Of a stretch of 64,000 nucleotides of DNA, positions 1-64,000 are shown piece by piece. Every line of letters starts with the position of its first letter. Positions within the stretch are counted from its first letter, which is position 1. The notes beneath the pieces are model-generated. The model saw only the letters and a list, made by a program, of their open reading frames with translations. It ran no database searches and was not told the DNA's origin. The position numbers and the translations under genes were made by a program. The DNA is from an uncultured Bacteroidia bacterium (GTDB lineage: Bacteria > Bacteroidota > Bacteroidia > Bacteroidales > Prolixibacteraceae): NCBI GenBank assembly GCA_903923905.1, contig CAIXZH010000047.1, positions 1 to 64,000 on the forward strand, in the 5' to 3' direction.

Positions 1-3000
1 ACCCGTATTGACTGCATCAACCTGTAACTGGTAGCTGATACCTGTTTCTGAGCCGCTTAATCCAACAGCAACTCCGGTTCCGCTCGTGCAGTAAGATCCA
101 CCGCCCGTCACGGTGAACAGTGCCGGTAAGGTATTAACAGTGATCTCAGTTGAAGGTGAGATATCAGTGCAACCACTTGAAGTAACCGTCCTTCTGTACC
201 ATGTGGACACAGTAAGGACTCCTGGAATATAATTAATGCCGTTACTGGTACCTGATGCAGTGGTAAACAATGTTCCATCAGTACTGCTCTCCCACAAGTA
301 AACGTAAGTTCCGTTTCCGCCGGTTGGAATTGATCCTGTCAAGGCGGAAGGCGTTATTCCTGAACAGATTGACTGTACAGAACTAATTGTATTACCAGCA
401 AGAACCGGATTGACTGTAATCTCAATGGCAGGCGAGATATCGCTGCATGTGCCTGAAGTAACTGTTCTCCTGTACCATGTGGACACAGTAAGGGCTGCGG
501 GCGTATAACTAATTCCGTTACTGGTACCTGTAGTAGTGGCAAAGGATGTTCCATCAATACTACTCTCCCACAAATAAGCGTAGGTTCCGTTCCCTCCGGA
601 AGGAGTTGATCCGGTTAAGGCAGCTGGGATAGCTCCGGAACAAATTGCTTGAGCTGCACTGACTGTATTTGTTGAAATAGAAGGATTAACAGTTATAGTC
701 GCAGTTCCGCCGATAAAACCGGTTGTCCGGATACATCCATTTGCATCTGATACCGATATTATCGTATAGCCTGTGGTGTTTGTAACCGGTGTTGTGGCTA
801 CGCTAAATGGTGTTCCGCTCACTACTCCGGAAGCTGTATGGCTAGCTGCTCCATCGCTATATTGAACAATAAATGGTCCTGTTCCGGCAGATGATGTCCA
901 GGTCAGTTGTCCGGCTCCGGTAACACAAAATGGTCCGTTTGCCGTTAAACTCCCCTGAGGCAAAGCATTAACAGTAAAGACAGCCGTATTATTTGCAGCC
1001 ACAACGGTACAATCAACACCTGTGATGGTCACTGTAGTTGAACCACTGTTTGAAAGCGCAGCGGTTGTAAATGTACCTGTTCCATTTACCAGATACAGAG
1101 TAGATGTAAGGCTTGTCCCGGTATTGGCTCCGCTCAAATTGTAGGTTATATTATGTGTTCCAGGGGGCACTGTGGTTGAATTAACAGTGACTGTTGAACT
1201 TGTACCACTGCAAACAGCAATGGCTGACACACTAAAATTAGTTACATCAAGTACAGGAGCTGCTGCCCAGGTAATCACGACCCGGCCGTTGGCCCCTGAT
1301 CCTGATCTTGTGCCTCCAAATCCTTTACCTCCGCCACCGGCACCAGGCACAAAACCGGGAGTACCGGCAGCACCACTAATACCACCAGCACCTCCGATAG
1401 CACCAGCCAGGAGAGTTCCTGCACTCCCGGCAGTTCCTGCCACCGTTACTGCTGTGCTATTAATACCGCCTGAAGGATTGCCGATGCCACCTGCACCGCC
1501 GCCACCAGCTGAACCGCCGCCGCCGCCACCGTAATTACCACTGTTTGCCGCCCCGTTTCCACCACTGAAAGCATTTGCAGTGGGATAACAGGCAGAATAT
1601 AGACCACCAGCGCCAATAGTACCGGCACCGCCATAACTGCCGGATGCAGCATAAACGACAGTATTGGCAGCATTACCACTACCTACGGTTGCATTTCCAA
1701 AATAACTGGCACTTGCAGCTGTGGGATTTGTTCCGGCAGTTGCACTAGGTACTCCGCCGGCACCAACGTGATAATTATATACGGTTCCAGGGGTAGTAGT
1801 AAATGTCGAATATGTGGAAGCGCCACCACCACCACCAGCTTTGGCTGCATCGCTAGCACCGCTTCCGGAGCCCCCCGCTCCGCCAGCGCCCCAGGCCTCA
1901 ACTGTGATCTGGGTAATACATGGAGGAACAGTAAAAGTAAAATCTCCGGCCACGGAGGTTATCGGATTAATTACCGTGATATATCCGGTTTTAGTTAATG
2001 TGCTTGTATTACAACCGTTTGTTACGGTAAGCGAGACGTCAAACGTGCCCGGATTATTATAAGCTATTCCTGTTGGATTCTTAACGGTACTCGTAGAGGG
2101 AACTCCGCCTGTGAACGACCATGCCCATGATGTTGGTGTATTGGTCGAATTATCCGTAAAATTGATTGAAGTACCTGAATTAACAGTAACTGCTGAAGCT
2201 GTGAATGCTGCCACAGGATTTGCTGTCACTGTGATCGGGAAAGTTGCTGCTGTGCCTGCACCGCAAGTATTGCTTTGTCCGTAAACGGAGAGTGTCCCCG
2301 ATGTACCCGTTGTGAAATCAAAGGTTATGGTATTGCTTGTGGCAGAAGTGACCTGACCGGCAGATGTTCCTGAATAACTCCACACATAACTGTCTGCATT
2401 CGCAATAACTGGCACCGTGTAAGTGACACCAGTCAATGGCGTACATACTATAGCGGTCCCGGTTATCGTTCCTGCAGCTTCTGGCCCGGGATTCACTGTT
2501 ATTACTACCGGCGTAGTGGATGCAACGCCAGAACCACAGGGACTTGTACCCTGTACCGTGAGATTCCCGCCCGTTGCTCCCGAAGGGAACGTAATTGTTA
2601 TGGCGTTTGTTGTCTGCCCGCTGAAAGTTACGCCTGTACCCGAATAGGTCCAGGTATACGAAGTTGCATAATTGATGGCTCCAACATTAAAAGTATAGCT
2701 CTTTCCTATACAAGCAGTTATACTGGCAGGTGTAATTACACCTGCATTATCTGGAACCTGATAAACAGTAGTGGATGTTGAACCTGAGATATAGCTCGGA
2801 CAACCCGTTACCGGACTGGTATAACTCACGGAGACTGTATGTATTCCGGTCAATAACCATGTCAAAGTCAGTATATTGGTAGAAGCACCGGCAGTTACAG
2901 TATAATCAGTACCTGCCACACCTGAAACGGTCCAGGTGTAATTACTCATTCCGGACTCTGTAGTAAAGTTATAACTATTATTTACACAAGATGTTGCGGG

Positions 3001-6000
3001 ATCAGCAGCCGAACTGGTAACCGTTGGATTTGGAGCCCCGATAACTGTTATTGGATAGGTAACCCCATTAACCGGGGTACAGTCAATTGCATTCACCGTT
3101 AAAGTCAAAGCTCCGACGGGAGTGACAGGAACGGTAGTGAAAGATCCGATACCTGCAGCCATTGTCAACGAAGAGCTGTATGAACCGACGCCACCGCTGA
3201 TCGTATAGACCACAAAATATGCCCCGTCCTTTAATGTAGTAGAGCTTACCGAAATTGGAACTGCCACACCCTGACAAATGTTTGCAGCTGTGGACGTAAT
3301 CACGAAGTTTGAGGCATCCGGATAGATACAGGTCCAGAAAACGGCTGTCTGACCCTTTCCACCATTGCCCGGTGATGTAAGAATAGCCGACAAAACTGCA
3401 TCACTGACCCCACCGCCGGCGCCACCCGGATTATTGCCAGGTGAACCGCTGTTATTATAGGTCGTTGAACCAGATCCTCCGTCACCACCACCATATCCTG
3501 TTGCTGAGCCGGTCCCACCTGTGCCACCGGCCGGGTTTGTACCCCCCGCACCGTTATTACCGGCACCCAAATCTCCGGCGCCGCCACCACCACCGGCGCC
3601 CGAACCGGAACCGCTTGGTGTAGCTCCTGTACCACCAGTTCGCGTAACCACTGCTGAAATATCTGAGTTACTGGCAATATTGGTAGAACCGCCGCCACCT
3701 GTGCCGCCGGGGCCATAAGTGTTAGAGGCACCCAAACCTCCGCCACCACCACCAATTGCCGTGACAGTTGCTATTGTGCCATTATTAGAACGTCCCGTAA
3801 ATACTGTATTTCCTCCGTTACCACCTTTTGCATTAGCGGATCCTGTTCCTCCGGAACCGATGGTATAGTTAAATGTCAGACCCCCTTTCACAGCGATAGT
3901 GGCTTTTTCAAAACCTCCTCCTCCACCGCCACCACCGCCGAAGAGTTGGAACAAGGTTCTGCCGCCACCTGCGCCGCCGCCAGCCCAGGTGTAAACATCA
4001 ATTGAGGTTACTCCTAACGGGACGGTAAAAGTCCCGCTGGTGGTAAGAATTCCTGTGCCGGCCGAACGCTTTATGGCACCAACAATGAAGTCGCCGAAAA
4101 AGGTCAATCCTGTAACATTCAATGATCCCGACGTAATGGTTGAAACCGCAGGGTATGTCCAGGTAGGACTGACCCACTCACCCAATTGGTATAAATTTAC
4201 GGATGTCCCGCCAATCATATCAGTGGCTACCCAATTTACAGTGGCCGATGCAGTCCCCGGGCTGAATACCAATCCGCCACCTGGAGTTACTGTCCAGTAA
4301 CGATTCACATAATAAGTCGGGTCAAGTATTGAAGTGGAATAATTAGGATGCTGTCCCGCAGTAGTAAATGCCGTCAGGTTTCCTGCAGTTCCGACACTTG
4401 TAAAAGCGACGGTTACCGGAGCATAATTGGTTGCATCTCCAATGTCGAAAGTCCTTGTTTGGGCGCCTGTTGGCACCGACAAGATCAATTTGCCATTTAC
4501 CCAGCCACCTGTGGTAGGTGGACGGGTTACGGTGCCGCTTACTGTTAGGGTATAGGCAGAAGTTGTTGCTAAAACACCAGCAGTTAATCCCAAAGGACCA
4601 GTAACCGTTTTATTGGCTGTTGCAAGAGTTACCCCGGCAGCATTGTTTACGATTAATCCGCCGGTTCCTGTTAAGGTAGCCGGAAACTCTGTACCGGTTA
4701 CCTGGGCAGCTGAGCCTTTGTACTGAAGCGTTGAGGCTGTTCCATAAGCAGGTAAATTGGTTGCAGTGGCTGTCCCCTCCATTGAAAGTATATTGGTAAC
4801 CGTTGCACCTATTGTTGTTTTTGCACCTGCCCCGGAGAGGGTCAGATTATAATATGAAACATTTGCAATGGTCTGTGCAGCCGCACCGTTGTAGTTTACA
4901 AGACCTGTACTTGCTGTGAAGTTTCCTGCTGTGTTTGTAGTAGAACCACCAATCAGCAAATTGCTCGTATTTAGATCAATGCCACCGTTACTCCTGGTCC
5001 ATGCCCCCGTAAAAGTATGTGTAAGTCCAATCCCGAGGTTTATGTTTCCTCCGGTACCGTTTAACATAAAGTCGCCGCCATTAACATTGCCTGTTAAAGT
5101 CGCAATGCCGCCGGTCTTGATCATCGCTACCGGACCGGTAGTGGTAAACCCTGCAATACTTTGTGCTGCTGTCCCTGCAATGTTGATCGCTGAATTTCCG
5201 GCATTTAATGTTCCTGTATTGGTAAAATTGCCATAAAAAGTCAGCGGGTAATTGCTTCCCGAGGTACTCAGACTTCCTGATACGATATTCAAAGGTGAAT
5301 TATGGGTAACGTCTCCAATCTGCTTAGGAGCATTTAGAGTAATGACTCCTGAACCCAGGATATTTACTCCTCCTGCAGCCGTAAATGTAGTCGGCCATTC
5401 GTTTGAAGATGTTCTTGAAGAGGCCCCCACATTGTACTGCAAGGAAGCAAGTGGTCCATAAGTCAATAAGCCACTTACTCCAAATACTATTGAATTGGTT
5501 CCGTTTTCAACAGAAAGAATATCGTCAACAGTGATCGCACCATTAAATGTGACCGTTCCTGTACCTGCCAGAGTAAGACCGTTAAATGTTGTGGTTCCTT
5601 CCAGTGTTTGTACTCCTCCACTAAATATGACCTTACCTTGATTAGGTATAAAAGTTCCGCCATTGTCGGTCCAGTCGCCATAAACAGACAGGGTGTTAGT
5701 CCCGTTGATGGTGAGGCTGGCGCCTGCATTAATGATAATATTGTTACAGACATCTGCAGCACTGATTAACGGATATTTACCATTTGCGACAATTGGAATC
5801 GTCACGTTGGTAGTCATGTCCGGGACAGTTCCGCTACACCAGTTGGACGCAGTGTTCCAATCTGTGTTGGTCGCCCCTGTCCAGTTTCCAGGTACACAGG
5901 CCCCTCCAACAATTAATATGCCCGACGCTGAAGTCCCAAAATAGTTTGAATCCGTGGTTCCTGCACCCGAAGCAGTCGAACCATATGTTCCCGGGTCTTT

Positions 6001-9000
6001 AAGGTTTGTGTCCAAATGCAAAGAATGAGCAGTGTGGTAAAGTAGCGTACCAAGGTCAGCTGATGCTCCCGAACCGGCAGGGTTGCCTGCCGGATTGTTA
6101 ATAATAGTAAGATCATTTAGAATTGTGGTATTGACAGGTAACGATTTTGCTCCGCTTCCCGACAGGATCAGATTGTAATAAGTGACGCCTGCAATAGTTT
6201 GTGGAGATAAAGCCGAATAGTTAATCGTACCATTGCTAGGCAGGAAGGTACCACCGGAATAGGAATATAACACCGGAGCAGCCGTAAAGTTAACTGTGCT
6301 GGTTCCTGCGTCAAGGGTCCCGGCTTTACTGGTCCATGTTCCTGTAAAGGTATGAGTCAGTCCTGATCCCAGATCAAGTGTTCCTCCGTTTCCGTTGATA
6401 ATCAGGCTTGATCCGTTTACGTTTCCTGTAAATGTTGCACTTCCTGAGGTTTTAGTCATCGACATAAGACCTGTGGTTGTAATGCCGTCAATGCTTTGCG
6501 CCCCTAATATTCCAGCAAATGTGATATTGGAACTTCCAGCCTGCAAACCGGTAAACGAACTGGAAGCTTTGCAGACGAAATTACCATCAAAGGTCAGATC
6601 ATAACTGTTCGTAGCGAGTGTAGCCCCTGGAAGTATTGTAAGAGCAACGGCTGAATTGTTGCCCAGAATCTTTGCTCCATCAAGGTTAACAATTCCAGTA
6701 CCGCCAATTGTTACGCCACCCAGACCTGTAAATGTACCGGGCCATTCTGTAGGATTAACGGTTCTGACAGAACCTCCGGCATTGTAAGTCAGTCCACCGT
6801 TTGGTCCGTAAAAGAATGAACTGCCGTAAACGTTGGCAAAAGATCCGTTTCCAATAGTATACATACCATCAATAGTAGTAAACCCTTCATTATCAAATGT
6901 TACAACTCCTCCCCCACTTAGAGTAAGGTTGTTGAAAGTGGTACCACCTGAAACAGATTGTGCGCCAGAACCCTGGAGAATAACCGTACCCGAACCGGAT
7001 GAAAAGGTTCCACTGTTATTCAAGTTACCGTATACCGTTAAGCTGCTGGTACCAATAATACCAAGTGATGCACCAGTTTGAAGGGTAATGCTCCTGCAGA
7101 AGGCATTTGCACCAATTACCGGCTGGTTACCTCCCGGAGGTATGGTAACATCGGTTGTTTCGTCAGGTAATGCCGGGCACGACCAATTGTTTATGTCATT
7201 CCAGTCAGTACTGGTCGTTCCAAGCCAGTTACCCGGAATACACTGGTTAATGTATATTGTACCGGTTGAAGCTGGGGAAGTCGATGCAAAATAGGTCGGA
7301 TCAATGATCGCATTGGCGGTAGTACAGTATGACCCTCCAAAAACACCTGAATTACTGAGACCGCCATCGCGATGTAAGGTTAATGCTTTGTGTATAAAGT
7401 TACCCAGGTCAGCAGTGGCAGGAAGATTAATAGTCACATCACCCAGGATTGTAGTTGCTTCAGGGAATGTTTTTACCCCGTTTCCCGAAAGAACCAGGTT
7501 ATAATATAGGACACTTGCTATTGTCTGGGCTCCACCATTAAACTGAACTGTTCCAGTGCCTGGATTAAAGGTTCCTGCCGTGTTGGTAGTTATGCCTCCG
7601 ATAATCAGTGTACTGGAACTGCCATTCATAATCCCAGCTGTTCGCGTCCAATTCCCGGTAAAAGTATGAATAAATCCGCCTGAGCCTGAATCAAGATTCA
7701 AAGTGCCGCCTGAGCCGTTCAAGATCAGGTCACTGCCATTGACATTACCTGTAAAAGAGGCGACTCCACTACTCTTGGTCATCGAAACAGTACCCGTTGT
7801 CATCAATCCCGATATACTTTGTGACGCCATTGTATTGGTAATTACAATGGGTGAGCTACCTGCAGTCAAGGTTCCTCCATTATTTATAAAACTGCCGCCA
7901 AAAGTAACTGGTTTATTTGCCGTAATTAAAGTTCCACCATTTATGTTAAGAGGAATACTTGCATTAAAGACCTTTGCCTCATTCATCGTGATTGCGCCAG
8001 TATTGGTAATAATAACTCCTCCGGATGGCATAAATGGGGTGATCCATTCGGTAGAACTTGCAGTTCTCGGCGTTGTAGTATTATATTGAAGCGTTGCCGC
8101 TGGCCCGTAAGCAAACGTACCGGTTGCGGTTAATAAAGCGGAACCTTCCATCGAAAGGACACCGTTTACTGTGGTGGTGGTTTGGGTGGTTATCGACTTG
8201 GACCCCGAGCCTGCAAGAGTCAGATTGTTGAAAATAGTTGTGGTATTGATGGTTTGGTCGTTATTTCCTCCAAAAACAACTGTCCCTGTATTAGCCACGA
8301 AATTGGTACCAGATCCTACCCACGAGCCGGAAGCTGAAGTATTGGCGGAATTTTCATTAAGGATACTCGATCCTCCGTTTAATATTCCGGAAGTTAGTGT
8401 TACTGTCCCTTCAATGGTGTGGGTCAATCCAGCACCAAGATTAAGAACTCCGCCGTTTCCGTTTATAGTAAGTCCTGTGCCGTTTACGTTACCTGTAAGG
8501 GTTGCAGCACCCGAAGTCTTCGTCATTGAAACAGCTCCGAGGGTTGTGAAACCTGAGATATTTTGGGTCGAAGTTGTTCCTGTTATTGCAACAACTGAAG
8601 TTCCTGCAGTTAAGGTTCCCCCCAAATTGATGAAATCGCCATGGAAAGTCAAACCAAAATTATTCGTCACCAGAGTTGCTCCAGGGTCAATCGACAACGG
8701 AACACTGGTATTATTTCCGAATTGTTTGGGTCCATTCATGATAATAACACCTTTATTGTCAATATCAACCCCGCCTGAAGCCATAAATGGCGAGATCCAT
8801 TCCAAACCGGCGGTCAGAGCGGTGGTCGCATTATATTGTAGCGTGGCGCCGGAACCATAGGTTGGTGCAGCAGAAACATAAGCTTTATTATCACTAAATT
8901 CAATGGAAAGAATTCCATTAACGGTTAAACTGTCGGTTTTGAAGGTTTTCACGCCAGTTCCACCCAGGGTTAAATTATTAAATACTGTAGTACCGCTGAT

Positions 9001-12000
9001 TTTTTGATCTGAATTATTGAATATCACGGTTCCTGTGCCGGGGACCAAGGTGCCACCATTAGTCCAGTTGCCATTCACAGTCAAAATATTTGATCCTGCA
9101 ACCGTAAGCGTTGCACCTGTACCAATGTTTAAACTGTTACATGCTTTTGGCTTACCATCGTCCAGGATAATGGGTTGTACCCCATCCGAAGGGATGATCA
9201 CATCTTTTCCTGCATCGGGCACAATGCCTCCACACCAGTTGGATCCATTATTCCAATCTGCATCCTTACCTAACCAGGTACCTGGAATACAAGATGATAC
9301 ATTAACATTTAAGACGCCAGTAGCAGTCGACCCAAAATAAGTAGCATTTTGATTTGGCGCCGGCGAGGCAGTGCCCCCGTAGGTGCCTGAGGATTGTGAC
9401 ACACTACCCAGAATCAGCTTTTGAGCATAATTATTGCTGAATGAACCCAGATCCGCTAAAGCGCCGTTAATAGTCAGAATTCCGTTAATAGTTTCTTCGA
9501 TGATAAATGATTTTACACCGCTGCCACTCAAAATTAGATTCTGGTAGGTAGTCGGATATGCGATCTGGGCTCCTGCCATATTGTAATTTACACCGTTCAG
9601 GTTGGTTGCCGCATCAAGGGTATTAATATCCGATGGTCCGGAAAAGCCGAGATTCAGGGTTGCACCTGTAGCCTGGACAAGGTTTCCTGTTCCGGTAAGG
9701 GCTGTACTAATCGTTAATACATTGTTATTGGTCAGAGTGACCCCGTTAACGGTTACACTTGGTATGGCCAGAGTTCCTGTAGTTGCCTGGTCATTAGTAT
9801 CGAAGGTATGAATACCCGTTCCTGCATTAAAGTTACCGGTACCCGAAATGGTTAACCCATTTTTGAAAGTGACTGTTGAACTTCCGGAATTGTTCCAGCT
9901 AGCTCCGTTTGCCAAGGTTACCAGACCGTTGAAAATTGGAGTAGCCGCCGAATTGTTGATTACAAGGCTTCCGCTTGTGCCCCCTCCAATGGTGGTGGTT
10001 TTGGATACGAATAACGGGAAACCGGCCACGGTAAAGGTAGTCCCGTTACCTGTGCTCAAATTACCGCCGATTGACAGCGCCGAAACGGTTGTTGCTGAAG
10101 CCGTCCCTCCAAGGGTAAGGTTGCCTGTTACGGAAGTTGTACCTGAAGTCATACCTTTCGCGCCAGTACCCGACAGGGTGAGGTTAGTGTAATTCAACCC
10201 GCCGACAGTCTGTGCCGGGCCGGAATAATTTACCGTTCCTGTATTAGGGATAAATGTTCCAGATGTTGCTGACACAATAAGGCCTGAAGCTGTAAGATTG
10301 AGGGTCGATGAACCACAATCAAGTGTGCCGGCTGTGTTAGCCCACGTTCCTGAGAAGGTATGATTCAGGCTGGTTCCGAGGTTCAGGACTCCTCCTGCCC
10401 CGTTAATGTTCAGACCAACGCCTGTTACGCCGCCCTGGAACGTTGCTGTACCGGATGATTTTGTCATCGACACATTTCCGGTAGTCGTAAAGCCGGAAAT
10501 GGTTTGGTCAACTGCACCGGTAAGTGTTACTCCTCCGCTGCCAATTGTCAGATTACCCCCTGACCCGATGGTCAGATTACCTCCTAACGTGAGTAGATTT
10601 GCTCCCGGCGTTAATGTTGCGCTGGCATTTATGACCAGAGATACATTGTCGGCCAATGATTTTGCTCCATCAACCGTTATGGCTCCCACACCGCCAATAA
10701 TCACACCTCCTGAAGTAGTAAACGAAACTGGCCACTCGGCAGAGGTTGTTCTGGTAAAATTTCCGGCATTGTACTGAAGCCTGGCCGTGCCGGCATAAAC
10801 CAAAGTTCCGGTGAAGATATTTACGTTCGATCCGTTTTCAACCGAGAGTATCCCATTATTTATGGTCGTTATTCCTGAACCAAATGTTACCGGTCCTGCA
10901 GTACTTGCCAGGGTAAGATTGGTAAAGGTTGTCCCTCCGGAAATTATAGGTGCCGTACCGGTCAGAATAACTGTACCCGAATTATCGGTATAGGTCCCGC
11001 CATTATTCCAGTTCCCGGTGACTGTCAAAGTACTTGAATTGGTCAGGGTTGCACCCGGATTAATGGTTATTGTATTGCACGTTGCGGGTCCGCTGATAAC
11101 CGGCTGATTGGTCCCCGAAGAGATGATCACGTCGGTGGATGGCGCAGGCACTTTTCCGCAAGACCAGTTGGTCCCCACATTCCAGTCTGTTGGGCTTCCA
11201 GATGTTCCTCCGATCCATGTACCCGGGATACAGGATACATCGACATACAACAATCCGGTGGCAGCTGCAAAATCCGATGAAATATTAATGGCAGAAGAGG
11301 TAGCTCCACCATACGTGGTACCGGTAGATTCTGGAGTAGTATTCAGTGTAAAGGTTTTTGCCGTATGGTTATAAGTTCCCAGGTTTATAAATGTACCGGA
11401 TCCAGTAGCAGAAAGATTCCCATTTATCGTAGTATTGGCAGTAAACTGTTTTACGCTTGTGGTTCCCGTAAGGACCAGGTTATTGTAGGATAAATTTGCA
11501 ATTAACTGATTGACTGTGGGGTTATTGTAGTTAACTGTACTGCTGGAGGCAGTGAATACTCCTCCAGTTGCTGTTGAATTGCCACCGACATACAAAATAC
11601 CTGAGTTACCGAAAAGTGTACCACTCGTTAAGGTAAGGTTTCCGGTAAAGGTATTAGGACCGTTGCCAAGATCGAGTATACCGCCCGTTCCGTTAATCGT
11701 CAGTCCTCCACCTGTAACACTTGCAGTAAAGAGAGCCGTTCCTCCAGTCTTGGTCATCGAAACAAGACCTGTAGTTAAGAAGGGGCCGATATTTTGCGCA
11801 GCTCCGCCTGCCATAATCACAGGTGAGCTTCCGCCGGTAAAGGTTCCGTTGTTGGTGAAATCACCAAAGAATGTCAACCCGAAATTAGCCGTTGCAAGGG
11901 TAGATCCTGAAGTGATGTTTAAAGGGACGCTAACTGAGGCGTTACCCAACTGTCTGTCATGATCCAGTGTGATTGCCCCTGTATTCCTGATGACCACCCC

Positions 12001-15000
12001 TCCGGTTGCCAGGAAGGGAGTGATCCATTCAACTCCTGAGGTAAAGACTGCCGACTTGTTATACTGAAGGGTTGCTTTTGCACCATAAATAGGAGCCTGA
12101 GAAACAGTGGCAGACCCTTCCATCGAAAGAATATTGCTAACTGTACTAGTTGGGTTTCCTGACAAGGTCTTGCCTCCTGAACCTGCAATGGTAAGGTTGT
12201 AAAAAACTGAGGGGGTTGCAATTGTTTGGGCACCATTGCCACCAAATACCACAGTTCCGCTTCCCGCATTAAATAGCGTTCCGTTTCCGCTCCATGACAA
12301 TGCACCTGTCGCATTCTCGTTGAGGATACTTAACCGGCCATTTAAAGTTCCGGCAGTAAGGGTTACCACGCCACTAAAGGTATGGGTCAATCCTGTTATC
12401 CCTGCATCAAGGTTCAGCGTTCCTGCCGATCCGTTAATCGTTAAAGCCCCGCCATTCAAATTACCTTTTAAGGTGGCCGCACCGGCGGATTTTGACATCA
12501 GTACCAGTCCGGTGGTGTTAAAGGCACCAATATTTTGGTCAGCAGTTCCGGTCAGGGTAAGTCCACCCGACCCGGCTGTAGTAGCCCCATTGTTGATCAA
12601 ATCACCATTTAAAGTTAGTAAGTAGGTAGACATATTTAATGAGGAACTACCTGCAAGGGTAAGCGCAACACCTGTTCCAAGTAACTTGTTTTCGTTTGCA
12701 GTTAATAATCCTGAGCCGTTCACACTTATGCCTCCTGTACCGGAGAACGTGGCAGGCCATTCGTTCGATATTGTTCTGGCAGATAATCCCTGGTTATACT
12801 GAAGGGCATAGGCAGATCCCCCGTAAGCCAATGATGTGGTTGAAGTAAAATTATTTATATTCGATCCGTTGCCGATTGAAAGAGTACCTCTAACCGTAGT
12901 GACATCGGAAACGACAGAACCAAAAGTTACGGCACCTGTGCCATTCAAGGTAAGGTTGTTAAAGTTTGAAATTCCTTTGATTGTTTGAGCACCTCCACCA
13001 AATATTACTGTGCCAAAAGTGTCATTAAACCCGGATATCCCGTTCAGATTGTTCCAGTTACCATTGACTGTCAGCGAATATGCTCCGCTGAAGGAAACTG
13101 AGGCTCCCGAATTAATGGTAATATTGCGACATACAGCAGCAGGTACGGCACTCGATATTACAGGTTGAATAATTCCCGTCCCAGAAGAAATTACAACGTC
13201 GGTTGAAGTACCTGGTAACCCTCCGCACCAGTTATTAGGATCATTCCAATCGGCAGTCACTCCTAACCATGTGCCCGGGAAACAGGTCCCCACATTCAGA
13301 ATTCCCGAAGAGGCAGGAGAAAAATAAGCATCATATTGGTTTGTAAGAGGAACATTAGCGGCTGACGAACCGTAACTGTTTCCCGAAGCCTGATTGGGAG
13401 GAACAACACCCACCAATACCAGTGCAGTTGCCAGTGAATTGGAGAGATTGGGCAATGAAGCGAGCGCTCCCGATATTGTAAGTGTACCTTTGATGTTTGC
13501 AGGATTATTAAACGCCTTCACATCAGCTCCGCTCCCGTTCAGGGTCAAATTATTAAAGTAGGATTCCGTGGTGGCAATAGTCTGTCCACTGCCTCCAAAA
13601 ATCACCGTACCCGTTCCGGGTGTGAAAACCAAAGCTGTACCATTCCAGGCTGCTGAAGTGGATGAGTTGACGTTTACAGTACTGGCATCGCCGAGCAAAG
13701 AGCCTCCTAAAAGGCTAACATTACCAGTAAAAGTATGCGTTCCTGAACCCAAATCAAGCCCACCTCCGGATGTTCCGTTAATTGTCAGACCACCTCCGGT
13801 CACATTACCGGTAAAGGTAGCCATACCACCGCTCTTTGTCATCAAAACAGGACCAGTGGTCGAAAAAGTCCCGATGTTTTGATCAGCAGTTCCTGTAATG
13901 GTAATGGGTGAGCTTCCAGCTGTAAGAGTTCCGCCATTCGTGAAATAACCATAGAAAGTCAATCCAAAATTACCAGTGTTAAGCGTCGCTCCCGAATTAA
14001 TTTTCAGATCAACTGCATGTGAAGCGTCCCCAATTTGCCTTGCAACGGCATTCAGAACGATGGAGCCCGGATTTGTCCCATTGATGATTATGCCTCCGCT
14101 ACTGGTGAATGTAGCAGGCCATTCTACAGAGGAAACCATTCTGTTCGAAGTTCCTGCATTGTACTGAAGGGTGGCATTGGGCCCATAAACGAGCGCTCCG
14201 GTATAGGTGTTGGAATTTGATCCGTTTTCAATCGAAAAAATCCTGCCAACTGTGGCACTTCCAGTACCAAAAGTTACGCCTCCTGTACCCGCTAGAGTAA
14301 GGTTATTAAAAATGTTGGTCCCGCTGATGGTCTGTGAACCTCCGTTCAAGACAACAGTTCCGGCATTATCGGTAAAAGCGCCATTGTTAATGAAATTACC
14401 ACCTACTATAAGCGTATTTGCCCCGATGAAGGCAAGTGAAGCACCTGCATCGATAGTTATATTATTACAGTTTTTTGGAAAACCATCTGCAGCAATAGTA
14501 GGTTGATAATTAGTTCCTGAGGTGATTGAAACATTAGTAGTTGCTAATGGGACAGTTGAGCATGACCAGTTGGCCGGTGTGTTCCAGTCAGGACTTGATC
14601 CTCCATACCATAAACCCGTTATGCAGGTATTGACGTACAAAAGCCCGGTTTTTCCTGAAAGAAAATTAATATCATCCTTGTTGGCTGCGCCAGAGGCTGT
14701 GGCACCCCAGGTTCCGACAGACTGATCAACTGAATTAAGTTGCAAATCCAAGGCCGTATGATTAAAGCCTGTACCCAGATCTGCTGATACGGCCGGTGAA
14801 CCGGGGATAATATTCAAAATATTGTTAATGGTAATTGCTGCCGGGAATGTTTTTGCCCCACCTCCTGATAGGGAAAGGTTGTTGTAAACAACATTGGCAA
14901 TCGTCTGAGCAGCCGAAGCAGAATAATTGACGGTTCCTGTATTGGCGGTAAAGATTCCACCTGTACCGGAAACAACAGTACCTGGCGCAGTAAAGTTGAT

Positions 15001-18000
15001 CGTACTCGATCCTCCTTCGAGCGTTCCGTCGGTGCGGGTCCAGGTACCACTAAAGGTGTGTATCAGATCATTACCCAGGTTCAGCGTTCCGCTTTTTCCG
15101 TTGATCATGAGGCCGACTCCTGTTACAGGACCAGTAAAGGTGGCAACACCTGCAGTTTTTGTCATCGAAACAGGTCCGGCAGTTGTGAAACCGGATATAC
15201 TTTGTGTCAATGCAGTTCCTCCAAGAGTCACTCCGCCCGATCCACTCGTAAAGACACCTGCCGTTGCTCCCGATCCGTTAATTGTAAGATCGCCACCAAG
15301 CGTTAATAGATTTGTTCCGGTAATCAGGGTTGCCTGGGCGTTTATTGTCAAAGGTATACCGGCGTTAAATACCTTTGGAGCACCCATGGTTATTGCACCT
15401 GTATTGGTAATCAAAACACCTCCGGCTCCGGTGAATGGGGTAACCCATTCTAACCCAGAAGGCAGTGTGGTAGTCCGGTTGTATTGAAGGGTTGAATTGG
15501 CCCCGTATGTAGGCGCTGTACCAGTCGTTGTCGCAGTTCCTTCCATTGAAAGAATATTGTTGACGGTTGCCCCGGTAGTGGTTTTTGCACCTGTTCCTGC
15601 AAGGGTCAGGTTGTAATAGATAACATTGGCGATGGTCTGTGTACCAGAATTGTTGTATTTTACAGTACTTGTGCCTAAATCGAATGTTCCTCCGGTATTG
15701 GTAGTTGTACCTCCAATAATCAATGTGCTTGAATTACCTGACAGAGCACCAATGGTTCTGATCCAGGCACCTGTGAAGGTGTGAGTCAGTCCTGCTCCCA
15801 AATCTAATGTTCCACTTGATCCATTTAATGTAAGTCCTGCCCCGTTGACATTTCCCATAAAGGTGGCGACACCCCCGGTCTTGGACATTGTAGTAAGACC
15901 TGTGGTAGAATAACCTGCAATAGATTGTGTTCCTGTGCCGCTGATCGTAATAGGGGATGCATTGGCCGAAAATGTTCCGTTATTGATAAAGTTTCCTCCA
16001 AAAGTTACGGCGTAATTGCTGGCACTGGTATTTAGGATAGCAGTCGAATTGATCTGAAGCTGTGCATTAATAACTTTAGCTCCACCCAATGTTACTGCAT
16101 TGAGGCTGGTATTAGCAATGATAACACCACCCAAGCCGGACCATGTGGACGGGAATTCCATTCCTGTTGTCTGAGCACCCGTACCCTTATATTGCAGTGT
16201 AGCTGCTGATCCATAGTTTGGCGATGCGGAAACAGTAGCTGATCCTTCCATTGAAAGAACACCATCAACTGTTGGAAGGGTGCTTAGGGTAACCACATCT
16301 GTTCCACCAAGGGTAAGATTGTTAAATGTAGTAGCAGAGGACCCTTCGATTGCCTGGGCTGCGCCATTGAGAACAACTGTACCGTTACTGTTGCTCGTAA
16401 ATGTCCCGTTATTGGTCCAATTTCCCCCTACCGATAAAGTATTTGCTCCCGTGAAGGCTAGCATAGCCCCGGGGTTGATGGTGAGATTGTTACATAAAGC
16501 AGGAGTTCCTCCACCAATTTCCGGTGAATGGGGTGTTGCAGAAGGAATAATCACATCAGTTGTTATATCCGGAACTGAGCCGGTGCACCAGTTGGATGCT
16601 GTGTTCCAGTCAGTATTGGTTGTACCGGACCAGGAACCAGGAACACATTTTCCGAGAGTTCCAACATATAGAATACCTTTAGAAGGATACAAAAAGTAGG
16701 TATCATTTGTGTTTGTTGCGCTTGAATTGGTGCTTCCATAGGAACCTGCCTTTTGCGGTGCAATGCCAAGGTTAAGAATATTGGCGGAGTTCGAGGAAAA
16801 GTTCCCCAGATCAGCAACGGCAGTCCCGGTTACGCTCAAAATTCCATTAATAGTCTCCTGAATAGTAAATGATTTTGTACCGCTGTTACTTAGGGTAAGA
16901 TTCTGATAGGTAGTTCCGTATACTGCTTGTGCCCCGGCCATGCTATAATTCACTGTATTTACATAGGTAGCTGCATCAATTGTATTAATGCTGGATGGAC
17001 CTGGAAAGTTGAGGTTCAGGGTCGAACCGGTGGCCTGTTCCAGCGTTCCATAGCCGGCAAGACTTGTTATAATTGTTAAAAGGTTGTTATTTGTTAAGGT
17101 AATAGGAGTTGTTATGTTTGGAATGGAGAAAGTACCAGTAAGCGCCTGGTCATTGCTATCAAATGTGTGGAGCCCTGTTCCGGCAGTGAAGGTGCCGCCG
17201 TTATTGGTGATCCCTCCCCTGAAAGTAACCGGTGAATTTCCCGAATTGATCCATGTGGAGCCAGAGGCTATTGTTACAAGACCCGTAAATAGAGGTAAGG
17301 CAGACGGACTGCTGATGATCAGACTACCATTTGTCCCTCCACCTATCGTTGAAGTCTTGGCTACATTAAAGGAAAATCCTGAAACTGTAAACGTAGTTCC
17401 GTCTCCTATCAAAAGATTGCCCCCTACTGACAATCCGGTCACTGTGGCGGTTGATGCTGTTCCACTCAAAGTCAGGTTGCCTCCAACCAAGGTGGTTCCT
17501 GTGGTCAAAGTTTTTACTCCGCTTCCCGAAAGGGTAAGATTGCTGTAACTATTAGCATGTACAGTTTGAGCTGCACCGTTATAATTAACAATATTCCCGG
17601 GTGCTGTTGATGTTAGGGTAATAATTGAAGATGTGCCGCCAATATTCAGAATACCAGTTGAATTGTTGGTCAACACTCCTGAGCCAAAGAGTTCAGTCGA
17701 AGCGGTAATTGTTCCTGAGTTAATCAGTGCCCCCCCAACTGACAAGAGGAGAGGTACAGTAAGAGTACCGGCATTATTAAGGGCACCGGTGACCGTTAAA
17801 ACAGTTGCCGAAGTGATCACCCCGGAATTGGAATATCCACCGGTACTACCAATGGTTAAACTTGGGATAGTGATGGTTCCGCTAATCGTTTTGGAACCTC
17901 CGGTAAGGGTATATAGTCCTGTGCCTGGGGTAAAGGTTAGACCATTATTTGTTAGATTTCCGCCAATCGAATAAGTGGTTGCTACACTGTTTGAAAAAGT

Positions 18001-21000
18001 GCCGTTATTCGTCAGGTCTCCGGTAAGAGTTACTCCTGCCGCGGCAGTTGAGCTGTTCCAGGTACCTCCGCTATTAATTGTCAGTGAGCCTGCACTAACA
18101 GATGCTCCTACTGTGAGGTTAACCGCACCACCGTTGTAAATGGTAATGTTACCCAATGCCAGTGAACCTGTGGCACTATTGATGGACAGTTTTCCACTCA
18201 CACCTGATCCAACAGAAGTATTTCCTGTGACTGTGAGCGGATAAGCACCGGCCGTAAAAGTTGTCCCGTCACCAATAGAAAGGGTATTGGTTACCGTGAT
18301 CGCCACTGTATTTGCCAACGATGTGGCGGGGCCGGAGAGCGAAAGATTATTAAAAATGGTGGAAGCGGTGCCTCCAATGGATTGCGATGCACCATTAAAA
18401 TAAACAGAGCCTGCATCGGTAAATGTTCCTCCGTTGTTAATCCAGTTACCGCTAACGGTTAAAATATTATTATTGGTCAGGGTGGCCAGTGGTTGTATTG
18501 TAATGCTTTTACACAGTGCAGCCTCCAAAGAGCTGATGATTGGATATGGGGTTGATAATCCTCCAGGTATTATGACATCAGTTGTAGCTAAGGGTATTTG
18601 ATCTGTGCATGACCAGTTAGCTTTATTGCCCCAGTCGCCATCCAACGCTGCTCCTGTCCACGTTCCCGGTATACATGATGCCCCGACATACAGAATACCA
18701 TTTGAAGAATTCAGGAAATGAGTATCATCCTTAGTACCTGCAGCTGATAATGAAGATCCGTATGTTCCGGGAGATTGTAGTGTCGGAGACATGGAATTCA
18801 AATTCAAAGTTGCAGCACTGTGCGTATAAATACCAAGATCAGCCAGGGCTGCAGGAATAATAGTCAGATCACTGGTAATCATTATTGCAGCAGGGAACGA
18901 TTTTGTTCCGCTTCCCGAAAGGACCAAATTATTGTAAGTGACGTTGGCAATCGTCTGGGCCCCTGCACCATTATAGTTGACAGTACCTGTGCCGGCAGAA
19001 AAAGATCCGCCGGTATTTGTGACATTACCCCCAATATTCAGGGTACTCGAAACAGCATTGATTGTTCCAACTGTTCTGATCCAGCCACCTGAGAATGTGT
19101 GTGTAAGGGCACCCGTACCCGAATCGAGATTCAAAATTGCACCTGGGGCATTCAGTGTGAAGCCAGCTCCGCCTATGTTCCCAGTGAAAGTTGCTATTCC
19201 GCCTGTCTTAGTCACAGAAACAGACCCTGAGGTTGTGAAGTGGCCAATGTTTTGTGTAGCTGTTCCGGTTATGTTAATCGGCGAACTTCCTGCACTTAAG
19301 TTTCCTGTTGGTGCATTGATAAAATCACCGTAAAAGATGAGTCCAAAATTGCTTCCGGAGGTGCTTAAGGTAGCTCCGTCTTTTATTTCCAATGGAACTT
19401 TATGGGCAAGGTCTCCCAACTGCCTTGCTGCACTCAGCGTAATAATTCCGGTATTTGTAATACTTACACCACCGGTTGCCACGAACGTGCTGATCCACTC
19501 AACCCCATTGGTGAAGGCAGCAGGTTTGTTATATTGAAGTTTGGCATTTGGACCGTAGGTAGGTGCAGCAGAAACAGTGGTAGTCCCTTCCAGTGAAAAA
19601 ACATTATTTACCGTGCAATTGGCTGTCGTTATAGTCCTTGTTCCAGATCCCAGGAAAGTCAGATTATTAAAGGTAGTTGGTGAGGCAGAGAGCGTCTGGT
19701 TACCCGCTGCACCAAAACTTACTGTTCCGGTGCCGGCATTGAAAACAGAACCATCCCCGTTCCAGGCCGCTGTACTGATGGCATTTTCTTTCAGAATACT
19801 GGATCCTCCGTTTAAAGTTCCGATAGTAAGAGTGATTACATCGGTGAAGGTATGCACCAATGGTGTTCCTGCGTCAAGAATTAAGGTTCCCCCTGAGCCA
19901 TTAATGGTCAGTCCGGCACCGTTTATATTCCCGGTTAAGGTAGCTGTACCGCCAGTCTTGGACATCGTGACTGTACCCAACGTATTGAAAGCACCTATAC
20001 TCTGATTCGTTGTACCAGTCAGATTCAGACCACCAGACCCACTGGTAGTTGCCCCGCTGTTGATCAGGTCGCCATTGAGTGTGAGCAGGTAGGACGACAT
20101 ATTCAGAGAAGTCCCGTTGCCGAGGTTAAGCGCCACTCCTGTTCCTAAAGTCTTGGCAGTATTGGCGGTAATAGTTCCCGATCCTTTAATGATCACACCG
20201 CCTGTAGAATTGAACGTGGCGGGCCATTCTGAAGAAACCGTCCGGGCTGATGCAACGGCATTATACTGCAGTGTGGCTGAGCCTCCGTAGGCAATTGATC
20301 CTGTAAAGATATTCACATTGGTTCCGTTCTCGACTGATAGGATTCCATTGATTGTAGTAATTCCTGCTCCAAATGTGACAGCACCGATTGTGGCAAGGGT
20401 CAGATTATTAAATGTATTACCTCCGCTGATTGTGGGTGTAGCACCATTCATTATAACAGTACCTGTATTCGCATTAAAGGTACCGGTGGAGTTATTCAAA
20501 TTTCCGCTAACTGCAATAATACCTGAACCTGCTGTAAATGTTCCACTATTGGTCCAGTTGCCGCCAACTGTTAATGTATTGGCTCCGGTGAAGGTTAGCG
20601 AGGCGCCTGAATTTATGGTAATATTCCGGCAAACCGGAGCGGTAATGAGACCCGATATTTCCGGTTGATAGGTAACTCCCGCACCTGCTGAAATGGTCAC
20701 ATCTGTTGTAGAAAGGGGTAGCCCTCCACACCAGTTGTCCGGATCGTTCCAGTCTGAACTCTTTGCCCCGTCCCATATCCCCGGAGGACAAATACCCACA
20801 TTTAAAATACCGGATGAACCGGATGAAAAATAGGTATTAGATTGATTAGCAGCAGGAACTCCAGCAGCTGTAGAGCCAAAAGATCCCTTTAACGGTACAG
20901 ATGGCAACCCGTCCAAATAGAGTAATTGTGCGGTTGAATTGGATAAATCAGGAAGTGATACCGGGGCACCGGTATTTATCGAAACTGTTCCGTTGACAAT

Positions 21001-24000
21001 AATTACGTCGGTAAATGTTTTGGTTCCAGTACCTGAAAGTGTCAGATTATTAAAAATGGATGAAGTTGAAGTAATGGTTTGTGCATTTCCACCAAAAACA
21101 ACATTTCCATTTCCGGGGCTGAAAACTGTACCCTGACCACTCCAGGCACTAAGGCTGGTTGAGTTGACATTTAAGGTACTCGAATTACCGCTTAATGTAC
21201 CAGTAGTCAGAGCAATATCTCCCGAAAAGGTATGACTTAATAAAGGGCCAAGATCCAGCGTTCCACCCGACCCGTTGATGTTAAGCGCAGCTCCGTTCAA
21301 AATACCCCCCAGAGTGGCGGTACCTCCGGATTTTGACATGGTGACTGTTCCGGTGGTAGTAAAGGTTCCGATGCTTTGGTCGGCCGTACCGGCAAAGGTA
21401 AGTCCGCCTGATCCGTTGGTTGTGGCACCATTGTTTACCAGATTACCATTTAAAGTCAATAACCAGGTGGACATATCGAGGATTGACCCACTATTGAGCG
21501 TCAGAGGTGCGGTAGCATTGAATACCTTGGCTGAATTTGCGGTGATAACTCCTGTGGCTGTAATCACTACCCCGCCGCTTGCGGTAAATGGAGTAATCCA
21601 TTCGTTTGTAGAGGCAGTCCTGGTGGTTGAATTATATTGTAGTGTTGCATTAGGGCCGTAAGCAATGGTCTTGCTAACCGTTGCAGTTCCCTCCATAGAG
21701 AGAACACCGTTCACTGTTGGCGATGTTGCAAAATTCTTGATTCCGCTGCCTGATAAGGTAAGGTTATTATAGATTAATGGAGGCGCTGTCTGATCACCAG
21801 ACAATGAATAGGCAACAGTGCCGGCGTTAGGGGCAAAAGTTCCGCCGGTTCTGGAAAATAACGTTCCAGGTGCAATAAAACTAACAATACTCGATCCACA
21901 ATCAAGTGTCCCATTACTCGTAGTCCAGATACCATTAAAAGTATGGTTCAAACCTGTACCAAGATTCAATGTTCCTCCGGTTCCGTTAATGGTGAGGCCC
22001 CCCGCATTTACAGAACCGGTGAAGGTTGCTGTACCGGCTGTTTTGGTCATCGAAACAGTTCCGGTTGTTGTGAAACCTGCAATACTTTGGGCTGGCATCG
22101 TATTGGTAATGGTCACGCCACCTGGTCCGCTGGTAAAAACACCCGCACCGGCACCTGACCCATTAATTATAAAATTACCTCCCAGGGTTAAAAGATTTGT
22201 CCCCGGTGTCAGAGTGGCACCAGCGTTAATGGTTAAGGGGATACCAGCGCCAAAGACCTTGGGCTCACCCAGGGTTATTACACCTGTGTTGGTAATAACA
22301 ACTCCATTGGTAATGGTAAAAGGGTTGATCCATTCTGCACCTGTTGTGAAGGGGGCAGATTTATTATACTGAAGGGTAGCTGTGGATCCATAGGTAGGGG
22401 CGGCTGAAACAGAGGCAGTACCTTCCATCGAAAGGGTACCATTAATTGTTGCTGTGCCCGAAAGCGTTTTTATACCACTTCCGCCGAAGGTAAGGTTATT
22501 AAATGCTGTTGTTCCTGTAAGGGTTTGAGCTCCACCATTAAAAATAACGGTTCCTGTACCTGGGTTAAAAACGCCGCTATTTGACCAGACTCCGGTGATA
22601 GCAATGTTTGCAGGATTTAAGGGATCAATAGTCAAAGAGGCACCCGATTGAATGGTGAGACTTTTGATGGTCACCGAAGTTGTGGAAATAATCGGAAAAA
22701 CCGTCACCCCGGCTGATGGAATGACAACATCTGTAGTCCCATCAGGCAATACATCACACAACCAGTTTCCAATGTTATTCCAATTATAATCCACTGCGCC
22801 TGTCCACGTACCCGGTAAACAGGCAGCACCTACATTAAGGATACCCGTTGCTGTACTTCCAAAGAAGGTAACATCTTGATTTATTGCTGTTTCGTAGATA
22901 GAGGTTGATCCCCATGATCCGGTGGCCTGAAGAACGGAGTTGAAGTGCAGCGAGATGGATTGATGGGTAAATGATCCAAGATTTGCGGAGGCGCCGCTTG
23001 TTCCATCGTTGATAATGGTAAGATCATTGTTAATCGTGATTGCTGCCGGGAATGTTTTGACTCCGGTGCCCGAAAAAATAAGATTATAGTAGGTAAAATT
23101 GCCAATCGTTTGAGCTGCCAAACCTGAATAATTTACCGTACCGGCGTTCGCTATAAAATTTGCCGCTGCACCGGTGAACGGGGTAGGTGCTGCTGAGAGA
23201 CTAAGGGTACTTGAACCACCATTCAGGATTCCTGCCGTAAGCGTTGCCACTCCCGTAAAGGTATGGGTTAACCCGGTGCCAAGATTCAAAGTTCCATTTG
23301 GTCCGTTAACGGTGAAAGTGGCTCCATTTATATTACCCGTAAATGTGGCCGTACTTCCTCCTTTTGTCATCAACACTGGACCTGTTGTCGTAAAAGCGCC
23401 TATACTCTGGTCAATTACACCGGTAATAGTAAGTCCCCCGGTACTGGTTGTCGTTGCCCCATTGTTCACCAGATTACCACTTATAGTCAGTAAAAAGTTC
23501 GACATGTTTAAGGTCGCCCCGCTGTTGAGTGTAAGAGAGGTGCCGGGATTAAACGTTTTAGCCTGGTCAACACTGATCACACTGCCACCCGTCCCATTGA
23601 TAATCACACCACCCGTGGCAGTGAAAGGGGTTGGCCACTCGATTGGTGAGGAGCTACGCGATGTTGATCCTGAATTGTACTGAAGTGTCGCATTTGCTCC
23701 GTAAACCAATGAGCCTGTGAAAACATTCACTGCACTTCCGTTTTCAATCGAAAGAATCCCGTTAACTGTCGTCGTTCCTGATCCAAAAGTCACCGACCCG
23801 GTACTTGCCAGGGTGAGGTTGTTAAAGACTGTCCCTCCGCTAATCATAGGGGTACTGCCATTCAAAATAACCATACCTATCCCCGGAGAAAAGGTACCTC
23901 CCGTATTGGTTAGGTTTCCGCCGACTGTTAAAGTACTTATCACCACAGGATCGGATGTAAAGGTGCCTCCATTGTTCCAATTGCCAATCACTGTAAGGGA

Positions 24001-27000
24001 GTTTGGCCCGCTTATAGCAAGCTTGGCACCCGATTGAATGGTTATACTTTTACTGGATGCCGCCGAATTGATGACCGGATAATTGGCCAGGCCTGATGGG
24101 ATTACTACATTGGTGGTTATCCCCGGCAATACCCCACACGACCAGTTGGTCACATCTTCCCAGGCCGTAGGGTTGGTTGTTGATGCACCCGACCAAAGTC
24201 CAGGTATACAGGTACCACCAAGATAAATTAAACCGGTTGAAGTGGATAAAAAGTAGGTGTTGTCAGGATGCAAAGCTGGCGATGCTCCAGACCCCCAGGA
24301 ATCGGTACGATATTGAACCGCATCGAGATTTAAGCTTAACGCTGAATGAGAGAACGTTCCCAGATCAACATAAGCACCACCGGGACTGTTATTTATTGTC
24401 AGATTATTGCCGATCGACATTGCAGTAGTGAAAGTTTTCTTACCGCTTCCCGAAAGCGTCAGGTTATAGTAAGGAAAAATAGGAATTGTTTGGTCACCGG
24501 CAAAGGAATAATTGACCGTCCCTGCATCGGGAATAAAGTTTGTAAGTGTACCTGTAAAAGGTGTTGCTGCTCCCGGGAGGTTCAGGACGCCCGAACCACC
24601 ATCCAGAGTACCTGCAGTAAGAGTTACAAGTCCCGAAAAAGTATGAGTATAACCTGCTCCCAGGTTTAACGTACCGCCTGCACCATTTATGGTCAGCGAA
24701 GCACCGTTTAAATTTCCGGTTAACGTGGCGGTACCTCCTGTATTTGTAAAGTTAACCGCTCCTGTGGTTGTAAATGCACCTATGCTTTGATTTGATGTTC
24801 CGGTGATAAGAAGGCCTCCTGAACCACTGGTTGTTGCACCATTATTAACCAGATTACCATTTAAGGTTAGCAAAAATGTGGACATATTCAGGGACGCTCC
24901 GCTTTTGAGCGTCAGTGGAGCGGTGGAATTGAAAACCACGGCAGCACCGGGATTGATTGCCCCGGTATTTGCAATAACCACTCCTCCGGTTGCCACAAAT
25001 GGCGTTATCCACTCGGTCGTAGTCGCTGTTCTTAGGGTGGATGTATTGTATTGCAGCGTTGCATTTGGACCATAAGTTACAGGCCCGGTAAAAAGATAAT
25101 AACTAACACTAACGGTTGCTGTTCCCTCAAGTGAGAGTATACCATTTATTGTGGGAGATGCAAGATAAAACGTCTTCGCTCCACTGCCCGACAGCGTGAG
25201 ATTATTATAAGTCAAGGCAGGTGCTGTCTGGGCGCCAGCTAATGAATAGGCTACTGTACCGGCACTGGGAGTAAAAGTGCCCCCCGTTCCGGTAGATACC
25301 GTTGCCGCCGTAAAATTGATAATACTTGATCCTCCGTCCAAAGTACCTGTGGTCCGGGTCCAGGTGCCATTAAAGGTATGTGTCAGTCCTGTACCCAAAT
25401 TCAGTGTTCCTCCTGTTCCATTGATTGTAAGTCCGGCTCCGCTAACATTTCCCGTGAATGTTGCTGTTCCTCCGGGTTTTGACATTGTTGTGAGGCCGGT
25501 GGTTGTATAACCTGCAATGCTTTGTGCAGTCATCGTCCCTGCAATCACAATCGGAGAGCTTCCCGCAGTTAACGTCCCACCATTGTTTATATAGTTTCCA
25601 CCGAAGGTAAGTTGATTGCCCCCGGTAATTAAAGTCCCACCGTTAATAGTCAAAGGTACACCCGTATTAAACACTTTGGCTGCATTGATGGTTATAGCTC
25701 CTGTATTGGAAATGATAACACCACCTGTGGGAGCAAATGGGGTCATCCATTCGGAACCGGCAGTGAACGGGCCTGGCTTATTGTACTGAAGAGTGGCAGC
25801 GCTACCGTAAACCGGAACGGCTGAAAAGGTTGATGTCCCTTCCAGGGAAAATACGCCGTTGACCGTAGGCACCGTGTTGAAGGTCACCAATCCTGAACCC
25901 GAAAGGGTCAGATTGTTAAAGGTGGTTGCCCCATTGATAATCGGTGTGGCACCGGCAAAATTTATGGTCCCCGAATTGTCTGTAAACGTGCCATTATTCG
26001 TCCAGTTACCATTAACAGTCAAGGTATTGGCTCCTGATATCTGAAGTATTCCTCCCGGTTGAATCGTAATATTACGGCACGCTGCTGCCACCGTAAGATT
26101 TGGAAAATTACCGCTTGTGGTTGATATATCATCGATGTAGGCGTCCGATGCTGCCGTAGGCACTTTTCCACAGGACCAGTTGTCCGGTTTGTTCCAGTCC
26201 GTATCAAGTGTCCCCATCCAATGGCCAAGGACACACGCCTTCCCGACTAACAGCAAACCGGGGTCTGCTACAAAGTTGGATGTTTGATGATCTGCCGAAG
26301 AACCGGTTCCACCATATGAGGAATCGACCGTTTGCGGAATACCATCCAAAGTATAGGTCGCAGAGGCCGGGGTGTAAATTCCCAGGTCGATCATAACACC
26401 GGTGATCGTTGACAAATCTGCGCCAATGGTTAGATTGGCCGTAAACGTTTTCGTTCCGCTTCCTGAGAATGCCAGATTGTAGTAATTTGTGGCCTTTATG
26501 GTTTGGGATGTTCCGGAATAGTTTACCGTATTACCGTTGGCTGTCGCTGTTAAAGTAGCTATGGTTGAAGTGCCTCCGATTATCAGGTTTGCAGATGATT
26601 CGTTTGTTAATCCACCGGTCCCGGCCAATGCATTTCCAACGGTAAGCATACCGTTATTTGTAAGTGTAATTCCGGTTACAGTCACACTCGGAATAGAGAG
26701 TGTCCCGTTAAGGATCTGTGAATTGGCATTAAAAGTGTGAATAGCTGTTCCTGATGTAAAAGTGCCATTGTTGGTTATTCCACCGCTGAAGGTAACGGGC
26801 GAATTACCTGAATTGGTCCAGGTTCCTCCTGAATTAATGGTAGTCAGACCTGTGAATATTTTTGAACCTGTAGCAGGAGGGGCTGAGTTTGTTAACGTTG
26901 AACCGCCTGCCACTGTTGTATTTCCGGTAACCGTTAGTGCAAATCCTGCTGCCGTAAATGCTGCGGCATTGGTCCCGTCTCCCACCAAAAGATTGCCCCC

Positions 27001-30000
27001 AAGGATCAGGTTCGCAACAGTAGCTGTACTTACTGTTCCACTTAACGTAAGATCCCCTCCAATTGAGGTGCCGGCGCTTAGTGTCTTTATCCCTGTACCC
27101 GAAAGTGTAAGGTGATGAAAAGCATTGGTTCCCGTGATCGTCTGAGGAGCTGAACCATTAAAAATAACCGTACCTGTGTTTGCAGGTAATATCCCCCCAC
27201 TGTTTGTCCAGTTCCCGCTAACTGTGAGGGTATTTGTCCCGATAGTCAGCGTAGCGTTGGAATTAATCGTAATATTATTACAGAAGGCCGCCGCACTGAT
27301 CGCAGGTTGATTTCCCCCCGAAGGGATGTTGACATTCGTAGTCGCATCCGGTACTGCACCGCCACACCAGTTTGCCCCGTTATTCCAGTCTGTGTCTATG
27401 CCGCCAAACCAGGTGCCTGTTATACAGTCAGATGCCGCAACATGCAAGATTCCCGTTGATGGTGCAAAATATGCAGTAGTAATGTAAGTTGCTGCCGATC
27501 CGGTTCCTCCAAATGTACCGAGATTCTGCCCGTTGCCACCCATGGTGAGCTTCGAAAAGTAATGGTTTAATCCGTCGCCAAGATTGAGCACAGCCGGTGT
27601 ACCATTGTTAATAGTCAGGTTGTTACCGCTTAAACCTCCGGTTAGAGTTGCTACATCCCCTGTTTTTGTAACTAAAACATTTCCGGTAGTTGAAAAACCG
27701 GCAATGCTCTGGGTTCCCGCTCCACTGATCGTAATGTTGGATCCATTGGCAATAAAAGTTCCGCTGTTCACAAAACTTCCTCCAAAGGTCAGGTCGAAGC
27801 TATTGGCTGCATCAGTATTTAACGTTGCCGAAGGATTATTGATGTTAAGTGGTGCATTAATCACCTTTGCGCCGCCCAGGGTGACTGTACCGACAGTATT
27901 GGCTATAATAACACCTCCCGAACCGTTCCAGGTATCGGGAAATTCAGGTCCGGTGATCTGGGCTCCGCCTCCGTTATATTGTAATGTGGCTCCAGAGCCG
28001 TATATTGGCAATGCCGTGGCCGTGGTAGTTCCTTCCATCGAAAGTATGCGGTTGACCGTGATACCTATGTTGTTTATCTGACCTGAGCCCGATAAGGTAA
28101 GGTTATTGTAGGTTACATTGGCAGTGGTTCGTGCACCAGTGCCATTATATTTAACCGTGGAGGAACCAGGTGTGAAGGATCCTGCCGTGTTGATTGTATT
28201 TCCTCCGATGTTCAACGTGCTTGTATTCCCTGCCAGCGTTCCGGCATTTCTTATCCAGTCACCCGTAAAGGTGTGCGTGTGAAGTAAACCAAGGTCAAGC
28301 GTTCCACCGGAACCATTTATCGATAAACCATTTGCGTTTACATCCCCTGTAAATGTGGCCACACCTGCGGTTTTGGTCATCAGAACATTTCCCGAAGTTG
28401 TGAATCCTGATATCGATTGGGTAGAGGCTCCGGCAATGGTAATCTGGGAAGCACCTGCTGTGAACAGGCCATTATTGACAAAACTTCCCCCAAATGTTAC
28501 TGCATTATCCGAGGTAGCCAATGCGCCGGCACTAATAGTAAAAGCGCCGTTGGCAATTATGGGTATACTTAGTGTCGTAGTCCCGGAACCCGAGAATGTG
28601 ACATTATTAAAACTATTTGTACCGCTAACATCACTGATGGTCTGAGCCGTACCTGTAAAATTGACCGTTCCACCAGGATTAAAAGTGCCGGTATTTGACC
28701 AGTTGCCAGCAATCGAAAGGGTATTATTAGTCCCTGATACGGTTAAAATATGATTATTGGTCAGGTCACCCGATATTGAAAGTGTATTGTTGGTCCCCGA
28801 GACGACTAAAGTACCGTTATTGGTCACTTTCCCGGAAACGGTCAGCGAATTGCTCCCCGCAAGGGTTAAGATAGCTCCGCCGGAGATTGTCAAATTGTTA
28901 CAAAACGCAGCGCTCCCTGTGTTAATGATGGGTTGGTTTCCCCCTGAAGGGATTATCACATCTGTTGAAGAACCTGGAAGTAAACCACCACACCAGTTTG
29001 AAGCGGTATTCCAGTCCGAATTGGCATTCCCAGTCCAGGTACCAATGATACAGCCGGTTAAGGTATGTACATCTCCCGTGGAACCTGCCAAAAACCATGT
29101 ACTTTGGTTGGCCGGGGGGGCATTTATGGAAGAAGTACTCCCATAGTAACCTGAAGTCATACTTGCACCACCCAGAAACAACGTGTTCACCGGGAACGAA
29201 TTAATCCCCGGGTCAGCAGCAGCGCTGCCTGAAATCGATAGCGCCCCGCTGATGGTGAGCCCTGAAGTTAATGTTTTTGTCCCGGTGCCTGAGAGTGATA
29301 AATTCGAGTAATTGAGCACATTTACCGTTTGTGCACCACCTGAAAAGTTTACCGTATTGATGTTTGTTGACACATCTATGGCTGCTATGGTCATTGTACT
29401 TCCGACATTCAGCTGTGAATTCGCCTCCTGCAAGAGTGAACCGGCGCCCGTCAATGAACCGTTTGCAGTAAGTGAAACACCATTATTAACTGTAACTCCG
29501 CCATCAACAGTGATTGTCCCATTTGCTGTTGTTGCAGAACCTAATGTTTTTGTGCCGGAATTGGTAAATATCACGTTGTTGAAGGTTGTGGCTGTTGCCG
29601 CAATTGTTTGGTCACCGGCGCCAAAGACTACGGTTCCGGTCGCCGGAGTGAAAAGGGATCCTGTCCCGTTCCAGGCTGTTCCTCCCGGTGAATTTACCTG
29701 GAGGGTACTTTTTGCCCCGTTGAGGGTTCCGGCAGTCAGGGTGATATCTCCCGTAAACGTATGGGTTAACGGGGTTCCCGAATCAAGGGTTAACGTTCCG
29801 CCTGAACCGTTAATGGTAAGTCCCGCTCCTGAAACATTTCCTGTAAAAGAAGCGACACCTCCGGTTTTAACCATTGATACCAGCCCTGTCGTTGTAAAGC
29901 CTGCAATACTCTGGGTACCTGATCCGCCAATCCTGATAGCTGATCCGTTGGCCGTAAATGACCCTGTAGCATTGATCGTAAAGTTTCCGCCAAATGTTAA

Positions 30001-33000
30001 TGCATAATTATTGACTGAACTGGTATTTAAGTTTGCTCCTGCATTAATGGTAACAGGAGCATTAACGACCTGTGATCCGCCAAGGGTAACTCCGTTTGTA
30101 TTGGCAATGATCACACCTGTTGCATTTCCCGATGCAGGAAATGTGGGCAAAAATTCTGCTCCGGTGATCTGGGCACTGCTCCCTTTGTATTGTAATGTCG
30201 CGGATGCAGCATATACCAGCGTGCCTGTTAGGGTCGTGGTAGCCGTTCCTTCCATCGACAAAATCCCATTTATGGTTGTTGTTCCGGAGGCAAAGTTTTT
30301 TACCCCTGATCCTGAAAGTGTCAGGTTATTGTAGGTATATGCGCCAATGCTTTGTGACCCGTTTGAATTGAAGATTATAGTTCCCGTGGAACGGGTAAAT
30401 GATCCGCCATTACCGAGATCACCCCCTATATTTAAGGTGCCGGCTCCTGTAAAGTTTAATTGAGCCGTAGTGGCTGTTCCTGAAAAACTGATGTTGCCGG
30501 AAACATTAATTGTACCGGTTGAAACTGAAACTATCGTGTTTCTGCCGCTCGTACCACTTCCCGGAATAGCTATACTGGAAGCGGTTAAAGTTCCTGTCCC
30601 AACCGCAATTGTGCTATTCAGTGTTGCCGTTGGTGAATTCATGGTAATTGCACCGGAAACTGTAAGTGAATTTGCACCACTGATCGTTATACCATTAGCT
30701 GAAGTTGCCACTCCTACCGTAACTGTGGCACAACTTGCCCCAGAGGCCACTGTAACCGTTCTGCTTGACTGAATATTTACAATATCAAGGGCAGTGGGGT
30801 ATATTCCTACAGGAACAGGTGATCCGCCGGATAAATAAGACCACGTTGTATTTGAATTCCAGTTTCCGCTTGCGATTGAATAAAAAGTAAACGGACTGGA
30901 ATGGTTAATCGTGATTAAACTACTAGTCACTGTTTTTGTAGGTACAGTAGAAGAGGTAGCCGTGAAAGTATAGCTGCCGGGAGTTCCTCCAAAAATCATT
31001 CCCGAAAGATCGGCAACACCTGTTGTGGCATTAAAACTTCCTGTCTGATTTAAAACATTATTATTTCCGCTTCCGAGCCCTGTAACAGAATAGCCAACCG
31101 CTGAAGTAGTAAAGGTAACATTATTGGTTGCTGCATTAAAATTGGTAACCCCGTTATCATAGACATCCAGTGCAGCAAGGGTATTCGTTAAACTGCCGCC
31201 GAATGCAACACCAACCTCCTGGGGCGAATTAAGTTGAATTACAAAATGATCCAGTGCGGCTGAAGATACTGCGACCGAAAGTTGGTAAAGCGAAGGGGTA
31301 ATATTTAATATACCATCGGTTGCAGCGATGGAGGCAGTCTCAACTTTATAAAGGGCCATTGTGGCGGTAGCAACCCCATTATTGAAAGTAATGGTACTGG
31401 AGGTACCAAAGGCAATCGCAGAACCATTTTTATTGGTTACTGTCGGATTGGTACCCGCAGGAGCAGGTGATGAATTCGCCCCTGAAAAGGTGAGTATTTT
31501 ATCACCGATGTAGGAGGCATCTGTAGCTCCGAAGTTATCCTTCGCAGTAATGGTTATCGTTTGGGTCGCACCGGCAATTTGAGTACCGTTCCCAGTGATC
31601 ACTAACTTTGTGGCACCTACAACATCTGACACATTCACCACACCTGTTCCGGCAAAATAGGTATCATTTTGAGTCGCCGTAGGAGCAGCAGACTTAGAAC
31701 TGCCATATACTCCATTCGATTGCAAAGCTCCGCCCATCGTCAAGGTCAACGCATTATGCGACAGCCCTGTGCCAAGGTTGGCAATAACGTTGGTCCCGAT
31801 TGAAAGATATTTTACATTGGTTGCATCCGTAAATGTTTTGGTTCCGCCAACTGAAAGATTAAGGTAAGTATAGCCATTTGATCTTACAACTGTCTGACCT
31901 GCTGCTGCATTATAAACAATAGTCCCATTCCAATTTTTATCCAAAGGGATTGGGGTAGCACCCGTATTTTGGGTATTGATTGTTCCGCCATTGGCAATTG
32001 TTGATAGCGTTCCCAGCAACTGGTAGGTTACCATATCAAGTGTACCTCCTGCAGTTGTGGTCAATGTTCCGTTGACAGTCAGATTACCGATTGCAGACTG
32101 GACCCCACTAGTATTGCTTAGGGTTAAATTATTATAGGTACCGGTAACCACTTTTTGTGAGCCTGATGTGGCATCAAATTGAACTGTTCCGCCCCAGGAT
32201 ATTCCGGATGGAATGGGGGTTGCCGAAACACTTTGCGTCCGGAGGGTTCCGGCGCTTACAATAGTGGTTAAACCCAAATCATAAGTTACCATGTTAAGTG
32301 AACCGCCAGCTGTGATGTTAAGAGTAGCAGCTGTGATAGCTCCCGAAGCAGCATCCGTATTACTTGTATTATTTATATTTAAAATAGTATAGGTTCCAGC
32401 CATTACAGTTTGCCCGCCGGTTGCTGCATCATACTGAACAGCGCCCGTTCCTCCCCAGGTCAATCCGGACGGGACCGGAGCCGAGGTCGTATTCTGAGTT
32501 CGGATTGTACCACTATTTGTAATGGTGGGAAGGGTTCCGAGTAGTAGATTTGTCCCCAAATTTAAGGTCCCACCCGAAGTTGTTGTCAATGTTCCGTTAA
32601 CCGTCAAATCTCCACCGGCTGTCTGGGATCCACCCGTATTGCTAAGAGTCAGATTATTATAGGTTGGTGTTGCATAAATAGTCTGACCGCCTCCTGCAAG
32701 GCTGTAATTGACAGTTCCACCTGTCATGATTACATTTAAGAAGTTTATTGGAAAATTACTTCCGGTCTGGCCACCGGATGCAGCACCCAACTGCAGGGTT
32801 CCGGCAATGGTCAGGGTCCCACCTCCAGATGCACTCCTGTTAGCAGTGTAGGTAGAGAGATTTAAATTGGCACCGGTCTGAATATTTAAGTTTCCGGTTA
32901 TCGTGGTATTTGCACTCAGAGTTACTACTCCTGCAGTATTGCTGATCGTTAAATTGGCTGGCTGATTTGCAGTCAGTCCCGTTCCGGTCACCTGAGCTGC

Positions 33001-33759
33001 CGTTCCATTATACTCATAATTCGCCCCTGCTGTGTAAGTTCTTGTTCCTGTCTGAATATTGCCGGTATAATTTAATCCAGCCGTAGTATTGATACCAACA
33101 GGTGAGCCAACTTTAAGGGTGGCTCCTGCTGCATTAATAAAAGTACCAAGACCACTTATAACTCCGGCCGGACCCATGATAAGTATCCCATTGTTGGTAA
33201 TTACAGTAGCAGTTAAACCTGTTGCTATGGTGCCATTGACCGTTCCTGTTGCCGATGAAAGCAAGGTAACACTTAGCTTATTAGATGACAATGATAATGT
33301 TATTCCAGTTCCAACAGTTAATGTATTATTAATAGTAATAATATTACCGGCAGTTCCAGCAGCAAGGGTACAGTTTCCATTGATGGTCAGACTATTTAAT
33401 GTTATCGTTGGCACAGCAGTGATGTTCGAAGATGCAGCACCTATAATAACATCATCGTTGGTAGAGGGTGCTCCACTTGGACTCCAGTTTGTGCCTGTTG
33501 TCCATACTCCCCCAGTTGTCGGAGACCATGTTTTGGTTGCCGCCTGTGTAAAAGAGGATATGAATAAAACGACCATAAACAAAACAGCCACTCTGACCGA
33601 AGAAAGGCATCTCCGGAAACGGCGCTCTTTTGCCTCTGAGCTTGCACGATCCTGAATTTTGGCAGTATATCCTGAAAAATCAAAACTATGGAACAAGGTT
33701 CCGGTTGAACCGGGAATAGAAAAATTTGGCAGAGATTCGGAGAGGTGAAGGGTTTTCAT
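1..33759 (-). CDS. Giant exported repeat protein (adhesin-like, probable T9SS cargo), 3' end outside window
   Basis: The minus-strand frame starting at ATG 33759 is in the same phase as the fully open frame at position 1. About 30 lines sampled roughly every 1 kb, plus continuous reads at both ends, contained no stop, giving at least 11,253 codons. The proline-rich antisense ORFs stay in one phase along the whole length, which argues against hidden frameshifts. Residues 1-55 are a polar extension; 56-73 form a hydrophobic signal segment ending TQA. The rest is Gly/Thr/Ser/Asn-rich predicted beta structure: repeated Trp/Cys modules, blocks resembling filamentous-haemagglutinin or autotransporter strand repeats, then PKD-like and glycine-rich parts near the left edge. 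This resembles giant Bacteroidota surface proteins such as SprB-like adhesins; a surface adhesion or matrix role is inferred. The start was chosen because no ATG, GTG or TTG lies in frame between it and the upstream in-frame stop at 33886-33888. The expected C-terminal sorting domain cannot be seen. Confidence 0.9.
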   Translation of the reverse strand, partial: MKTLHLSESLPNFSIPGSTGTLFHSFDFSGYTAKIQDRASSEAKERRFRRCLSSVRVAVLFMVVLFISSFTQAATKTWSPTTGGVWTTGTNWSPSGAPSTNDDVIIGAASSNITAVPTITLNSLTINGNCTLAAGTAGNIITINNTLTVGTGITLSLSSNKLSVTLLSSATGTVNGTIATGLTATVITNNGILIMGPAGVISGLGTFINAAGATLKVGSPVGINTTAGLNYTGNIQTGTRTYTAGANYEYNGTAAQVTGTGLTANQPANLTISNTAGVVTLSANTTITGNLNIQTGANLNLSTYTANRSASGGGTLTIAGTLQLGAASGGQTGSNFPINFLNVIMTGGTVNYSLAGGGQTIYATPTYNNLTLSNTGGSQTAGGDLTVNGTLTTTSGGTLNLGTNLLLGTLPTITNSGTIRTQNTTSAPVPSGLTWGGTGAVQYDAATGGQTVMAGTYTILNINNTSNTDAASGAITAATLNITAGGSLNMVTYDLGLTTIVSAGTLRTQSVSATPIPSGISWGGTVQFDATSGSQKVVTGTYNNLTLSNTSGVQSAIGNLTVNGTLTTTAGGTLDMVTYQLLGTLSTIANGGTINTQNTGATPIPLDKNWNGTIVYNAAAGQTVVRSNGYTYLNLSVGGTKTFTDATNVKYLSIGTNVIANLGTGLSHNALTLTMGGALQSNGVYGSSKSAAPTATQNDTYFAGTGVVNVSDVVGATKLVITGNGTQIAGATQTITITAKDNFGATDASYIGDKILTFSGANSSPAPAGTNPTVTNKNGSAIAFGTSSTITFNNGVATATMALYKVETASIAATDGILNITPSLYQLSVAVSSAALDHFVIQLNSPQEVGVAFGGSLTNTLAALDVYDNGVTNFNAATNNVTFTTSAVGYSVTGLGSGNNNVLNQTGSFNATTGVADLSGMIFGGTPGSYTFTATSSTVPTKTVTSSLITINHSSPFTFYSIASGNWNSNTTWSYLSGGSPVPVGIYPTALDIVNIQSSRTVTVASGASCATVTVGVATSANGITISGANSLTVSGAITMNSPTATLNSTIAVGTGTLTASSIAIPGSGTSGRNTIVSVSTGTINVSGNISFSGTATTAQLNFTGAGTLNIGGDLGNGGSFTRSTGTIIFNSNGSQSIGAYTYNNLTLSGSGVKNFASGTTTINGILSMEGTATTTLTGTLVYAASATLQYKGSSAQITGAEFLPTFPASGNATGVIIANTNGVTLGGSQVVNAPVTINAGANLNTSSVNNYALTFGGNFTINATGSFTANGSAIRIGGSGTQSIAGFTTTGLVSMVKTGGVASFTGNVSGAGLTINGSGGTLTLDSGTPLTHTFTGDITLTAGTLNGAKSTLQVNSPGGTAWNGTGSLFTPATGTVVFGAGDQTIAATATTFNNVIFTNSGTKTLGSATTANGTITVDGGVTVNNGVSLTANGSLTGAGSLLQEANSQLNVGSTMTIAAIDVSTNINTVNFSGGAQTVNVLNYSNLSLSGTGTKTLTSGLTISGALSISGSAAADPGINSFPVNTLFLGGASMTSGYYGSTSSINAPPANQSTWFLAGSTGDVHTLTGCIIGTWTGNANSDWNTASNWCGGLLPGSSTDVIIPSGGNQPIINTGSAAFCNNLTISGGAILTLAGSNSLTVSGKVTNNGTLVVSGTNNTLSISGDLTNNHILTVSGTNNTLSIAGNWSNTGTFNPGGTVNFTGTAQTISDVSGTNSFNNVTFSGSGTTTLSIPIIANGAFTISAGALATSDNAVTFGGSFVNNGLFTAGASQITIAGASTQSISGFTTSGNVLMTKTAGVATFTGDVNANGLSINGSGGTLDLGLLHTHTFTGDWIRNAGTLAGNTSTLNIGGNTINTAGSFTPGSSTVKYNGTGARTTANVTYNNLTLSGSGQINNIGITVNRILSMEGTTTATALPIYGSGATLQYNGGGAQITGPEFPDTWNGSGGVIIANTVGTVTLGGAKVINAPLNINNPSATLNTDAANSFDLTFGGSFVNSGTFIANGSNITISGAGTQSIAGFSTTGNVLVTKTGDVATLTGGLSGNNLTINNGTPAVLNLGDGLNHYFSKLTMGGNGQNLGTFGGTGSAATYITTAYFAPSTGILHVAASDCITGTWFGGIDTDWNNGANWCGGAVPDATTNVNIPSGGNQPAISAAAFCNNITINSNATLTIGTNTLTVSGNWTNSGGILPANTGTVIFNGSAPQTITGTNAFHHLTLSGTGIKTLSAGTSIGGDLTLSGTVSTATVANLILGGNLLVGDGTNAAAFTAAGFALTVTGNTTVAGGSTLTNSAPPATGSKIFTGLTTINSGGTWTNSGNSPVTFSGGITNNGTFTSGTAIHTFNANSQILNGTLSIPSVTVTGITLTNNGMLTVGNALAGTGGLTNESSANLIIGGTSTIATLTATANGNTVNYSGTSQTIKATNYYNLAFSGSGTKTFTANLTIGADLSTITGVMIDLGIYTPASATYTLDGIPQTVDSSYGGTGSSADHQTSNFVADPGLLLVGKACVLGHWMGTLDTDWNKPDNWSCGKVPTAASDAYIDDISTTSGNFPNLTVAAACRNITIQPGGILQISGANTLTVNGNWTNNGTFTDNSGTINFAGATPIINGATTFNNLTLSGSGLVTFNTVPTVNGVFSLEGTSTFSAVPVYGSAATLQYNKPGPFTAGSEWMTPFAPTGGVIISNTGAITINAAKVFNTGVPLTINGGTLITGGNQLTFGGNYINNGGTLTAGSSPIVIAGTMTAQSIAGYTTTGLTTMSKPGGTATFTGNVSGAGLTINGTGGTLNLGTGLTHTFNGTWTRTTGTLDGGSSIINFTAATVSTGTGGTFTPSAGTVAYSLAGAQTAPALTYNNLTLSGSGAKTFYLASPTINGILSLEGTATVSVSYYLFTGPVTYGPNATLQYNTSTLRTATTTEWITPFVATGGVVIANTGAINPGAAVVFNSTAPLTLKSGASLNMSTFLLTLNGNLVNNGATTSGSGGLLITGTSNQSIGAFTTTGAVNFTNTGGTATLTGNLNGASLTINGAGGTLNLGAGYTHTFSGLVTLTAGTLDGGSGVLNLPGAATPFTGTLTNFIPDAGTVNYSFAGDQTIPIFPYYNLTLSGSGKKTFTTAMSIGNNLTINNSPGGAYVDLGTFSHSALSLNLDAVQYRTDSWGSGASPALHPDNTYFLSTSTGLIYLGGTCIPGLWSGASTTNPTAWEDVTNWSCGVLPGITTNVVIPSGLANYPVINSAASSKSITIQSGAKLAISGPNSLTVIGNWNNGGTFTSDPVVISTLTVGGNLTNTGGTFSPGIGMVILNGSTPMISGGTVFNNLTLASTGSVTFGSGTTTVNGILSIENGSAVNVFTGSLVYGANATLQYNSGSTSRSSSPIEWPTPFTATGGVIINGTGGSVISVDQAKTFNPGTSLTLNSGATLNMSNFLLTISGNLVNNGATTTSTGGLTITGVIDQSIGAFTTTGPVLMTKGGSTATFTGNINGATFTVNGPNGTLNLGTGLTHTFTGVATLTAGILNGGSSTLSLSAAPTPFTGAAANFIANAGTVNYSGLAAQTIGNFTYYNLIFSGTGVKTFPAAITINNDLTIINDGTSGASANLGSFTHQSISLHFNSVLQATGSWGSTSIYETAINQDVTFFGSTATGILNVGAACLPGTWTGAVDYNWNNIGNWLCDVLPDGTTDVVIPSAGVTVFPIISTTSVTIKSLTIQSGASLTIDPLNPANIAITGVWSNSGVFNPGTGTVIFNGGAQTLTGTTAFNNLTFGGSGIKTLSGTATINGTLSMEGTASVSAAPTYGSTATLQYNKSAPFTTGAEWINPFTITNGVVITNTGVITLGEPKVFGAGIPLTINAGATLTPGTNLLTLGGNFIINGSGAGAGVFTSGPGGVTITNTMPAQSIAGFTTTGTVSMTKTAGTATFTGSVNAGGLTINGTGGTLNLGTGLNHTFNGIWTTSNGTLDCGSSIVSFIAPGTLFSRTGGTFAPNAGTVAYSLSGDQTAPPLIYNNLTLSGSGIKNFATSPTVNGVLSMEGTATVSKTIAYGPNATLQYNSTTRTASTNEWITPFTASGGVVITATGVITANSAKVFNATAPLTLNSGSILDMSTWLLTLNGNLVNNGATTNGSGGLTFAGTADQSIGTFTTTGTVTMSKSGGTATLGGILNGAALNINGSGGTLDLGPLLSHTFSGDIALTTGTLSGNSSTLNVNSTSLSAWSGQGTVFSPGNGNVVFGGNAQTITSTSSIFNNLTLSGTGTKTFTDVIIVNGTVSINTGAPVSLPDLSNSTAQLLYLDGLPSVPLKGSFGSTAAGVPAANQSNTYFSSGSSGILNVGICPPGIWDGAKSSDWNDPDNWCGGLPLSTTDVTISAGAGVTYQPEISGLITAPVCRNITINSGASLTFTGANTLTVGGNWTNSGTFTAGSGIIAVSGNLNNSTGTFNANTGTVIMNGATPTISGGNTFNNLTLATIGAVTFGAGITTINGILSVENGTNVNIFTGSIAYGGSATLQYNAVASARTVSSEWPATFNSTGGVIIKGSGTITANTAKTLGTGVALNLGNGTSLNMSSYLLTLNGDLINSGATTSGSGGLNLTGTTNQSIGAFNTLGTVTMSKTGGTATLTGNINGAGLTINGSGGTLILDAGTPLVHTFTDVITLTIGTLNGGSSILKENAISTAAWNGDGSVFNAGTGTVSFGAAGNQTLSASPTTFNNLTFLGSGTRTITTANCTVNNVFSLEGTTTVSAAPTYGPNAKLQYNKPAAFTNGVEWISTFVATGGVSITNTGIITLSAARQLGDLAHKVPLEIKDGATLSTSGSNFGLIFYGDFINAPTGNLSAGSSPINITGTATQNIGHFTTSGSVSVTKTGGIATFTGNIGGAGFTLNAPGAILNLDSGTGALTHTFSGGWIRTVGTINAVSSTLNIGGNVTNTGGSFSAGTGTVNYNGAGAQTIANVTYNNLVLSGSGTKSFPAAIMITSDLTIIPAALADLGIYTHSAATLNLNSMSPTLQSPGTYGSSLSAAGTKDDTHFLNSSNGILYVGASCIPGTWTGAALDGDWGNKANWSCTDQIPLATTDVIIPGGLSTPYPIISSLEAALCKSITIQPLATLTNNNILTVSGNWINNGGTFTDAGSVYFNGASQSIGGTASTIFNNLSLSGPATSLANTVAITVTNTLSIGDGTTFTAGAYPLTVTGNTSVGSGVSGKLSINSATGSLALGNITIYNGGAVNLTVGASVSAGSLTINSGGTWNSSTAAAGVTLTGDLTNNGTFSNSVATTYSIGGNLTNNGLTFTPGTGLYTLTGGSKTISGTITIPSLTIGSTGGYSNSGVITSATVLTVTGALNNAGTLTVPLLLSVGGALINSGTITASTELFGSGVLTNNSTGILNIGGTSSIITLTSTAPGNIVNYNGAAQTVHANSYSNLTLSGSGVKTLTTGTTLVGGNLTLSGTASTATVTGLSVGGNLLIGDGTTFTVSGFSFNVAKTSTIGGGTNGSLIISSPSALPLFTGLVTIASGSTWINSGNSPVTFRGGITNNGGTFTAGTGLHTFDSNDQALTGTFSIPNITTPITLTNNNLLTIITSLAGYGTLEQATGSTLNLNFPGPSSINTIDAATYVNTVNYSMAGAQAVYGTTYQNLTLSNSGTKSFTIQETINGILSVTGTAVADLGNFSSNSANILNLGIAPQKAGSYGSTNSSATNTNDTYFLYPSKGILYVGTLGKCVPGSWSGTTNTDWNTASNWCTGSVPDITTDVIIPSATPHSPEIGGGTPALCNNLTINPGAMLAFTGANTLSVGGNWTNNGTFTSNSNGTVVLNGAAQAIEGSSATTFNNLTLGGTDVVTLSTLPTVDGVLSMEGSATVSASPNYGSAATLQYKGTGAQTTGMEFPSTWSGLGGVIIANTSLNAVTLGGAKVINAQLQINSTAILNTSASNYAVTFGGNFINNGTFSANASPITISGTGTQSIAGYSTTGLTTMSKTGGVATFMGNVNGAGLTLNGSSGTLDLGAGLTHTFTGAWIRTIGALSGNSSTLIIGGTTTNTGGTFDLGTSTVKYNNSGTQTIANVIYYNLTLAGTGAKTTTGATVNNILSMEGTATTTGTAPTYGANSTLQYNRTTTLPSGLEWVTPFTGAGGVLITNTGAITMGAPKVFNAGIPLTINAQATLITGTNLLTLGGDLTINGSGATAGVFTSGSGGVTLGGTALTQSISGFTTAGPVSMTKTAGVATFTGPVTGVGLMINGKSGTLNLGNDLIHTFSGTWTRTDGTLEGGSSTINFTAPGTVVSGTGGIFTANTGTVNYSASAAQTIANVVYNNLSLSGGGAKTFPAAITINNILNIIPGSPAVSADLGTGFNHTALDLQLNSVDQSVGTWGATASGAANKDDINFLSGKTGLLYVNTCITGLWYGGSSPDWNTPANWSCSTVPLATTNVSITSGTNYQPTIAADGFPKNCNNITIDAGASLAFIGANTLIVGGNFINNGAFTDNAGTVVLNGGSQTISGTNIFNNLTLAGTGGVTFGTGSATVGRIFSIENGSNSNTYTGALVYGPNATLQYNAGTSNRMVSSVEWPATFTSSGGIIINGTNPGSIVLNAVARQIGDASHAVDLKINSGATLNTGNFGLTFYGYFTNGGTLTAGSSPITITGTADQNIGTFSTTGPVLMTKSGGMATFTGNVTGGGLTINGTSGGGLDLGSGTHTFTGNVSLLGGSLLGDASTVNVNSSTSAAWNGTALVFTPGTGTVIFGGSGQTIATTESYFNNLTLNGSGADVKAFNNPANIKGTLTISGALASLPNLSNSLATALVLVGVVPPNQASGNSYGSSAANVPLTNQYDAYFSPASSGILNVGTCFPGTWLGVTADWNDPNNWCGGLPGTSTDVVISSGTGIIQPVISSAVPAAVCRNITINSGASVSFSGAYSLTVNGNWNNLNGISGFNDTFGTVIFGGGAQTIKGISNFNNLTLNGTGAVTFGSVVSDVTTVRGTLSIGNGSNINNFTSTTSLAYGGSAYALQYNQGLSARTISNEWPATFSGTGGISVNGSGLLTANENKLLGTGVALTLAGSSSLNMSTYLLTLNGDLINNGATTAGSGGLTLTGTADQNIGAFNTTGLVLMSKSAGAATLKGNLNGGALTINGSAGTLNLDAGITGLTHTFSGVVTLTAGTLNGRLSILNENATGALSWSGNGTLFNAGSGTVVFGGNGAQTIATPSVFYNLTIAGSGGKTLSGNPTSTVSNILSMEGSATVSQAPIYGAKATLQYNKSAVFTSGVEWITPFLATGGVVIRNTGAITLDHDRQLGNASVSVPLNITSGSTLATANFGLTFFGDFTNNGTFTGGSSPVIMAGGAAQNIGPFLTTGLVSMTKTGGTALFTASVTGGGLTINGTGGILDLGNGPNTFTGNLTLTSGTLFGNSGILYVGGNSTATGGVFTASSSTVNYNNPTVNQLIANLSYNNLVLTGTTSVKQFTANTTINGNLSATGSGTFINLGTYNHTAKTFTLNTTPESTGTTYGGATSSAINISSDFAAATGLLYVDVSCIPGTWIGGTSGSPTDWNVGTNWSCGKVPAPSTDVIISSGTNQPVISGPATCNTITINPGATLTNSSTLTVTGNWNNGGTYTDNSGTVILTGTAPIISGGTTFTNLTLASTAGPVTFGSGITTINNGILSVENGSNVNIFTGTLVYAGTARLQYNAGNFTRTTSAEWPVSFTTSGGVIIGGVGAITVDGAKSLADNVSLVINASATLTPGANLLTLGGNLTIGSGGNLTIGSGGVTLTGAVDQTISGFTTTGNVSMTKSSGTATFQGGVTGVGLNINGAGGVLNLGTSLNHTFSGTWANTAGTLDCGSSTLNLTASGLIVSATSGTFIPNTGTVNYSGPAQTVGGLNYTNLTLSGTGAKGMTSGTTSVTGNLTLGGTASATTVSALSIGGNLSTGNGTTFTVAGFPLFVSKTTTIGGGTSGSLVINNSAATPIFNGLVTLANGASWNNSGSSTVTFKNGLTISGTGNFNAGTGIHTFDTNDQATTGTLAIPSVTVNGVTLTNNNVLTISTALTGTGNLVQATGATLNLGFSGPSDINTLDAATNLNGVNYNMAGAQIAYPTTYQNLILSGSGVKSFIIEETINGILTINGALADLGSFSNNYAQKLILGSVSQSSGTYGGTASPAPNQNATYFGSTATGVLNVNVSSCIPGTWLGKDADWNNGSNWCGGIVPDAGKDVIIPSDGVQPIILDDGKPKACNSLNIGTGATLTVAGSNILTVNGNWTNGGTLVPGTGTVIFNNSDQKISGTTVFNNLTLGGTGVKTFKTDSLTVNGILSIEFSDNKAYVSAAPTYGSGATLQYNATTALTAGLEWISPFMASGGVDIDNKGVIIMNGPKQFGNNTSVPLSIDPGATLVTNNFGLTFHGDFINLGGTLTAGTSVVAITGTTSTQNISGFTTLGAVSMTKTSGAATLTGNVNGTGLTINGNGGVLNLGAGLTHTIEGTVTLTSGILNGGSSILNENSANTSASGSWVGSGTNFVANTGTVVFGGNNDQTINTTTIFNNLTLAGSGSKSITTQTTTTVNGVLSMEGSALLTATGTFAYGPAATLQYNTTTPRTASSTEWITPFMPSGGVIITNTGAITMNEAKVFNASIPLNINGGTLITANKPVTFGGSFINNGGTLTAGSSPIVITNTMASQSISGLMTTGTVSMTKSSGVASFTGNVNGSDLILNGSGGTLNLDSGSGGFIHTFTGNWTRTAGIMNGSSSTLIIGGITTNTAGTFNPGTGTVQFNGGAQTIASVLYYNLVLSGNGVKTFPEATTILGDVTINLPATADLGNFIHKALTLHRDGGLSNSGVFGGSYCTTANAIIDPTYFASTSPASTGTIYINQCIPGNWLGTTSTDWNDINNWSCPALPDETTDVTIPPGGNQPVIGANAFCRSITLQTGASLGIIGTSSLTVYGNLNNSGTFSSGSGTVILQGSGAQSVSGGTTFNNLTLSGGGVVTFDNEGFTTIDGMYTIGNGSFANVYGSSFFYGPNGGLTYNAGGSVRTVNPTEWPGTFTGLGGVTIGGTGIVNLDGAKILGNNSAVALTILPGATLATNSYDLTFDGNFVCKASSSFTGLQAGSSNITFAGILGAQSIDGITTTGLMSMTKTSGSATFTGNVNGSSLIINGNGGTLDLGSGLTHTFTGTWTSKAGTLDAGTSTVNFTAAPVLYSYSGGTFLPSNGTINYSALSPQTIAGVTYYNLILSGSGAKSLPVNTTILNDLTIINNPAGNPAGSGASADLGTLLYHTAHSLHLDTNLKDPGTYGSTASGAGTTDSNYFGTSASGILIVGGACVPGNWTGATNTDWNTASNWCSGTVPDMTTNVTIPIVANGKYPLISAADVCNNIIINAGASLTINGTNTLSVYGDWTDNGGTFIPNQGKVIFSGGVQTLEGTTTFNGLTLAGTGTVTFNGAITVDDILSVENGTNSIVFGVSGLLTYGPLASLQYNVGASSRTSSNEWPTTFTAAGGVNILGSGVITLNAPKQIGDVTHNSPLNIVSGSLSTSGSNYPLTFYGNFTNTGTLNAGNSAINIAGTAAQSIAGFTTTGPVAMIKTGGIATLTGNVNGGDFMLNGTGGNINLGIGLTHTFTGAWTRSNGGIDLNTSNLLIGGSTTNTAGNFTASTGLVNYNGAAAQTIANVSYYNLTLSGAGAKTTIGATVTNILSMEGTATATNLPAYGTASTLQYKGSAAQVTGTEFPATLTGTGGLIVNNAAGVTLATANKTVTGPLGLTAGVLATTSAYTLTVSGTVTRPPTTGGWVNGKLILSVPTGAQTRTFDIGDATNYAPVTVAFTSVGTAGNLTAFTTAGQHPNYSTSILDPTYYVNRYWTVTPGGGLVFSPGTASATVNWVATDMIGGTSVNLYQLGEWVSPTWTYPAVSTITSGSLNVTGLTFFGDFIVGAIKRSAGTGILTTSGTFTVPLGVTSIDVYTWAGGGAGGGRTLFQLFGGGGGGGGGFEKATIAVKGGLTFNYTIGSGGTGSANAKGGNGGNTVFTGRSNNGTIATVTAIGGGGGGLGASNTYGPGGTGGGGSTNIASNSDISAVVTRTGGTGATPSGSGSGAGGGGGAGDLGAGNNGAGGTNPAGGTGGTGSATGYGGGDGGSGSTTYNNSGSPGNNPGGAGGGVSDAVLSAILTSPGNGGKGQTAVFWTCIYPDASNFVITSTAANICQGVAVPISVSSTTLKDGAYFVVYTISGGVGSYSSSLTMAAGIGSFTTVPVTPVGALTLTVNAIDCTPVNGVTYPITVIGAPNPTVTSSAADPATSCVNNSYNFTTESGMSNYTWTVSGVAGTDYTVTAGASTNILTLTWLLTGIHTVSVSYTSPVTGCPSYISGSTSTTVYQVPDNAGVITPASITACIGKSYTFNVGAINYATSYTWTYSGTGVTFSGQTTNAITITFPSGATGGNLTVQGTSPCGSGVASTTPVVITVNPGPEAAGTITGTAIVCTPLTGVTYTVPVIANADSYVWSYSGTSAGQVTSATSNTITFDFTTGTSGTLSVYGQSNTCGAGTAATFPITVTANPVAAFTASAVTVNSGTSINFTDNSTNTPTSWAWSFTGGVPSTSTVKNPTGIAYNNPGTFDVSLTVTNGCNTSTLTKTGYITVINPITSVAGDFTFTVPPCITQITVEAWGAGGAGGSGSGASDAAKAGGGGGASTYSTFTTTPGTVYNYHVGAGGVPSATAGTNPTAASASYFGNATVGSGNAANTVVYAASGSYGGAGTIGAGGLYSACYPTANAFSGGNGAANSGNYGGGGGGSAGGGGAGGIGNPSGGINSTAVTVAGTAGSAGTLLAGAIGGAGGISGAAGTPGFVPGAGGGGKGFGGTRSGSGANGRVVITWAAAPVLDVTNFSVSAIAVCSGTSSTVTVNSTTVPPGTHNITYNLSGANTGTSLTSTLYLVNGTGTFTTAALSNSGSTTVTITGVDCTVVAANNTAVFTVNALPQGSLTANGPFCVTGAGQLTWTSSAGTGPFIVQYSDGAASHTASGVVSGTPFSVATTPVTNTTGYTIISVSDANGCIRTTGFIGGTATITVNPSISTNTVSAAQAICSGAIPAALTGSTPSGGNGTYAYLWESSIDGTSFATTTGTSNGISYTPAALTVSTWYRRTVTSGTCSDISPAIEITVNPVLAGNTISSVQSICSGITPSALTGSIPTGGNGTYVYLWESSTDGTLFTTASGTSNGINYIPGVLTVSTWYRRTVTSSGCTDISPSTEITVNTLPALFTVTGGGSYCTSGTGVAVGLSGSETGISYQLQVDAVNTG
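130..650 (-). repeat. Two tandem ~85-residue repeats within the giant protein
   Basis: Two adjacent near-identical units of about 255 bp (roughly 395-650 and 135-395) encode a segment running from QSICSG through ALTGS and GGNGTY to WYRRTVTS. Each carries two conserved Cys, in ICSG and near the end (TSGTC/TSSGC). Such units are common in Bacteroidota surface proteins. The array may continue beyond the left edge. Confidence 0.8.
1270..1940 (-). repeat. Glycine-rich module 1 of the giant protein
   Basis: The translated minus strand starts FTVPPCITQITVEAWGAGG and continues with long Gly/Ala/Ser runs, ending near VVITWAAAP. Gly-rich low-complexity coding causes the Pro-rich antisense ORF at 1172-1534. 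It resembles glycine-rich beta modules found once or twice in Bacteroidota giant surface proteins. Function unknown; structural spacing or surface exposure is inferred. Confidence 0.75.
1960..2230 (-). other. PKD-like domain in the giant protein
   Basis: The encoded segment contains NSGTSINFTDNSTNTPTSW, followed by WSFTGG and a GTFDVSLTVTN end strand, the usual signature of a PKD fold (polycystic-kidney-disease Ig-like domain). Further PKD-like or Ig-like segments lie at about 2230-3290, with repeated SYTWTYSG and SYVWSYSG strands. These domains typically act as spacers in extracellular proteins. Confidence 0.7.
3320..4045 (-). repeat. Glycine-rich module 2 of the giant protein
   Basis: Second copy of the glycine-rich module type, starting FTVPLGVTSIDVYTWAGGG and carrying a run of about ten Gly followed by FEKATIAVKGG. 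It is about 240 residues long and shares its opening (FTVP...I.V..W.GGG) with the copy at 1270-1940. The two are separated by PKD-like domains, so they are not a simple tandem duplication. Confidence 0.75.
5835..33535 (-). repeat. Array of ~16 Trp/Cys modules with intervening beta blocks
   Basis: A recurring segment of the form C-I-P-G-x-W-x-G...DWN...NWCGG.VP...TDV.IP...QP.I...A.C.NI can be read at about 5865, 7210, 9260, 11190, 13255, 14590, 16610, 18640, 20755, 22785, 24170, 26200, 27390 and 29020. A degenerate copy lies near 30860 and the N-terminal copy near 33500. Between copies lie blocks with a LSMEG...Y..GATLQYN...EW..F..GGV signature. Spacing is mainly 1.93-2.12 kb (two QYN blocks in most cases) or 1.34-1.39 kb (one QYN block). 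Copies are diverged at DNA level, so this is old duplication rather than recent slippage. Confidence 0.8.
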
Positions 33760-33804
33760 ATCCTTTATTTTTTTGTTTTTCAGTTCAGAGGTTGAGGAAA
33801 TGGT

Positions 33805-33950
33805 TCTATTGTTTCTGTAGTTCCTGTAGTTCCTGTGGTTTCTGTGGTTTCTGTGGTTTCTATGGTTTCTGTGGTTCCTGTGGTTTCAGGTGTTTCCAGA
33901 GTTTCCAGAGTTTCTGAAGTTGCTATGGTTCCTACCGTTAAGGTGGTTCT
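33805..33950 (-). repeat. 9-bp degenerate tandem repeat between porV and the giant gene
   Basis: On the plus strand the unit is GTTTCTGTG with variants (GTTCCTGTA, GTTTCTATG, then GTTTCCAGA), repeated about a dozen times. It fills most of the 211-bp gap between the porV stop and the giant-gene start. Read in the giant-gene frame it would encode Asn-His-Arg triplets, but no start codon lies in it and an in-frame stop sits at 33886-33888, so I treat it as untranslated. It is not a CRISPR: there are no spacers. Confidence 0.85.
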
Positions 33951-33970
33951 ATAGATTCCGAATAGTCCCG

Positions 33971-35170
33971 TTACATGATTACAGGACCTAATTTCTTTCG
34001 TTTCAGGAATGATTCGACGTTGAAGAGCATGGTGAAACGGATCGTGTTGGCCAAAGGGTTATTGTGCTCAAATGGTATTAAATACGAAACATCAATCGCC
34101 GCAACATTCAGTTTCACCCCTACCCCGGCAGTAAAATATTTCAGGTTTCCCTTATACTGCGATTCATTAAAGTAACCAGCTCTTACAGCAAACTGCTTCC
34201 TATACCAATATTCAGCACCCAAAGAGAGGGTAACTTCCTGAAGCTCCTCTTTCATCCCGCCCGGGGCATCAGTGAATGAACTAAAGATGCTGCTTATCAC
34301 AGATTTACTTGAATTATTGTCGGAAATGACGTTCCCGGAAGCATCAACCCTGTTCACCGGAGTCGGAACAAGCAGTTTATTTAAGTCTATCGAAAGTGAG
34401 AAAGAACTGGAATCCCCTAAATCAGTGGTAAAGGTGGTACCCAGCTTCATATTGGCCGGCAGAAATTCCTTGGTCGTCCCCTGATTGTAGGATATCTTCG
34501 AACCCATATTGGAAAAATTAACCCCTGCAGCAATCGAATTTTTTGAGCCTTCCTTTCCCAGTCTGCTTTGATAATAGAACGAAACATCAGTGGCAAATGC
34601 ATTTCCAGCACTGAATGTCTCAGCACCGGTCTGGGTACTCGCAAAACCGCCAGAAAGATCCGAATGAATATAACGTAACGATACACCACCTGAAAAATTA
34701 TCACTCAGCCTCCTGGAGTAACTAAAATCAAGGGCGAACTCACCCGGACTTATACTTCCCACATTTGTTTTATCTACTGAAGTGAGATTAACCTGCCCCA
34801 TGGTAAAATAACGGAGTGAGGCACCAACTGCCTGAGTAGGATCAAGCTGATAAAATCCTGAGAGATAAGCAAGGTTAACATCCTTTACCAACTGGCGCAA
34901 CCAGGGGGTAAAAGAGAGCGAAAATCCCCACTTCTCCCCGTCAAAGGCAAATTTCGAAGGATTCATGTATTGAGAATTTGCATCCGGAGAGGTGGCAGCA
35001 CCAACATCCCCCATGGCGCCATGACGGGAATCTGGTGTAATGGTCAGAAATGGAACAGCGGTAGAAATGGGATTATAACGTACAACCTCCTGGGCAATCA
35101 CAGCCGTTTGAACAATACCCATTAAACAAAAAAAAGCGAATAGAAAGAAAAGGTTAGTCCTGAATTTCAT
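33971..35170 (-). CDS. porV: Type IX secretion system outer-membrane protein PorV
   Basis: This 399-residue protein has a signal peptide (MKFRTNLFFLFAFFCL...VIAQ) and a mature N-terminus containing NPISTAVPFLTITPDSRHG and MGDVGAAT, the hallmark of PorV/LptO. The remainder shows alternating beta strands of a FadL-like 14-stranded barrel, ending PLANTIRFTMLFNVESF. PorV shuttles T9SS cargo from the translocon to the attachment or processing complex by binding the C-terminal sorting domain. I chose ATG 35170 rather than ATG 35182 because it starts a standard signal peptide; the longer form adds only MTLS. The giant repeat gene follows on the same strand after a 211-bp gap filled with short repeats, so a shared transcript is possible. 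No terminator is seen between them. Confidence 0.9.
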   Translation of the reverse strand: MKFRTNLFFLFAFFCLMGIVQTAVIAQEVVRYNPISTAVPFLTITPDSRHGAMGDVGAATSPDANSQYMNPSKFAFDGEKWGFSLSFTPWLRQLVKDVNLAYLSGFYQLDPTQAVGASLRYFTMGQVNLTSVDKTNVGSISPGEFALDFSYSRRLSDNFSGGVSLRYIHSDLSGGFASTQTGAETFSAGNAFATDVSFYYQSRLGKEGSKNSIAAGVNFSNMGSKISYNQGTTKEFLPANMKLGTTFTTDLGDSSSFSLSIDLNKLLVPTPVNRVDASGNVISDNNSSKSVISSIFSSFTDAPGGMKEELQEVTLSLGAEYWYRKQFAVRAGYFNESQYKGNLKYFTAGVGVKLNVAAIDVSYLIPFEHNNPLANTIRFTMLFNVESFLKRKKLGPVIM

Positions 35171-35182
35171 GGATAAAGTCAT

Positions 35183-35700
35183 TTGAAGAAGGTTAGTAAT
35201 TACAAATGTTTACTCACTATAGCACTCAGAAGAAGCAGGATAGCAAAAGCTATAACCAAAGGTAAAAAATTTAATTCAGAATATTTAAAAAACAACAAAA
35301 TATATTTTTTTAAGTTAATATAATCAAAGAATGTTTCCGCTACAAGGGGATTACAGCAAAAATAAACATTGGTATTTATTGATTAATTATCTTAAAAAGG
35401 CAAAATCATTATCATTAAGTAGAGTTACAAATGCAGACATTCCATGATAGGTGATAATATATCATGGATGACAATAGTACGCTCTTCACAGGCTGCATTC
35501 GGGGCGAAATCTGATTATAATTACCTGGCTATTGATCTTCAGGAAGTGTAGAAAAAAATGTCGGGTTCCAAAATATTCTAAACACAATAAATTAAGGATG
35601 AATTGCAAAAAAGACTAAATTTACTGCTTAAGATCTGAGAACATTACCTATATACCTGTTTTCGGGGTAAATCCTCTCTTTATATTAAAAACACTGCATT
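35183..35700. other. AT-rich gap upstream of porV, no gene seen
   Basis: This 518-bp stretch has poly-A/T tracts and stops in all frames. It should hold the porV promoter on the minus strand; a TATTTTTG box on that strand near 35360 has no matching -33 TTG, so I do not call it. No RNA gene or repeat is evident. Confidence 0.5.
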
Positions 35701-35998
35701 ATGAAGAATACATTCACACAATTAGCTTGCGGTATTCTGCTCCTGGGATTTGGATTGGTTATTACCACTTCCATTCAAATTTAAAAAGTATCCCTTCTAT
35801 ATGATTTACCCGGAGGAAATGGATTTGATAAACCAATTGGTGCAGGTAAACTATTCGGTTAAACCAGACAATGAATTAAGATTTTTTTATGCGGTAAAAG
35901 GGGCGAATGAAAAAATAGATATTGCCAATCATAACGTTCCATCAGGTTTTAAGCGGGAAGGTTTTTACGTGGCCGAATGGGGCGTAATCACAAAGTAG
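35701..35998 (+). pseudogene. Small exported protein broken by a frameshift
   Basis: ATG 35701 opens a 27-residue ORF, MKNTFTQLACGILLLGFGLV..., that looks like a signal peptide or membrane anchor and stops at 35784. Overlapping it in another frame, from about 35760 to 35998, is a coding-like stretch with KKYPFYMIYPEEMDLINQLV and ending FYVAEWGVITK. Joined by a single shift near 35755-35780 they would give a secreted protein of about 98 residues. I do not recognise the family. It could be a decayed gene, a sequencing error, or two unrelated short ORFs. It lies alone between the porV upstream region and tRNA-Ser. Confidence 0.4.
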
Positions 35999-36139
35999 AC
36001 GCTGAGAATTGGGATTTTAGGGCACTTTCACCTGACTTAATCCAGGTTTGCCAAAACATTGAAAAAAATTGCTCGTTCTACAGCTTTCGTGAGTAAAAAG
36101 ACATTAAAAATACATAATAAATTGATATTGAATAATTTG

Positions 36140-36226
36140 CGGAGAGAGTGGGATTCGAACCCACGGTACCGTTACCAGTACAACGGTTTTCGAGACCGTC
36201 CCATTCGACCACTCTGGCATCTCTCC
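36140..36226 (-). tRNA. tRNA-Ser (anticodon CGA)
   Basis: Reading the minus strand, the acceptor GGAGAGA pairs with TCTCTCC followed by discriminator G. The anticodon stem ACGGT/ACCGT closes the loop CTCGAAA, giving anticodon CGA (codon UCG). A long class II variable arm (TACTGGTAACGGTA) precedes a T arm GTGGG-TTCGAAT-CCCAC. CCA is not encoded. It stands alone, with no neighbouring tRNA. Confidence 0.95.
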
Positions 36227-36286
36227 TGAATGAATGTTTTGTTTAGCAACGTGTAAAATTAAGAAAATCTTTGGTATTTGCCCAAT

Positions 36287-36340
36287 AGTCAGAGCCCGAC
36301 TTTGAGTCGGACCCTGAAGTGTGCCAGTCGGGCTCTGACT
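36287..36340. repeat. Perfect 15-bp inverted repeat with 24-nt loop
   Basis: Left arm AGTCAGAGCCCGACT (36287-36301) and right arm AGTCGGGCTCTGACT (36326-36340) are exact reverse complements. The loop contains TTGAGTCGGA, which can also pair with the left arm. There is no T-run, so it is not a typical terminator. It resembles REP/BIME-type palindromic elements. It lies 60 bp from the 5' end of tRNA-Ser. Confidence 0.85.
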
Positions 36341-36494
36341 GTTGAAAACAGTTTTCAATTTTCGTCCGGTTATTGGCAGCTGTTTTAAAATACATTAATC
36401 ACGAATTAATTATTCTAATCCATTTCCTTTTATCGAAAATTAGTTTTAAATTTAAATATCATTAAATTTTACTTAATTTAAATTTGTTATAAAC

Positions 36495-36962
36495 TTGAAA
36501 AACAACGTCTCCATCGTCATTAATGACGAAGCCATGAATCATATCCAGGCTGGCCTTGATATGATTCATTCGAATTTACCTAACCTCATCACACTTACGC
36601 CTGAACAGCGGCGTGCACTGCCCAAAATGGGAAATAAAACACAGGCTTTTGTATCTAAATCCATTGATTATGCCCGGCAAAACCCTGATGTCCTCCCTAA
36701 ATATCTGGATATTACTGAATATGCTAAAGATGTCGACGCATTTAACCGGCTTTTTCAAATTGCAGCACCGGCCCAAAAACTAGTTGAGGAAGTTGACGAC
36801 ACTATGTTAATGGTCGGAAGTGAAGCTTACACTGCATCTCTGGCCTTTTATAGCGCCCTTAAATCTGCCATTGCGGCAGGGGAGGTGGGTTTAAAAAGTG
36901 TTTATGACGATCTTTCAGCACGTTTCCCGGGAAGACCAACCACCAAACTTCCAAACGCTTAA
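36495..36962 (+). CDS. Conserved hypothetical protein, 155 residues
   Basis: Soluble, mostly helical protein starting with a short strand (NNVSIVINDEAM) and containing LTPEQRRALPKMGNKTQAFV and ARQNPDVLPKYLD, ending in a PGRPTTK tail. There is no signal peptide or membrane segment. I believe proteins of this kind recur in Bacteroidota, but I know no function for them. The start is a TTG; a TAAATTTG box at 36479-36486 lies immediately upstream without a clear -33 element, so a later start at ATG 36534 cannot be excluded. The gene stands alone, between the tRNA-side inverted repeat and the restriction gene, with 462 bp of non-coding DNA after it. Confidence 0.7.
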   Translation: MKNNVSIVINDEAMNHIQAGLDMIHSNLPNLITLTPEQRRALPKMGNKTQAFVSKSIDYARQNPDVLPKYLDITEYAKDVDAFNRLFQIAAPAQKLVEEVDDTMLMVGSEAYTASLAFYSALKSAIAAGEVGLKSVYDDLSARFPGRPTTKLPNA

Positions 36963-37424
36963 GCTAAATTTATTGGTTCACTTTCGTTGATCCCTTACCA
37001 ACTAAATAACTTCGCCATTGCAGATATTTTATTCCCCGCCGAAGAAATATGCGACTAAGCCGGACTTATTTTACTGAATTACGGACTCTTTTTGTTGGTT
37101 TTTCAAGTTTTTCCGGAGAAATCCGTAGACAAACTATTGGATACCAAAGATATTTGCAAAAAAACCGGAGTAAAATTCAATGGCCTTAATATACCGTTGT
37201 AGTTTGCCGGAGAAATTAAGGTGAATGAACATAATCGGTAATTCGGCACCGGTTTTTCCAATCAATAACTTCCAAATAAAATCACGATTATATCTGAAGT
37301 AATCAATACTATTGATAAATTTGAACGCCGATCCAAATACTATTGATTTTAATGTTATTGAATATTTTTGTACAAAACATTATTCATCATTTAACTTAAA
37401 AATAGAGCTACAATAAACCAAAGG
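36963..37424. other. Gap upstream of the restriction gene
   Basis: No gene is seen in 462 bp. AATACTATTGAT occurs twice about 30 bp apart (near 37307 and 37339). A TATTTTTG box at 37363-37370 with TTG at 37343-37345 (17-nt gap, slightly short for the Bacteroidota consensus) may be the promoter of the gene starting at 37425. Confidence 0.4.
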
Positions 37425-40343
37425 ATGAATAAAGTAACCTTCCAAACCTTATTAAACTCCTTCCGAAAACTGGCTTACTCCGAACGTGACAAAGGCGATA
37501 AGTTTGAGCGCTTAATGCAGGCTTACCTTCAAACGGATCCCAAATATGCATACTTATTCAAAAACGTATGGCTTTGGAGTGAATTCCATGGCAAGAAAGA
37601 TCTGGGTGGACAGGATAATGGTATCGATTTAGTAGTGCTCACCATTGAAGGTGATTACTGGGCCATTCAATGCAAATGCTTCAGTGAAGATACCTACATT
37701 GATAAACCTGCAGTTGATTCGTTTCTTTCGATGTCGAGCAGGGAATTTAAAAATGAGAATTATCAAACGGTGAGCTTCTCGCACCGGCTATGGATTTCGA
37801 CTACCAATAAATGGGGCGCCAATGCTACGGAAGCCATCCGAAATCAAAACCCGCCCGTTACGCGATTAAATCTTACCGATTTACAGGAAGCTCCTGTCGA
37901 TTGGGGAAAATTGCAATTGGGGATTACGGGCGAACATTCACGGACCCCAAAGAAAGAGATTAGGCCGCACCAGAAAGCGGCACTGGATAATACCCACGAA
38001 TATTTCAAAACAGCCAACCGTGGTAAACTGATTATGGCATGCGGTACCGGCAAAACCTTTGTATCGCTCCGAATTGCCGAGCATGAAACCAACGGCACAG
38101 GTTTGATCTTGTTTCTTGTCCCATCCATATCACTCCTGGGGCAGACTTTAAGGGAATGGACAGCTGATGCCCGGGAACCCATTAATGCAATCTGCATTTG
38201 CTCCGATCCCGAAATTTCGCGTAAGAAATCGAAAAATGATGATTCAGATAGTTTCAGCATTATTGATCTTGCACTTCCGGCTTCAACCGATGTAAAAAAC
38301 ATTGTCCATCAATTTAAGCAGTTACGTAAAATTGAAGGTGCCGGAATGACAGTTGTTTTTTCGACTTACCAATCAATTGATGTTATAGCACGCACACAGA
38401 AGGAATTGATCAAAAAATCGGACGGATATGGCATTTTCGATTTGATTATCTGCGACGAAGCACACCGCACAACGGGAGTGACACTCGACAATGAGGATGA
38501 ATCGGCCTTCGTAAAAGTTCACGACAACGATTTTCTGAAGGGACGAAAACGGTTGTATATGACCGCCACACCGCGTCTTTACAGTGATGATGCTAAAGGG
38601 AAAGCGGCACAGGCCGAAGCCATTCTTTGTTCAATGGATGATGTGTCCCTTTATGGCGAAGAGATGTACCGGATTGGTTTTGGAGAAGCTGTCGAACGCA
38701 ATCTGCTAACCGATTATAAAGTGTTGATTCTTACTCTAAGTGACCAGGATGTGCCACCTGCCGTTCAAAAGATGATCGCCAATGACGAAAACGAAATCAA
38801 TAGCGACGATGCCTCAAAACTGATTGGTTGCATCAATGCGTTGTCGAAACAAATACTGGGCGATGAGGGGATTCTCAAAGCATGCGATCCTGAACCGATG
38901 CGCAGGGCAGTTGCATTCTGCCAGAATATCGCGATCTCAAAAAAGATAACTAATACATTCAATAGCACCACCTCTGTCTATATCAATTCGTTGCCTGTAA
39001 CCAAGAAAGAACAGATGGTATCGGTCGCATCGGAGCATATCGATGGGACGATGTCTGCGCCAAAACGCGATGAATTGCTGGGATGGCTCAAAGATGGGGG
39101 CGATAATCCAACCGACTGCCGGATTCTGACCAATGTTCGGTGCCTAAGCGAAGGGGTCGATGTTCCTACACTCGATGCCGTATTATTTCTGTCGGCACGC
39201 AACTCGCAGGTGGATGTAGTACAATCGGTTGGACGTGTGATGCGCAAATCACCAGGCAAAAAATATGGATATATAATTATTCCGGTCGTTGTTCCTTCGG
39301 ATGTGGAAGCCGACAAAGCATTGAATGATAACGAACGTTATAAGGTGGTTTGGACCGTATTGAATGCGCTTCGCGCACATGACGACCGTTTCAATGCCAC
39401 AGTAAACAAAATTGAACTCAACAAAAGCCGGCCGATGCAGATCCTTGTCGGACGGCCCGAATATACCTTCGAAGACGATGGGTTACCCATTGCTGCAGAA
39501 CCGCAATCCGGATATTCGAATCAGACGATCAGCCAGCAAATGGCATTGCAATTCGAACAATTGCAAAACATTGTTTTTGCGCGAATGGTGCAAAAGGTAG
39601 GCACGCGTAATTATTGGGAACAATGGGCAAAGAGTGTGGCTGATATTGCAGAACGGCAAGGCGAACGCATCAACCGGTTGATTAAAGAAGTTGTGACCCA
39701 CCAGCAGGAATTTGCCAATTTTTTGGGTGGTCTGCGTAAAAACATCAATCCGGGTATTACCGAACAGGAGGCGGTTGAAATGCTTTCGCAGCACATCATT
39801 ACCAAACCGGTTTTTGAGGCATTGTTCGAGGGATATTCGTTTGTGAAAAACAATCCCATTTCGGTGTCGATGCAAACGATGCTCAACCTTCTTGAAGGCG
39901 ATTCAATAGAAAAGGATACCGAAATATTGCAGAAATTCTACGAATCGGTCAGGATGCGTGCCGCAGGTATCGATAATGCCGAAGGTAAACAGCGGATTAT
40001 TATTGAGCTGTACGACAAGTTCTTTAAAACCGCTTTCCCAAAAATGGTTGAGAAACTGGGGATCGTTTATACACCGGTCGAAGTGGTCGATTTTATTATC
40101 CATTCCGTAGACCATGTGTTGCAAAAGGAATTCGGCAGAACCATCTCCGACGAAAATATTCATGTGCTTGATCCATTTACGGGAACGGGAACTTTCATTA
40201 CGCGCTTACTGCAAAGTGGCCTGATCAAACCCGAAGACCTGGAGCGCAAATACAAAAACGAATTACATGCGAATGAAATTGTATTGCTCGCCTATTATAT
40301 TGCCGCAATTAATATCGAAAATGCGTACCATGATATTATCAAA

Positions 40344-40850
40344 GGGTTTGGGGAACAGGGTATGGGGTTTGGGGAACAGGGTATGGGGTTTGAAAACAAA
40401 ATAAATGATCATGACAACAATCAACTCATTCAAAGATCTGATAGTTTGGCAGGAAGCAATGAACCTGGTAGAATTGATCTATCTGAGTTCTCAAAGCTTT
40501 CCGAAAGAGGAAATTTACGGATTGACAAGTCAGATGCGACGAGCAGCGGTATCGATACCGGCAAATATAGCGGAGGGATACGGCAGGAAAACACGGAAGG
40601 AATATCTTCAGTTTCTGTCAATATCAAATGGGTCACTCACGGAACTGGAAACTCATCTATTGATAGCCCATCGGATCAAGTATCTGGAATACCAAACATT
40701 GGTAAAGATTCAGAATCAAATTCAGTCAGTAGGTCGATTAATGACAGCGCTACGGAAAGCATTAACCCCACGCCCCAACCTCTAAACCCAATTCCCCAAA
40801 CCCAATACCCCAAACCCAATACCCCAAACCCAATACCCCAAACCCAACAC
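40344..40850 (+). mobile_element. IVS-like element A: four-helix-bundle gene between G-rich and C-rich complementary repeats
   Basis: The left end is a 21-bp G-rich repeat (GGGGTTTGGGGAACAGGGTA plus T) present twice plus a partial copy, at 40344-40392. The right end (about 40766-40850) is C-rich, with unit AAACCCAATACCCC repeated about three times and looser copies before it. The two ends are imperfectly complementary, sharing GGGTTTGGGG/CCCCAAACCC, so they could close a long stem around the ORF. This layout recalls intervening sequences of bacterial 23S rRNA, which encode the same protein family inside a stem. Here the host is a protein gene, and part of it is missing. The mechanism of movement is unknown. 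Confidence 0.7.
40411..40785 (+). CDS. Four helix bundle protein (23S rRNA intervening-sequence / S23 family)
   Basis: This 124-residue protein carries family signatures: NSFKDLIVWQEAMNLVELIY near the start, then FPKEEIYGLTSQMRRAAVSI, PANIAEGYGRKTRKEYLQFL and a C-terminal helix with IQNQIQSVGRLMTAL. The family includes proteins encoded by intervening sequences in 23S rRNA genes and is structurally related to the Avd accessory protein of diversity-generating retroelements. The biochemical role is unclear; basic surfaces suggest nucleic-acid binding. I prefer ATG 40411 over ATG 40405 because the family usually begins shortly before the SFKDL motif. Its stop codon lies at the start of the C-rich arm. 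The gene looks intact while the surrounding restriction gene is broken. No reverse transcriptase lies nearby. Confidence 0.9.
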   Translation: MTTINSFKDLIVWQEAMNLVELIYLSSQSFPKEEIYGLTSQMRRAAVSIPANIAEGYGRKTRKEYLQFLSISNGSLTELETHLLIAHRIKYLEYQTLVKIQNQIQSVGRLMTALRKALTPRPNL

Positions 40851-41170
40851 TCCTCTTTAAAGTTGAAAAAATGCGTTTCCCCAAAAAAGATCAAAAGGAT
40901 ACGATCATTTACAATAGCCATATCACGATCACCAACATACCAGCCGAAGCATACGAATATGTCATCAATGGCAAAAGCGCTATCGAATGGATCATGGAGC
41001 GATACCAAATCACCACGCACAAGGAGAGCGGCATCCGCAACGACCCCAACGACTGGGCCACCGAAATGGGTAATCCCCGATATATCCTCGATTTGCTGCT
41101 AAGCATTATCAACGTGATTATTCAAACGGTAGCGATTGTAAAGGGATTACCGGAGGTGAGATTTGAATAA
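40850..41170 (+). pseudogene. Detached C-terminal fragment of the type ISP-like enzyme
   Basis: In a different frame from the upstream part, residues reading LFKVEKMRFPKK, then IPAEAYEYVINGKSAIEW, NDPNDWATEMGNPRYILDLL and a final IVKGLPEVRFE match the conserved C-terminus of fused helicase/methyltransferase enzymes. ATG 40871 could initiate a 99-residue peptide. Because homology resumes exactly where the C-rich repeat ends, the right edge of the inserted element is placed at about 40850. Confidence 0.8.
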
Positions 41171-41248
41171 AATAAAGAATTGAATAATTTATAAACTGAA
41201 TTATTTGGATAATTTCACAAACTCTCAATATTTACAACTTAAATCACT

Positions 41249-41989
41249 ATGTCAGATTTTGAATATATCGTTGAGGTCCGCAAGGTTAAGAAATCCTTCA
41301 AGGAGGTGCAGGCGGTCAAAGGGGTGAGCCTTAATATAAAACCCGGGGAATTTCTGGCATTGCTGGGTCCGAACGGAGCCGGGAAAACCACCCTGGTTGA
41401 GATGATTGAGGGGATACAGCATCCCGATGAGGGTGAAATCTTGATAGCAGGTAAGCAATGGAAACACCACCAGCATGAACTGCACCAGATGATCGGTCTT
41501 TCGTTGCAGGAGACCCGGTTTATCGACAAACTCACCGCCTGGGAGACCATGCGGCTGTTTGCCAGTTTTTATAAGCTCAATTCCTATCGCGTGGATGAAG
41601 TGTTTAAATTGATTGCCCTGGAGGATAAGAAAAATGCGTATGTCGATAATTTGTCCGGCGGACAGCGTCAGCGACTGGCCTTAGGTGTCGCACTGCTGAA
41701 TCAGCCCAGAATATTGTTGCTCGACGAACCCACTACGGGTCTTGATCCCAATGCCCGTCGTGAAATCTGGAATATCCTGCTCGACCTGAAGAAAAACCAT
41801 AATACCTCTCTGATTCTTACTTCCCACTATATGGAGGAGGCTGAATATTTGTGTGACCGGATCGTCATTATGGACCAGGGGAATATTCTGGGTGAAGGGA
41901 CACTTCAGGAGATTCTGGCACTAGGCAGCGGCTACCGCTCACTTGATGAATTATTTATTTCACTCACAGGACGCCATTTGTATGAATAG
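41249..41989 (+). CDS. ABC transporter ATP-binding protein
   Basis: This 246-residue ATPase has Walker A GPNGAGKTT (about residues 44-52), a Q-loop (LSLQETRF), signature LSGGQRQRLALG, Walker B ILLLDEPTTGLD and a switch His in LTSHYMEEAEYLCDR. The sequence type (drug/antibiotic, NatA/CcmA-like, with IEGIQHPDEG) pairs with ABC-2 permeases, and the next gene encodes one. The two coding regions overlap by 8 bp (ATGAATAG), suggesting translational coupling. The substrate is unknown: lipid, drug or peptide export would all fit. The gene starts 78 bp after the restriction-gene remnant. Confidence 0.92.
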   Translation: MSDFEYIVEVRKVKKSFKEVQAVKGVSLNIKPGEFLALLGPNGAGKTTLVEMIEGIQHPDEGEILIAGKQWKHHQHELHQMIGLSLQETRFIDKLTAWETMRLFASFYKLNSYRVDEVFKLIALEDKKNAYVDNLSGGQRQRLALGVALLNQPRILLLDEPTTGLDPNARREIWNILLDLKKNHNTSLILTSHYMEEAEYLCDRIVIMDQGNILGEGTLQEILALGSGYRSLDELFISLTGRHLYE

Positions 41990-43100
41990 AATAACCAACC
42001 ATCAGCTTTACCGCTTAATTGCAGCCCATTTTATGGAGATTATCCGCGAACCGTCTGTCATCTTCTGGGGAGTCGTTTTCCCGATTCTGATGGCCTGGGG
42101 ATTGGGTATCGCCTTTACGCAAAAAGGGGGTGTGCAGGCAAAACTGGCTATTGTTAAGGAGATTATAGAGAAGGATCAGAATCACCAGACAAAACTGATA
42201 GCCTATCTCTCCACCAATGCCGTTAAGAAGGATAGCTCCTATTCCATCGTTCTGAAAAATGAAAAACTTGGGGATGCCACCCTCACCTTTGTTGAGACTT
42301 CATGGTCAAATGCCTTCACCTTAATTAAAAAAGGGAAAGTATCGGTAATTATCGAAGACCAGCCCACCGTATCGAAATATCATTTTGATCCTGCCAATGC
42401 AGAAGCAAAAGCAGCTTACCAGCTTGCATCAAACCTGGCAGCCGGCAGACAGCTTTCATATGCAGCCAATCAGTCAGATATTGAGCCGTTTACGATCTCC
42501 GGAACCCGATATGTCGATTTCCTTATCCCGGGACTGCTGGCCATGGGGATCATGATGGCCTGCAGCTGGGGAATCAGTTATACCATAATTGAACGCCGGT
42601 CGAAAAAACTTTTGCGAAGAATGGTGGCCACTCCGATGAAAAAGTCGAACCTTTTATTTGCACTGATCACGGCCCGCTTCTCAATGAACCTGGCAGAAGC
42701 ACTGTTGCTTTTCCTGTTTGGCTGGTTCTATTTTGGGGTGAAAGTTCAGGGGAGCTGGCCAGCTCTGATTGTGTTGTTTATAGCCGGGAACATTGCCTTT
42801 TCGGGAATATCAATACTGGTATCCTCGCGGACCTCAAATACGGAAGTTGGGAATGGCCTGATCAATGCCATTGTAACGCCTATGATGGTCGTCTCCGGCG
42901 TATTCTTCAGCTACCATAATTTCCCCGACTGGACATTGCCTGTGATCCAATACCTGCCGTTAACCATGATTGCCGATAGTTTCAGAAGTATTTTCAATGA
43001 AGGTGCCGGCTTCCTGGATGTCTGGCGCGAAGCGCTGGTACTTACAGTGATTGGAACGGTGTCGTTTATAATTGGATTGAAGGTGTTTAAATGGTACTGA
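41982..43100 (+). CDS. ABC-2 type transporter permease
   Basis: This 372-residue membrane protein has a first membrane segment near residues 22-42 (VIFWGVVFPILMAWGLGIAF), an extracytoplasmic domain of about 140 residues, and five further membrane segments from FLIPGLLAMGIMMACSWGIS onward, ending with a hydrophobic VSFIIGLKVFKWY. This is the standard ABC-2 (YhfE/DrrB-like) topology. The start at ATG 41982 overlaps the ATPase stop. A longer frame from 41943 would add residues overlapping the ATPase gene and is unlikely. It forms an exporter with the preceding ATPase; substrate unknown. The C-terminus is followed immediately by the G-rich arm of element B, which seems to have landed just past this gene. 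Confidence 0.88.
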   Translation: MNRITNHQLYRLIAAHFMEIIREPSVIFWGVVFPILMAWGLGIAFTQKGGVQAKLAIVKEIIEKDQNHQTKLIAYLSTNAVKKDSSYSIVLKNEKLGDATLTFVETSWSNAFTLIKKGKVSVIIEDQPTVSKYHFDPANAEAKAAYQLASNLAAGRQLSYAANQSDIEPFTISGTRYVDFLIPGLLAMGIMMACSWGISYTIIERRSKKLLRRMVATPMKKSNLLFALITARFSMNLAEALLLFLFGWFYFGVKVQGSWPALIVLFIAGNIAFSGISILVSSRTSNTEVGNGLINAIVTPMMVVSGVFFSYHNFPDWTLPVIQYLPLTMIADSFRSIFNEGAGFLDVWREALVLTVIGTVSFIIGLKVFKWY

Positions 43101-43110
43101 TTGAGGATTG

Positions 43111-43528
43111 CGGGCGATTCGAATCGAACGGGCGAAGGGGCGAAGGGCGAAGGGGCGATGGGGCGATGGGGTGTCTAGTCCTGAAATAGGTTTACAGAAA
43201 AAGTAAACAAAAATCAGTGCGAGTCAGGATGAGCGATGGAAAGTGATCAATGACACCATTTTTCTGGTGAGTTAATCATGATGATAAATTAGGACAATAT
43301 ATGATCATATTTATCATAGAGCAAATTGTATATTGTTTTATCAATATATTCAAATTCCACGGCAAAATCAAGCCACACCTGTGTCTCCGCAGCCTCCCCT
43401 TCAGAATCAGAAAGTTTGGATACAAAAGATTTTGGATACCTTCTTTTTCTTAAAGATACGAAATATGGAGGAAATATTGAATCCTGCCTCATCCCTCATC
43501 TCCCCTTCGCCTCATCGCATTTATGCCC
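43111..43528 (-). mobile_element. IVS-like element B: decayed four-helix-bundle gene between complementary short repeats
   Basis: On the plus strand the left end (43111-43174) is a G-rich repeat of about 8 bp (GGGGCGAA/GGGGCGAT). The right end (43485-43528) is C-rich with CCTCATCTCCCCTTCGCC and CTCATCGC, partly complementary to the left end. Between them, on the minus strand, lies a remnant of a four-helix-bundle protein gene. Relative to its gene, the 5' side is G-rich and the 3' side C-rich, exactly as in element A 2.3 kb away, but with a different repeat sequence. The right arm ends at the stop codon of nadD. Confidence 0.65.
43247..43492 (-). pseudogene. Four helix bundle protein, truncated with in-frame stop
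   Basis: The translated minus strand gives VSKLSDSEGEAAETQVWLDF, then FEYIDKTIYNLLYDKYDHILS, a TAA stop at 43289-43291, and in the same frame FIIMINSPEKWCH and a second stop at 43247-43249. The DSEGEAAETQVWLDFA motif and the MI..PEKW ending are typical of the C-terminal half of this family. The N-terminal half is missing: the 24 residues preceding the motif do not resemble it. The gene is therefore dead by truncation and nonsense mutation. Confidence 0.8.
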
Positions 43529-44081
43529 CTTTTAAAAACATTTCCACCTTTTCCGGCACCATCCGTGAAATTGATTCACCATTTACCAGCTTACGCCTGA
43601 TTTCTGTCGCCGAGATATCGATTAAAGGAGCCGAAATAAAGGTGATATTCAGAAACCGGGTATTTCCTCCATTTTCAAATCCCGGCCGGGGATAAACAAT
43701 CAGTCCAAATTCCGAAATAATTCGCTGGTATTCAACCCATTTGTGAATGATAGCCAGGTTGTCACTTCCAATAAGCAAGGAAAACTCGTGCCGGGGATAG
43801 GTGATTTTAAGGTTTTCAAGGGTTCGTATGGTATAAGTTGGCCGTGGAAGGTGAAATTCAAAATCGCTCGCAACCATCCCCTTTTCATTTTCAATGGCCA
43901 GTTCCACCATTTTTAACCGGTCATTTTCGGCAATGAGATCACCTTCATTTTTCAACGGGTTTTGCGGCGAAACAAGAAACCATAACTCTTCAGCTGCACC
44001 CTGCAAAAGTACTTCCCGTGCAATAGCCAGATGACCGTTATGAACCGGATTAAAGGATCCTGAAAAGATAGCGATTCTCAT
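43521..44081 (-). CDS. nadD: Nicotinate-nucleotide adenylyltransferase
   Basis: This 186-residue enzyme transfers AMP from ATP to nicotinate mononucleotide, making deamido-NAD in NAD synthesis. Diagnostic motifs are GSFNPVHNGHL near the N-terminus (the (H/T)xGH nucleotidyl-transferase signature), SPQNPLK, LLIGSDNL and ISATEIRRKL at the C-terminus. Length is normal for the family. It is the last gene of the yicC-gmk-nadD cluster on the minus strand, 53 bp after gmk, an order I recall from other Bacteroidota. Its stop codon lies directly in the C-rich arm of element B, so the element may have removed the original terminator. Confidence 0.95.
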   Translation of the reverse strand: MRIAIFSGSFNPVHNGHLAIAREVLLQGAAEELWFLVSPQNPLKNEGDLIAENDRLKMVELAIENEKGMVASDFEFHLPRPTYTIRTLENLKITYPRHEFSLLIGSDNLAIIHKWVEYQRIISEFGLIVYPRPGFENGGNTRFLNITFISAPLIDISATEIRRKLVNGESISRMVPEKVEMFLKGA

Positions 44082-44134
44082 GGCAATTAAGTTGAAATGA
44101 ATTAATTAATGAGGTCTGAATCTGCGGGCCAAGG

Positions 44135-44704
44135 CTAAGCTTCCAGGAATTTTCTGACTTTTTCCTCCGTTTCTGCCAGCGCATCGGTCAGTTTATCATT
44201 TACAATGACAATATCAAACAAATGGGCAAAGCTCATCTCAAGTTCCGCTTTCGCAATTCTTTCCTGAATTATTTCAGGATGATCTGTAGACCGGTTCATC
44301 AACCTCTTTTCCAGTTCATCAACAGACGGGGCCTGGATAAAAACGGCAAGCGCTTTGTCCCCGTAAACCTTTTTAATGTTACTTCCACCCACCACATCAA
44401 TATCGAAAAGAATGTTCTGACCATTTTTGAAGATCCGATCCACCTCACTTTTCAGGGTTCCATAGCAGCATCCCGGATAAACCTCTTCCCATTCAAGGAA
44501 TTCGTCCCGATCCACTTTCTCCTTAAATTCTTCGGCACTTAAAAAATAGTACTCTTTCCCGTTTTGTTCTGCTCCCCTGGGTTTTCGGGTTGTAGCTGAG
44601 ATGGAGAATCCAAAGTTCAGACCCAGAGAGAGTAAATGTCTGACAATCGTCGTCTTGCCGGCACCTGACGGAGCTGAAAAAATGACCAGTTTACCTCCAC
44701 TCAT
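44135..44704 (-). CDS. gmk: Guanylate kinase
   Basis: This 189-residue kinase phosphorylates GMP to GDP with ATP. The P-loop SAPSGAGKTTIVRHLL lies at residues 10-25; the GMP-binding region has SATTRKPRGAEQNGKEYYF; a lid arginine-containing segment reads LEKRLMNRSTDHPEIIQERI; the end is IVNDKLTDALAE. Length and motif order are typical. It lies 37 bp downstream of yicC and upstream of nadD on the same strand, suggesting one transcript. Confidence 0.96.
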   Translation of the reverse strand: MSGGKLVIFSAPSGAGKTTIVRHLLSLGLNFGFSISATTRKPRGAEQNGKEYYFLSAEEFKEKVDRDEFLEWEEVYPGCCYGTLKSEVDRIFKNGQNILFDIDVVGGSNIKKVYGDKALAVFIQAPSVDELEKRLMNRSTDHPEIIQERIAKAELEMSFAHLFDIVIVNDKLTDALAETEEKVRKFLEA

Positions 44705-44741
44705 GAAATATATAATTTGAAATAATAGCTAAAAAAGAAAT

Positions 44742-45617
44742 TTATAACGCATTAAGTAACTGTTCCTTAATCCGTTCAAGAGCATCTTTCATCCCGATGA
44801 CGAGTTTTTGCATTTCGGTATGGTTTGCTTTAGATCCAAGGGTATTGATCTCGCGGCCAATCTCCTGGGTGATAAACCCCAGTTTCTTGCCAACAGGTTC
44901 TTCCAATTCCAAGGTTTCCAGGAAATAGGTGCAATGGTTCCCTAACCTCACTTTTTCTTCGTTAATATCCAGTTTCTCAAGGTAAAAAATCATCTCCTGC
45001 TCCAAACGATTGTGGTCGACTCCTTCAGGGGATGAAAGCTCTTTTAATCCCTCGAGGATCCGCTCCTTCACTTTGGCGCTCCGCTCCAGTTCGTAAGGAG
45101 CCACTTGTTCAAGCAAAGTAGTAATTGTATTTATGTTGAAAATAATGTCATTATACAGGGACAATCCCTCCTGAATCCTGAAAGTATCCATTGCATCCAA
45201 CGCTTCACGAATAGCAGCCACGACAGTTTTCCATTCATTCTCGTCAAGCTCATCGCGGGTAGTTTTAACAACCTCAGGCAATTGCATGATGATCTGCAAG
45301 GTAACTTCACCGACCGGAATCTGAAGTTCCTTACTTATTTCAGAAAGCTGACTAAAATAGCTTTTGACCATGGAATTGTTGATGGCGCTGTTGCTTTCAA
45401 CACCCAGGGATTCGGAGAAAATACTGAAGTCGATCTTTCCGCGAATTAGCCGATCTGATAGTTCACGACGGATCTCCAGTTCTTTTTCGCGGTAAACCCC
45501 GGGAATCCTTGTATTGACATCCAGCACTTTACTGTTCAGGGATCTTACTTCAACAGTAATCTTTTTCAGGGCAAGCACACATTCGGCCTTCCCGTAACCT
45601 GTCATCGATTTTATCAT
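44742..45617 (-). CDS. yicC: YicC family endoribonuclease
   Basis: This 291-residue protein begins MIKSMTGYGKAE, the family's near-invariant N-terminus, and has SLNSKVLDVNTRIP in the first domain and LRKLGF-like VGKKLGFITQEIGREINTLG near the C-terminus, followed by a final VIGMKDALERIKEQLLN helix. YicC proteins are RNases; in E. coli YicC promotes decay of the small RNA RyhB. The pairing of yicC with gmk recurs in many bacteria. It is the first gene of the minus-strand cluster; a repeat-rich 157-bp gap separates it from the next gene. Confidence 0.93.
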   Translation of the reverse strand: MIKSMTGYGKAECVLALKKITVEVRSLNSKVLDVNTRIPGVYREKELEIRRELSDRLIRGKIDFSIFSESLGVESNSAINNSMVKSYFSQLSEISKELQIPVGEVTLQIIMQLPEVVKTTRDELDENEWKTVVAAIREALDAMDTFRIQEGLSLYNDIIFNINTITTLLEQVAPYELERSAKVKERILEGLKELSSPEGVDHNRLEQEMIFYLEKLDINEEKVRLGNHCTYFLETLELEEPVGKKLGFITQEIGREINTLGSKANHTEMQKLVIGMKDALERIKEQLLNAL

Positions 45618-45685
45618 TTCTTCAATTTTGATTACAAATTTAACCTTTTAATTTGAAAGGGGATGGATTCAGGTTTAAACAAAAA

Positions 45686-45747
45686 ACTCTGTGTATCTCT
45701 GTGAAAAGAAGGTTCACACAAAGTTACACAGAGTAATTCACAGAGTT
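45686..45747. repeat. Inverted pair of CTCTGTG/CACAGAG repeats
   Basis: ACTCTGTGTATCTCTGTGAA on the left faces TTACACAGAGTAATTCACAG (continuing AGTT) on the right. Each arm holds the 7-mer twice with a short spacer, so several register-shifted stems can form. It lies between yicC and the old yellow enzyme gene, where no T-run supports a terminator. Similar short complementary arrays flank the IVS-like elements at 40344 and 43111. Confidence 0.7.
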
Positions 45748-45774
45748 ACCGGAAATATTAAACTCCGGAAGGTG

Positions 45775-46863
45775 TTATTTCGAATAAGCAGGATAATCGG
45801 TAAATCCCTGTTCTCCAGCAGAGTAAAAGGTGTCGAAATCGAGTTTTTCAGATAATGGCCAGTTATTGATAAAACGGGTCACCAAATCAGGATTATTGAT
45901 AAACTGCCTGCCAAAACCAACCAAATCGGTATATCCGCTTTTCAGATCTGATTCAGCGCTTTCAAGGTTATATCCGCCGGTCAGGATTAAGGTATTTTTG
46001 AACTTCTGATGAATGGTATTTTTGATGCTGAAGGGTACTTCAGGAGCACCCATTGCACTGTGGTCAACCAGATGAATGTAGAGGATTCCCCGGATGTTTA
46101 ATTGTTCAGCAAGATAAGTGTAAGTCTCTTCAATTTCAGGATAGTGAGGCATATCACTGGCAACCCCGAATGGAGAAAGTCGGATACTTGTTTTATCAGC
46201 ACCAATGGCTGCAACTACTTTATCCACAACCTCAAGGACGAACCGGCAGCGGTTTTCGATGCTTCCACCGTATTCATCCGCTCGTTGGTTGCTTACCGGT
46301 GAGATAAATTGCTCTAAAAGATATCCGTTTGCTCCGTGGAGTTCAACCCCGTCAAACCCTGCTTTTATGGCCAAAACAGCAGCATGTTCATATTCGTTGA
46401 TAGTTTGTTTAAGCTCATCTGAACTCAGGGCTTTGGGAATGTCAAAATCCTTCATTCCCTCCTGATCTGTCCAAATCTGCCCTGCAGCCTGAACTGCAGA
46501 GGGAGCAACAAGTGTGGCTCCTGCCGGTAAATTCAGTGAATGACCAATCCTGCCGGAATGCATGAATTGCACAAAAATCTTTCCCCCTTTGGCATGAACA
46601 GCTTCCGTAGTCAATTTCCATCCTTCAACCTGGGCATCATTGAAAAGTCCGGGAATCCTGCAATACCCTAGTCCGTTGGGTGAAGGTGAAGTCCCTTCAG
46701 TAATTATAAGTCCTGCACCGGCACGCTGTTCGTAATAAGTGGCTATTAATTCATTGGGAATATTTCCAATAGCCCTGCAGCGCGTCATCGGCGCCATGAT
46801 AATCCTGTTTTTTAATTCAATATCACCTAAGGTGTACTTTGAGAATAAATCGGTTGTTGACAT
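45775..46863 (-). CDS. Old yellow enzyme family alkene reductase
   Basis: This 362-residue FMN TIM-barrel oxidoreductase is of the NemA/OPR type. Visible motifs include MAPMTRCRA near the N-terminus (FMN contact), FVQFMHSGRIGH, the substrate-binding pair in GVELHGANGYLLEQF (His and Asn), SNQRADEYGGSIENRCRFVL and GFGRQFINNPDLV (phosphate binding). Such enzymes reduce activated C=C bonds or nitro compounds with NAD(P)H; the physiological substrate is unknown. Cytosolic: no signal peptide. It is transcribed divergently from the rhamnosidase gene, with a 247-bp intergenic region. Confidence 0.93.
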   Translation of the reverse strand: MSTTDLFSKYTLGDIELKNRIIMAPMTRCRAIGNIPNELIATYYEQRAGAGLIITEGTSPSPNGLGYCRIPGLFNDAQVEGWKLTTEAVHAKGGKIFVQFMHSGRIGHSLNLPAGATLVAPSAVQAAGQIWTDQEGMKDFDIPKALSSDELKQTINEYEHAAVLAIKAGFDGVELHGANGYLLEQFISPVSNQRADEYGGSIENRCRFVLEVVDKVVAAIGADKTSIRLSPFGVASDMPHYPEIEETYTYLAEQLNIRGILYIHLVDHSAMGAPEVPFSIKNTIHQKFKNTLILTGGYNLESAESDLKSGYTDLVGFGRQFINNPDLVTRFINNWPLSEKLDFDTFYSAGEQGFTDYPAYSK

Positions 46864-47048
46864 AAAACTTTGTTATTGTTACTAAACTATTTGTTGTTTT
46901 CTAAAGAATAGAACACATAAAGTCTTTAAATGTTCTTATTACAACCGACAAATAGTGTTAACTGAAGAATTATCTCTTGAATTTTAACCGCTTAAATACA
47001 GAATCCAATTAAATGGACGAAAAAGAGTTCAGCCAATCATTATTCATC

Positions 47049-47078
47049 TTGCCTGTTTCTTTTTAAGTACTATTTTTG
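47049..47078 (+). promoter_or_regulatory. Bacteroidota sigma-type promoter for the rhamnosidase gene
   Basis: TTG at 47049-47051, a 19-nt gap, then TATTTTTG at 47071-47078 matches the TTG-N19-21-TAnnTTTG consensus of the Bacteroidota primary sigma factor. The start codon lies 32 bp downstream. Confidence 0.6.
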
Positions 47079-47110
47079 AAAGACTTTAATAATCCAATCA
47101 CAGACTAGCT

Positions 47111-49783
47111 ATGCTAAAATCATCATGGACTTTACTCGTCATTTTTTTGCTGTTTTTACCTGAATGGACTGAAGCCAGGCAGGGTAAGACTCTTTATGAT
47201 CTTCGTTGTGAAAATCTTTCGAATCCATTGGGAATTGCAACCGTCATACCGAGGCTGAGCTGGAAAATCATGACTGAAAAAAACGGAATAGTCCAAAAAA
47301 CTTATCAGATACTGGCAGCAAGTGACAGCCTGTTACTAAATGAACGTGATGCGGACTTATGGAACTCAGGGAAAATAGTCTCAGACGCAAGTGTGCTGGT
47401 CCCCTGGAACGGGAAGAAACTGGAAGCCAGATCGGTTGTATATTGGAAAGTCAGGATTTGGGATGAGAATGATAGTGTCACAGCTTGGAGCCCTGTTACA
47501 GGTTTCAGCGTGGGTCTTCTGGCTGGTGAGGATTGGCACGCCACCTATATCGGGTTACCCCGTCAATATGGAAATCCCGAAAGTCCGCTACTAAGAAAGC
47601 GGATTAAACTATCGGGTAAAGCAGAAAAACGTCTGATTTATGTCAATTCGTTAGGTTATCACGAAGTCTTTATCAATGGGAAAAAAGTTGGAGACGGTAT
47701 CCTGGCTCCTGCTGTTTCTCAGTTTAACAAGCGGTCGCTGAGCATTACCTATGATGTCTCCCCTTACTTAAAAGAGGGAGACAATGATGTAGTTATCTGG
47801 TTAGGACGTGGATGGTATAGTCCCACACTACCAGGCATTGCTTATGAAGGGCCCCTGATGAAGGCCCGGATTGAAGAGCTCAAAAAAGGGAAATGGAACA
47901 CCTTGGTTGCCACGGATTCAACCTGGATGGCCAGAGAAAGCGGCTATACCTGCATCGGAACCTGGAAGGCAGGTCGTTTTGGCGGTGAAAGGGTAGATGC
48001 GTCAATGGCACTCCGTGATTTGTCGGCCAAATCGCTGAATAAGGCCAGCTGGCATCCGGTTTATATTGCAAATATTCCTGACCATCAGGTTACTCCACAG
48101 ACCGTTGAATTGAACCATATCAGGGAATCAATCAGCACTTCTTCCGTAAAACCATTTGGTAAAAACACCTGGCTGGTTGATATGGGGAAGACACTGACCG
48201 GACGGGCGGAGATCAAATTTCCGGCACTGAAAACCGGTCAGGAGGTAGTGATGGAATATAGTGATCACCTGGATAAAGATGGTCAACCTGCAGACCAGCA
48301 CCAGGAAGATCGTTACATTGCAAGGGGTGTTGGGAAAGAGTCATTTTGCAGCCGGTTTAATTACCATGGCTTTCGGTATCTGAAAATCAGTAACCTGACC
48401 ACTGTACCAAAAAAGGAGGATATCAAAGCTTATCTGATTCATACGGGTTACCGGGAAGCAGCCACCTTCCAATGTTCTGACAATGACCTGAATACAATTC
48501 ACAATATGCTCTATTATACACTTCGCTGTCTGAGTATCAGCGGATACCTGGTCGACTGCCCCACCATTGAACGTCTGGGTTATGGGGGTGACGGAAATGC
48601 TTCCACCCTCACCGCACAGACGATGTTCGATCTTGGCCCCCTTTATTCGAATTGGCTTCAGGCGTGGGCAGACTGTATACGTGATGACGGAGGAATGCCG
48701 CACACGGCACCTAACCCCTACCCTGCCGGCGGCGGTCCGTATTGGTGCGGATTTATTATTACCGCCTCCTGGAAAACCTATCAGAACTACGGGGATGTCA
48801 GGCTGCTGGAAAAATACTACCCTGTAATGCAGCAATGGCTTGGTTATGTGGCAAAATACTCACCCGACGGAATGCTTCAGCCATGGCCCGAAACAGATTA
48901 CCGGGGTTGGTATTTGGGTGATTGGGCTACCCCGGAAGGGGTCGATCAAAAGAATAAATCGTCTATAGACCTGGTTAATAACTGCTTTGTAAGTCAGTGC
49001 CTCGGAACGATGGAGAAAATTGCCCTGAGATTGGGGAAAAAGGAAGATGCACTGAAATATGCCCTGCAAAATGAGCAGCTTAAAAAACAAATCCATCGGA
49101 CTTTCTTCGATGGAACAAAAAACAGTTATGCAAGCGGATCCCAAATTGATCTCTCCTATCCGCTATTGACCGGTATCGTCCCCGACTCATTGAAGTCAAA
49201 GGTTGCACTTACCCTCCAAAACGAAATTGAAGTGAATCACAAGGGTCATATAGCCACCGGCTTGGTGGGAATCCCCATTTTTACCGAATGGGCCGTCAAA
49301 AACCACGCCTCTGATCTGTTTTTTAATATGCTGAAGAAGAGGGATTATCCCGGTTATCTCTACATGGTCGATAAAGGAGCTACCACAACCTGGGAACACT
49401 GGTCGGGCGACAGAAGCCGGATACACAATTGCTATAACGGCATTGGTTCGTGGTTCTACCAGGCAGTCGGGGGGATTCGTCCCGATGAAAATCATCCCGG
49501 TTACCAGGAGTATTTTGTGGATCCCCAGATTCCTGAAGGGGTTTCCTGGGCAAAAACCTCCAAAGAGACTCCCTATGGTAAAATTGGTGTAAACTGGGTG
49601 CTCGAAAATAATCAGCTTAAACTGACTCTTGAAGTGCCGGTTGGATGCACAGCCAAAGTCGTTTTGCCGGGTAAAACTGAGGAGTACCAGTTAAATGGAA
49701 AATCAAATAAACTGGAACCACAAAAAGGGACTTCTTTGGTAATTCTTAGCAGCGGAAAACATACGCTGAGTTATAACAAGTAG
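47111..49783 (+). CDS. Exported alpha-L-rhamnosidase, GH78
   Basis: This 890-residue enzyme begins with a signal peptide (MLKSSWTLLVIFLLFLPEWTEA). N-terminal beta domains (YDLRCENLSNPLGI, VYWKVRIWDENDS, then INGKKVGDGILAPA) precede the (alpha/alpha)6 catalytic barrel. That barrel carries PTIERLGYGGDGNAS near residues 483-496 (the acid region) and TTTWEHW near 757-763, where the Glu corresponds to the proposed catalytic base. A C-terminal beta domain (LKLTLEVPVGCTAKVVLPGK) closes the protein. It should release terminal alpha-L-rhamnose from plant or algal glycans in the periplasm or at the surface. No T9SS sorting domain is seen. Domain order and length are normal. It is a single gene with its own promoter and no SusC/D partner nearby. 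Confidence 0.93.
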   Translation: MLKSSWTLLVIFLLFLPEWTEARQGKTLYDLRCENLSNPLGIATVIPRLSWKIMTEKNGIVQKTYQILAASDSLLLNERDADLWNSGKIVSDASVLVPWNGKKLEARSVVYWKVRIWDENDSVTAWSPVTGFSVGLLAGEDWHATYIGLPRQYGNPESPLLRKRIKLSGKAEKRLIYVNSLGYHEVFINGKKVGDGILAPAVSQFNKRSLSITYDVSPYLKEGDNDVVIWLGRGWYSPTLPGIAYEGPLMKARIEELKKGKWNTLVATDSTWMARESGYTCIGTWKAGRFGGERVDASMALRDLSAKSLNKASWHPVYIANIPDHQVTPQTVELNHIRESISTSSVKPFGKNTWLVDMGKTLTGRAEIKFPALKTGQEVVMEYSDHLDKDGQPADQHQEDRYIARGVGKESFCSRFNYHGFRYLKISNLTTVPKKEDIKAYLIHTGYREAATFQCSDNDLNTIHNMLYYTLRCLSISGYLVDCPTIERLGYGGDGNASTLTAQTMFDLGPLYSNWLQAWADCIRDDGGMPHTAPNPYPAGGGPYWCGFIITASWKTYQNYGDVRLLEKYYPVMQQWLGYVAKYSPDGMLQPWPETDYRGWYLGDWATPEGVDQKNKSSIDLVNNCFVSQCLGTMEKIALRLGKKEDALKYALQNEQLKKQIHRTFFDGTKNSYASGSQIDLSYPLLTGIVPDSLKSKVALTLQNEIEVNHKGHIATGLVGIPIFTEWAVKNHASDLFFNMLKKRDYPGYLYMVDKGATTTWEHWSGDRSRIHNCYNGIGSWFYQAVGGIRPDENHPGYQEYFVDPQIPEGVSWAKTSKETPYGKIGVNWVLENNQLKLTLEVPVGCTAKVVLPGKTEEYQLNGKSNKLEPQKGTSLVILSSGKHTLSYNK

Positions 49784-49846
49784 CATCCTGATTTTCCAAG
49801 AATTTGATTGAATAGATTATTTCATCTGTAAACAATTTGTTTTTTG

Positions 49847-49872
49847 ACCTTAGTAGTAGAATAAGGTTTTTT
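49847..49872 (+). terminator. Possible terminator after the rhamnosidase gene
   Basis: ACCTTA and TAAGGT pair around a 9-nt loop and are followed by a T-run (49867-49872). The stem is only 6 bp, so this is tentative. Confidence 0.4.
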
Positions 49873-49933
49873 AGGGTAAGATTTGCAACGCCCGGAATTA
49901 TCTTCTCGTTTATTCCATAATCCCTGCTTCACT

Positions 49934-49961
49934 GCCAGCCGCCAGTCGCCAACCGCCAGCC
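49934..49961. repeat. Four copies of a 7-bp repeat (GCCAGCC)
   Basis: GCCAGCC, GCCAGTC, GCCAACC and GCCAGCC follow each other directly, ending one base before the stop codon of the next gene. There is no complementary partner array nearby. Confidence 0.8.
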
Positions 49962-49962
49962 G

Positions 49963-50355
49963 CTAATGAAACCCATGACCCGATGCCGGTGAAATATTGA
50001 CTTTCAGACTATCAACAAAATAAGTACTTTCCCCTTTCCAGGGAAAGGTCCCGTTTTTTTCGACATAATGGAGGATAACACTTTCCCCCTGTACCTTTTC
50101 GAGCTGAACAGCTACCGTTTTATCCGTGACTGAGAAGAAAAACTTCTCTGAGGCAATTGCCACATTTGTGTAACTCTGGATACTGCTCAGGATCATTTCC
50201 CCCTCATAAGTTTTGAAGATATTCCCTTTATAGGAAATCTTCTGAAGCAATCCGGCCCGGTAACCTTCACTGTAGGTAAATGAATATTTCCAGTAAATCC
50301 CAAGGCTAACTATCAGAATGATTGCCAATAATAAGACGAGTGCAAACTTTTTCAT
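49963..50355 (-). CDS. Conserved membrane-anchored protein, unknown function
   Basis: This 130-residue protein has one N-terminal membrane segment (FALVLLLAIILIVSLGIYW) and a beta-rich extracytoplasmic part with SEGYRAGLLQKISYKG, VFKTYEG-like IFKTYEGEMILSS, and TFPWKGESTYFVDSL near the C-terminus. I recall similar short proteins in many Bacteroidota, sometimes mislabelled 6-phosphogluconate dehydrogenase; nothing in this sequence supports that enzyme. It lies between the rhamnosidase and ettA, divergent from ettA by 193 bp, and converges on the rhamnosidase gene. Confidence 0.75.
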   Translation of the reverse strand: MKKFALVLLLAIILIVSLGIYWKYSFTYSEGYRAGLLQKISYKGNIFKTYEGEMILSSIQSYTNVAIASEKFFFSVTDKTVAVQLEKVQGESVILHYVEKNGTFPWKGESTYFVDSLKVNISPASGHGFH

Positions 50356-50548
50356 AAGAGTATCGGGTTAAACTATAATGAACAAATTTAATGCATTTCT
50401 TATTGGATTTCCCAAAGTCTTGGGTTAAATTAGTGTTCTAAATTATTGGGAATTAATTAATACAGTCAGAAATCCATATTAAATTGATATCTATTGCCAA
50501 TTCTGATTAAAAATACGAATTTTGTCATTCAACTCAAATTAAAAATCA

Positions 50549-52234
50549 ATGGCAGAGGATAGGCAAATTATATTTTCGATGTATAAGGTAAGCAAGACTT
50601 ACCCGCCACAAAAACAAGTAATTAAAGATATATCACTCTCATTTTACCTGGGTGCAAAAATCGGTATTATCGGTCTGAACGGCTCCGGCAAATCGACACT
50701 CTTAAAAATAATAGCAGGTCTGGAGAAGGATTTTAATGGTGAACTCGCCTTTTCGCCTGGTTATACCGTCGGCCATTTGTCCCAGGAGCCGCAGCTCGAC
50801 GAGACTAAAACGGTAATGGGAATCGTTCAGGAAGGGGCTCAGGACATTGTCGATATTCTCGAAGAGTATGAAGAGATCAATCAGCGTTTTGGTTTGCCCG
50901 AGGTCTATGAAAATCCGGATATCATGGATAAACTCATGGACAGACAGGCCGTTCTTCAGGAGAAGATTGACGCAACTGATGCCTGGAACCTCAATAATAA
51001 ACTGGAACGGGCAATGGACGCACTCCGGTGTCCCGATGGTGACACTTCGGTTAAAGTGTTGTCCGGGGGTGAACGCCGACGTGTGGCACTTTGCCGGCTA
51101 CTCTTAAAACAGCCTGATATTCTGCTGCTTGATGAGCCTACCAACCACCTTGATGCAGAATCTGTCGAGTGGCTGGAAATGCATTTGCAGCAGTATAAAG
51201 GAACGGTAATCTGCATTACCCATGACCGCTATTTTCTGGATAATGTGGCCGGCTGGATTTTGGAACTGGATCGTGGAGAGGGGATTCCATGGAAAGGAAA
51301 TTACTCAAGCTGGCTGGAACAAAAGTCCAAACGATTGGAGATGGAGGAAAAAGGGATCTCTAAACGACGTAAAACCCTTGAACGTGAGCTGGAATGGGTC
51401 AAAATGAGTCCCAAGGCTCGTCAGGCCAAATCGAAGGCGAGGTTGGGTGCATATGAAAAGCTGCTTAATGAAGATGTAAAACAGAAGGAAGATAAGCTCG
51501 AGTTGTTTATTCCCAACGGGCCACGTCTGGGCGACAAAGTAATTGAAGCACACGGAGTTTCGAAAGCTTACGGAGACAAGCTCCTTTTTGAAGGACTCGA
51601 TTTTGTTTTGCCGCCAAATGGAATTGTCGGTGTAATCGGACCCAATGGGGCAGGAAAAACAACCCTTTTCAGAATGATTTTAGGTCTTGAGAAAATTGAC
51701 TCGGGAAGTTTCTCAGTCGGTGAAACCGTGAAGATTGGATATGCCGACCAGGGACATGAGGCAATTGTAAATGACAAAACCGTTTACCAGGTTCTCTCAG
51801 GTGGTACTGATGAGGTGATGGTTGGCGGCCGGATGCTCAACGCCCGGGCCTACGTTTCACGGTTCAATTTCAGCGGTGCAGATCAGGAAAAGAAATGCGG
51901 CGTCCTTTCAGGGGGGGAACGCAACCGCCTTCACCTGGCATTAACCCTGAAATCCGAAGCAAATGTGCTTCTTCTCGATGAGCCAACCAATGATATTGAT
52001 GTGAATACGTTACGCGCACTCGAGGAAGGTCTCGACAGTTTTGCCGGATGCGCTGTGGTTATTTCGCATGACCGGTGGTTTCTGGATCGTGTCGCTACCC
52101 ATATTCTTGCTTTTGAAGGCAATTCCCAGGTCTACTATTTCGAAGGGAGCTATTCGGAATACGAAGAGAATAAGAAGAAACGGCTTGGCGACAGTACCCC
52201 GCACAGGATCCGGTATAAAAAACTGGGGGAATAA
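50549..52234 (+). CDS. ettA: Energy-dependent translational throttle protein EttA (ABC-F)
   Basis: This 561-residue protein has two ATPase domains and no membrane segment. The first has Walker A GLNGSGKST, signature LSGGERRRVALC and Walker B ILLLDEPTNHLDAES. The second has GPNGAGKTT, LSGGERNRLHLA and LLLDEPTNDIDVNTL. The inter-domain linker is basic and helical (ELEWVKMSPKARQAKSKARL), matching EttA specifically rather than Uup or YheS. ABC-F proteins bind the ribosomal E site; EttA gates the first elongation step according to ATP/ADP. Length matches E. coli EttA (about 555). It is a single gene with a hairpin downstream. Confidence 0.95.
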   Translation: MAEDRQIIFSMYKVSKTYPPQKQVIKDISLSFYLGAKIGIIGLNGSGKSTLLKIIAGLEKDFNGELAFSPGYTVGHLSQEPQLDETKTVMGIVQEGAQDIVDILEEYEEINQRFGLPEVYENPDIMDKLMDRQAVLQEKIDATDAWNLNNKLERAMDALRCPDGDTSVKVLSGGERRRVALCRLLLKQPDILLLDEPTNHLDAESVEWLEMHLQQYKGTVICITHDRYFLDNVAGWILELDRGEGIPWKGNYSSWLEQKSKRLEMEEKGISKRRKTLERELEWVKMSPKARQAKSKARLGAYEKLLNEDVKQKEDKLELFIPNGPRLGDKVIEAHGVSKAYGDKLLFEGLDFVLPPNGIVGVIGPNGAGKTTLFRMILGLEKIDSGSFSVGETVKIGYADQGHEAIVNDKTVYQVLSGGTDEVMVGGRMLNARAYVSRFNFSGADQEKKCGVLSGGERNRLHLALTLKSEANVLLLDEPTNDIDVNTLRALEEGLDSFAGCAVVISHDRWFLDRVATHILAFEGNSQVYYFEGSYSEYEENKKKRLGDSTPHRIRYKKLGE

Positions 52235-52539
52235 AAATGATTAACTAATTATACTTCAATTCTATATAAATAAGAATCCGGGTTAATTATCCGGATTCTT
52301 ATGTATTAGCATTTCACTATGCTCTGACATACAACCGTTTATGTCCTAACGGACAATAAAATCGATTAATCAGATCTTCTATTTTCATTTATGTCCCAAA
52401 GGACAAGATGGGATAACTTCAAAGATTAGGAAACAGCACTTTACAAGACAAATTAGAAAACTGCGAATCATTGCCGAATTGGCAAATTATCACCTTATTT
52501 CTCCCCCTCACTTTGTCTCGCAGTCGCTCCCTCTGATCC
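52235..52539. other. ettA-oxidoreductase gap with two small hairpins
   Basis: Besides the terminator, TGTCCTAACGGACA (52342-52355) and TGTCCCAAAGGACA (52392-52405) are two 5-bp-stem hairpins, each preceded by TTTA. They lie 50 bp apart in the same orientation. No coding potential is seen. Confidence 0.6.
52272..52300 (+). terminator. Hairpin terminator after ettA
   Basis: AAGAATCCGG and CCGGATTCTT are a perfect 10-bp stem around a 9-nt AT loop, 37 bp after the ettA stop. The T-tract is weak (TTCTTAT). Confidence 0.55.
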
Positions 52540-53598
52540 CTATTCCGTAGTAAACTCAACTGTCTTCTTCAGCCTGTTACTCTCAAGACAAGCCTCGAGA
52601 ATACGAATGACATTCAGGGACTCTTCCGGTTTGACAAAAAGTTCTTTTCCCTCCCGGATAGTTCCGTGTAATTTCAGAAAGTAGGCAGCCAGATCTCCCG
52701 GGATCGTTTCAATCTTTCCATGAAAATGGAGTCCGTTGATGGATGTATTAAGTATACCCCAATCAGATGGCTGATCCTCACCCCAATGTGGCTCGTTGGG
52801 AAGATGATGCAATTTCATAAGCTCCTCCTGGGGATCGGTTCCCATCTTAACAAAAGAGCCTTCCGTGCCGTGTACAACATACTGGGGTCCCATTTCACGC
52901 ACCAGGTATGAGCTGCGTAAAATGGCATTAAACCTGTCATAATGGAGCCTGATATCAAAATTATCAGTGGTTCGTCCACCAGTGCGGAGGACATTGAGAT
53001 GTGCAGTGACAGCCTTAGGTAACCCAAACAGCACAAGTGTCTGATCAACAATATGTGAGCCCAAATTAAACAAGACCCCGGTCCGCTCATCGCCATCTTC
53101 CTTCCACGAACCTTCCTGAATAAAGTTCCGGTAACGATCGTAATGTGCTTCATATTCAACCACCCGTCCGAGTAGTTTATCCTCAAGAATCTTTTTCATG
53201 GTCTGAAAACCATTATCCAGCCGCTTGCTTTGATAAACACTCAGGATGACCCCATTTTGATGAGCCAGTGAAATAAGTTCCCTCGCATCGGCACTGGTCT
53301 TCGTGAATGGTTTTTCAACAACCACGTGTTTCCCGGCTTCAAGGGCCTGCTTAGCCATTTCAAAATGAAGATAGTCCGGAGTATTCACTAATATAAGTTC
53401 AATTTCAGGATCATTCAGAATTTCCTCGTAGGAGCGGACAATTGTTGCTTCGGGATACCTTTGAGCCGAAACATTTTTCGTCCGTTCAAGAATCTTATAA
53501 ATTTTAAAATATTGGGGATACACTTTTAACGAGGGTCCCTGAAAGACAACGCCCGACATTCCAAAGGAGGCGATCGCAGTGACAATAGGTTTACTCAT
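52540..53598 (-). CDS. Gfo/Idh/MocA family oxidoreductase
   Basis: This 352-residue NAD(P)-dependent dehydrogenase has an N-terminal Rossmann domain (VTAIASFGMSGVVFQGP, a variant of the usual GxGxxG) and the family's EKP motif in GKHVVVEKPFTKTSADA. Its C-terminal alpha/beta domain has LFNLGSHIVDQTLVLFGLP with the expected His and Asp/Gln contacts. The variant dinucleotide motif (ASFGMSG) is common in the subgroup acting on scyllo-inositol or related cyclitols and sugars; the substrate cannot be assigned here. No signal peptide. It is divergent from the thioredoxin gene by 110 bp. Confidence 0.88.
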   Translation of the reverse strand: MSKPIVTAIASFGMSGVVFQGPSLKVYPQYFKIYKILERTKNVSAQRYPEATIVRSYEEILNDPEIELILVNTPDYLHFEMAKQALEAGKHVVVEKPFTKTSADARELISLAHQNGVILSVYQSKRLDNGFQTMKKILEDKLLGRVVEYEAHYDRYRNFIQEGSWKEDGDERTGVLFNLGSHIVDQTLVLFGLPKAVTAHLNVLRTGGRTTDNFDIRLHYDRFNAILRSSYLVREMGPQYVVHGTEGSFVKMGTDPQEELMKLHHLPNEPHWGEDQPSDWGILNTSINGLHFHGKIETIPGDLAAYFLKLHGTIREGKELFVKPEESLNVIRILEACLESNRLKKTVEFTTE

Positions 53599-53708
53599 GG
53601 CTTATTTCTTAATTTTATGATTCAAAGATAACAGTTATGTCGAATGTAAAAAAGTATATATGTTTGCAGTGTTAGTGAAAATGATAAAAAAACAAAAGAC
53701 AGCTGAAT

Positions 53709-54164
53709 ATGAGAAATTTATTAGTATTGACAGGGATAATCGTTACAATTTTGTTTGTGATGGAATCGAAAACTGTGGCCGCGGCCGAAGGAGAGGTCGT
53801 CAAAATTGGGAATGAGCAGTTTAAGGCACAGATTATGGACTATTTGAAAAATCCGAATGAGTGGAAGTATGCGGGAAAGTTACCTTGCATCGTCGATTTT
53901 TATGCAGACTGGTGTGGCCCGTGCAGGATTGCTTCTCCGTTGCTGGATGAACTGGCAAGAAAGTACAAAGGAAAAATAATTGTATACAAGGTGAATACAG
54001 ACCAGGAACGTGAGTTATCCCAGGCTTTTTCGATCAGCGGAATACCCGCATTTTTATGGGTTCCCAGGTCCGGAAAACCAACCATGACCAGTGGAATCTC
54101 CAAATCACCCGAAGCCACCAAAGAACAATTCGAGAAAATGATTAACGATCTGCTTATTAAATAA
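53709..54164 (+). CDS. Exported thioredoxin-like protein
   Basis: This 151-residue protein starts with a hydrophobic signal segment (LLVLTGIIVTILFVMESKTVAAA) followed by one thioredoxin fold with the active site YADWCGPCRIASP (CGPC) at about residue 72, cis-proline in ISGIPAFLW, and a C-terminal helix. WCGPC is the thioredoxin-type sequence, so it probably reduces disulfides, or acts in redox signalling, in the periplasm. A TATGTTTG box lies at 53659-53666 without a clear -33 partner. The stop codon sits inside the left arm of a perfect 21-bp palindrome shared with the convergent fucosidase gene. Confidence 0.9.
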   Translation: MRNLLVLTGIIVTILFVMESKTVAAAEGEVVKIGNEQFKAQIMDYLKNPNEWKYAGKLPCIVDFYADWCGPCRIASPLLDELARKYKGKIIVYKVNTDQERELSQAFSISGIPAFLWVPRSGKPTMTSGISKSPEATKEQFEKMINDLLIK

Positions 54165-54200
54165 ATATAAAATCCCTGTCAGGGATTTTATATTTATTTA
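54158..54200. terminator. Bidirectional terminator between thioredoxin and fucosidase genes
   Basis: The 21-nt arms 54158-54178 and 54180-54200 are exact reverse complements, with core AAAATCCCTG-T-CAGGGATTTT and A/T-rich outer ends. The outer T-tracts serve both convergent genes. The left arm includes the thioredoxin stop codon. Confidence 0.8.
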
Positions 54201-54203
54201 GAT

Positions 54204-55505
54204 TCAGAATTCCATCACCACAATGGTGTCTATTGGTTTTCTTTTAGCCTGGGGAACCTTAATGCTTATCCCAAATTCGTTTTGTTTAAAAACGACAACT
54301 GACTGGTTGTCAAATAGATATGCTTTCCTTATTTTTTTTCCAAAATCATTCAACAACAGGTTTTCATCCGAATCACCCAATAAGTGAACATATACCCGAT
54401 TCCCCTTTATGGTCGTAACTCCCCACGGATGTGGATCGATTGGTCCGCCACGGGTTCCATATACGGCTTCGCCATATATTTTCATCCATTCACCCATCTC
54501 ACCCAATGTTTTAACAAATTCCGGCTGGATTTTCCCATTTGGCATTGGTCCCACATTCAATAAGAAATTGGCATTAGAACCTGCTGCCTTTACAAGGTAT
54601 TGAACAAGCTGAGTTGTGGTTTTGAAGTTATGGTCATGAATATTGAAACCCCAGGCGCCATTCATCGTTTCACAGGTTTCAAGTGGAAGTTCACCTACTT
54701 TTGATTCATTACTGAAACCGGTCGTGTTATGCCCCGGAAGATCTTTTTCAAACATTTGGAAGTCTTCTCCAGGTTTTGGCGCCTGGTGATGGTTATTCCC
54801 CACCAGTGCAGCAGGCTGCAGTTTGTGAATCAGGCTGTAAGTTTTATCCAGCCGCCAGTCTGCATCTTTCTTATCCCACCATCCGTCGAACCAAATTCCG
54901 GCAATTTCGCCATAATTGGTCAGGAGTTCGGTTAACTGGCTATCCATATAATCAAGATAGGTATTCCAGTCCCCTTTGTCAGGGCGTCCCGAAGTACCGC
55001 CAGTGGAGCCACGCGGATAATAATTATCCTGGTACCAGTCGAGATGTGAGTGATAGAAGAACAATTTAACCCCCTGCTTGTGACATTCATCGGCCAGTTG
55101 TTTCAACACATCTTTGCCATAAGGAGTTCGGTCGACAATATTCCAGGTTGATTGTTTGGTTCCCCACATCGCAAAACCATCGTGGTGTTTACTGGTAATT
55201 GTGATATATTTCATACCGGCATCTTTAACCATCTTCACCCATTCTGCAGCATTAAATGCCTGGGGATTAAAAAATGCAGGAAGTCTTTCGTAGGTGGCCT
55301 TATCTAATTTTTGCTGGTACATTACCCATTCCCCATTGGCAAGTGTGGAATAGACACCCCAATGGATAAAGAGCCCGAATTTAGCATCCTGAAACCATTG
55401 TCTTGCAGCAATATTTTCTGGTGCAGGCTTATAATCACCTTGTGAATTTGCAGTGAAGGAAGCAGATATTATTAGGAAAAGCAGGAATAGAATACGGTTT
55501 TTCAT
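54204..55505 (-). CDS. Exported alpha-L-fucosidase, GH29
   Basis: This 433-residue enzyme has a signal peptide (MKNRILFLLFLIISASFTANS). The TIM barrel shows KFGLFIHWGVYS, the substrate His pair in TSKHHDGFAMW, and the nucleophile Asp in GIWFDGWW (about residue 207). A short C-terminal beta domain follows. GH29 enzymes are retaining exo-fucosidases. The start at ATG 55505 gives a clean signal peptide and a 13-bp gap to the upstream gene; the longer frame from 55535 would overlap that gene. It forms a probable two-gene transcript with the TIM-barrel isomerase-like gene, suggesting joint processing of a fucosylated glycan and the released sugar. Confidence 0.93.
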   Translation of the reverse strand: MKNRILFLLFLIISASFTANSQGDYKPAPENIAARQWFQDAKFGLFIHWGVYSTLANGEWVMYQQKLDKATYERLPAFFNPQAFNAAEWVKMVKDAGMKYITITSKHHDGFAMWGTKQSTWNIVDRTPYGKDVLKQLADECHKQGVKLFFYHSHLDWYQDNYYPRGSTGGTSGRPDKGDWNTYLDYMDSQLTELLTNYGEIAGIWFDGWWDKKDADWRLDKTYSLIHKLQPAALVGNNHHQAPKPGEDFQMFEKDLPGHNTTGFSNESKVGELPLETCETMNGAWGFNIHDHNFKTTTQLVQYLVKAAGSNANFLLNVGPMPNGKIQPEFVKTLGEMGEWMKIYGEAVYGTRGGPIDPHPWGVTTIKGNRVYVHLLGDSDENLLLNDFGKKIRKAYLFDNQSVVVFKQNEFGISIKVPQAKRKPIDTIVVMEF

Positions 55506-55518
55506 TGATGAATATAGA

Positions 55519-56439
55519 TTAAAAATTATCAGCAATACGGTAAGCTTCTATCAAAGCTAGCTCCCCTTCTTTGCCAGAAATTGATCTTCCATGCTCCATA
55601 CATAATACTCCATCGTACCCTTTTTCATGAATGTGCTTAAAGATATTGTGGTAGTTCATCTCTCCGCTGCCTGGTTCCATACGGCCTGGATTATCCCCTA
55701 AGTGGAAAGCTCTGATCTCCGACCAGGCGGCATCAATATTCGGGATGATGTTCCCTTCGGTGATTTGCTGGTGATACATATCATCCACAATTTTACAGGC
55801 AGGACTATTCACCGCACGGCAAATGGCATAAGCCTGCGGAATGCCTGTCAGGAAAAGTCCCGGATGATCCCGCTTGTTCAGCGGCTCAAGGACTATGGTC
55901 AATCCCCCCTTTTCTGCAATCTCGCTAAGCTCGCGCATGATATCGATCACATTAGCCGTCTGATATTCCCAGGCCATATGTTCATTATAACGGCCAGGAA
56001 CCATTAATGCCCATTTTATGCCCGATTTTTTATAAAGCTCAACTGCCTGGTTTACTTTTTTAATGAGCATTTCCCGGATTTCACCATCTTTGATGACCAT
56101 TGATTCTTTGCTGAAGTCGGCGTAGATAACAAATGGTCCCATATCCATATTCTGCCTGGTTAGTTCAGTAATGATTTTATCCTGATCATCAACTGAGCGC
56201 CCTGGAAATCCGTTATCAAACATGGCCCTGAAACCCTGATCTGAACAGAATTTAATTACTTCAACCGGATCTTTTCCAGCCAGTTCAGGAAAACTGCCAA
56301 AACCTGGCCCATATTTAAGTTTAAATTTGGCTGAATTGGATGGTTTTAAATCTACCTGATTTATACCCGATGCCACATTTGAGAACCCGGCCAATGCTAC
56401 AACTGTTGCCGTGTTTTGAATAAAATTTCTTCTGTTCAT
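55519..56439 (-). CDS. Hydroxypyruvate isomerase-like / sugar isomerase-epimerase TIM-barrel protein, exported
   Basis: This 306-residue protein begins with a Tat-like signal (MNRRNFIQNTATVVALAGFS). It belongs to the xylose-isomerase-like TIM-barrel family. Candidate metal ligands are Glu in VLEPLNKRDHPG, Asp in CKIVDDMYHQQ, His in IRAFHLGDNPGR and Glu in VLCMEHGRS, in the order seen in hydroxypyruvate isomerase and tagatose/erythrose epimerases. Exported homologues are frequent in Bacteroidota carbohydrate regions, and their substrates are mostly unknown. It sits just upstream of the fucosidase gene on the same strand. Confidence 0.85.
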   Translation of the reverse strand: MNRRNFIQNTATVVALAGFSNVASGINQVDLKPSNSAKFKLKYGPGFGSFPELAGKDPVEVIKFCSDQGFRAMFDNGFPGRSVDDQDKIITELTRQNMDMGPFVIYADFSKESMVIKDGEIREMLIKKVNQAVELYKKSGIKWALMVPGRYNEHMAWEYQTANVIDIMRELSEIAEKGGLTIVLEPLNKRDHPGLFLTGIPQAYAICRAVNSPACKIVDDMYHQQITEGNIIPNIDAAWSEIRAFHLGDNPGRMEPGSGEMNYHNIFKHIHEKGYDGVLCMEHGRSISGKEGELALIEAYRIADNF

Positions 56440-56584
56440 GATTATTGTAAAAGTATGGTTAATGTAATTGTGAATTAGCGACTTGCTATTGGTTGTTTAT
56501 GGCTGGCTGCAAAGGCCTTACCGCATTTTTATTGTCCAAAACCGGTTCCGGTGAAGGTACTGGTATCCATGTACAGGGTTGCGA

Positions 56585-56640
56585 AATACCAGTGGCCAAA
56601 TGCTAGCGGCCAAATGCCAGTAGCCAGACGCCAATGGCCA
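56585..56640. repeat. Four copies of a 14-bp repeat (AATGCCAGTGGCCA)
   Basis: AATACCAGTGGCCA, AATGCTAGCGGCCA, AATGCCAGTAGCCA and GACGCCAATGGCCA lie head to tail. They follow the 3' end of the PspC-like gene (minus strand) and are not coding as far as I can see. The copies differ by 2-4 bases, so the array is not recent. Confidence 0.85.
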
Positions 56641-56677
56641 GTTGCATCGAAGATTACCCAAATAAAAGCATTCTGCC

Positions 56678-56884
56678 TTAATAATGCTCTTTCGGAACCA
56701 CAATCCACATAATCAAGTAGATTAAGATGCCCGGAAATACTACAGTAAAAAAAGTAGCTAAAGCAAAAACAAGTCTTATAATAGTAGGGTCAACGTCCAG
56801 GAAATTGGCCAACCCACCACAAACTCCAGCAAGCATTCTGTCGTTACGGCTTCGGGTTAACCGTTTGGGAGAATTAAGTTCCAT
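56678..56884 (-). CDS. PspC domain protein
   Basis: This 68-residue membrane protein has the PspC signature KRLTRSRNDRMLAGVCGGLA, LDVDPTIIRLVFALATF and a membrane segment VFPGILIYLIMWIVVP. PspC proteins relate to the phage-shock envelope-stress response, though many short Bacteroidota versions have not been studied. I use ATG 56884 since the frame upstream of it overlaps the neighbouring gene and encodes a Lys-rich non-family sequence. The upstream gene ends 7 bp before, so the two are probably co-transcribed. Confidence 0.88.
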   Translation of the reverse strand: MELNSPKRLTRSRNDRMLAGVCGGLANFLDVDPTIIRLVFALATFFTVVFPGILIYLIMWIVVPKEHY

Positions 56885-56891
56885 AAGTGTC

Positions 56892-57176
56892 TTATTTTGG
56901 TTTTTCCTTGTTATCTTCCGCTTCCTCTTCATTTTCAAGCAAATAAAGCTCTTCCTCATACTCCAGTTCAAGATCCATGAATTCTTCAGCTTGCTCGAGC
57001 AATTCACTTTTTAACTCTTCACTGGCTGGTTCTTCATCGATCCAATAAATCTCCTGGTCAATAGTGAATCCCTCAACATCGCAACCAACTATAAACCGCG
57101 GTTGTTCATTGTGGATTACAAAAATCTTGTCAGGTAAAACCTGTGAATTGTCCGCTAATAGAAATTTAGGTAGCAT
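56892..57176 (-). CDS. Acidic conserved hypothetical protein
   Basis: This 94-residue protein has a compact N-terminal beta part (LPKFLLADNSQVLPDKIFVI, then PRFIVGCDVEGF) and a very acidic helical C-terminus (MDLELEYEEELYLLENEEEA). No membrane segment or signal is seen. I cannot name the family. Tight linkage to the PspC gene (7-bp gap) suggests a joint role, perhaps in envelope stress; this is inference. Confidence 0.75.
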   Translation of the reverse strand: MLPKFLLADNSQVLPDKIFVIHNEQPRFIVGCDVEGFTIDQEIYWIDEEPASEELKSELLEQAEEFMDLELEYEEELYLLENEEEAEDNKEKPK

Positions 57177-57602
57177 ATTTTTTTTTTGAAATTTAATTGA
57201 TTGTGCAACTTCTGTTGCCTTACCAAAAATACAATATTTTAGTAAACATCTTGATATTTTAAAGATCTTTAGTAGTTCATTTTGTAATCTTTTAAGTGAC
57301 TGTTTGATTGGCTATTAAAAATATTGATATATTCTTTAGTCTGAAAAAACAGGGCCAAAATATGCCATAATTACATCAAGGTGAGATAAATACGAAATTT
57401 TGTCATTCTTACTGGAGGCCAATTTGCCAAAATGCCAGTCTTACTTAAGAATCTTATTTTTATAATTTATTAATTTATAGGCATTTATATCAAAAATAAA
57501 AAATTAGACTTATTTGGCATTATAATTGTAAAATTCTTTTCGAAGGCTTAAAAAGAGGTTTAAAATTTCAGGTTTAACAATTAATGAATGGAGGACAAAG
57601 TT
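57177..57602. other. Divergent regulatory region between the acidic protein and Hsp20 genes
   Basis: AT-rich, no gene seen. A TATTTTTG box on the minus strand (57224-57231) could serve the acidic protein gene but lacks a matched -33. GGAGG at 57589-57593 is a strong Shine-Dalgarno site for the heat-shock gene, unusual in this window. I found no CIRCE-type inverted repeat. Confidence 0.45.
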
Positions 57603-58052
57603 ATGAAACTGGCAAGAGTATCTGACAGGTTGTTTCCAACGTTTCCATCTTTTATTGACAACTTTTTTTCTAGAGATTTGATGGATTGGAACAACTCTAA
57701 TTTCTCGAGTACAAACAGCACAATTCCTGCTGTTAATATCAAGGAAAACCATGATTCTTTTATCATTGAGGTTGCAGCACCCGGAATGACTAAGGACAAT
57801 TTCTCTGTGAATTTGGATGGAGATAGTTTGTTGATCACTTCTGAGATGAAGGATGAAAAACATCAGGATCAAACGAATTATTCCCGTCGTGAATTTAGTT
57901 ATCAGAGTTTTCAGCGCAGCTTTACTATACCCCAAGGTAGTGTTGATGGCGACAAAATCTGCGCAAAATACACGGATGGAATTTTATTGATCACTCTTCC
58001 CAAAAAAGAGGAGGTCAAGCCAAAGCCGACTAAAAGAATCGACATTATGTAA
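57603..58052 (+). CDS. Small heat shock protein, Hsp20/alpha-crystallin family
   Basis: This 149-residue ATP-independent holdase has an N-terminal arm (LFPTFPSFIDNFFSRDLMDW), then an alpha-crystallin domain from IPAVNIKENHDSFIIEVAAP through PGMTKDNFSV, LLITSEM, EFSYQSFQRSFTIP and YTDGILLITLPKKEE. The C-terminal PKPTKRIDIM stands in the position of the usual IxI/V anchor (RIDI). I chose ATG 57603 because GGAGG lies 9 nt upstream; an ATG at 57588 overlaps that site. It is a single gene with a strong terminator. Confidence 0.93.
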   Translation: MKLARVSDRLFPTFPSFIDNFFSRDLMDWNNSNFSSTNSTIPAVNIKENHDSFIIEVAAPGMTKDNFSVNLDGDSLLITSEMKDEKHQDQTNYSRREFSYQSFQRSFTIPQGSVDGDKICAKYTDGILLITLPKKEEVKPKPTKRIDIM

Positions 58053-58054
58053 TT

Positions 58055-58092
58055 AAAAATAAGCCACTTACGAAAAAGTGGCTTATTTTTTT
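58055..58092 (+). terminator. Strong intrinsic terminator after Hsp20
   Basis: AAAAATAAGCCACT (58055-58068) pairs perfectly with AGTGGCTTATTTTT (58077-58090) and continues into a T-run. It probably also serves the convergent membrane-protein gene. Confidence 0.85.
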
Positions 58093-58220
58093 AAATATTT
58101 CAGCCAATTCACTAAAAAAACCGGATCAACGATCCCTGCATAAGATTTTCAGCTTCACCTTTCAAACTTCCTGGCAAGGCTTTCCCTTCTTTTTATGTCA
58201 GTTTGATTAATTTTCCAATA

Positions 58221-58682
58221 CTAGCCTGCTAAGTTCTCAGTCGAAGGCAGGTAATAGAACCAATGATGATAAAAGCGGAAAGATGAAAAAAGGAGCGGAA
58301 TTCCCATCGTGATATATGCAAGGGATAACGAGGATAAAGGGATAATTAATGTTGTGCGAAGCAAGACACCCATCGTAATCATTCCAGCCATCATCACATA
58401 ACTTCTGAAATTAAAGAATTCAAAAAATAGATGCCGATTGCCCAAAAGAGTCGTAATCCGGTCAACATGCTTACGGGAAATCTTTGAAAAAACAAGAATA
58501 AAAAATAATAATCCGCAACCTGAACATATCAGGATTTTTATCCAGGAAAACCCTGAGGATGCCTCTAACATCGAACTTCCCCGATAAAGTAGCATAGCTC
58601 CGGCAAAAGTCCAGACTAATGCTGCTTCAAAAAGTAGGATTCGTTTGGATACAGTCAGATTTAAAGATTTAATAAAATTCAT
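58221..58682 (-). CDS. Four-helix membrane protein, unknown function
   Basis: This 153-residue integral membrane protein has four predicted segments: LLFEAALVWTFAGAMLLYRG, ILICSGCGLLFFILVFSKI, YVMMAGMITMGVLLRTTLII, and AYITMGIPLLFSSFRFYHHW. The first half-repeat resembles the second (RGSSML versus IPLSSL), suggesting an internal duplication. I do not recognise the family. It lies alone between the Hsp20 terminator and the cold-shock gene. Confidence 0.7.
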   Translation of the reverse strand: MNFIKSLNLTVSKRILLFEAALVWTFAGAMLLYRGSSMLEASSGFSWIKILICSGCGLLFFILVFSKISRKHVDRITTLLGNRHLFFEFFNFRSYVMMAGMITMGVLLRTTLIIPLSSLSLAYITMGIPLLFSSFRFYHHWFYYLPSTENLAG

Positions 58683-58779
58683 TTATTATTTTAATACATT
58701 GATATATTGAAGATTGGCAAAGGTAATTGTTTTTTTTGAGCCAGACTAACGCCACTAATTTTTCAAGTGTTTGTTTCAC

Positions 58780-58820
58780 AAAAAAAGAGCCTCACAATGA
58801 TTGTAAGGCCCTCTTTTTTA
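58780..58820 (-). terminator. Terminator of the cold shock gene
   Basis: On the minus strand, AAAAAAGAGGGCCTTACAAT and ATTGTGAGGCTCTTTTTTT form an imperfect stem of about 17 bp ending in seven T. Confidence 0.65.
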
Positions 58821-58844
58821 ACTGCTTGATTTAGTTTGTAAAAA

Positions 58845-59036
58845 CTATGCTAGTTTTACATTTACCGCATTCAATCCTTTTCTTCCTTCGGTTACGTCGA
58901 AGGTAACATCATCATTTTCTCTAACTTTGTCAATAAGACCAGTTACATGTACGAAATACTCTTTGTCGGAGTCATTGTCCTTGATAAACCCAAAACCTTT
59001 GGATTCATTGAAAAATTTTACTTTACCTGATTGCAT
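58845..59036 (-). CDS. Cold shock protein (CspA family)
   Basis: This 63-residue single-stranded nucleic-acid-binding OB fold starts MQSGKVKFFNESKGFGFIKD, with RNP1 (KGFGFIK) intact. The RNP2-equivalent reads YFVHVTG, where a Ser or Thr follows the VH. DVTFDVTEGRKGLNAVNV ends the fold. Such proteins act as RNA chaperones. The promoter mapped immediately upstream predicts a leader of only about 15 nt, unlike the long thermosensing leader of E. coli cspA. Confidence 0.95.
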   Translation of the reverse strand: MQSGKVKFFNESKGFGFIKDNDSDKEYFVHVTGLIDKVRENDDVTFDVTEGRKGLNAVNVKLA

Positions 59037-59057
59037 TTTAATAATTTTTAATCACGA

Positions 59058-59087
59058 CAAATATAACTCAAAATGATGAAATTCAAA
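59058..59087 (-). promoter_or_regulatory. Promoter of the cold shock gene
   Basis: Minus strand TTTG (59087-59084), 18-nt gap, TATATTTG (59065-59058) fits the Bacteroidota consensus. Transcription should start near 59050, just before ATG 59036. Confidence 0.6.
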
Positions 59088-59355
59088 GTATTTTATCATT
59101 TTTATTCATTTTCTTTAAATATTTATCTCTACTGATAAACAAAATATAAACTCCCCTTTTAAAAAGCCTCTCCTGATTATCCGAAAAGAAATGGTAAAAT
59201 CAATAGTTACCTGCAAATCAGATCATTGATCAGTATTCTTGTTTACAGTAAGTTACGACATAAACAAGGAAGCCCACCAATAAATTTATATTCAGGAAAT
59301 CTCACATATTTGAGCGATATCCTGAACCTATCAAATAACACCTAAAAAATCAAAT
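59088..59355. other. Gap upstream of the cold shock promoter
   Basis: Part of a 319-bp gene-free stretch (59037-59355). AT-rich, with no repeat, RNA or ORF that I can support. Confidence 0.5.
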
Positions 59356-59898
59356 CTACTTGATAAACAGAAAAAAACCATCCGCAAAATAGAGGATTCC
59401 GATTAACCCAACTGCAAGACTTAAAAACCATACATATCTTTTCTTTGCAAGGGCAGAAATTGAAGAGAGTAGAATGGAGATCTGCAGGAAGATAACCGCA
59501 ATGCCAAAAGCCGAACTATGTAGTTTACACTCATCACGGTCTGCTTCAAGTTTCTTGGCATTAAGGGTTATTTGTTTCTTTTCTGATTCATATTGTTCTA
59601 ATTTTTTTAAATAGGAATCAATTTTTTCTTGATATTTAGCCTGTACCTCTGGAGCAACATTCAATTTGTCATTTTGCTGACTTTGCAATTCAAGATTATC
59701 TTTCTGCATTTCAAAGATATAGCTTTTCAAACTCTTGGACTGATAAAAAGCCCATTGATCCGAAGCCTGAGTTTGATATAGTAATGAACGGGTGCTGAAT
59801 CCACCCCCTTTAAAGGTCGAAAGTGTAGCGCAAACCACAATGATTACCGTGGAAATTGCCATGTAAGTTGTCCATTTTTCTTTTTTATCATCTGCCAT
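59356..59898 (-). CDS. DUF4337-like membrane protein
   Basis: This 180-residue protein has one N-terminal membrane segment (TYMAISTVIIVVCATLSTF), the motif ASDQWAFYQSKSLKSYIFEM typical of DUF4337, a long charged coiled coil (about residues 70-130, QAKYQEKIDSYLKKLEQYES), and two C-terminal membrane segments (FGIAVIFLQISILLSSISAL and WFLSLAVGLIGILYFADGFF). The function of the family is unknown. It appears to be a single gene. Confidence 0.8.
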   Translation of the reverse strand: MADDKKEKWTTYMAISTVIIVVCATLSTFKGGGFSTRSLLYQTQASDQWAFYQSKSLKSYIFEMQKDNLELQSQQNDKLNVAPEVQAKYQEKIDSYLKKLEQYESEKKQITLNAKKLEADRDECKLHSSAFGIAVIFLQISILLSSISALAKKRYVWFLSLAVGLIGILYFADGFFLFIK

Positions 59899-59965
59899 GT
59901 TTGCGTATTTTTAATTTGAAAATAAAATTGTTTTACAATGCAAATTTAATACTAATATTTTTAAA

Positions 59966-61435
59966 TCAATAAATCCCAATATTTGAGATTAACGGGGAGG
60001 CTTTTGAAGCAGTAATCGAAATTTTAACCTGATCAGTTTCTGTAGGTTCTATTTTTATAATCCTTTTATATCCAATTGTAGTTCCTTTTGAAACCTCTGT
60101 CCATTTGTTATTTTTCCAGACTGAGACTACAAATTCCTTAACCCGCTGCCCTAACTTAATATATTCCTGGATAATAATGTATTTCACTGTTTTTTGCGCC
60201 CCTAAATCGATAAACAGATTACCGGTTCTCGTTCCGTCGTTAGTTGCCCAGTAAGTTTCTTTATTCCCGTCATTTACATTAGAGGGAGCGTACAATTTCG
60301 AATTTCCCCTGTAAGAATCGGCTTTGATTACTGCCTTTAAAGCAAGATTTGTCTTAAACGCTTCATCTATCAACTTTCTCCAACCAAGCAAAGCTTCAAC
60401 ATCATTTTCATGAAATAATCCTCTGCGGTCAGGTGGAATGTTAAGAATTAAATTTGCCCCCCTTCCAACCGAGGATAGGTAAATTTCAAAAAGCTTTTCG
60501 GGAGTTTTAACCTTCCCATCCTCCTCTGTGTGATAAAACCATCCCGGACGTATGGAAACATCAACTTCAGCCGGGATATAGCTTTTGCCATCTTCCTCTC
60601 CGGAATTCAGCAATTTATCGATCCCGCTTTTCCCGGCATAGATCGAATCTGTAGATATTGTTGCCCAATTGGTTTCACCAATGTGGCCACTTTCGTTTCC
60701 ACACCATCTTATATCAGGACCAGCATCACTAAAAAAGATTACGTTAGGTTCCATTTTACGCACCATATCCAATGTCGTTGGCCAATTATAATAAGCGGCT
60801 CCATTGATCTTCCGTTTTTCTCTCGCTCCCCCATAATAGCCATCGCCTCCATTAGCCCCATCAAACCACATTTCAAAGACAGGACCGTACAAGGTGAAAA
60901 GCTCTTTCAACTGATTTCGGTAATAATCTATATACGAAGAAGAACCATAATCCTTCCGATTCCGGTCCCACGGTGATAAGTATATTCCAAATTTTAAACC
61001 ATTTTGGTGGCAGGCATCGGCAACCTCTTTCACAACATTCCCCTTGCCTTCCTTCCATTTGCTGTTTTTTACCGAGTGTTCGGTAAATTTACTTGGCCAC
61101 AAACAAAATCCGTCATGATGTTTACAAGTAAGCACAATCCCTTTTAGACCTGCGGCTTTAACAACTCTGATCCATTGATTTACATCCATTTCAGTGGGGT
61201 TGAACACTTCGGGGCTTTCATCCCCGTATCCCCATTCCTTTCCTGTGAATGTATTGGTTGTAAAATGAATAAAGGCATATTGTTCCATTTCGTGCCAGGC
61301 CAGCTGCCGATCTGTAGGAATCGGAAGAACAGGTTTTGGTGGCGGAACCGGAAGTTCTCTGGTTCTTCCAAAAGACAGGCTGACAACAAATAAAAGGGCA
61401 ATAAACAGATAATGCTTCATCATAACAATTTTCAT
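59966..61435 (-). CDS. Exported GH29 alpha-L-fucosidase with C-terminal discoidin-like domain
   Basis: This 489-residue protein has a signal peptide (MKHYLFIALLFVVSLSFG; ATG 61420 would start it, five residues inside the longest frame). The barrel shows WHEMEQYAFIHFTTNTF, LTCKHHDGFCLW, LSPWDRN and the nucleophile Asp in FEMWFDGANGG (residue 192). GAREKRKINGAAYYNWP follows, as in the GH29 subgroup specific for alpha-1,3/4 fucose next to a branch. After residue 370 comes an F5/8 type C-like carbohydrate-binding domain (APSNVNDGNKETYWATNDG, LFIDLGAQKTVKYIIIQEY). It differs clearly from the GH29 enzyme at 54204 and is not a recent duplicate. It is a single gene in context. Confidence 0.93.
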   Translation of the reverse strand: MKIVMMKHYLFIALLFVVSLSFGRTRELPVPPPKPVLPIPTDRQLAWHEMEQYAFIHFTTNTFTGKEWGYGDESPEVFNPTEMDVNQWIRVVKAAGLKGIVLTCKHHDGFCLWPSKFTEHSVKNSKWKEGKGNVVKEVADACHQNGLKFGIYLSPWDRNRKDYGSSSYIDYYRNQLKELFTLYGPVFEMWFDGANGGDGYYGGAREKRKINGAAYYNWPTTLDMVRKMEPNVIFFSDAGPDIRWCGNESGHIGETNWATISTDSIYAGKSGIDKLLNSGEEDGKSYIPAEVDVSIRPGWFYHTEEDGKVKTPEKLFEIYLSSVGRGANLILNIPPDRRGLFHENDVEALLGWRKLIDEAFKTNLALKAVIKADSYRGNSKLYAPSNVNDGNKETYWATNDGTRTGNLFIDLGAQKTVKYIIIQEYIKLGQRVKEFVVSVWKNNKWTEVSKGTTIGYKRIIKIEPTETDQVKISITASKASPLISNIGIY

Positions 61436-61735
61436 AATCGTAAAAATATGGGTTCAATGATTGAATAGGGGTAAATTTATCATTGCCAAAGATAACTATT
61501 TGTCATGAACCAATTTCAAACTCTGATATTCTCAATTACTGTTAGCCGAAATAAATCAAGTCTATGAGACATTATTTCTCTTAAATTCATTAGTCCAACT
61601 ATTTACTCTGTGAATGCTCATCTGTCAAAAGTATAGAAAAAAATCAGAATACTCCAACCAATGGCAGTAGTATTCTGATTTTTAAGCTTTTAAATTCATT
61701 GCCCAAATTATGGAACAATCATTTCAGAATGTTTT
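61436..61735. other. Gap between fucosidase and cytochrome genes
   Basis: Apart from the terminator at 61639-61683, I see no gene, repeat or confident promoter in these 300 bp. Confidence 0.5.
61639..61683 (-). terminator. Intrinsic terminator after the multihaem cytochrome gene
   Basis: AAAAATCAGAATACT and AGTATTCTGATTTTT are a perfect 15-bp stem with a 15-nt loop; A/T tracts on both sides allow function in either direction. Confidence 0.75.
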
Positions 61736-63232
61736 TCAATATAATTTAGCGTGACATTCAGAGCATAGTTTTGTTTTCCATTCATCTTTAATATCAACCG
61801 GATGTTTGAATTCCAGCGGTTTAAATGAACTTGAAATCTGCATCGCAGAATCGGGGCCCTGTGCAACAATATTATGGCACAAGTTACAATCACGGGAGAT
61901 TATCTTTCCACTTTCAGATTTGTGAAGGTCATTATGGCAGCGGTCACAACCAATTGTTTCCAGATGACCTAAATGATTAGGATGGACAGACCATTTAACA
62001 CCCATCTCAGGAAAGACATTCTGACTGTAACCTTCCTGTATGCCGGCAATTATCTGCTCAATATCTTTCTTTTTGGATCCTACCAATTTAGGATACATCG
62101 AGGTATAGTATTCGTTTACCTGTTTTTTGATAGCCATCATGGCACTGTCGGTAGTGGCATAATCCTGGTTCAGTACATTCATGGCCACAATTTTAACGTC
62201 AGGTAATGTGCGCGGTATTTTACCTGCAGTAATCAGTTCGTCAATATAGCCCTGAGGAGTTTTATAATTATGAGAAGGACGGTTATGGCAATCAATGCAA
62301 TCCATTCTCCGGATTTGGAGTGAATCACGCTGAGATGGTTTTAATTTATCTTTGGTGTCTTCAAAAATGGTTGACTCCCCTGTCTTTAAGTTAGTATATT
62401 TTACCCAGGGAATCTTTTCCCTATTTATTACCGATGTCCGATATTCAATTTTTACATCTGGATTTATATGCCAGTGTATCCCCTGGGCGATTCCCTGGGC
62501 ACTATGGCTGGCACTGGTCTTCATCTGAAGCTGGATATTCCAGGCAGAGGTTGTCTCATCAGCCAGATAAGATATTTTATTCTTCTGTTTACGATCATAA
62601 AATTTCTGAGGCCAGTGACAATGTTCGCAAGTTTCCATAGCAGGTCTTAAACTCTGAATCGGAGTTTCGATAGGATGAGGTATCTGGTTAGTGAGTACTG
62701 CATATACCTGATACAATCCGGTCACTTTGCTCCTGACATACCACCCTGCGCCTGAGCCAACATGACATTCAACACAGTTAACCCTTGAGTGCGGAGAATT
62801 CTGGTAGGCTGTATATTCTGGCTTCATGGTTTGGTGACAAAGTTTACCACAAAATTCATTGGATTCTGTGATATGGAAAGCCTGAAAGCTACCAATTGAA
62901 GATAATATAACCAAAATAATTGTTCCAACCAGAAAAATTGCAGCGGCATTTCTAGTCGATCGTTTGTTAAAATCCCATAACGGGTAATTGCCTTCACCAT
63001 CACCTTTAAGCTTTTCCTGTTTTTTGGCTCTAACCATTCCGATTGGAATTAAAATCAGACCCAATATCAGGAATGCCGGAAGAGCCATGTAAATAAATAT
63101 TCCTAAAAAGGAATTATTCGGAAAGATATAGGTTGAGATTAAAAACAGCAAGACTATAATTGCCAAACTGGCAATTGCAATTATTACTCCGGCGATAGTT
63201 ACCAGATTCTTTGTTGATTTTGGCAAATGCAT
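61736..63232 (-). CDS. Membrane-anchored multihaem cytochrome c (NapC/NirT-like), seven haem sites
   Basis: This 498-residue protein has three predicted N-terminal membrane segments (about residues 11-36, 44-67 and 96-116). Haem sites follow in order: CGKLCH (a CX3CH site), CVECH, CEHCH, CIDCH, CDRCH, CNLCH and CSECH, the last five residues from the C-terminus. The first two sites with SHSRVNCVECHVGSG-like spacing resemble NapC/NrfH quinol dehydrogenases, which pass electrons from menaquinol to periplasmic reductases. The extra haems make it a longer electron-transfer protein, possibly with its own reductase activity. The ATG 63232 start (MHLPKSTKNLVTIAGV) places the first membrane segment normally; a longer frame from 63301 adds 23 odd residues. 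A monohaem cytochrome gene lies 153 bp upstream on the same strand. Confidence 0.88.
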   Translation of the reverse strand: MHLPKSTKNLVTIAGVIIAIASLAIIVLLFLISTYIFPNNSFLGIFIYMALPAFLILGLILIPIGMVRAKKQEKLKGDGEGNYPLWDFNKRSTRNAAAIFLVGTIILVILSSIGSFQAFHITESNEFCGKLCHQTMKPEYTAYQNSPHSRVNCVECHVGSGAGWYVRSKVTGLYQVYAVLTNQIPHPIETPIQSLRPAMETCEHCHWPQKFYDRKQKNKISYLADETTSAWNIQLQMKTSASHSAQGIAQGIHWHINPDVKIEYRTSVINREKIPWVKYTNLKTGESTIFEDTKDKLKPSQRDSLQIRRMDCIDCHNRPSHNYKTPQGYIDELITAGKIPRTLPDVKIVAMNVLNQDYATTDSAMMAIKKQVNEYYTSMYPKLVGSKKKDIEQIIAGIQEGYSQNVFPEMGVKWSVHPNHLGHLETIGCDRCHNDLHKSESGKIISRDCNLCHNIVAQGPDSAMQISSSFKPLEFKHPVDIKDEWKTKLCSECHAKLY

Positions 63233-63340
63233 ATAATTCTGATGAGAAGGATTAATATGAAAGGAATTGCAAATAGAGAAAAAAACCACTAAAATCTGCA
63301 ATCAGATTGAATACGGATAGAAATGAAACGCTAAATAAAG

Positions 63341-63372
63341 AAGTGCTGAGACCTTGTTTAGCCTCAGCACTT
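63341..63372 (-). terminator. Hairpin after the monohaem cytochrome gene
   Basis: AAGTGCTGAG and CTCAGCACTT form a perfect 10-bp stem with a 12-nt loop; on the minus strand CTTTATTT follows. It lies between the two cytochrome genes, suggesting at least partly separate transcripts. Confidence 0.6.
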
Positions 63373-63385
63373 ACCCAATGTCAGT

Positions 63386-63805
63386 TTATTTAAGAGAACG
63401 GACAAAATTGACCAATGCCCAACGATCATCTTCTTCTGCCACTTTTTTATCAAACGCCGGCATTTCATCACGTCCAATTACGATCTGATAATAAATTGCC
63501 CCATCAACCTGCGCCTGAAATTTAGCGTCTTTAAAGGAGGTAATTTTAGTTTTCATACTTGACGCTTTAGGTCCATCACCCAATCCGGCGCCACCATGAC
63601 AAGATTTGCAATGTTTAGCATAAAGGTTCTTGCCAACATTTACAGAGGCGGCATCACCTTTAAGTGCATTCTTCATGGTTTTGTATTTTGCAGGAATTTC
63701 CCATGCTGAAGCAGCCTTTTGATCCTGGGCAACAACGGAAGAGCATAGCGCAAACAGGAATGCAACAACACTTAGGCTCTTTAATAAAACACTTAGATTT
63801 TTCAT
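63386..63805 (-). CDS. Periplasmic monohaem cytochrome c, class I
   Basis: This 139-residue protein has a signal peptide (MKNLSVLLKSLSVVAFLFAL...VVAQ), a single haem site in YAKHCKSCHGGAGLGDG, and an axial Met candidate in IGRDEMPAFDKKV, ending with the usual WALVNFVRSL helix. It is an electron carrier, probably a partner of the multihaem cytochrome encoded next on the same strand. Length fits class I cytochromes fused to no other domain. Confidence 0.93.
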   Translation of the reverse strand: MKNLSVLLKSLSVVAFLFALCSSVVAQDQKAASAWEIPAKYKTMKNALKGDAASVNVGKNLYAKHCKSCHGGAGLGDGPKASSMKTKITSFKDAKFQAQVDGAIYYQIVIGRDEMPAFDKKVAEEDDRWALVNFVRSLK

Positions 63806-64000
63806 AACTTCTTTTTTAAAAATTAAACATCTCGATTACTGTTAAGTTTTGCCGGATTAAAATTAATCAATCTATTTATCCCTTTCACCAGATTTTAATG
63901 AAATTACACATTTTATTTTTGTCAGAATCCGACCAACAGGCAATCAATGTCCAAAAATAGAAAGGATAACCTAGTGTAGCGGGTTATTGATATTGATATA

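Follow-up and report, generated by a model that had tools for sequence, protein, structure and literature searches.

A short open reading frame (ORF) for a four-helix-bundle protein lies inside a protein-coding gene within the 64,000-nucleotide stretch of DNA analysed here (the window), enclosed by repeats complementary to each other, and the question raised by this locus is what kind of unit it is and how it came to be there. In this study, we report a computational analysis of the locus and of its relatives, and show that the element probably belongs to a widespread, transposon-like class of miniature DNA elements, about 0.4-0.5 kb long and composed of a G-rich heptad arm, a four-helix-bundle ORF and a complementary C-rich arm. 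The features of the window are listed in Table 1.

Table 1. Coordinates of the element, its host gene and a neighbouring decayed element in the window
Feature	Position	Strand	Basis or remark
Host 5' part, LlaBIII-like type ISP restriction-modification enzyme (Mrr-like nuclease, helicase, coupler, methylase start)	37425..40343	+	Pfam and homologue
5' arm, seven G-rich heptads (GGGTTTG/GGGAACA/GGGTATG), complementary to 3' arm	40344..40392	+	
ORF of 126 aa, four-helix-bundle protein (PF05635/TIGR02436)	40405..40785	+	Profile matches; predicted pI 9.6
3' arm, C-rich array of 2 x 7-nt units (CCCAATA/CCCCAAA)	about 40765..40848	+	First units overlap ORF end
Host 3' remnant, end of type ISP C-terminal specificity domain	40853..41170	+	Type_ISP_C 269-342 of 342 for 40871-41167; tblastn
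Second, decayed element, PF05635 fragment between GGGGCGAA-type octad arms	43130..43518	-	Separate from main finding

The ORF matched the PF05635 (23S_rRNA_IVP) model with 135.4 bits (cut-off 33.8) in a Pfam profile search and TIGR02436 with 125.8 bits, and the nearest solved structure by sequence was 2gsc. The 5' arm comprises two perfect 21-nt copies plus 7 nt, which is exactly seven heptads in the order GGGTTTG, GGGAACA, GGGTATG, GGGTTTG, GGGAACA, GGGTATG, GGGTTTG, and the 3' arm is a 14-nt (2 x 7) array; the two arms are 78% complementary over 49 nt, and their heptads partly differ. Scoring of one arm against the other gave 21.5, whereas 2000 versions of the 5' arm shuffled in 2-nt blocks reached 16 at most, and at 383 other window positions with the same flank geometry the score never exceeded 14. 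The arms were also paired in a predicted RNA fold (z = -4.2, with 0/100 shuffles as good). The four-helix-bundle gene between complementary G-rich and C-rich repeats described in the initial annotation was thus borne out, and the element carries this PF05635 gene alone, with no transposase gene. Set beside the intervening sequences (IVSs) of 23S rRNA, it has both a long-form PF05635/S23 ORF and complementary, stem-capable ends. None of the PADLOC anti-phage families matched the element at E <= 0.001, and the window protein found no match among phage sequences at E <= 1e-5.

The window also contains other repeats. The decayed octad-arm (GGGGCGAA type) element lies 3 kb downstream of the main element, and a relative from the same genus (L017) has an intact ORF with arms similar to those of the decayed copy. 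The stretch GTGTCTAGTCCTGAAATA is common to L016, L006 and L017, where it is found between arm and ORF, on a side of the gene that varies by site. Tandem arrays of 9-, 7- and 14-nt units occur at 33801-33924, 49934-49963 and 56581-56628, respectively; no complementary partner scoring above 9 was found within 700 nt of them, and they are possibly remnants.

The host gene, initially annotated as a methyltransferase gene, proved to be a LlaBIII-like type ISP restriction-modification gene, of which the methylase start is indeed included. Pfam searches identified Mrr_cat_2, ResIII, coupler and methylase start in its 5' part, which matches residues 10-966 of the 1578 of LlaBIII. Comparison with an intact 1626-aa homologue in genome G208 (739/967 aligned positions identical, 76% identity, up to residue 968) revealed that the host matches residues 3-968 of the homologue and then about 1525-1626, so that nothing between the arms corresponds to residues about 969-1524. 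This is therefore not a plain insertion: about 556 host codons (1.67 kb) are missing exactly at the position of the element, with host sequence starting again at about 40853. Since most of its methylase and specificity parts are gone, the gene is almost certainly dead. The 5' repeat is in frame with the host, as had been observed, yet translation through it would not restore the host protein, because neither the four-helix-bundle ORF nor the host remnant is in that frame, each occupying one of the other two.

The flanks of other PF05635 genes were then compared by scoring the 400 nt upstream of each match against the reverse complement of the 400 nt downstream. For the genus of the window, 55 of 67 PF05635 matches from 18 genomes were taken, and 37 of the 53 with enough flank scored above the 95th percentile of the null, with a median of 17.5 versus 9.5 for mismatched pairs. 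The class set consisted of 69 loci from the best-scoring matches listed rather than a random draw; here 47/66 loci with full flanks exceeded the 95th percentile of 11.5 (131 shifted positions). A multi-phylum set of 80 named loci, kept from 565 relatives, left 73 usable after seven fell short of flank, and 60 of these were above the 95th percentile: Alphaproteobacteria 8/8, Cyanobacteriota 6/6, Acidobacteriota 5/6, Planctomycetota 5/6, Betaproteobacteria 4/5, Bacteroidota 16/23 and the rest 16/19, including 1/1 from an archaeal metagenome-assembled genome (MAG). The enrichment of repeats around homologous genes, proposed initially as a check, was thus found in all three sets. Direct repeats across the gene were fewer than inverted ones, yet not rare (16/53 in the genus set, 7/66 in the class set and 13/73 in the multi-phylum set). 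At a stricter cut of 15, 35/66 PF05635 loci passed versus 0/29 usable (of 30) HTH_3 controls in the same pipeline. PF05635 was detected in 182/247 sampled genomes of the class at E <= 1e-10.

Many loci of the genus and class sets were mutually orthologous, and the number of independent sites was corrected by removing shared flanks. This left 151 sites, 94 in Bacteroidota and the remainder mostly in other phyla, and at a lenient cut of 13 arms were present at 94 of the 147 scored and absent at 53. At each locus the two arms match each other and not the arms of other loci, and the arm motif tracks protein similarity only weakly at 60-70% identity. The 'telomere-like' character initially ascribed to the repeats is a resemblance of this one heptad only, since other elements use quite different heptads. 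FRG-domain genes were also considered as a second general cargo and rejected (2/14 scored at least 15, only one of them with heptads). In one contig (L338/L351, G052 contig 171), perfect GTATTGA/CAATACT heptad arms enclose an FRG-domain gene, whose spacer adjoins a four-helix-bundle element with the same arms and which may be a second cargo there.

The anatomy was examined at 96 independent sites with strong arms. The best period was 7 nt in 112/152 arms and 8 nt in 28/152, and in the 5' arm G outnumbered C at 88 sites and was outnumbered at 6; 'G-rich arm first on the sense strand' was nevertheless dropped as an orientation signal, since an inverted repeat reads G-rich first from either strand. 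At the first 56 of these sites, the 5' arm ended a median of 32 nt before the start codon and the 3' arm began 7.5 nt after the stop. Relative to the ORF, both neighbours were in sense at 104 of the 151 independent sites, antisense at 8, mixed at 25 and not callable at 14. In Bacteroidota the sense bias was strong, with 73 sites in sense, 2 antisense and 11 mixed; in other phyla it was weaker (22, 4 and 13, respectively), and 11 extra named genomes gave 9 sense, 2 antisense and 1 mixed. The neighbouring genes were defined simply by the length of their ORFs, a method of low reliability at high G+C content. Between orthologous ORFs, dN/dS was 0.04-0.16 in the 7/10 pairs for which it was computable (dS above 1 in six of the seven), and because orthologues persist under such values many copies are old and vertically kept. 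In three Rhizobiales (L183, L187, L232), an element with a different heptad in each lies just upstream of a gene reading as nuoD by eye, representing either a recurrent site or rapid arm turnover. On plasmid pANA02 of Anabaena sp. 90 (L410, 1132-1910), a type I-D CRISPR operon has a four-helix-bundle gene between its cas6 and cas4 genes, with a GGTGACA/GGGAACA heptad array of roughly 300 nt in front of the four-helix-bundle gene.

Occupied and empty versions of the same site, the comparison of which had also been proposed, both exist. Among 15 nuoJ|nuoK spacers measured in the genus (nuoK assigned by Pfam, nuoJ by eye), seven were empty at 5-16 nt, three of 415-443 nt held elements with an intact ORF, two (253 and 419 nt) held degraded copies, and three held another short palindrome. 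At L065, L066 and L068, the nuoJ-nuoK spacer is filled by a short palindrome of the GTAGAGACG.../...CTCTAC type. A fatty-acid oxidation operon (3-hydroxyacyl-CoA dehydrogenase, thiolase and acyl-CoA dehydrogenase) was examined in nine genomes, of which six carry one of a set of related ORFs in the first spacer and three in the second; in G208, the spacer lacking the ORF has a hairpin of similar motif (by eye).

The cleanest case was provided by Nostocales plasmids about 96-98% identical, in which Trichormus and Scytonema carry an insert of 423 or 409 bp at a site that is empty in Aulosira, Nostoc carneum and Microchaete. GTAAT is present once in the empty site and next to each end of the 423-bp insert in the occupied one, a clean 5-bp target duplication that points to insertion of DNA; the six occupied/empty pairs at this site reflect one insertion. 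At a second plasmid site, TTCTA flanks the insert of one strain at either end, next to single-base differences, and is a probable duplication; a third case (TAATG/TTATG) is imperfect. No duplication was visible in the nuoJK pairs or at two further plasmid sites (SITE 2, SITE 4), all of which have diverged, so a perfect duplication is limited to one case. The window copy itself has no known empty site. Two other candidates were set aside for the empty-site comparison: cas6|cas4 of Anabaena sp. 90, where a 98.8% relative carries other sequence in the spacer, and a third plasmid site (L409), where relatives at about 91-93% were too diverged at the junction.

PF05635 is the only ORF of the 423-bp plasmid element, which contains no transposase gene. 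The elements at the first two plasmid sites align end to end, arms included (322/423 columns), and the same element was recognised at a third plasmid site (335/406 aligned positions). The flanks of the three sites scored 10-13 against each other, within the range of unrelated DNA (median 11, maximum 13.5); in this family, then, the terminal inverted repeats move with the element. Raw similarity scores had suggested that each insertion builds its arms anew from the target. This was not kept, because several pairs of related proteins at different sites share a motif (by eye) and because the plasmid family keeps its arms at three unrelated sites; the nuoJK empty site is TAACT, too little sequence to settle the matter. 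The enrichment of repeats together with the occupied and empty sites supports the minimal mobile element without transposase, integrase or reverse transcriptase that was envisaged in the initial annotation. Relatives of the window protein are spread over bacteria and some archaeal MAGs. The best of them, from a Treponema MAG, is 70% identical, compared with 56% for the best other match in 395 genomes of the window's class, a difference that, judged from sequence, was counted in favour of transfer.

Arrays without an ORF were searched for by a strict scan of 800 kb of the closed Bacteroidota genome G119. Thirty arrays were found, 11 of them without a partner scoring 13. Three pairs had a loop of 379-438 nt, each holding a PF05635 ORF, and the other 15 had loops of 15-160 nt, which either could not hold an ORF of 60 aa or did not contain one. 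The stretch contains six PF05635 matches, and the three outside array pairs have arm scores of 9, 14.5 and 16. The whole genome has 12 PF05635 copies, and the 15 preselected hairpins were scored against the flanks of nine of them, giving a mean best score of 16.2 versus 11.0 ± 0.5 for random foreign arm sets (0/2000 as high, genome composition being uncontrolled), and for 8/15 the own match beat all 130 foreign sets. A looser scan of the same 800 kb gave 22 ORF-less hairpins, of which 12 had mixed neighbours, compared with 25/137 PF05635 sites (the ORF cut differing slightly); for hairpins, co-directional versus mixed is the only meaningful distinction, sense and antisense labels being void. 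The sense bias therefore belongs to the ORF-bearing copies, a pattern suggesting that these copies need to be transcribed rather than that they insert into RNA.

Three other explanations of the class were weighed against a mobile DNA element. The locus could instead be an RNA-level intervening sequence, its arms forming a double-stranded stem cut by RNase III and its movement proceeding through RNA with an Avd-like protein and a reverse transcriptase. The protein family and layout are those of 23S IVSs, including the heptamers upstream of the ORF in Coxiella (PMC4990558), classical 23S IVSs are cut by RNase III, and the weak similarity to Avd, the strong sense bias and the predicted stem are all in keeping with such an origin. 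Arm mismatches, however, comprised 84 G.U and 125 A.C, and selection for an RNA stem was rejected, because G.U was not in excess over A.C. The target duplication is a sign of DNA insertion, and the ORF-less hairpins also occur outside co-directional spacers. A required host reverse transcriptase is not supported either: no RVT_1 match (E <= 1e-5) was present in 4/8 near-complete genomes bearing PF05635, among them the closed G142, which has nine PF05635 copies (the search covering the RVT_1 model only). RNA excision, suggested at the outset as a test, could not restore the host gene in the window, because about 556 of its codons are lost. We consider an RNA-level origin unlikely. Still less probable is that PF05635 is an ordinary immobile operon gene whose arms are fast-evolving hairpins for mRNA processing or termination; purifying selection on the ORF, its position between co-directional genes and the recurrent spacers in the nuo and fatty-acid oxidation operons would agree with this, but not the clean empty sites with a target duplication, the same element at unrelated sites, or related ORFs in two different spacers of one operon.

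It is also conceivable that the repeats are generic, slippage-prone heptamer arrays and that PF05635 genes just happen to be located in spacers rich in repeats. Several genomes are rich in heptamer arrays of no known cause (PMC4692102, PMC4679880), and the lone arrays in the window and in G119, as well as the direct repeats raised around PF05635 genes in the genus set, are of the kind expected. We regard this as the least credible of the explanations, for the two arms of a locus match each other rather than those of other loci, the HTH_3 control gave none, and the arms travel with the ORF. A separate doubt concerns the window only, where the host deletion could be an assembly error, or the outcome of recombination between two elements in one gene, and no part of the insertion. 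The source is a draft of 119 contigs, the 5' and 3' arms use partly different heptads, and repeats would be expected to favour misjoins; against this, no second Type_ISP_C match was present in the assembly at E <= 1 (the single match covers positions 250-342), and both host breakpoints lie within about 10 nt of the arms. Such an accident is a real possibility, though we do not favour it.

Mobility at the DNA level thus remains the preferred reading of the class, of which rRNA IVSs would be the form resident in rRNA. The arms would be the ends of the mobile unit, and insertion would take place in DNA and duplicate about 5 bp of the target, as seen cleanly at one site. Most ORF-bearing copies have the orientation of two co-directional neighbours, which makes it probable that the host operon transcribes them; copies that lose the ORF would persist as small hairpins. 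In the window, such a copy would sit in the type ISP gene where 1.67 kb of the host is missing. The element has no nuclease, recombinase or reverse transcriptase, which counts against a transposon-like nature, and we know of no catalytic role for PF05635. Families share the protein family and complementary arms of short units and differ in the repeat, and the protein or the hairpin form is therefore the likely specificity factor. We infer that arms may be recognised by the four-helix-bundle protein, that catalysis would come from another enzyme and that mobility would depend on host transcription. More specifically, there is a near-even case that the four-helix-bundle protein, distantly related to Avd, attaches to the heptad arms of its own element and brings in a host enzyme that does the cutting and joining.

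The heptameric repeat type of cyanobacteria is known as STRR. As a broader and slightly more tentative proposal, PF05635 proteins may be the mobility proteins of a universal transposon-like class without a known nuclease, each protein lineage recognising its own heptad arms and moving ORF-less hairpins in trans; much unexplained heptameric repeat content, such as the STRR-type arrays and the GGGAATC of Xanthomonas, would then be their ends, and rRNA IVSs would be the rRNA-resident form of the class. Joining PF05635 to heptameric repeats in this manner would yield a testable class of mobile elements across bacteria and some archaeal MAGs, explain rRNA IVSs as one of its landing sites, and raise the question of how DNA moves when only a small helix-bundle protein is encoded. 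The protein family, the rRNA IVSs and the unexplained heptamer arrays were each known separately, and what is proposed here is their joining; searches of an open-licence PMC library gave no paper whose title and abstract link PF05635 genes outside rRNA to heptad arms or transposition.

Short IVSs without an ORF are known in Salmonella. Among the closest known systems is the 23S rRNA IVS with an S23/PF05635 ORF, as in Leptospira and Coxiella, which has the same protein family and an ORF enclosed by complementary repeats; in Coxiella, variable heptameric repeats lie upstream of the S23 ORF (PMC4990558). The window element differs in being located in a type ISP protein gene and not in an rRNA gene, its relatives elsewhere lying mostly between protein genes, in arm mismatches without the signature of an RNA stem, and in the target duplication of its plasmid relatives. 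Avd, the accessory protein of diversity-generating retroelements, belongs to the same four-helix-bundle fold family and gave a weak profile match, with the window protein scoring below the cut-off for both bAvd (34.5 bits, cut-off 40) and NF033474 (31.8 bits, cut-off 80). Unlike in such retroelements, no reverse transcriptase is found among the neighbouring genes at 37.4-44.1 kb, which are the type ISP gene, an ABC transporter pair and a cytidylyltransferase-like gene. Heptameric arrays have been described as GGGAATC in Xanthomonas, GGGGA(C/T)T in Nostoc and TAACTGA in Beggiatoaceae (PMC4692102, PMC4679880), with 70 inverted heptamer pairs in Xanthomonas campestris (PMC4692102). They resemble the present arms in their 7-nt units, intergenic position and frequent inverted pairing; a word search of the main text of both reports returned no S23, 'four helix' or 'intervening', and their link to PF05635 elements is proposed here. 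With MITEs and insertion sequences, the class shares inverted terminal repeats and ORF-less derivatives at other sites, and a short target duplication like theirs is clean at one plasmid site and probable at a second. The class differs from them in its ends, which are tandem heptad arrays that vary between families, and in its ORF-bearing form, which encodes no transposase.
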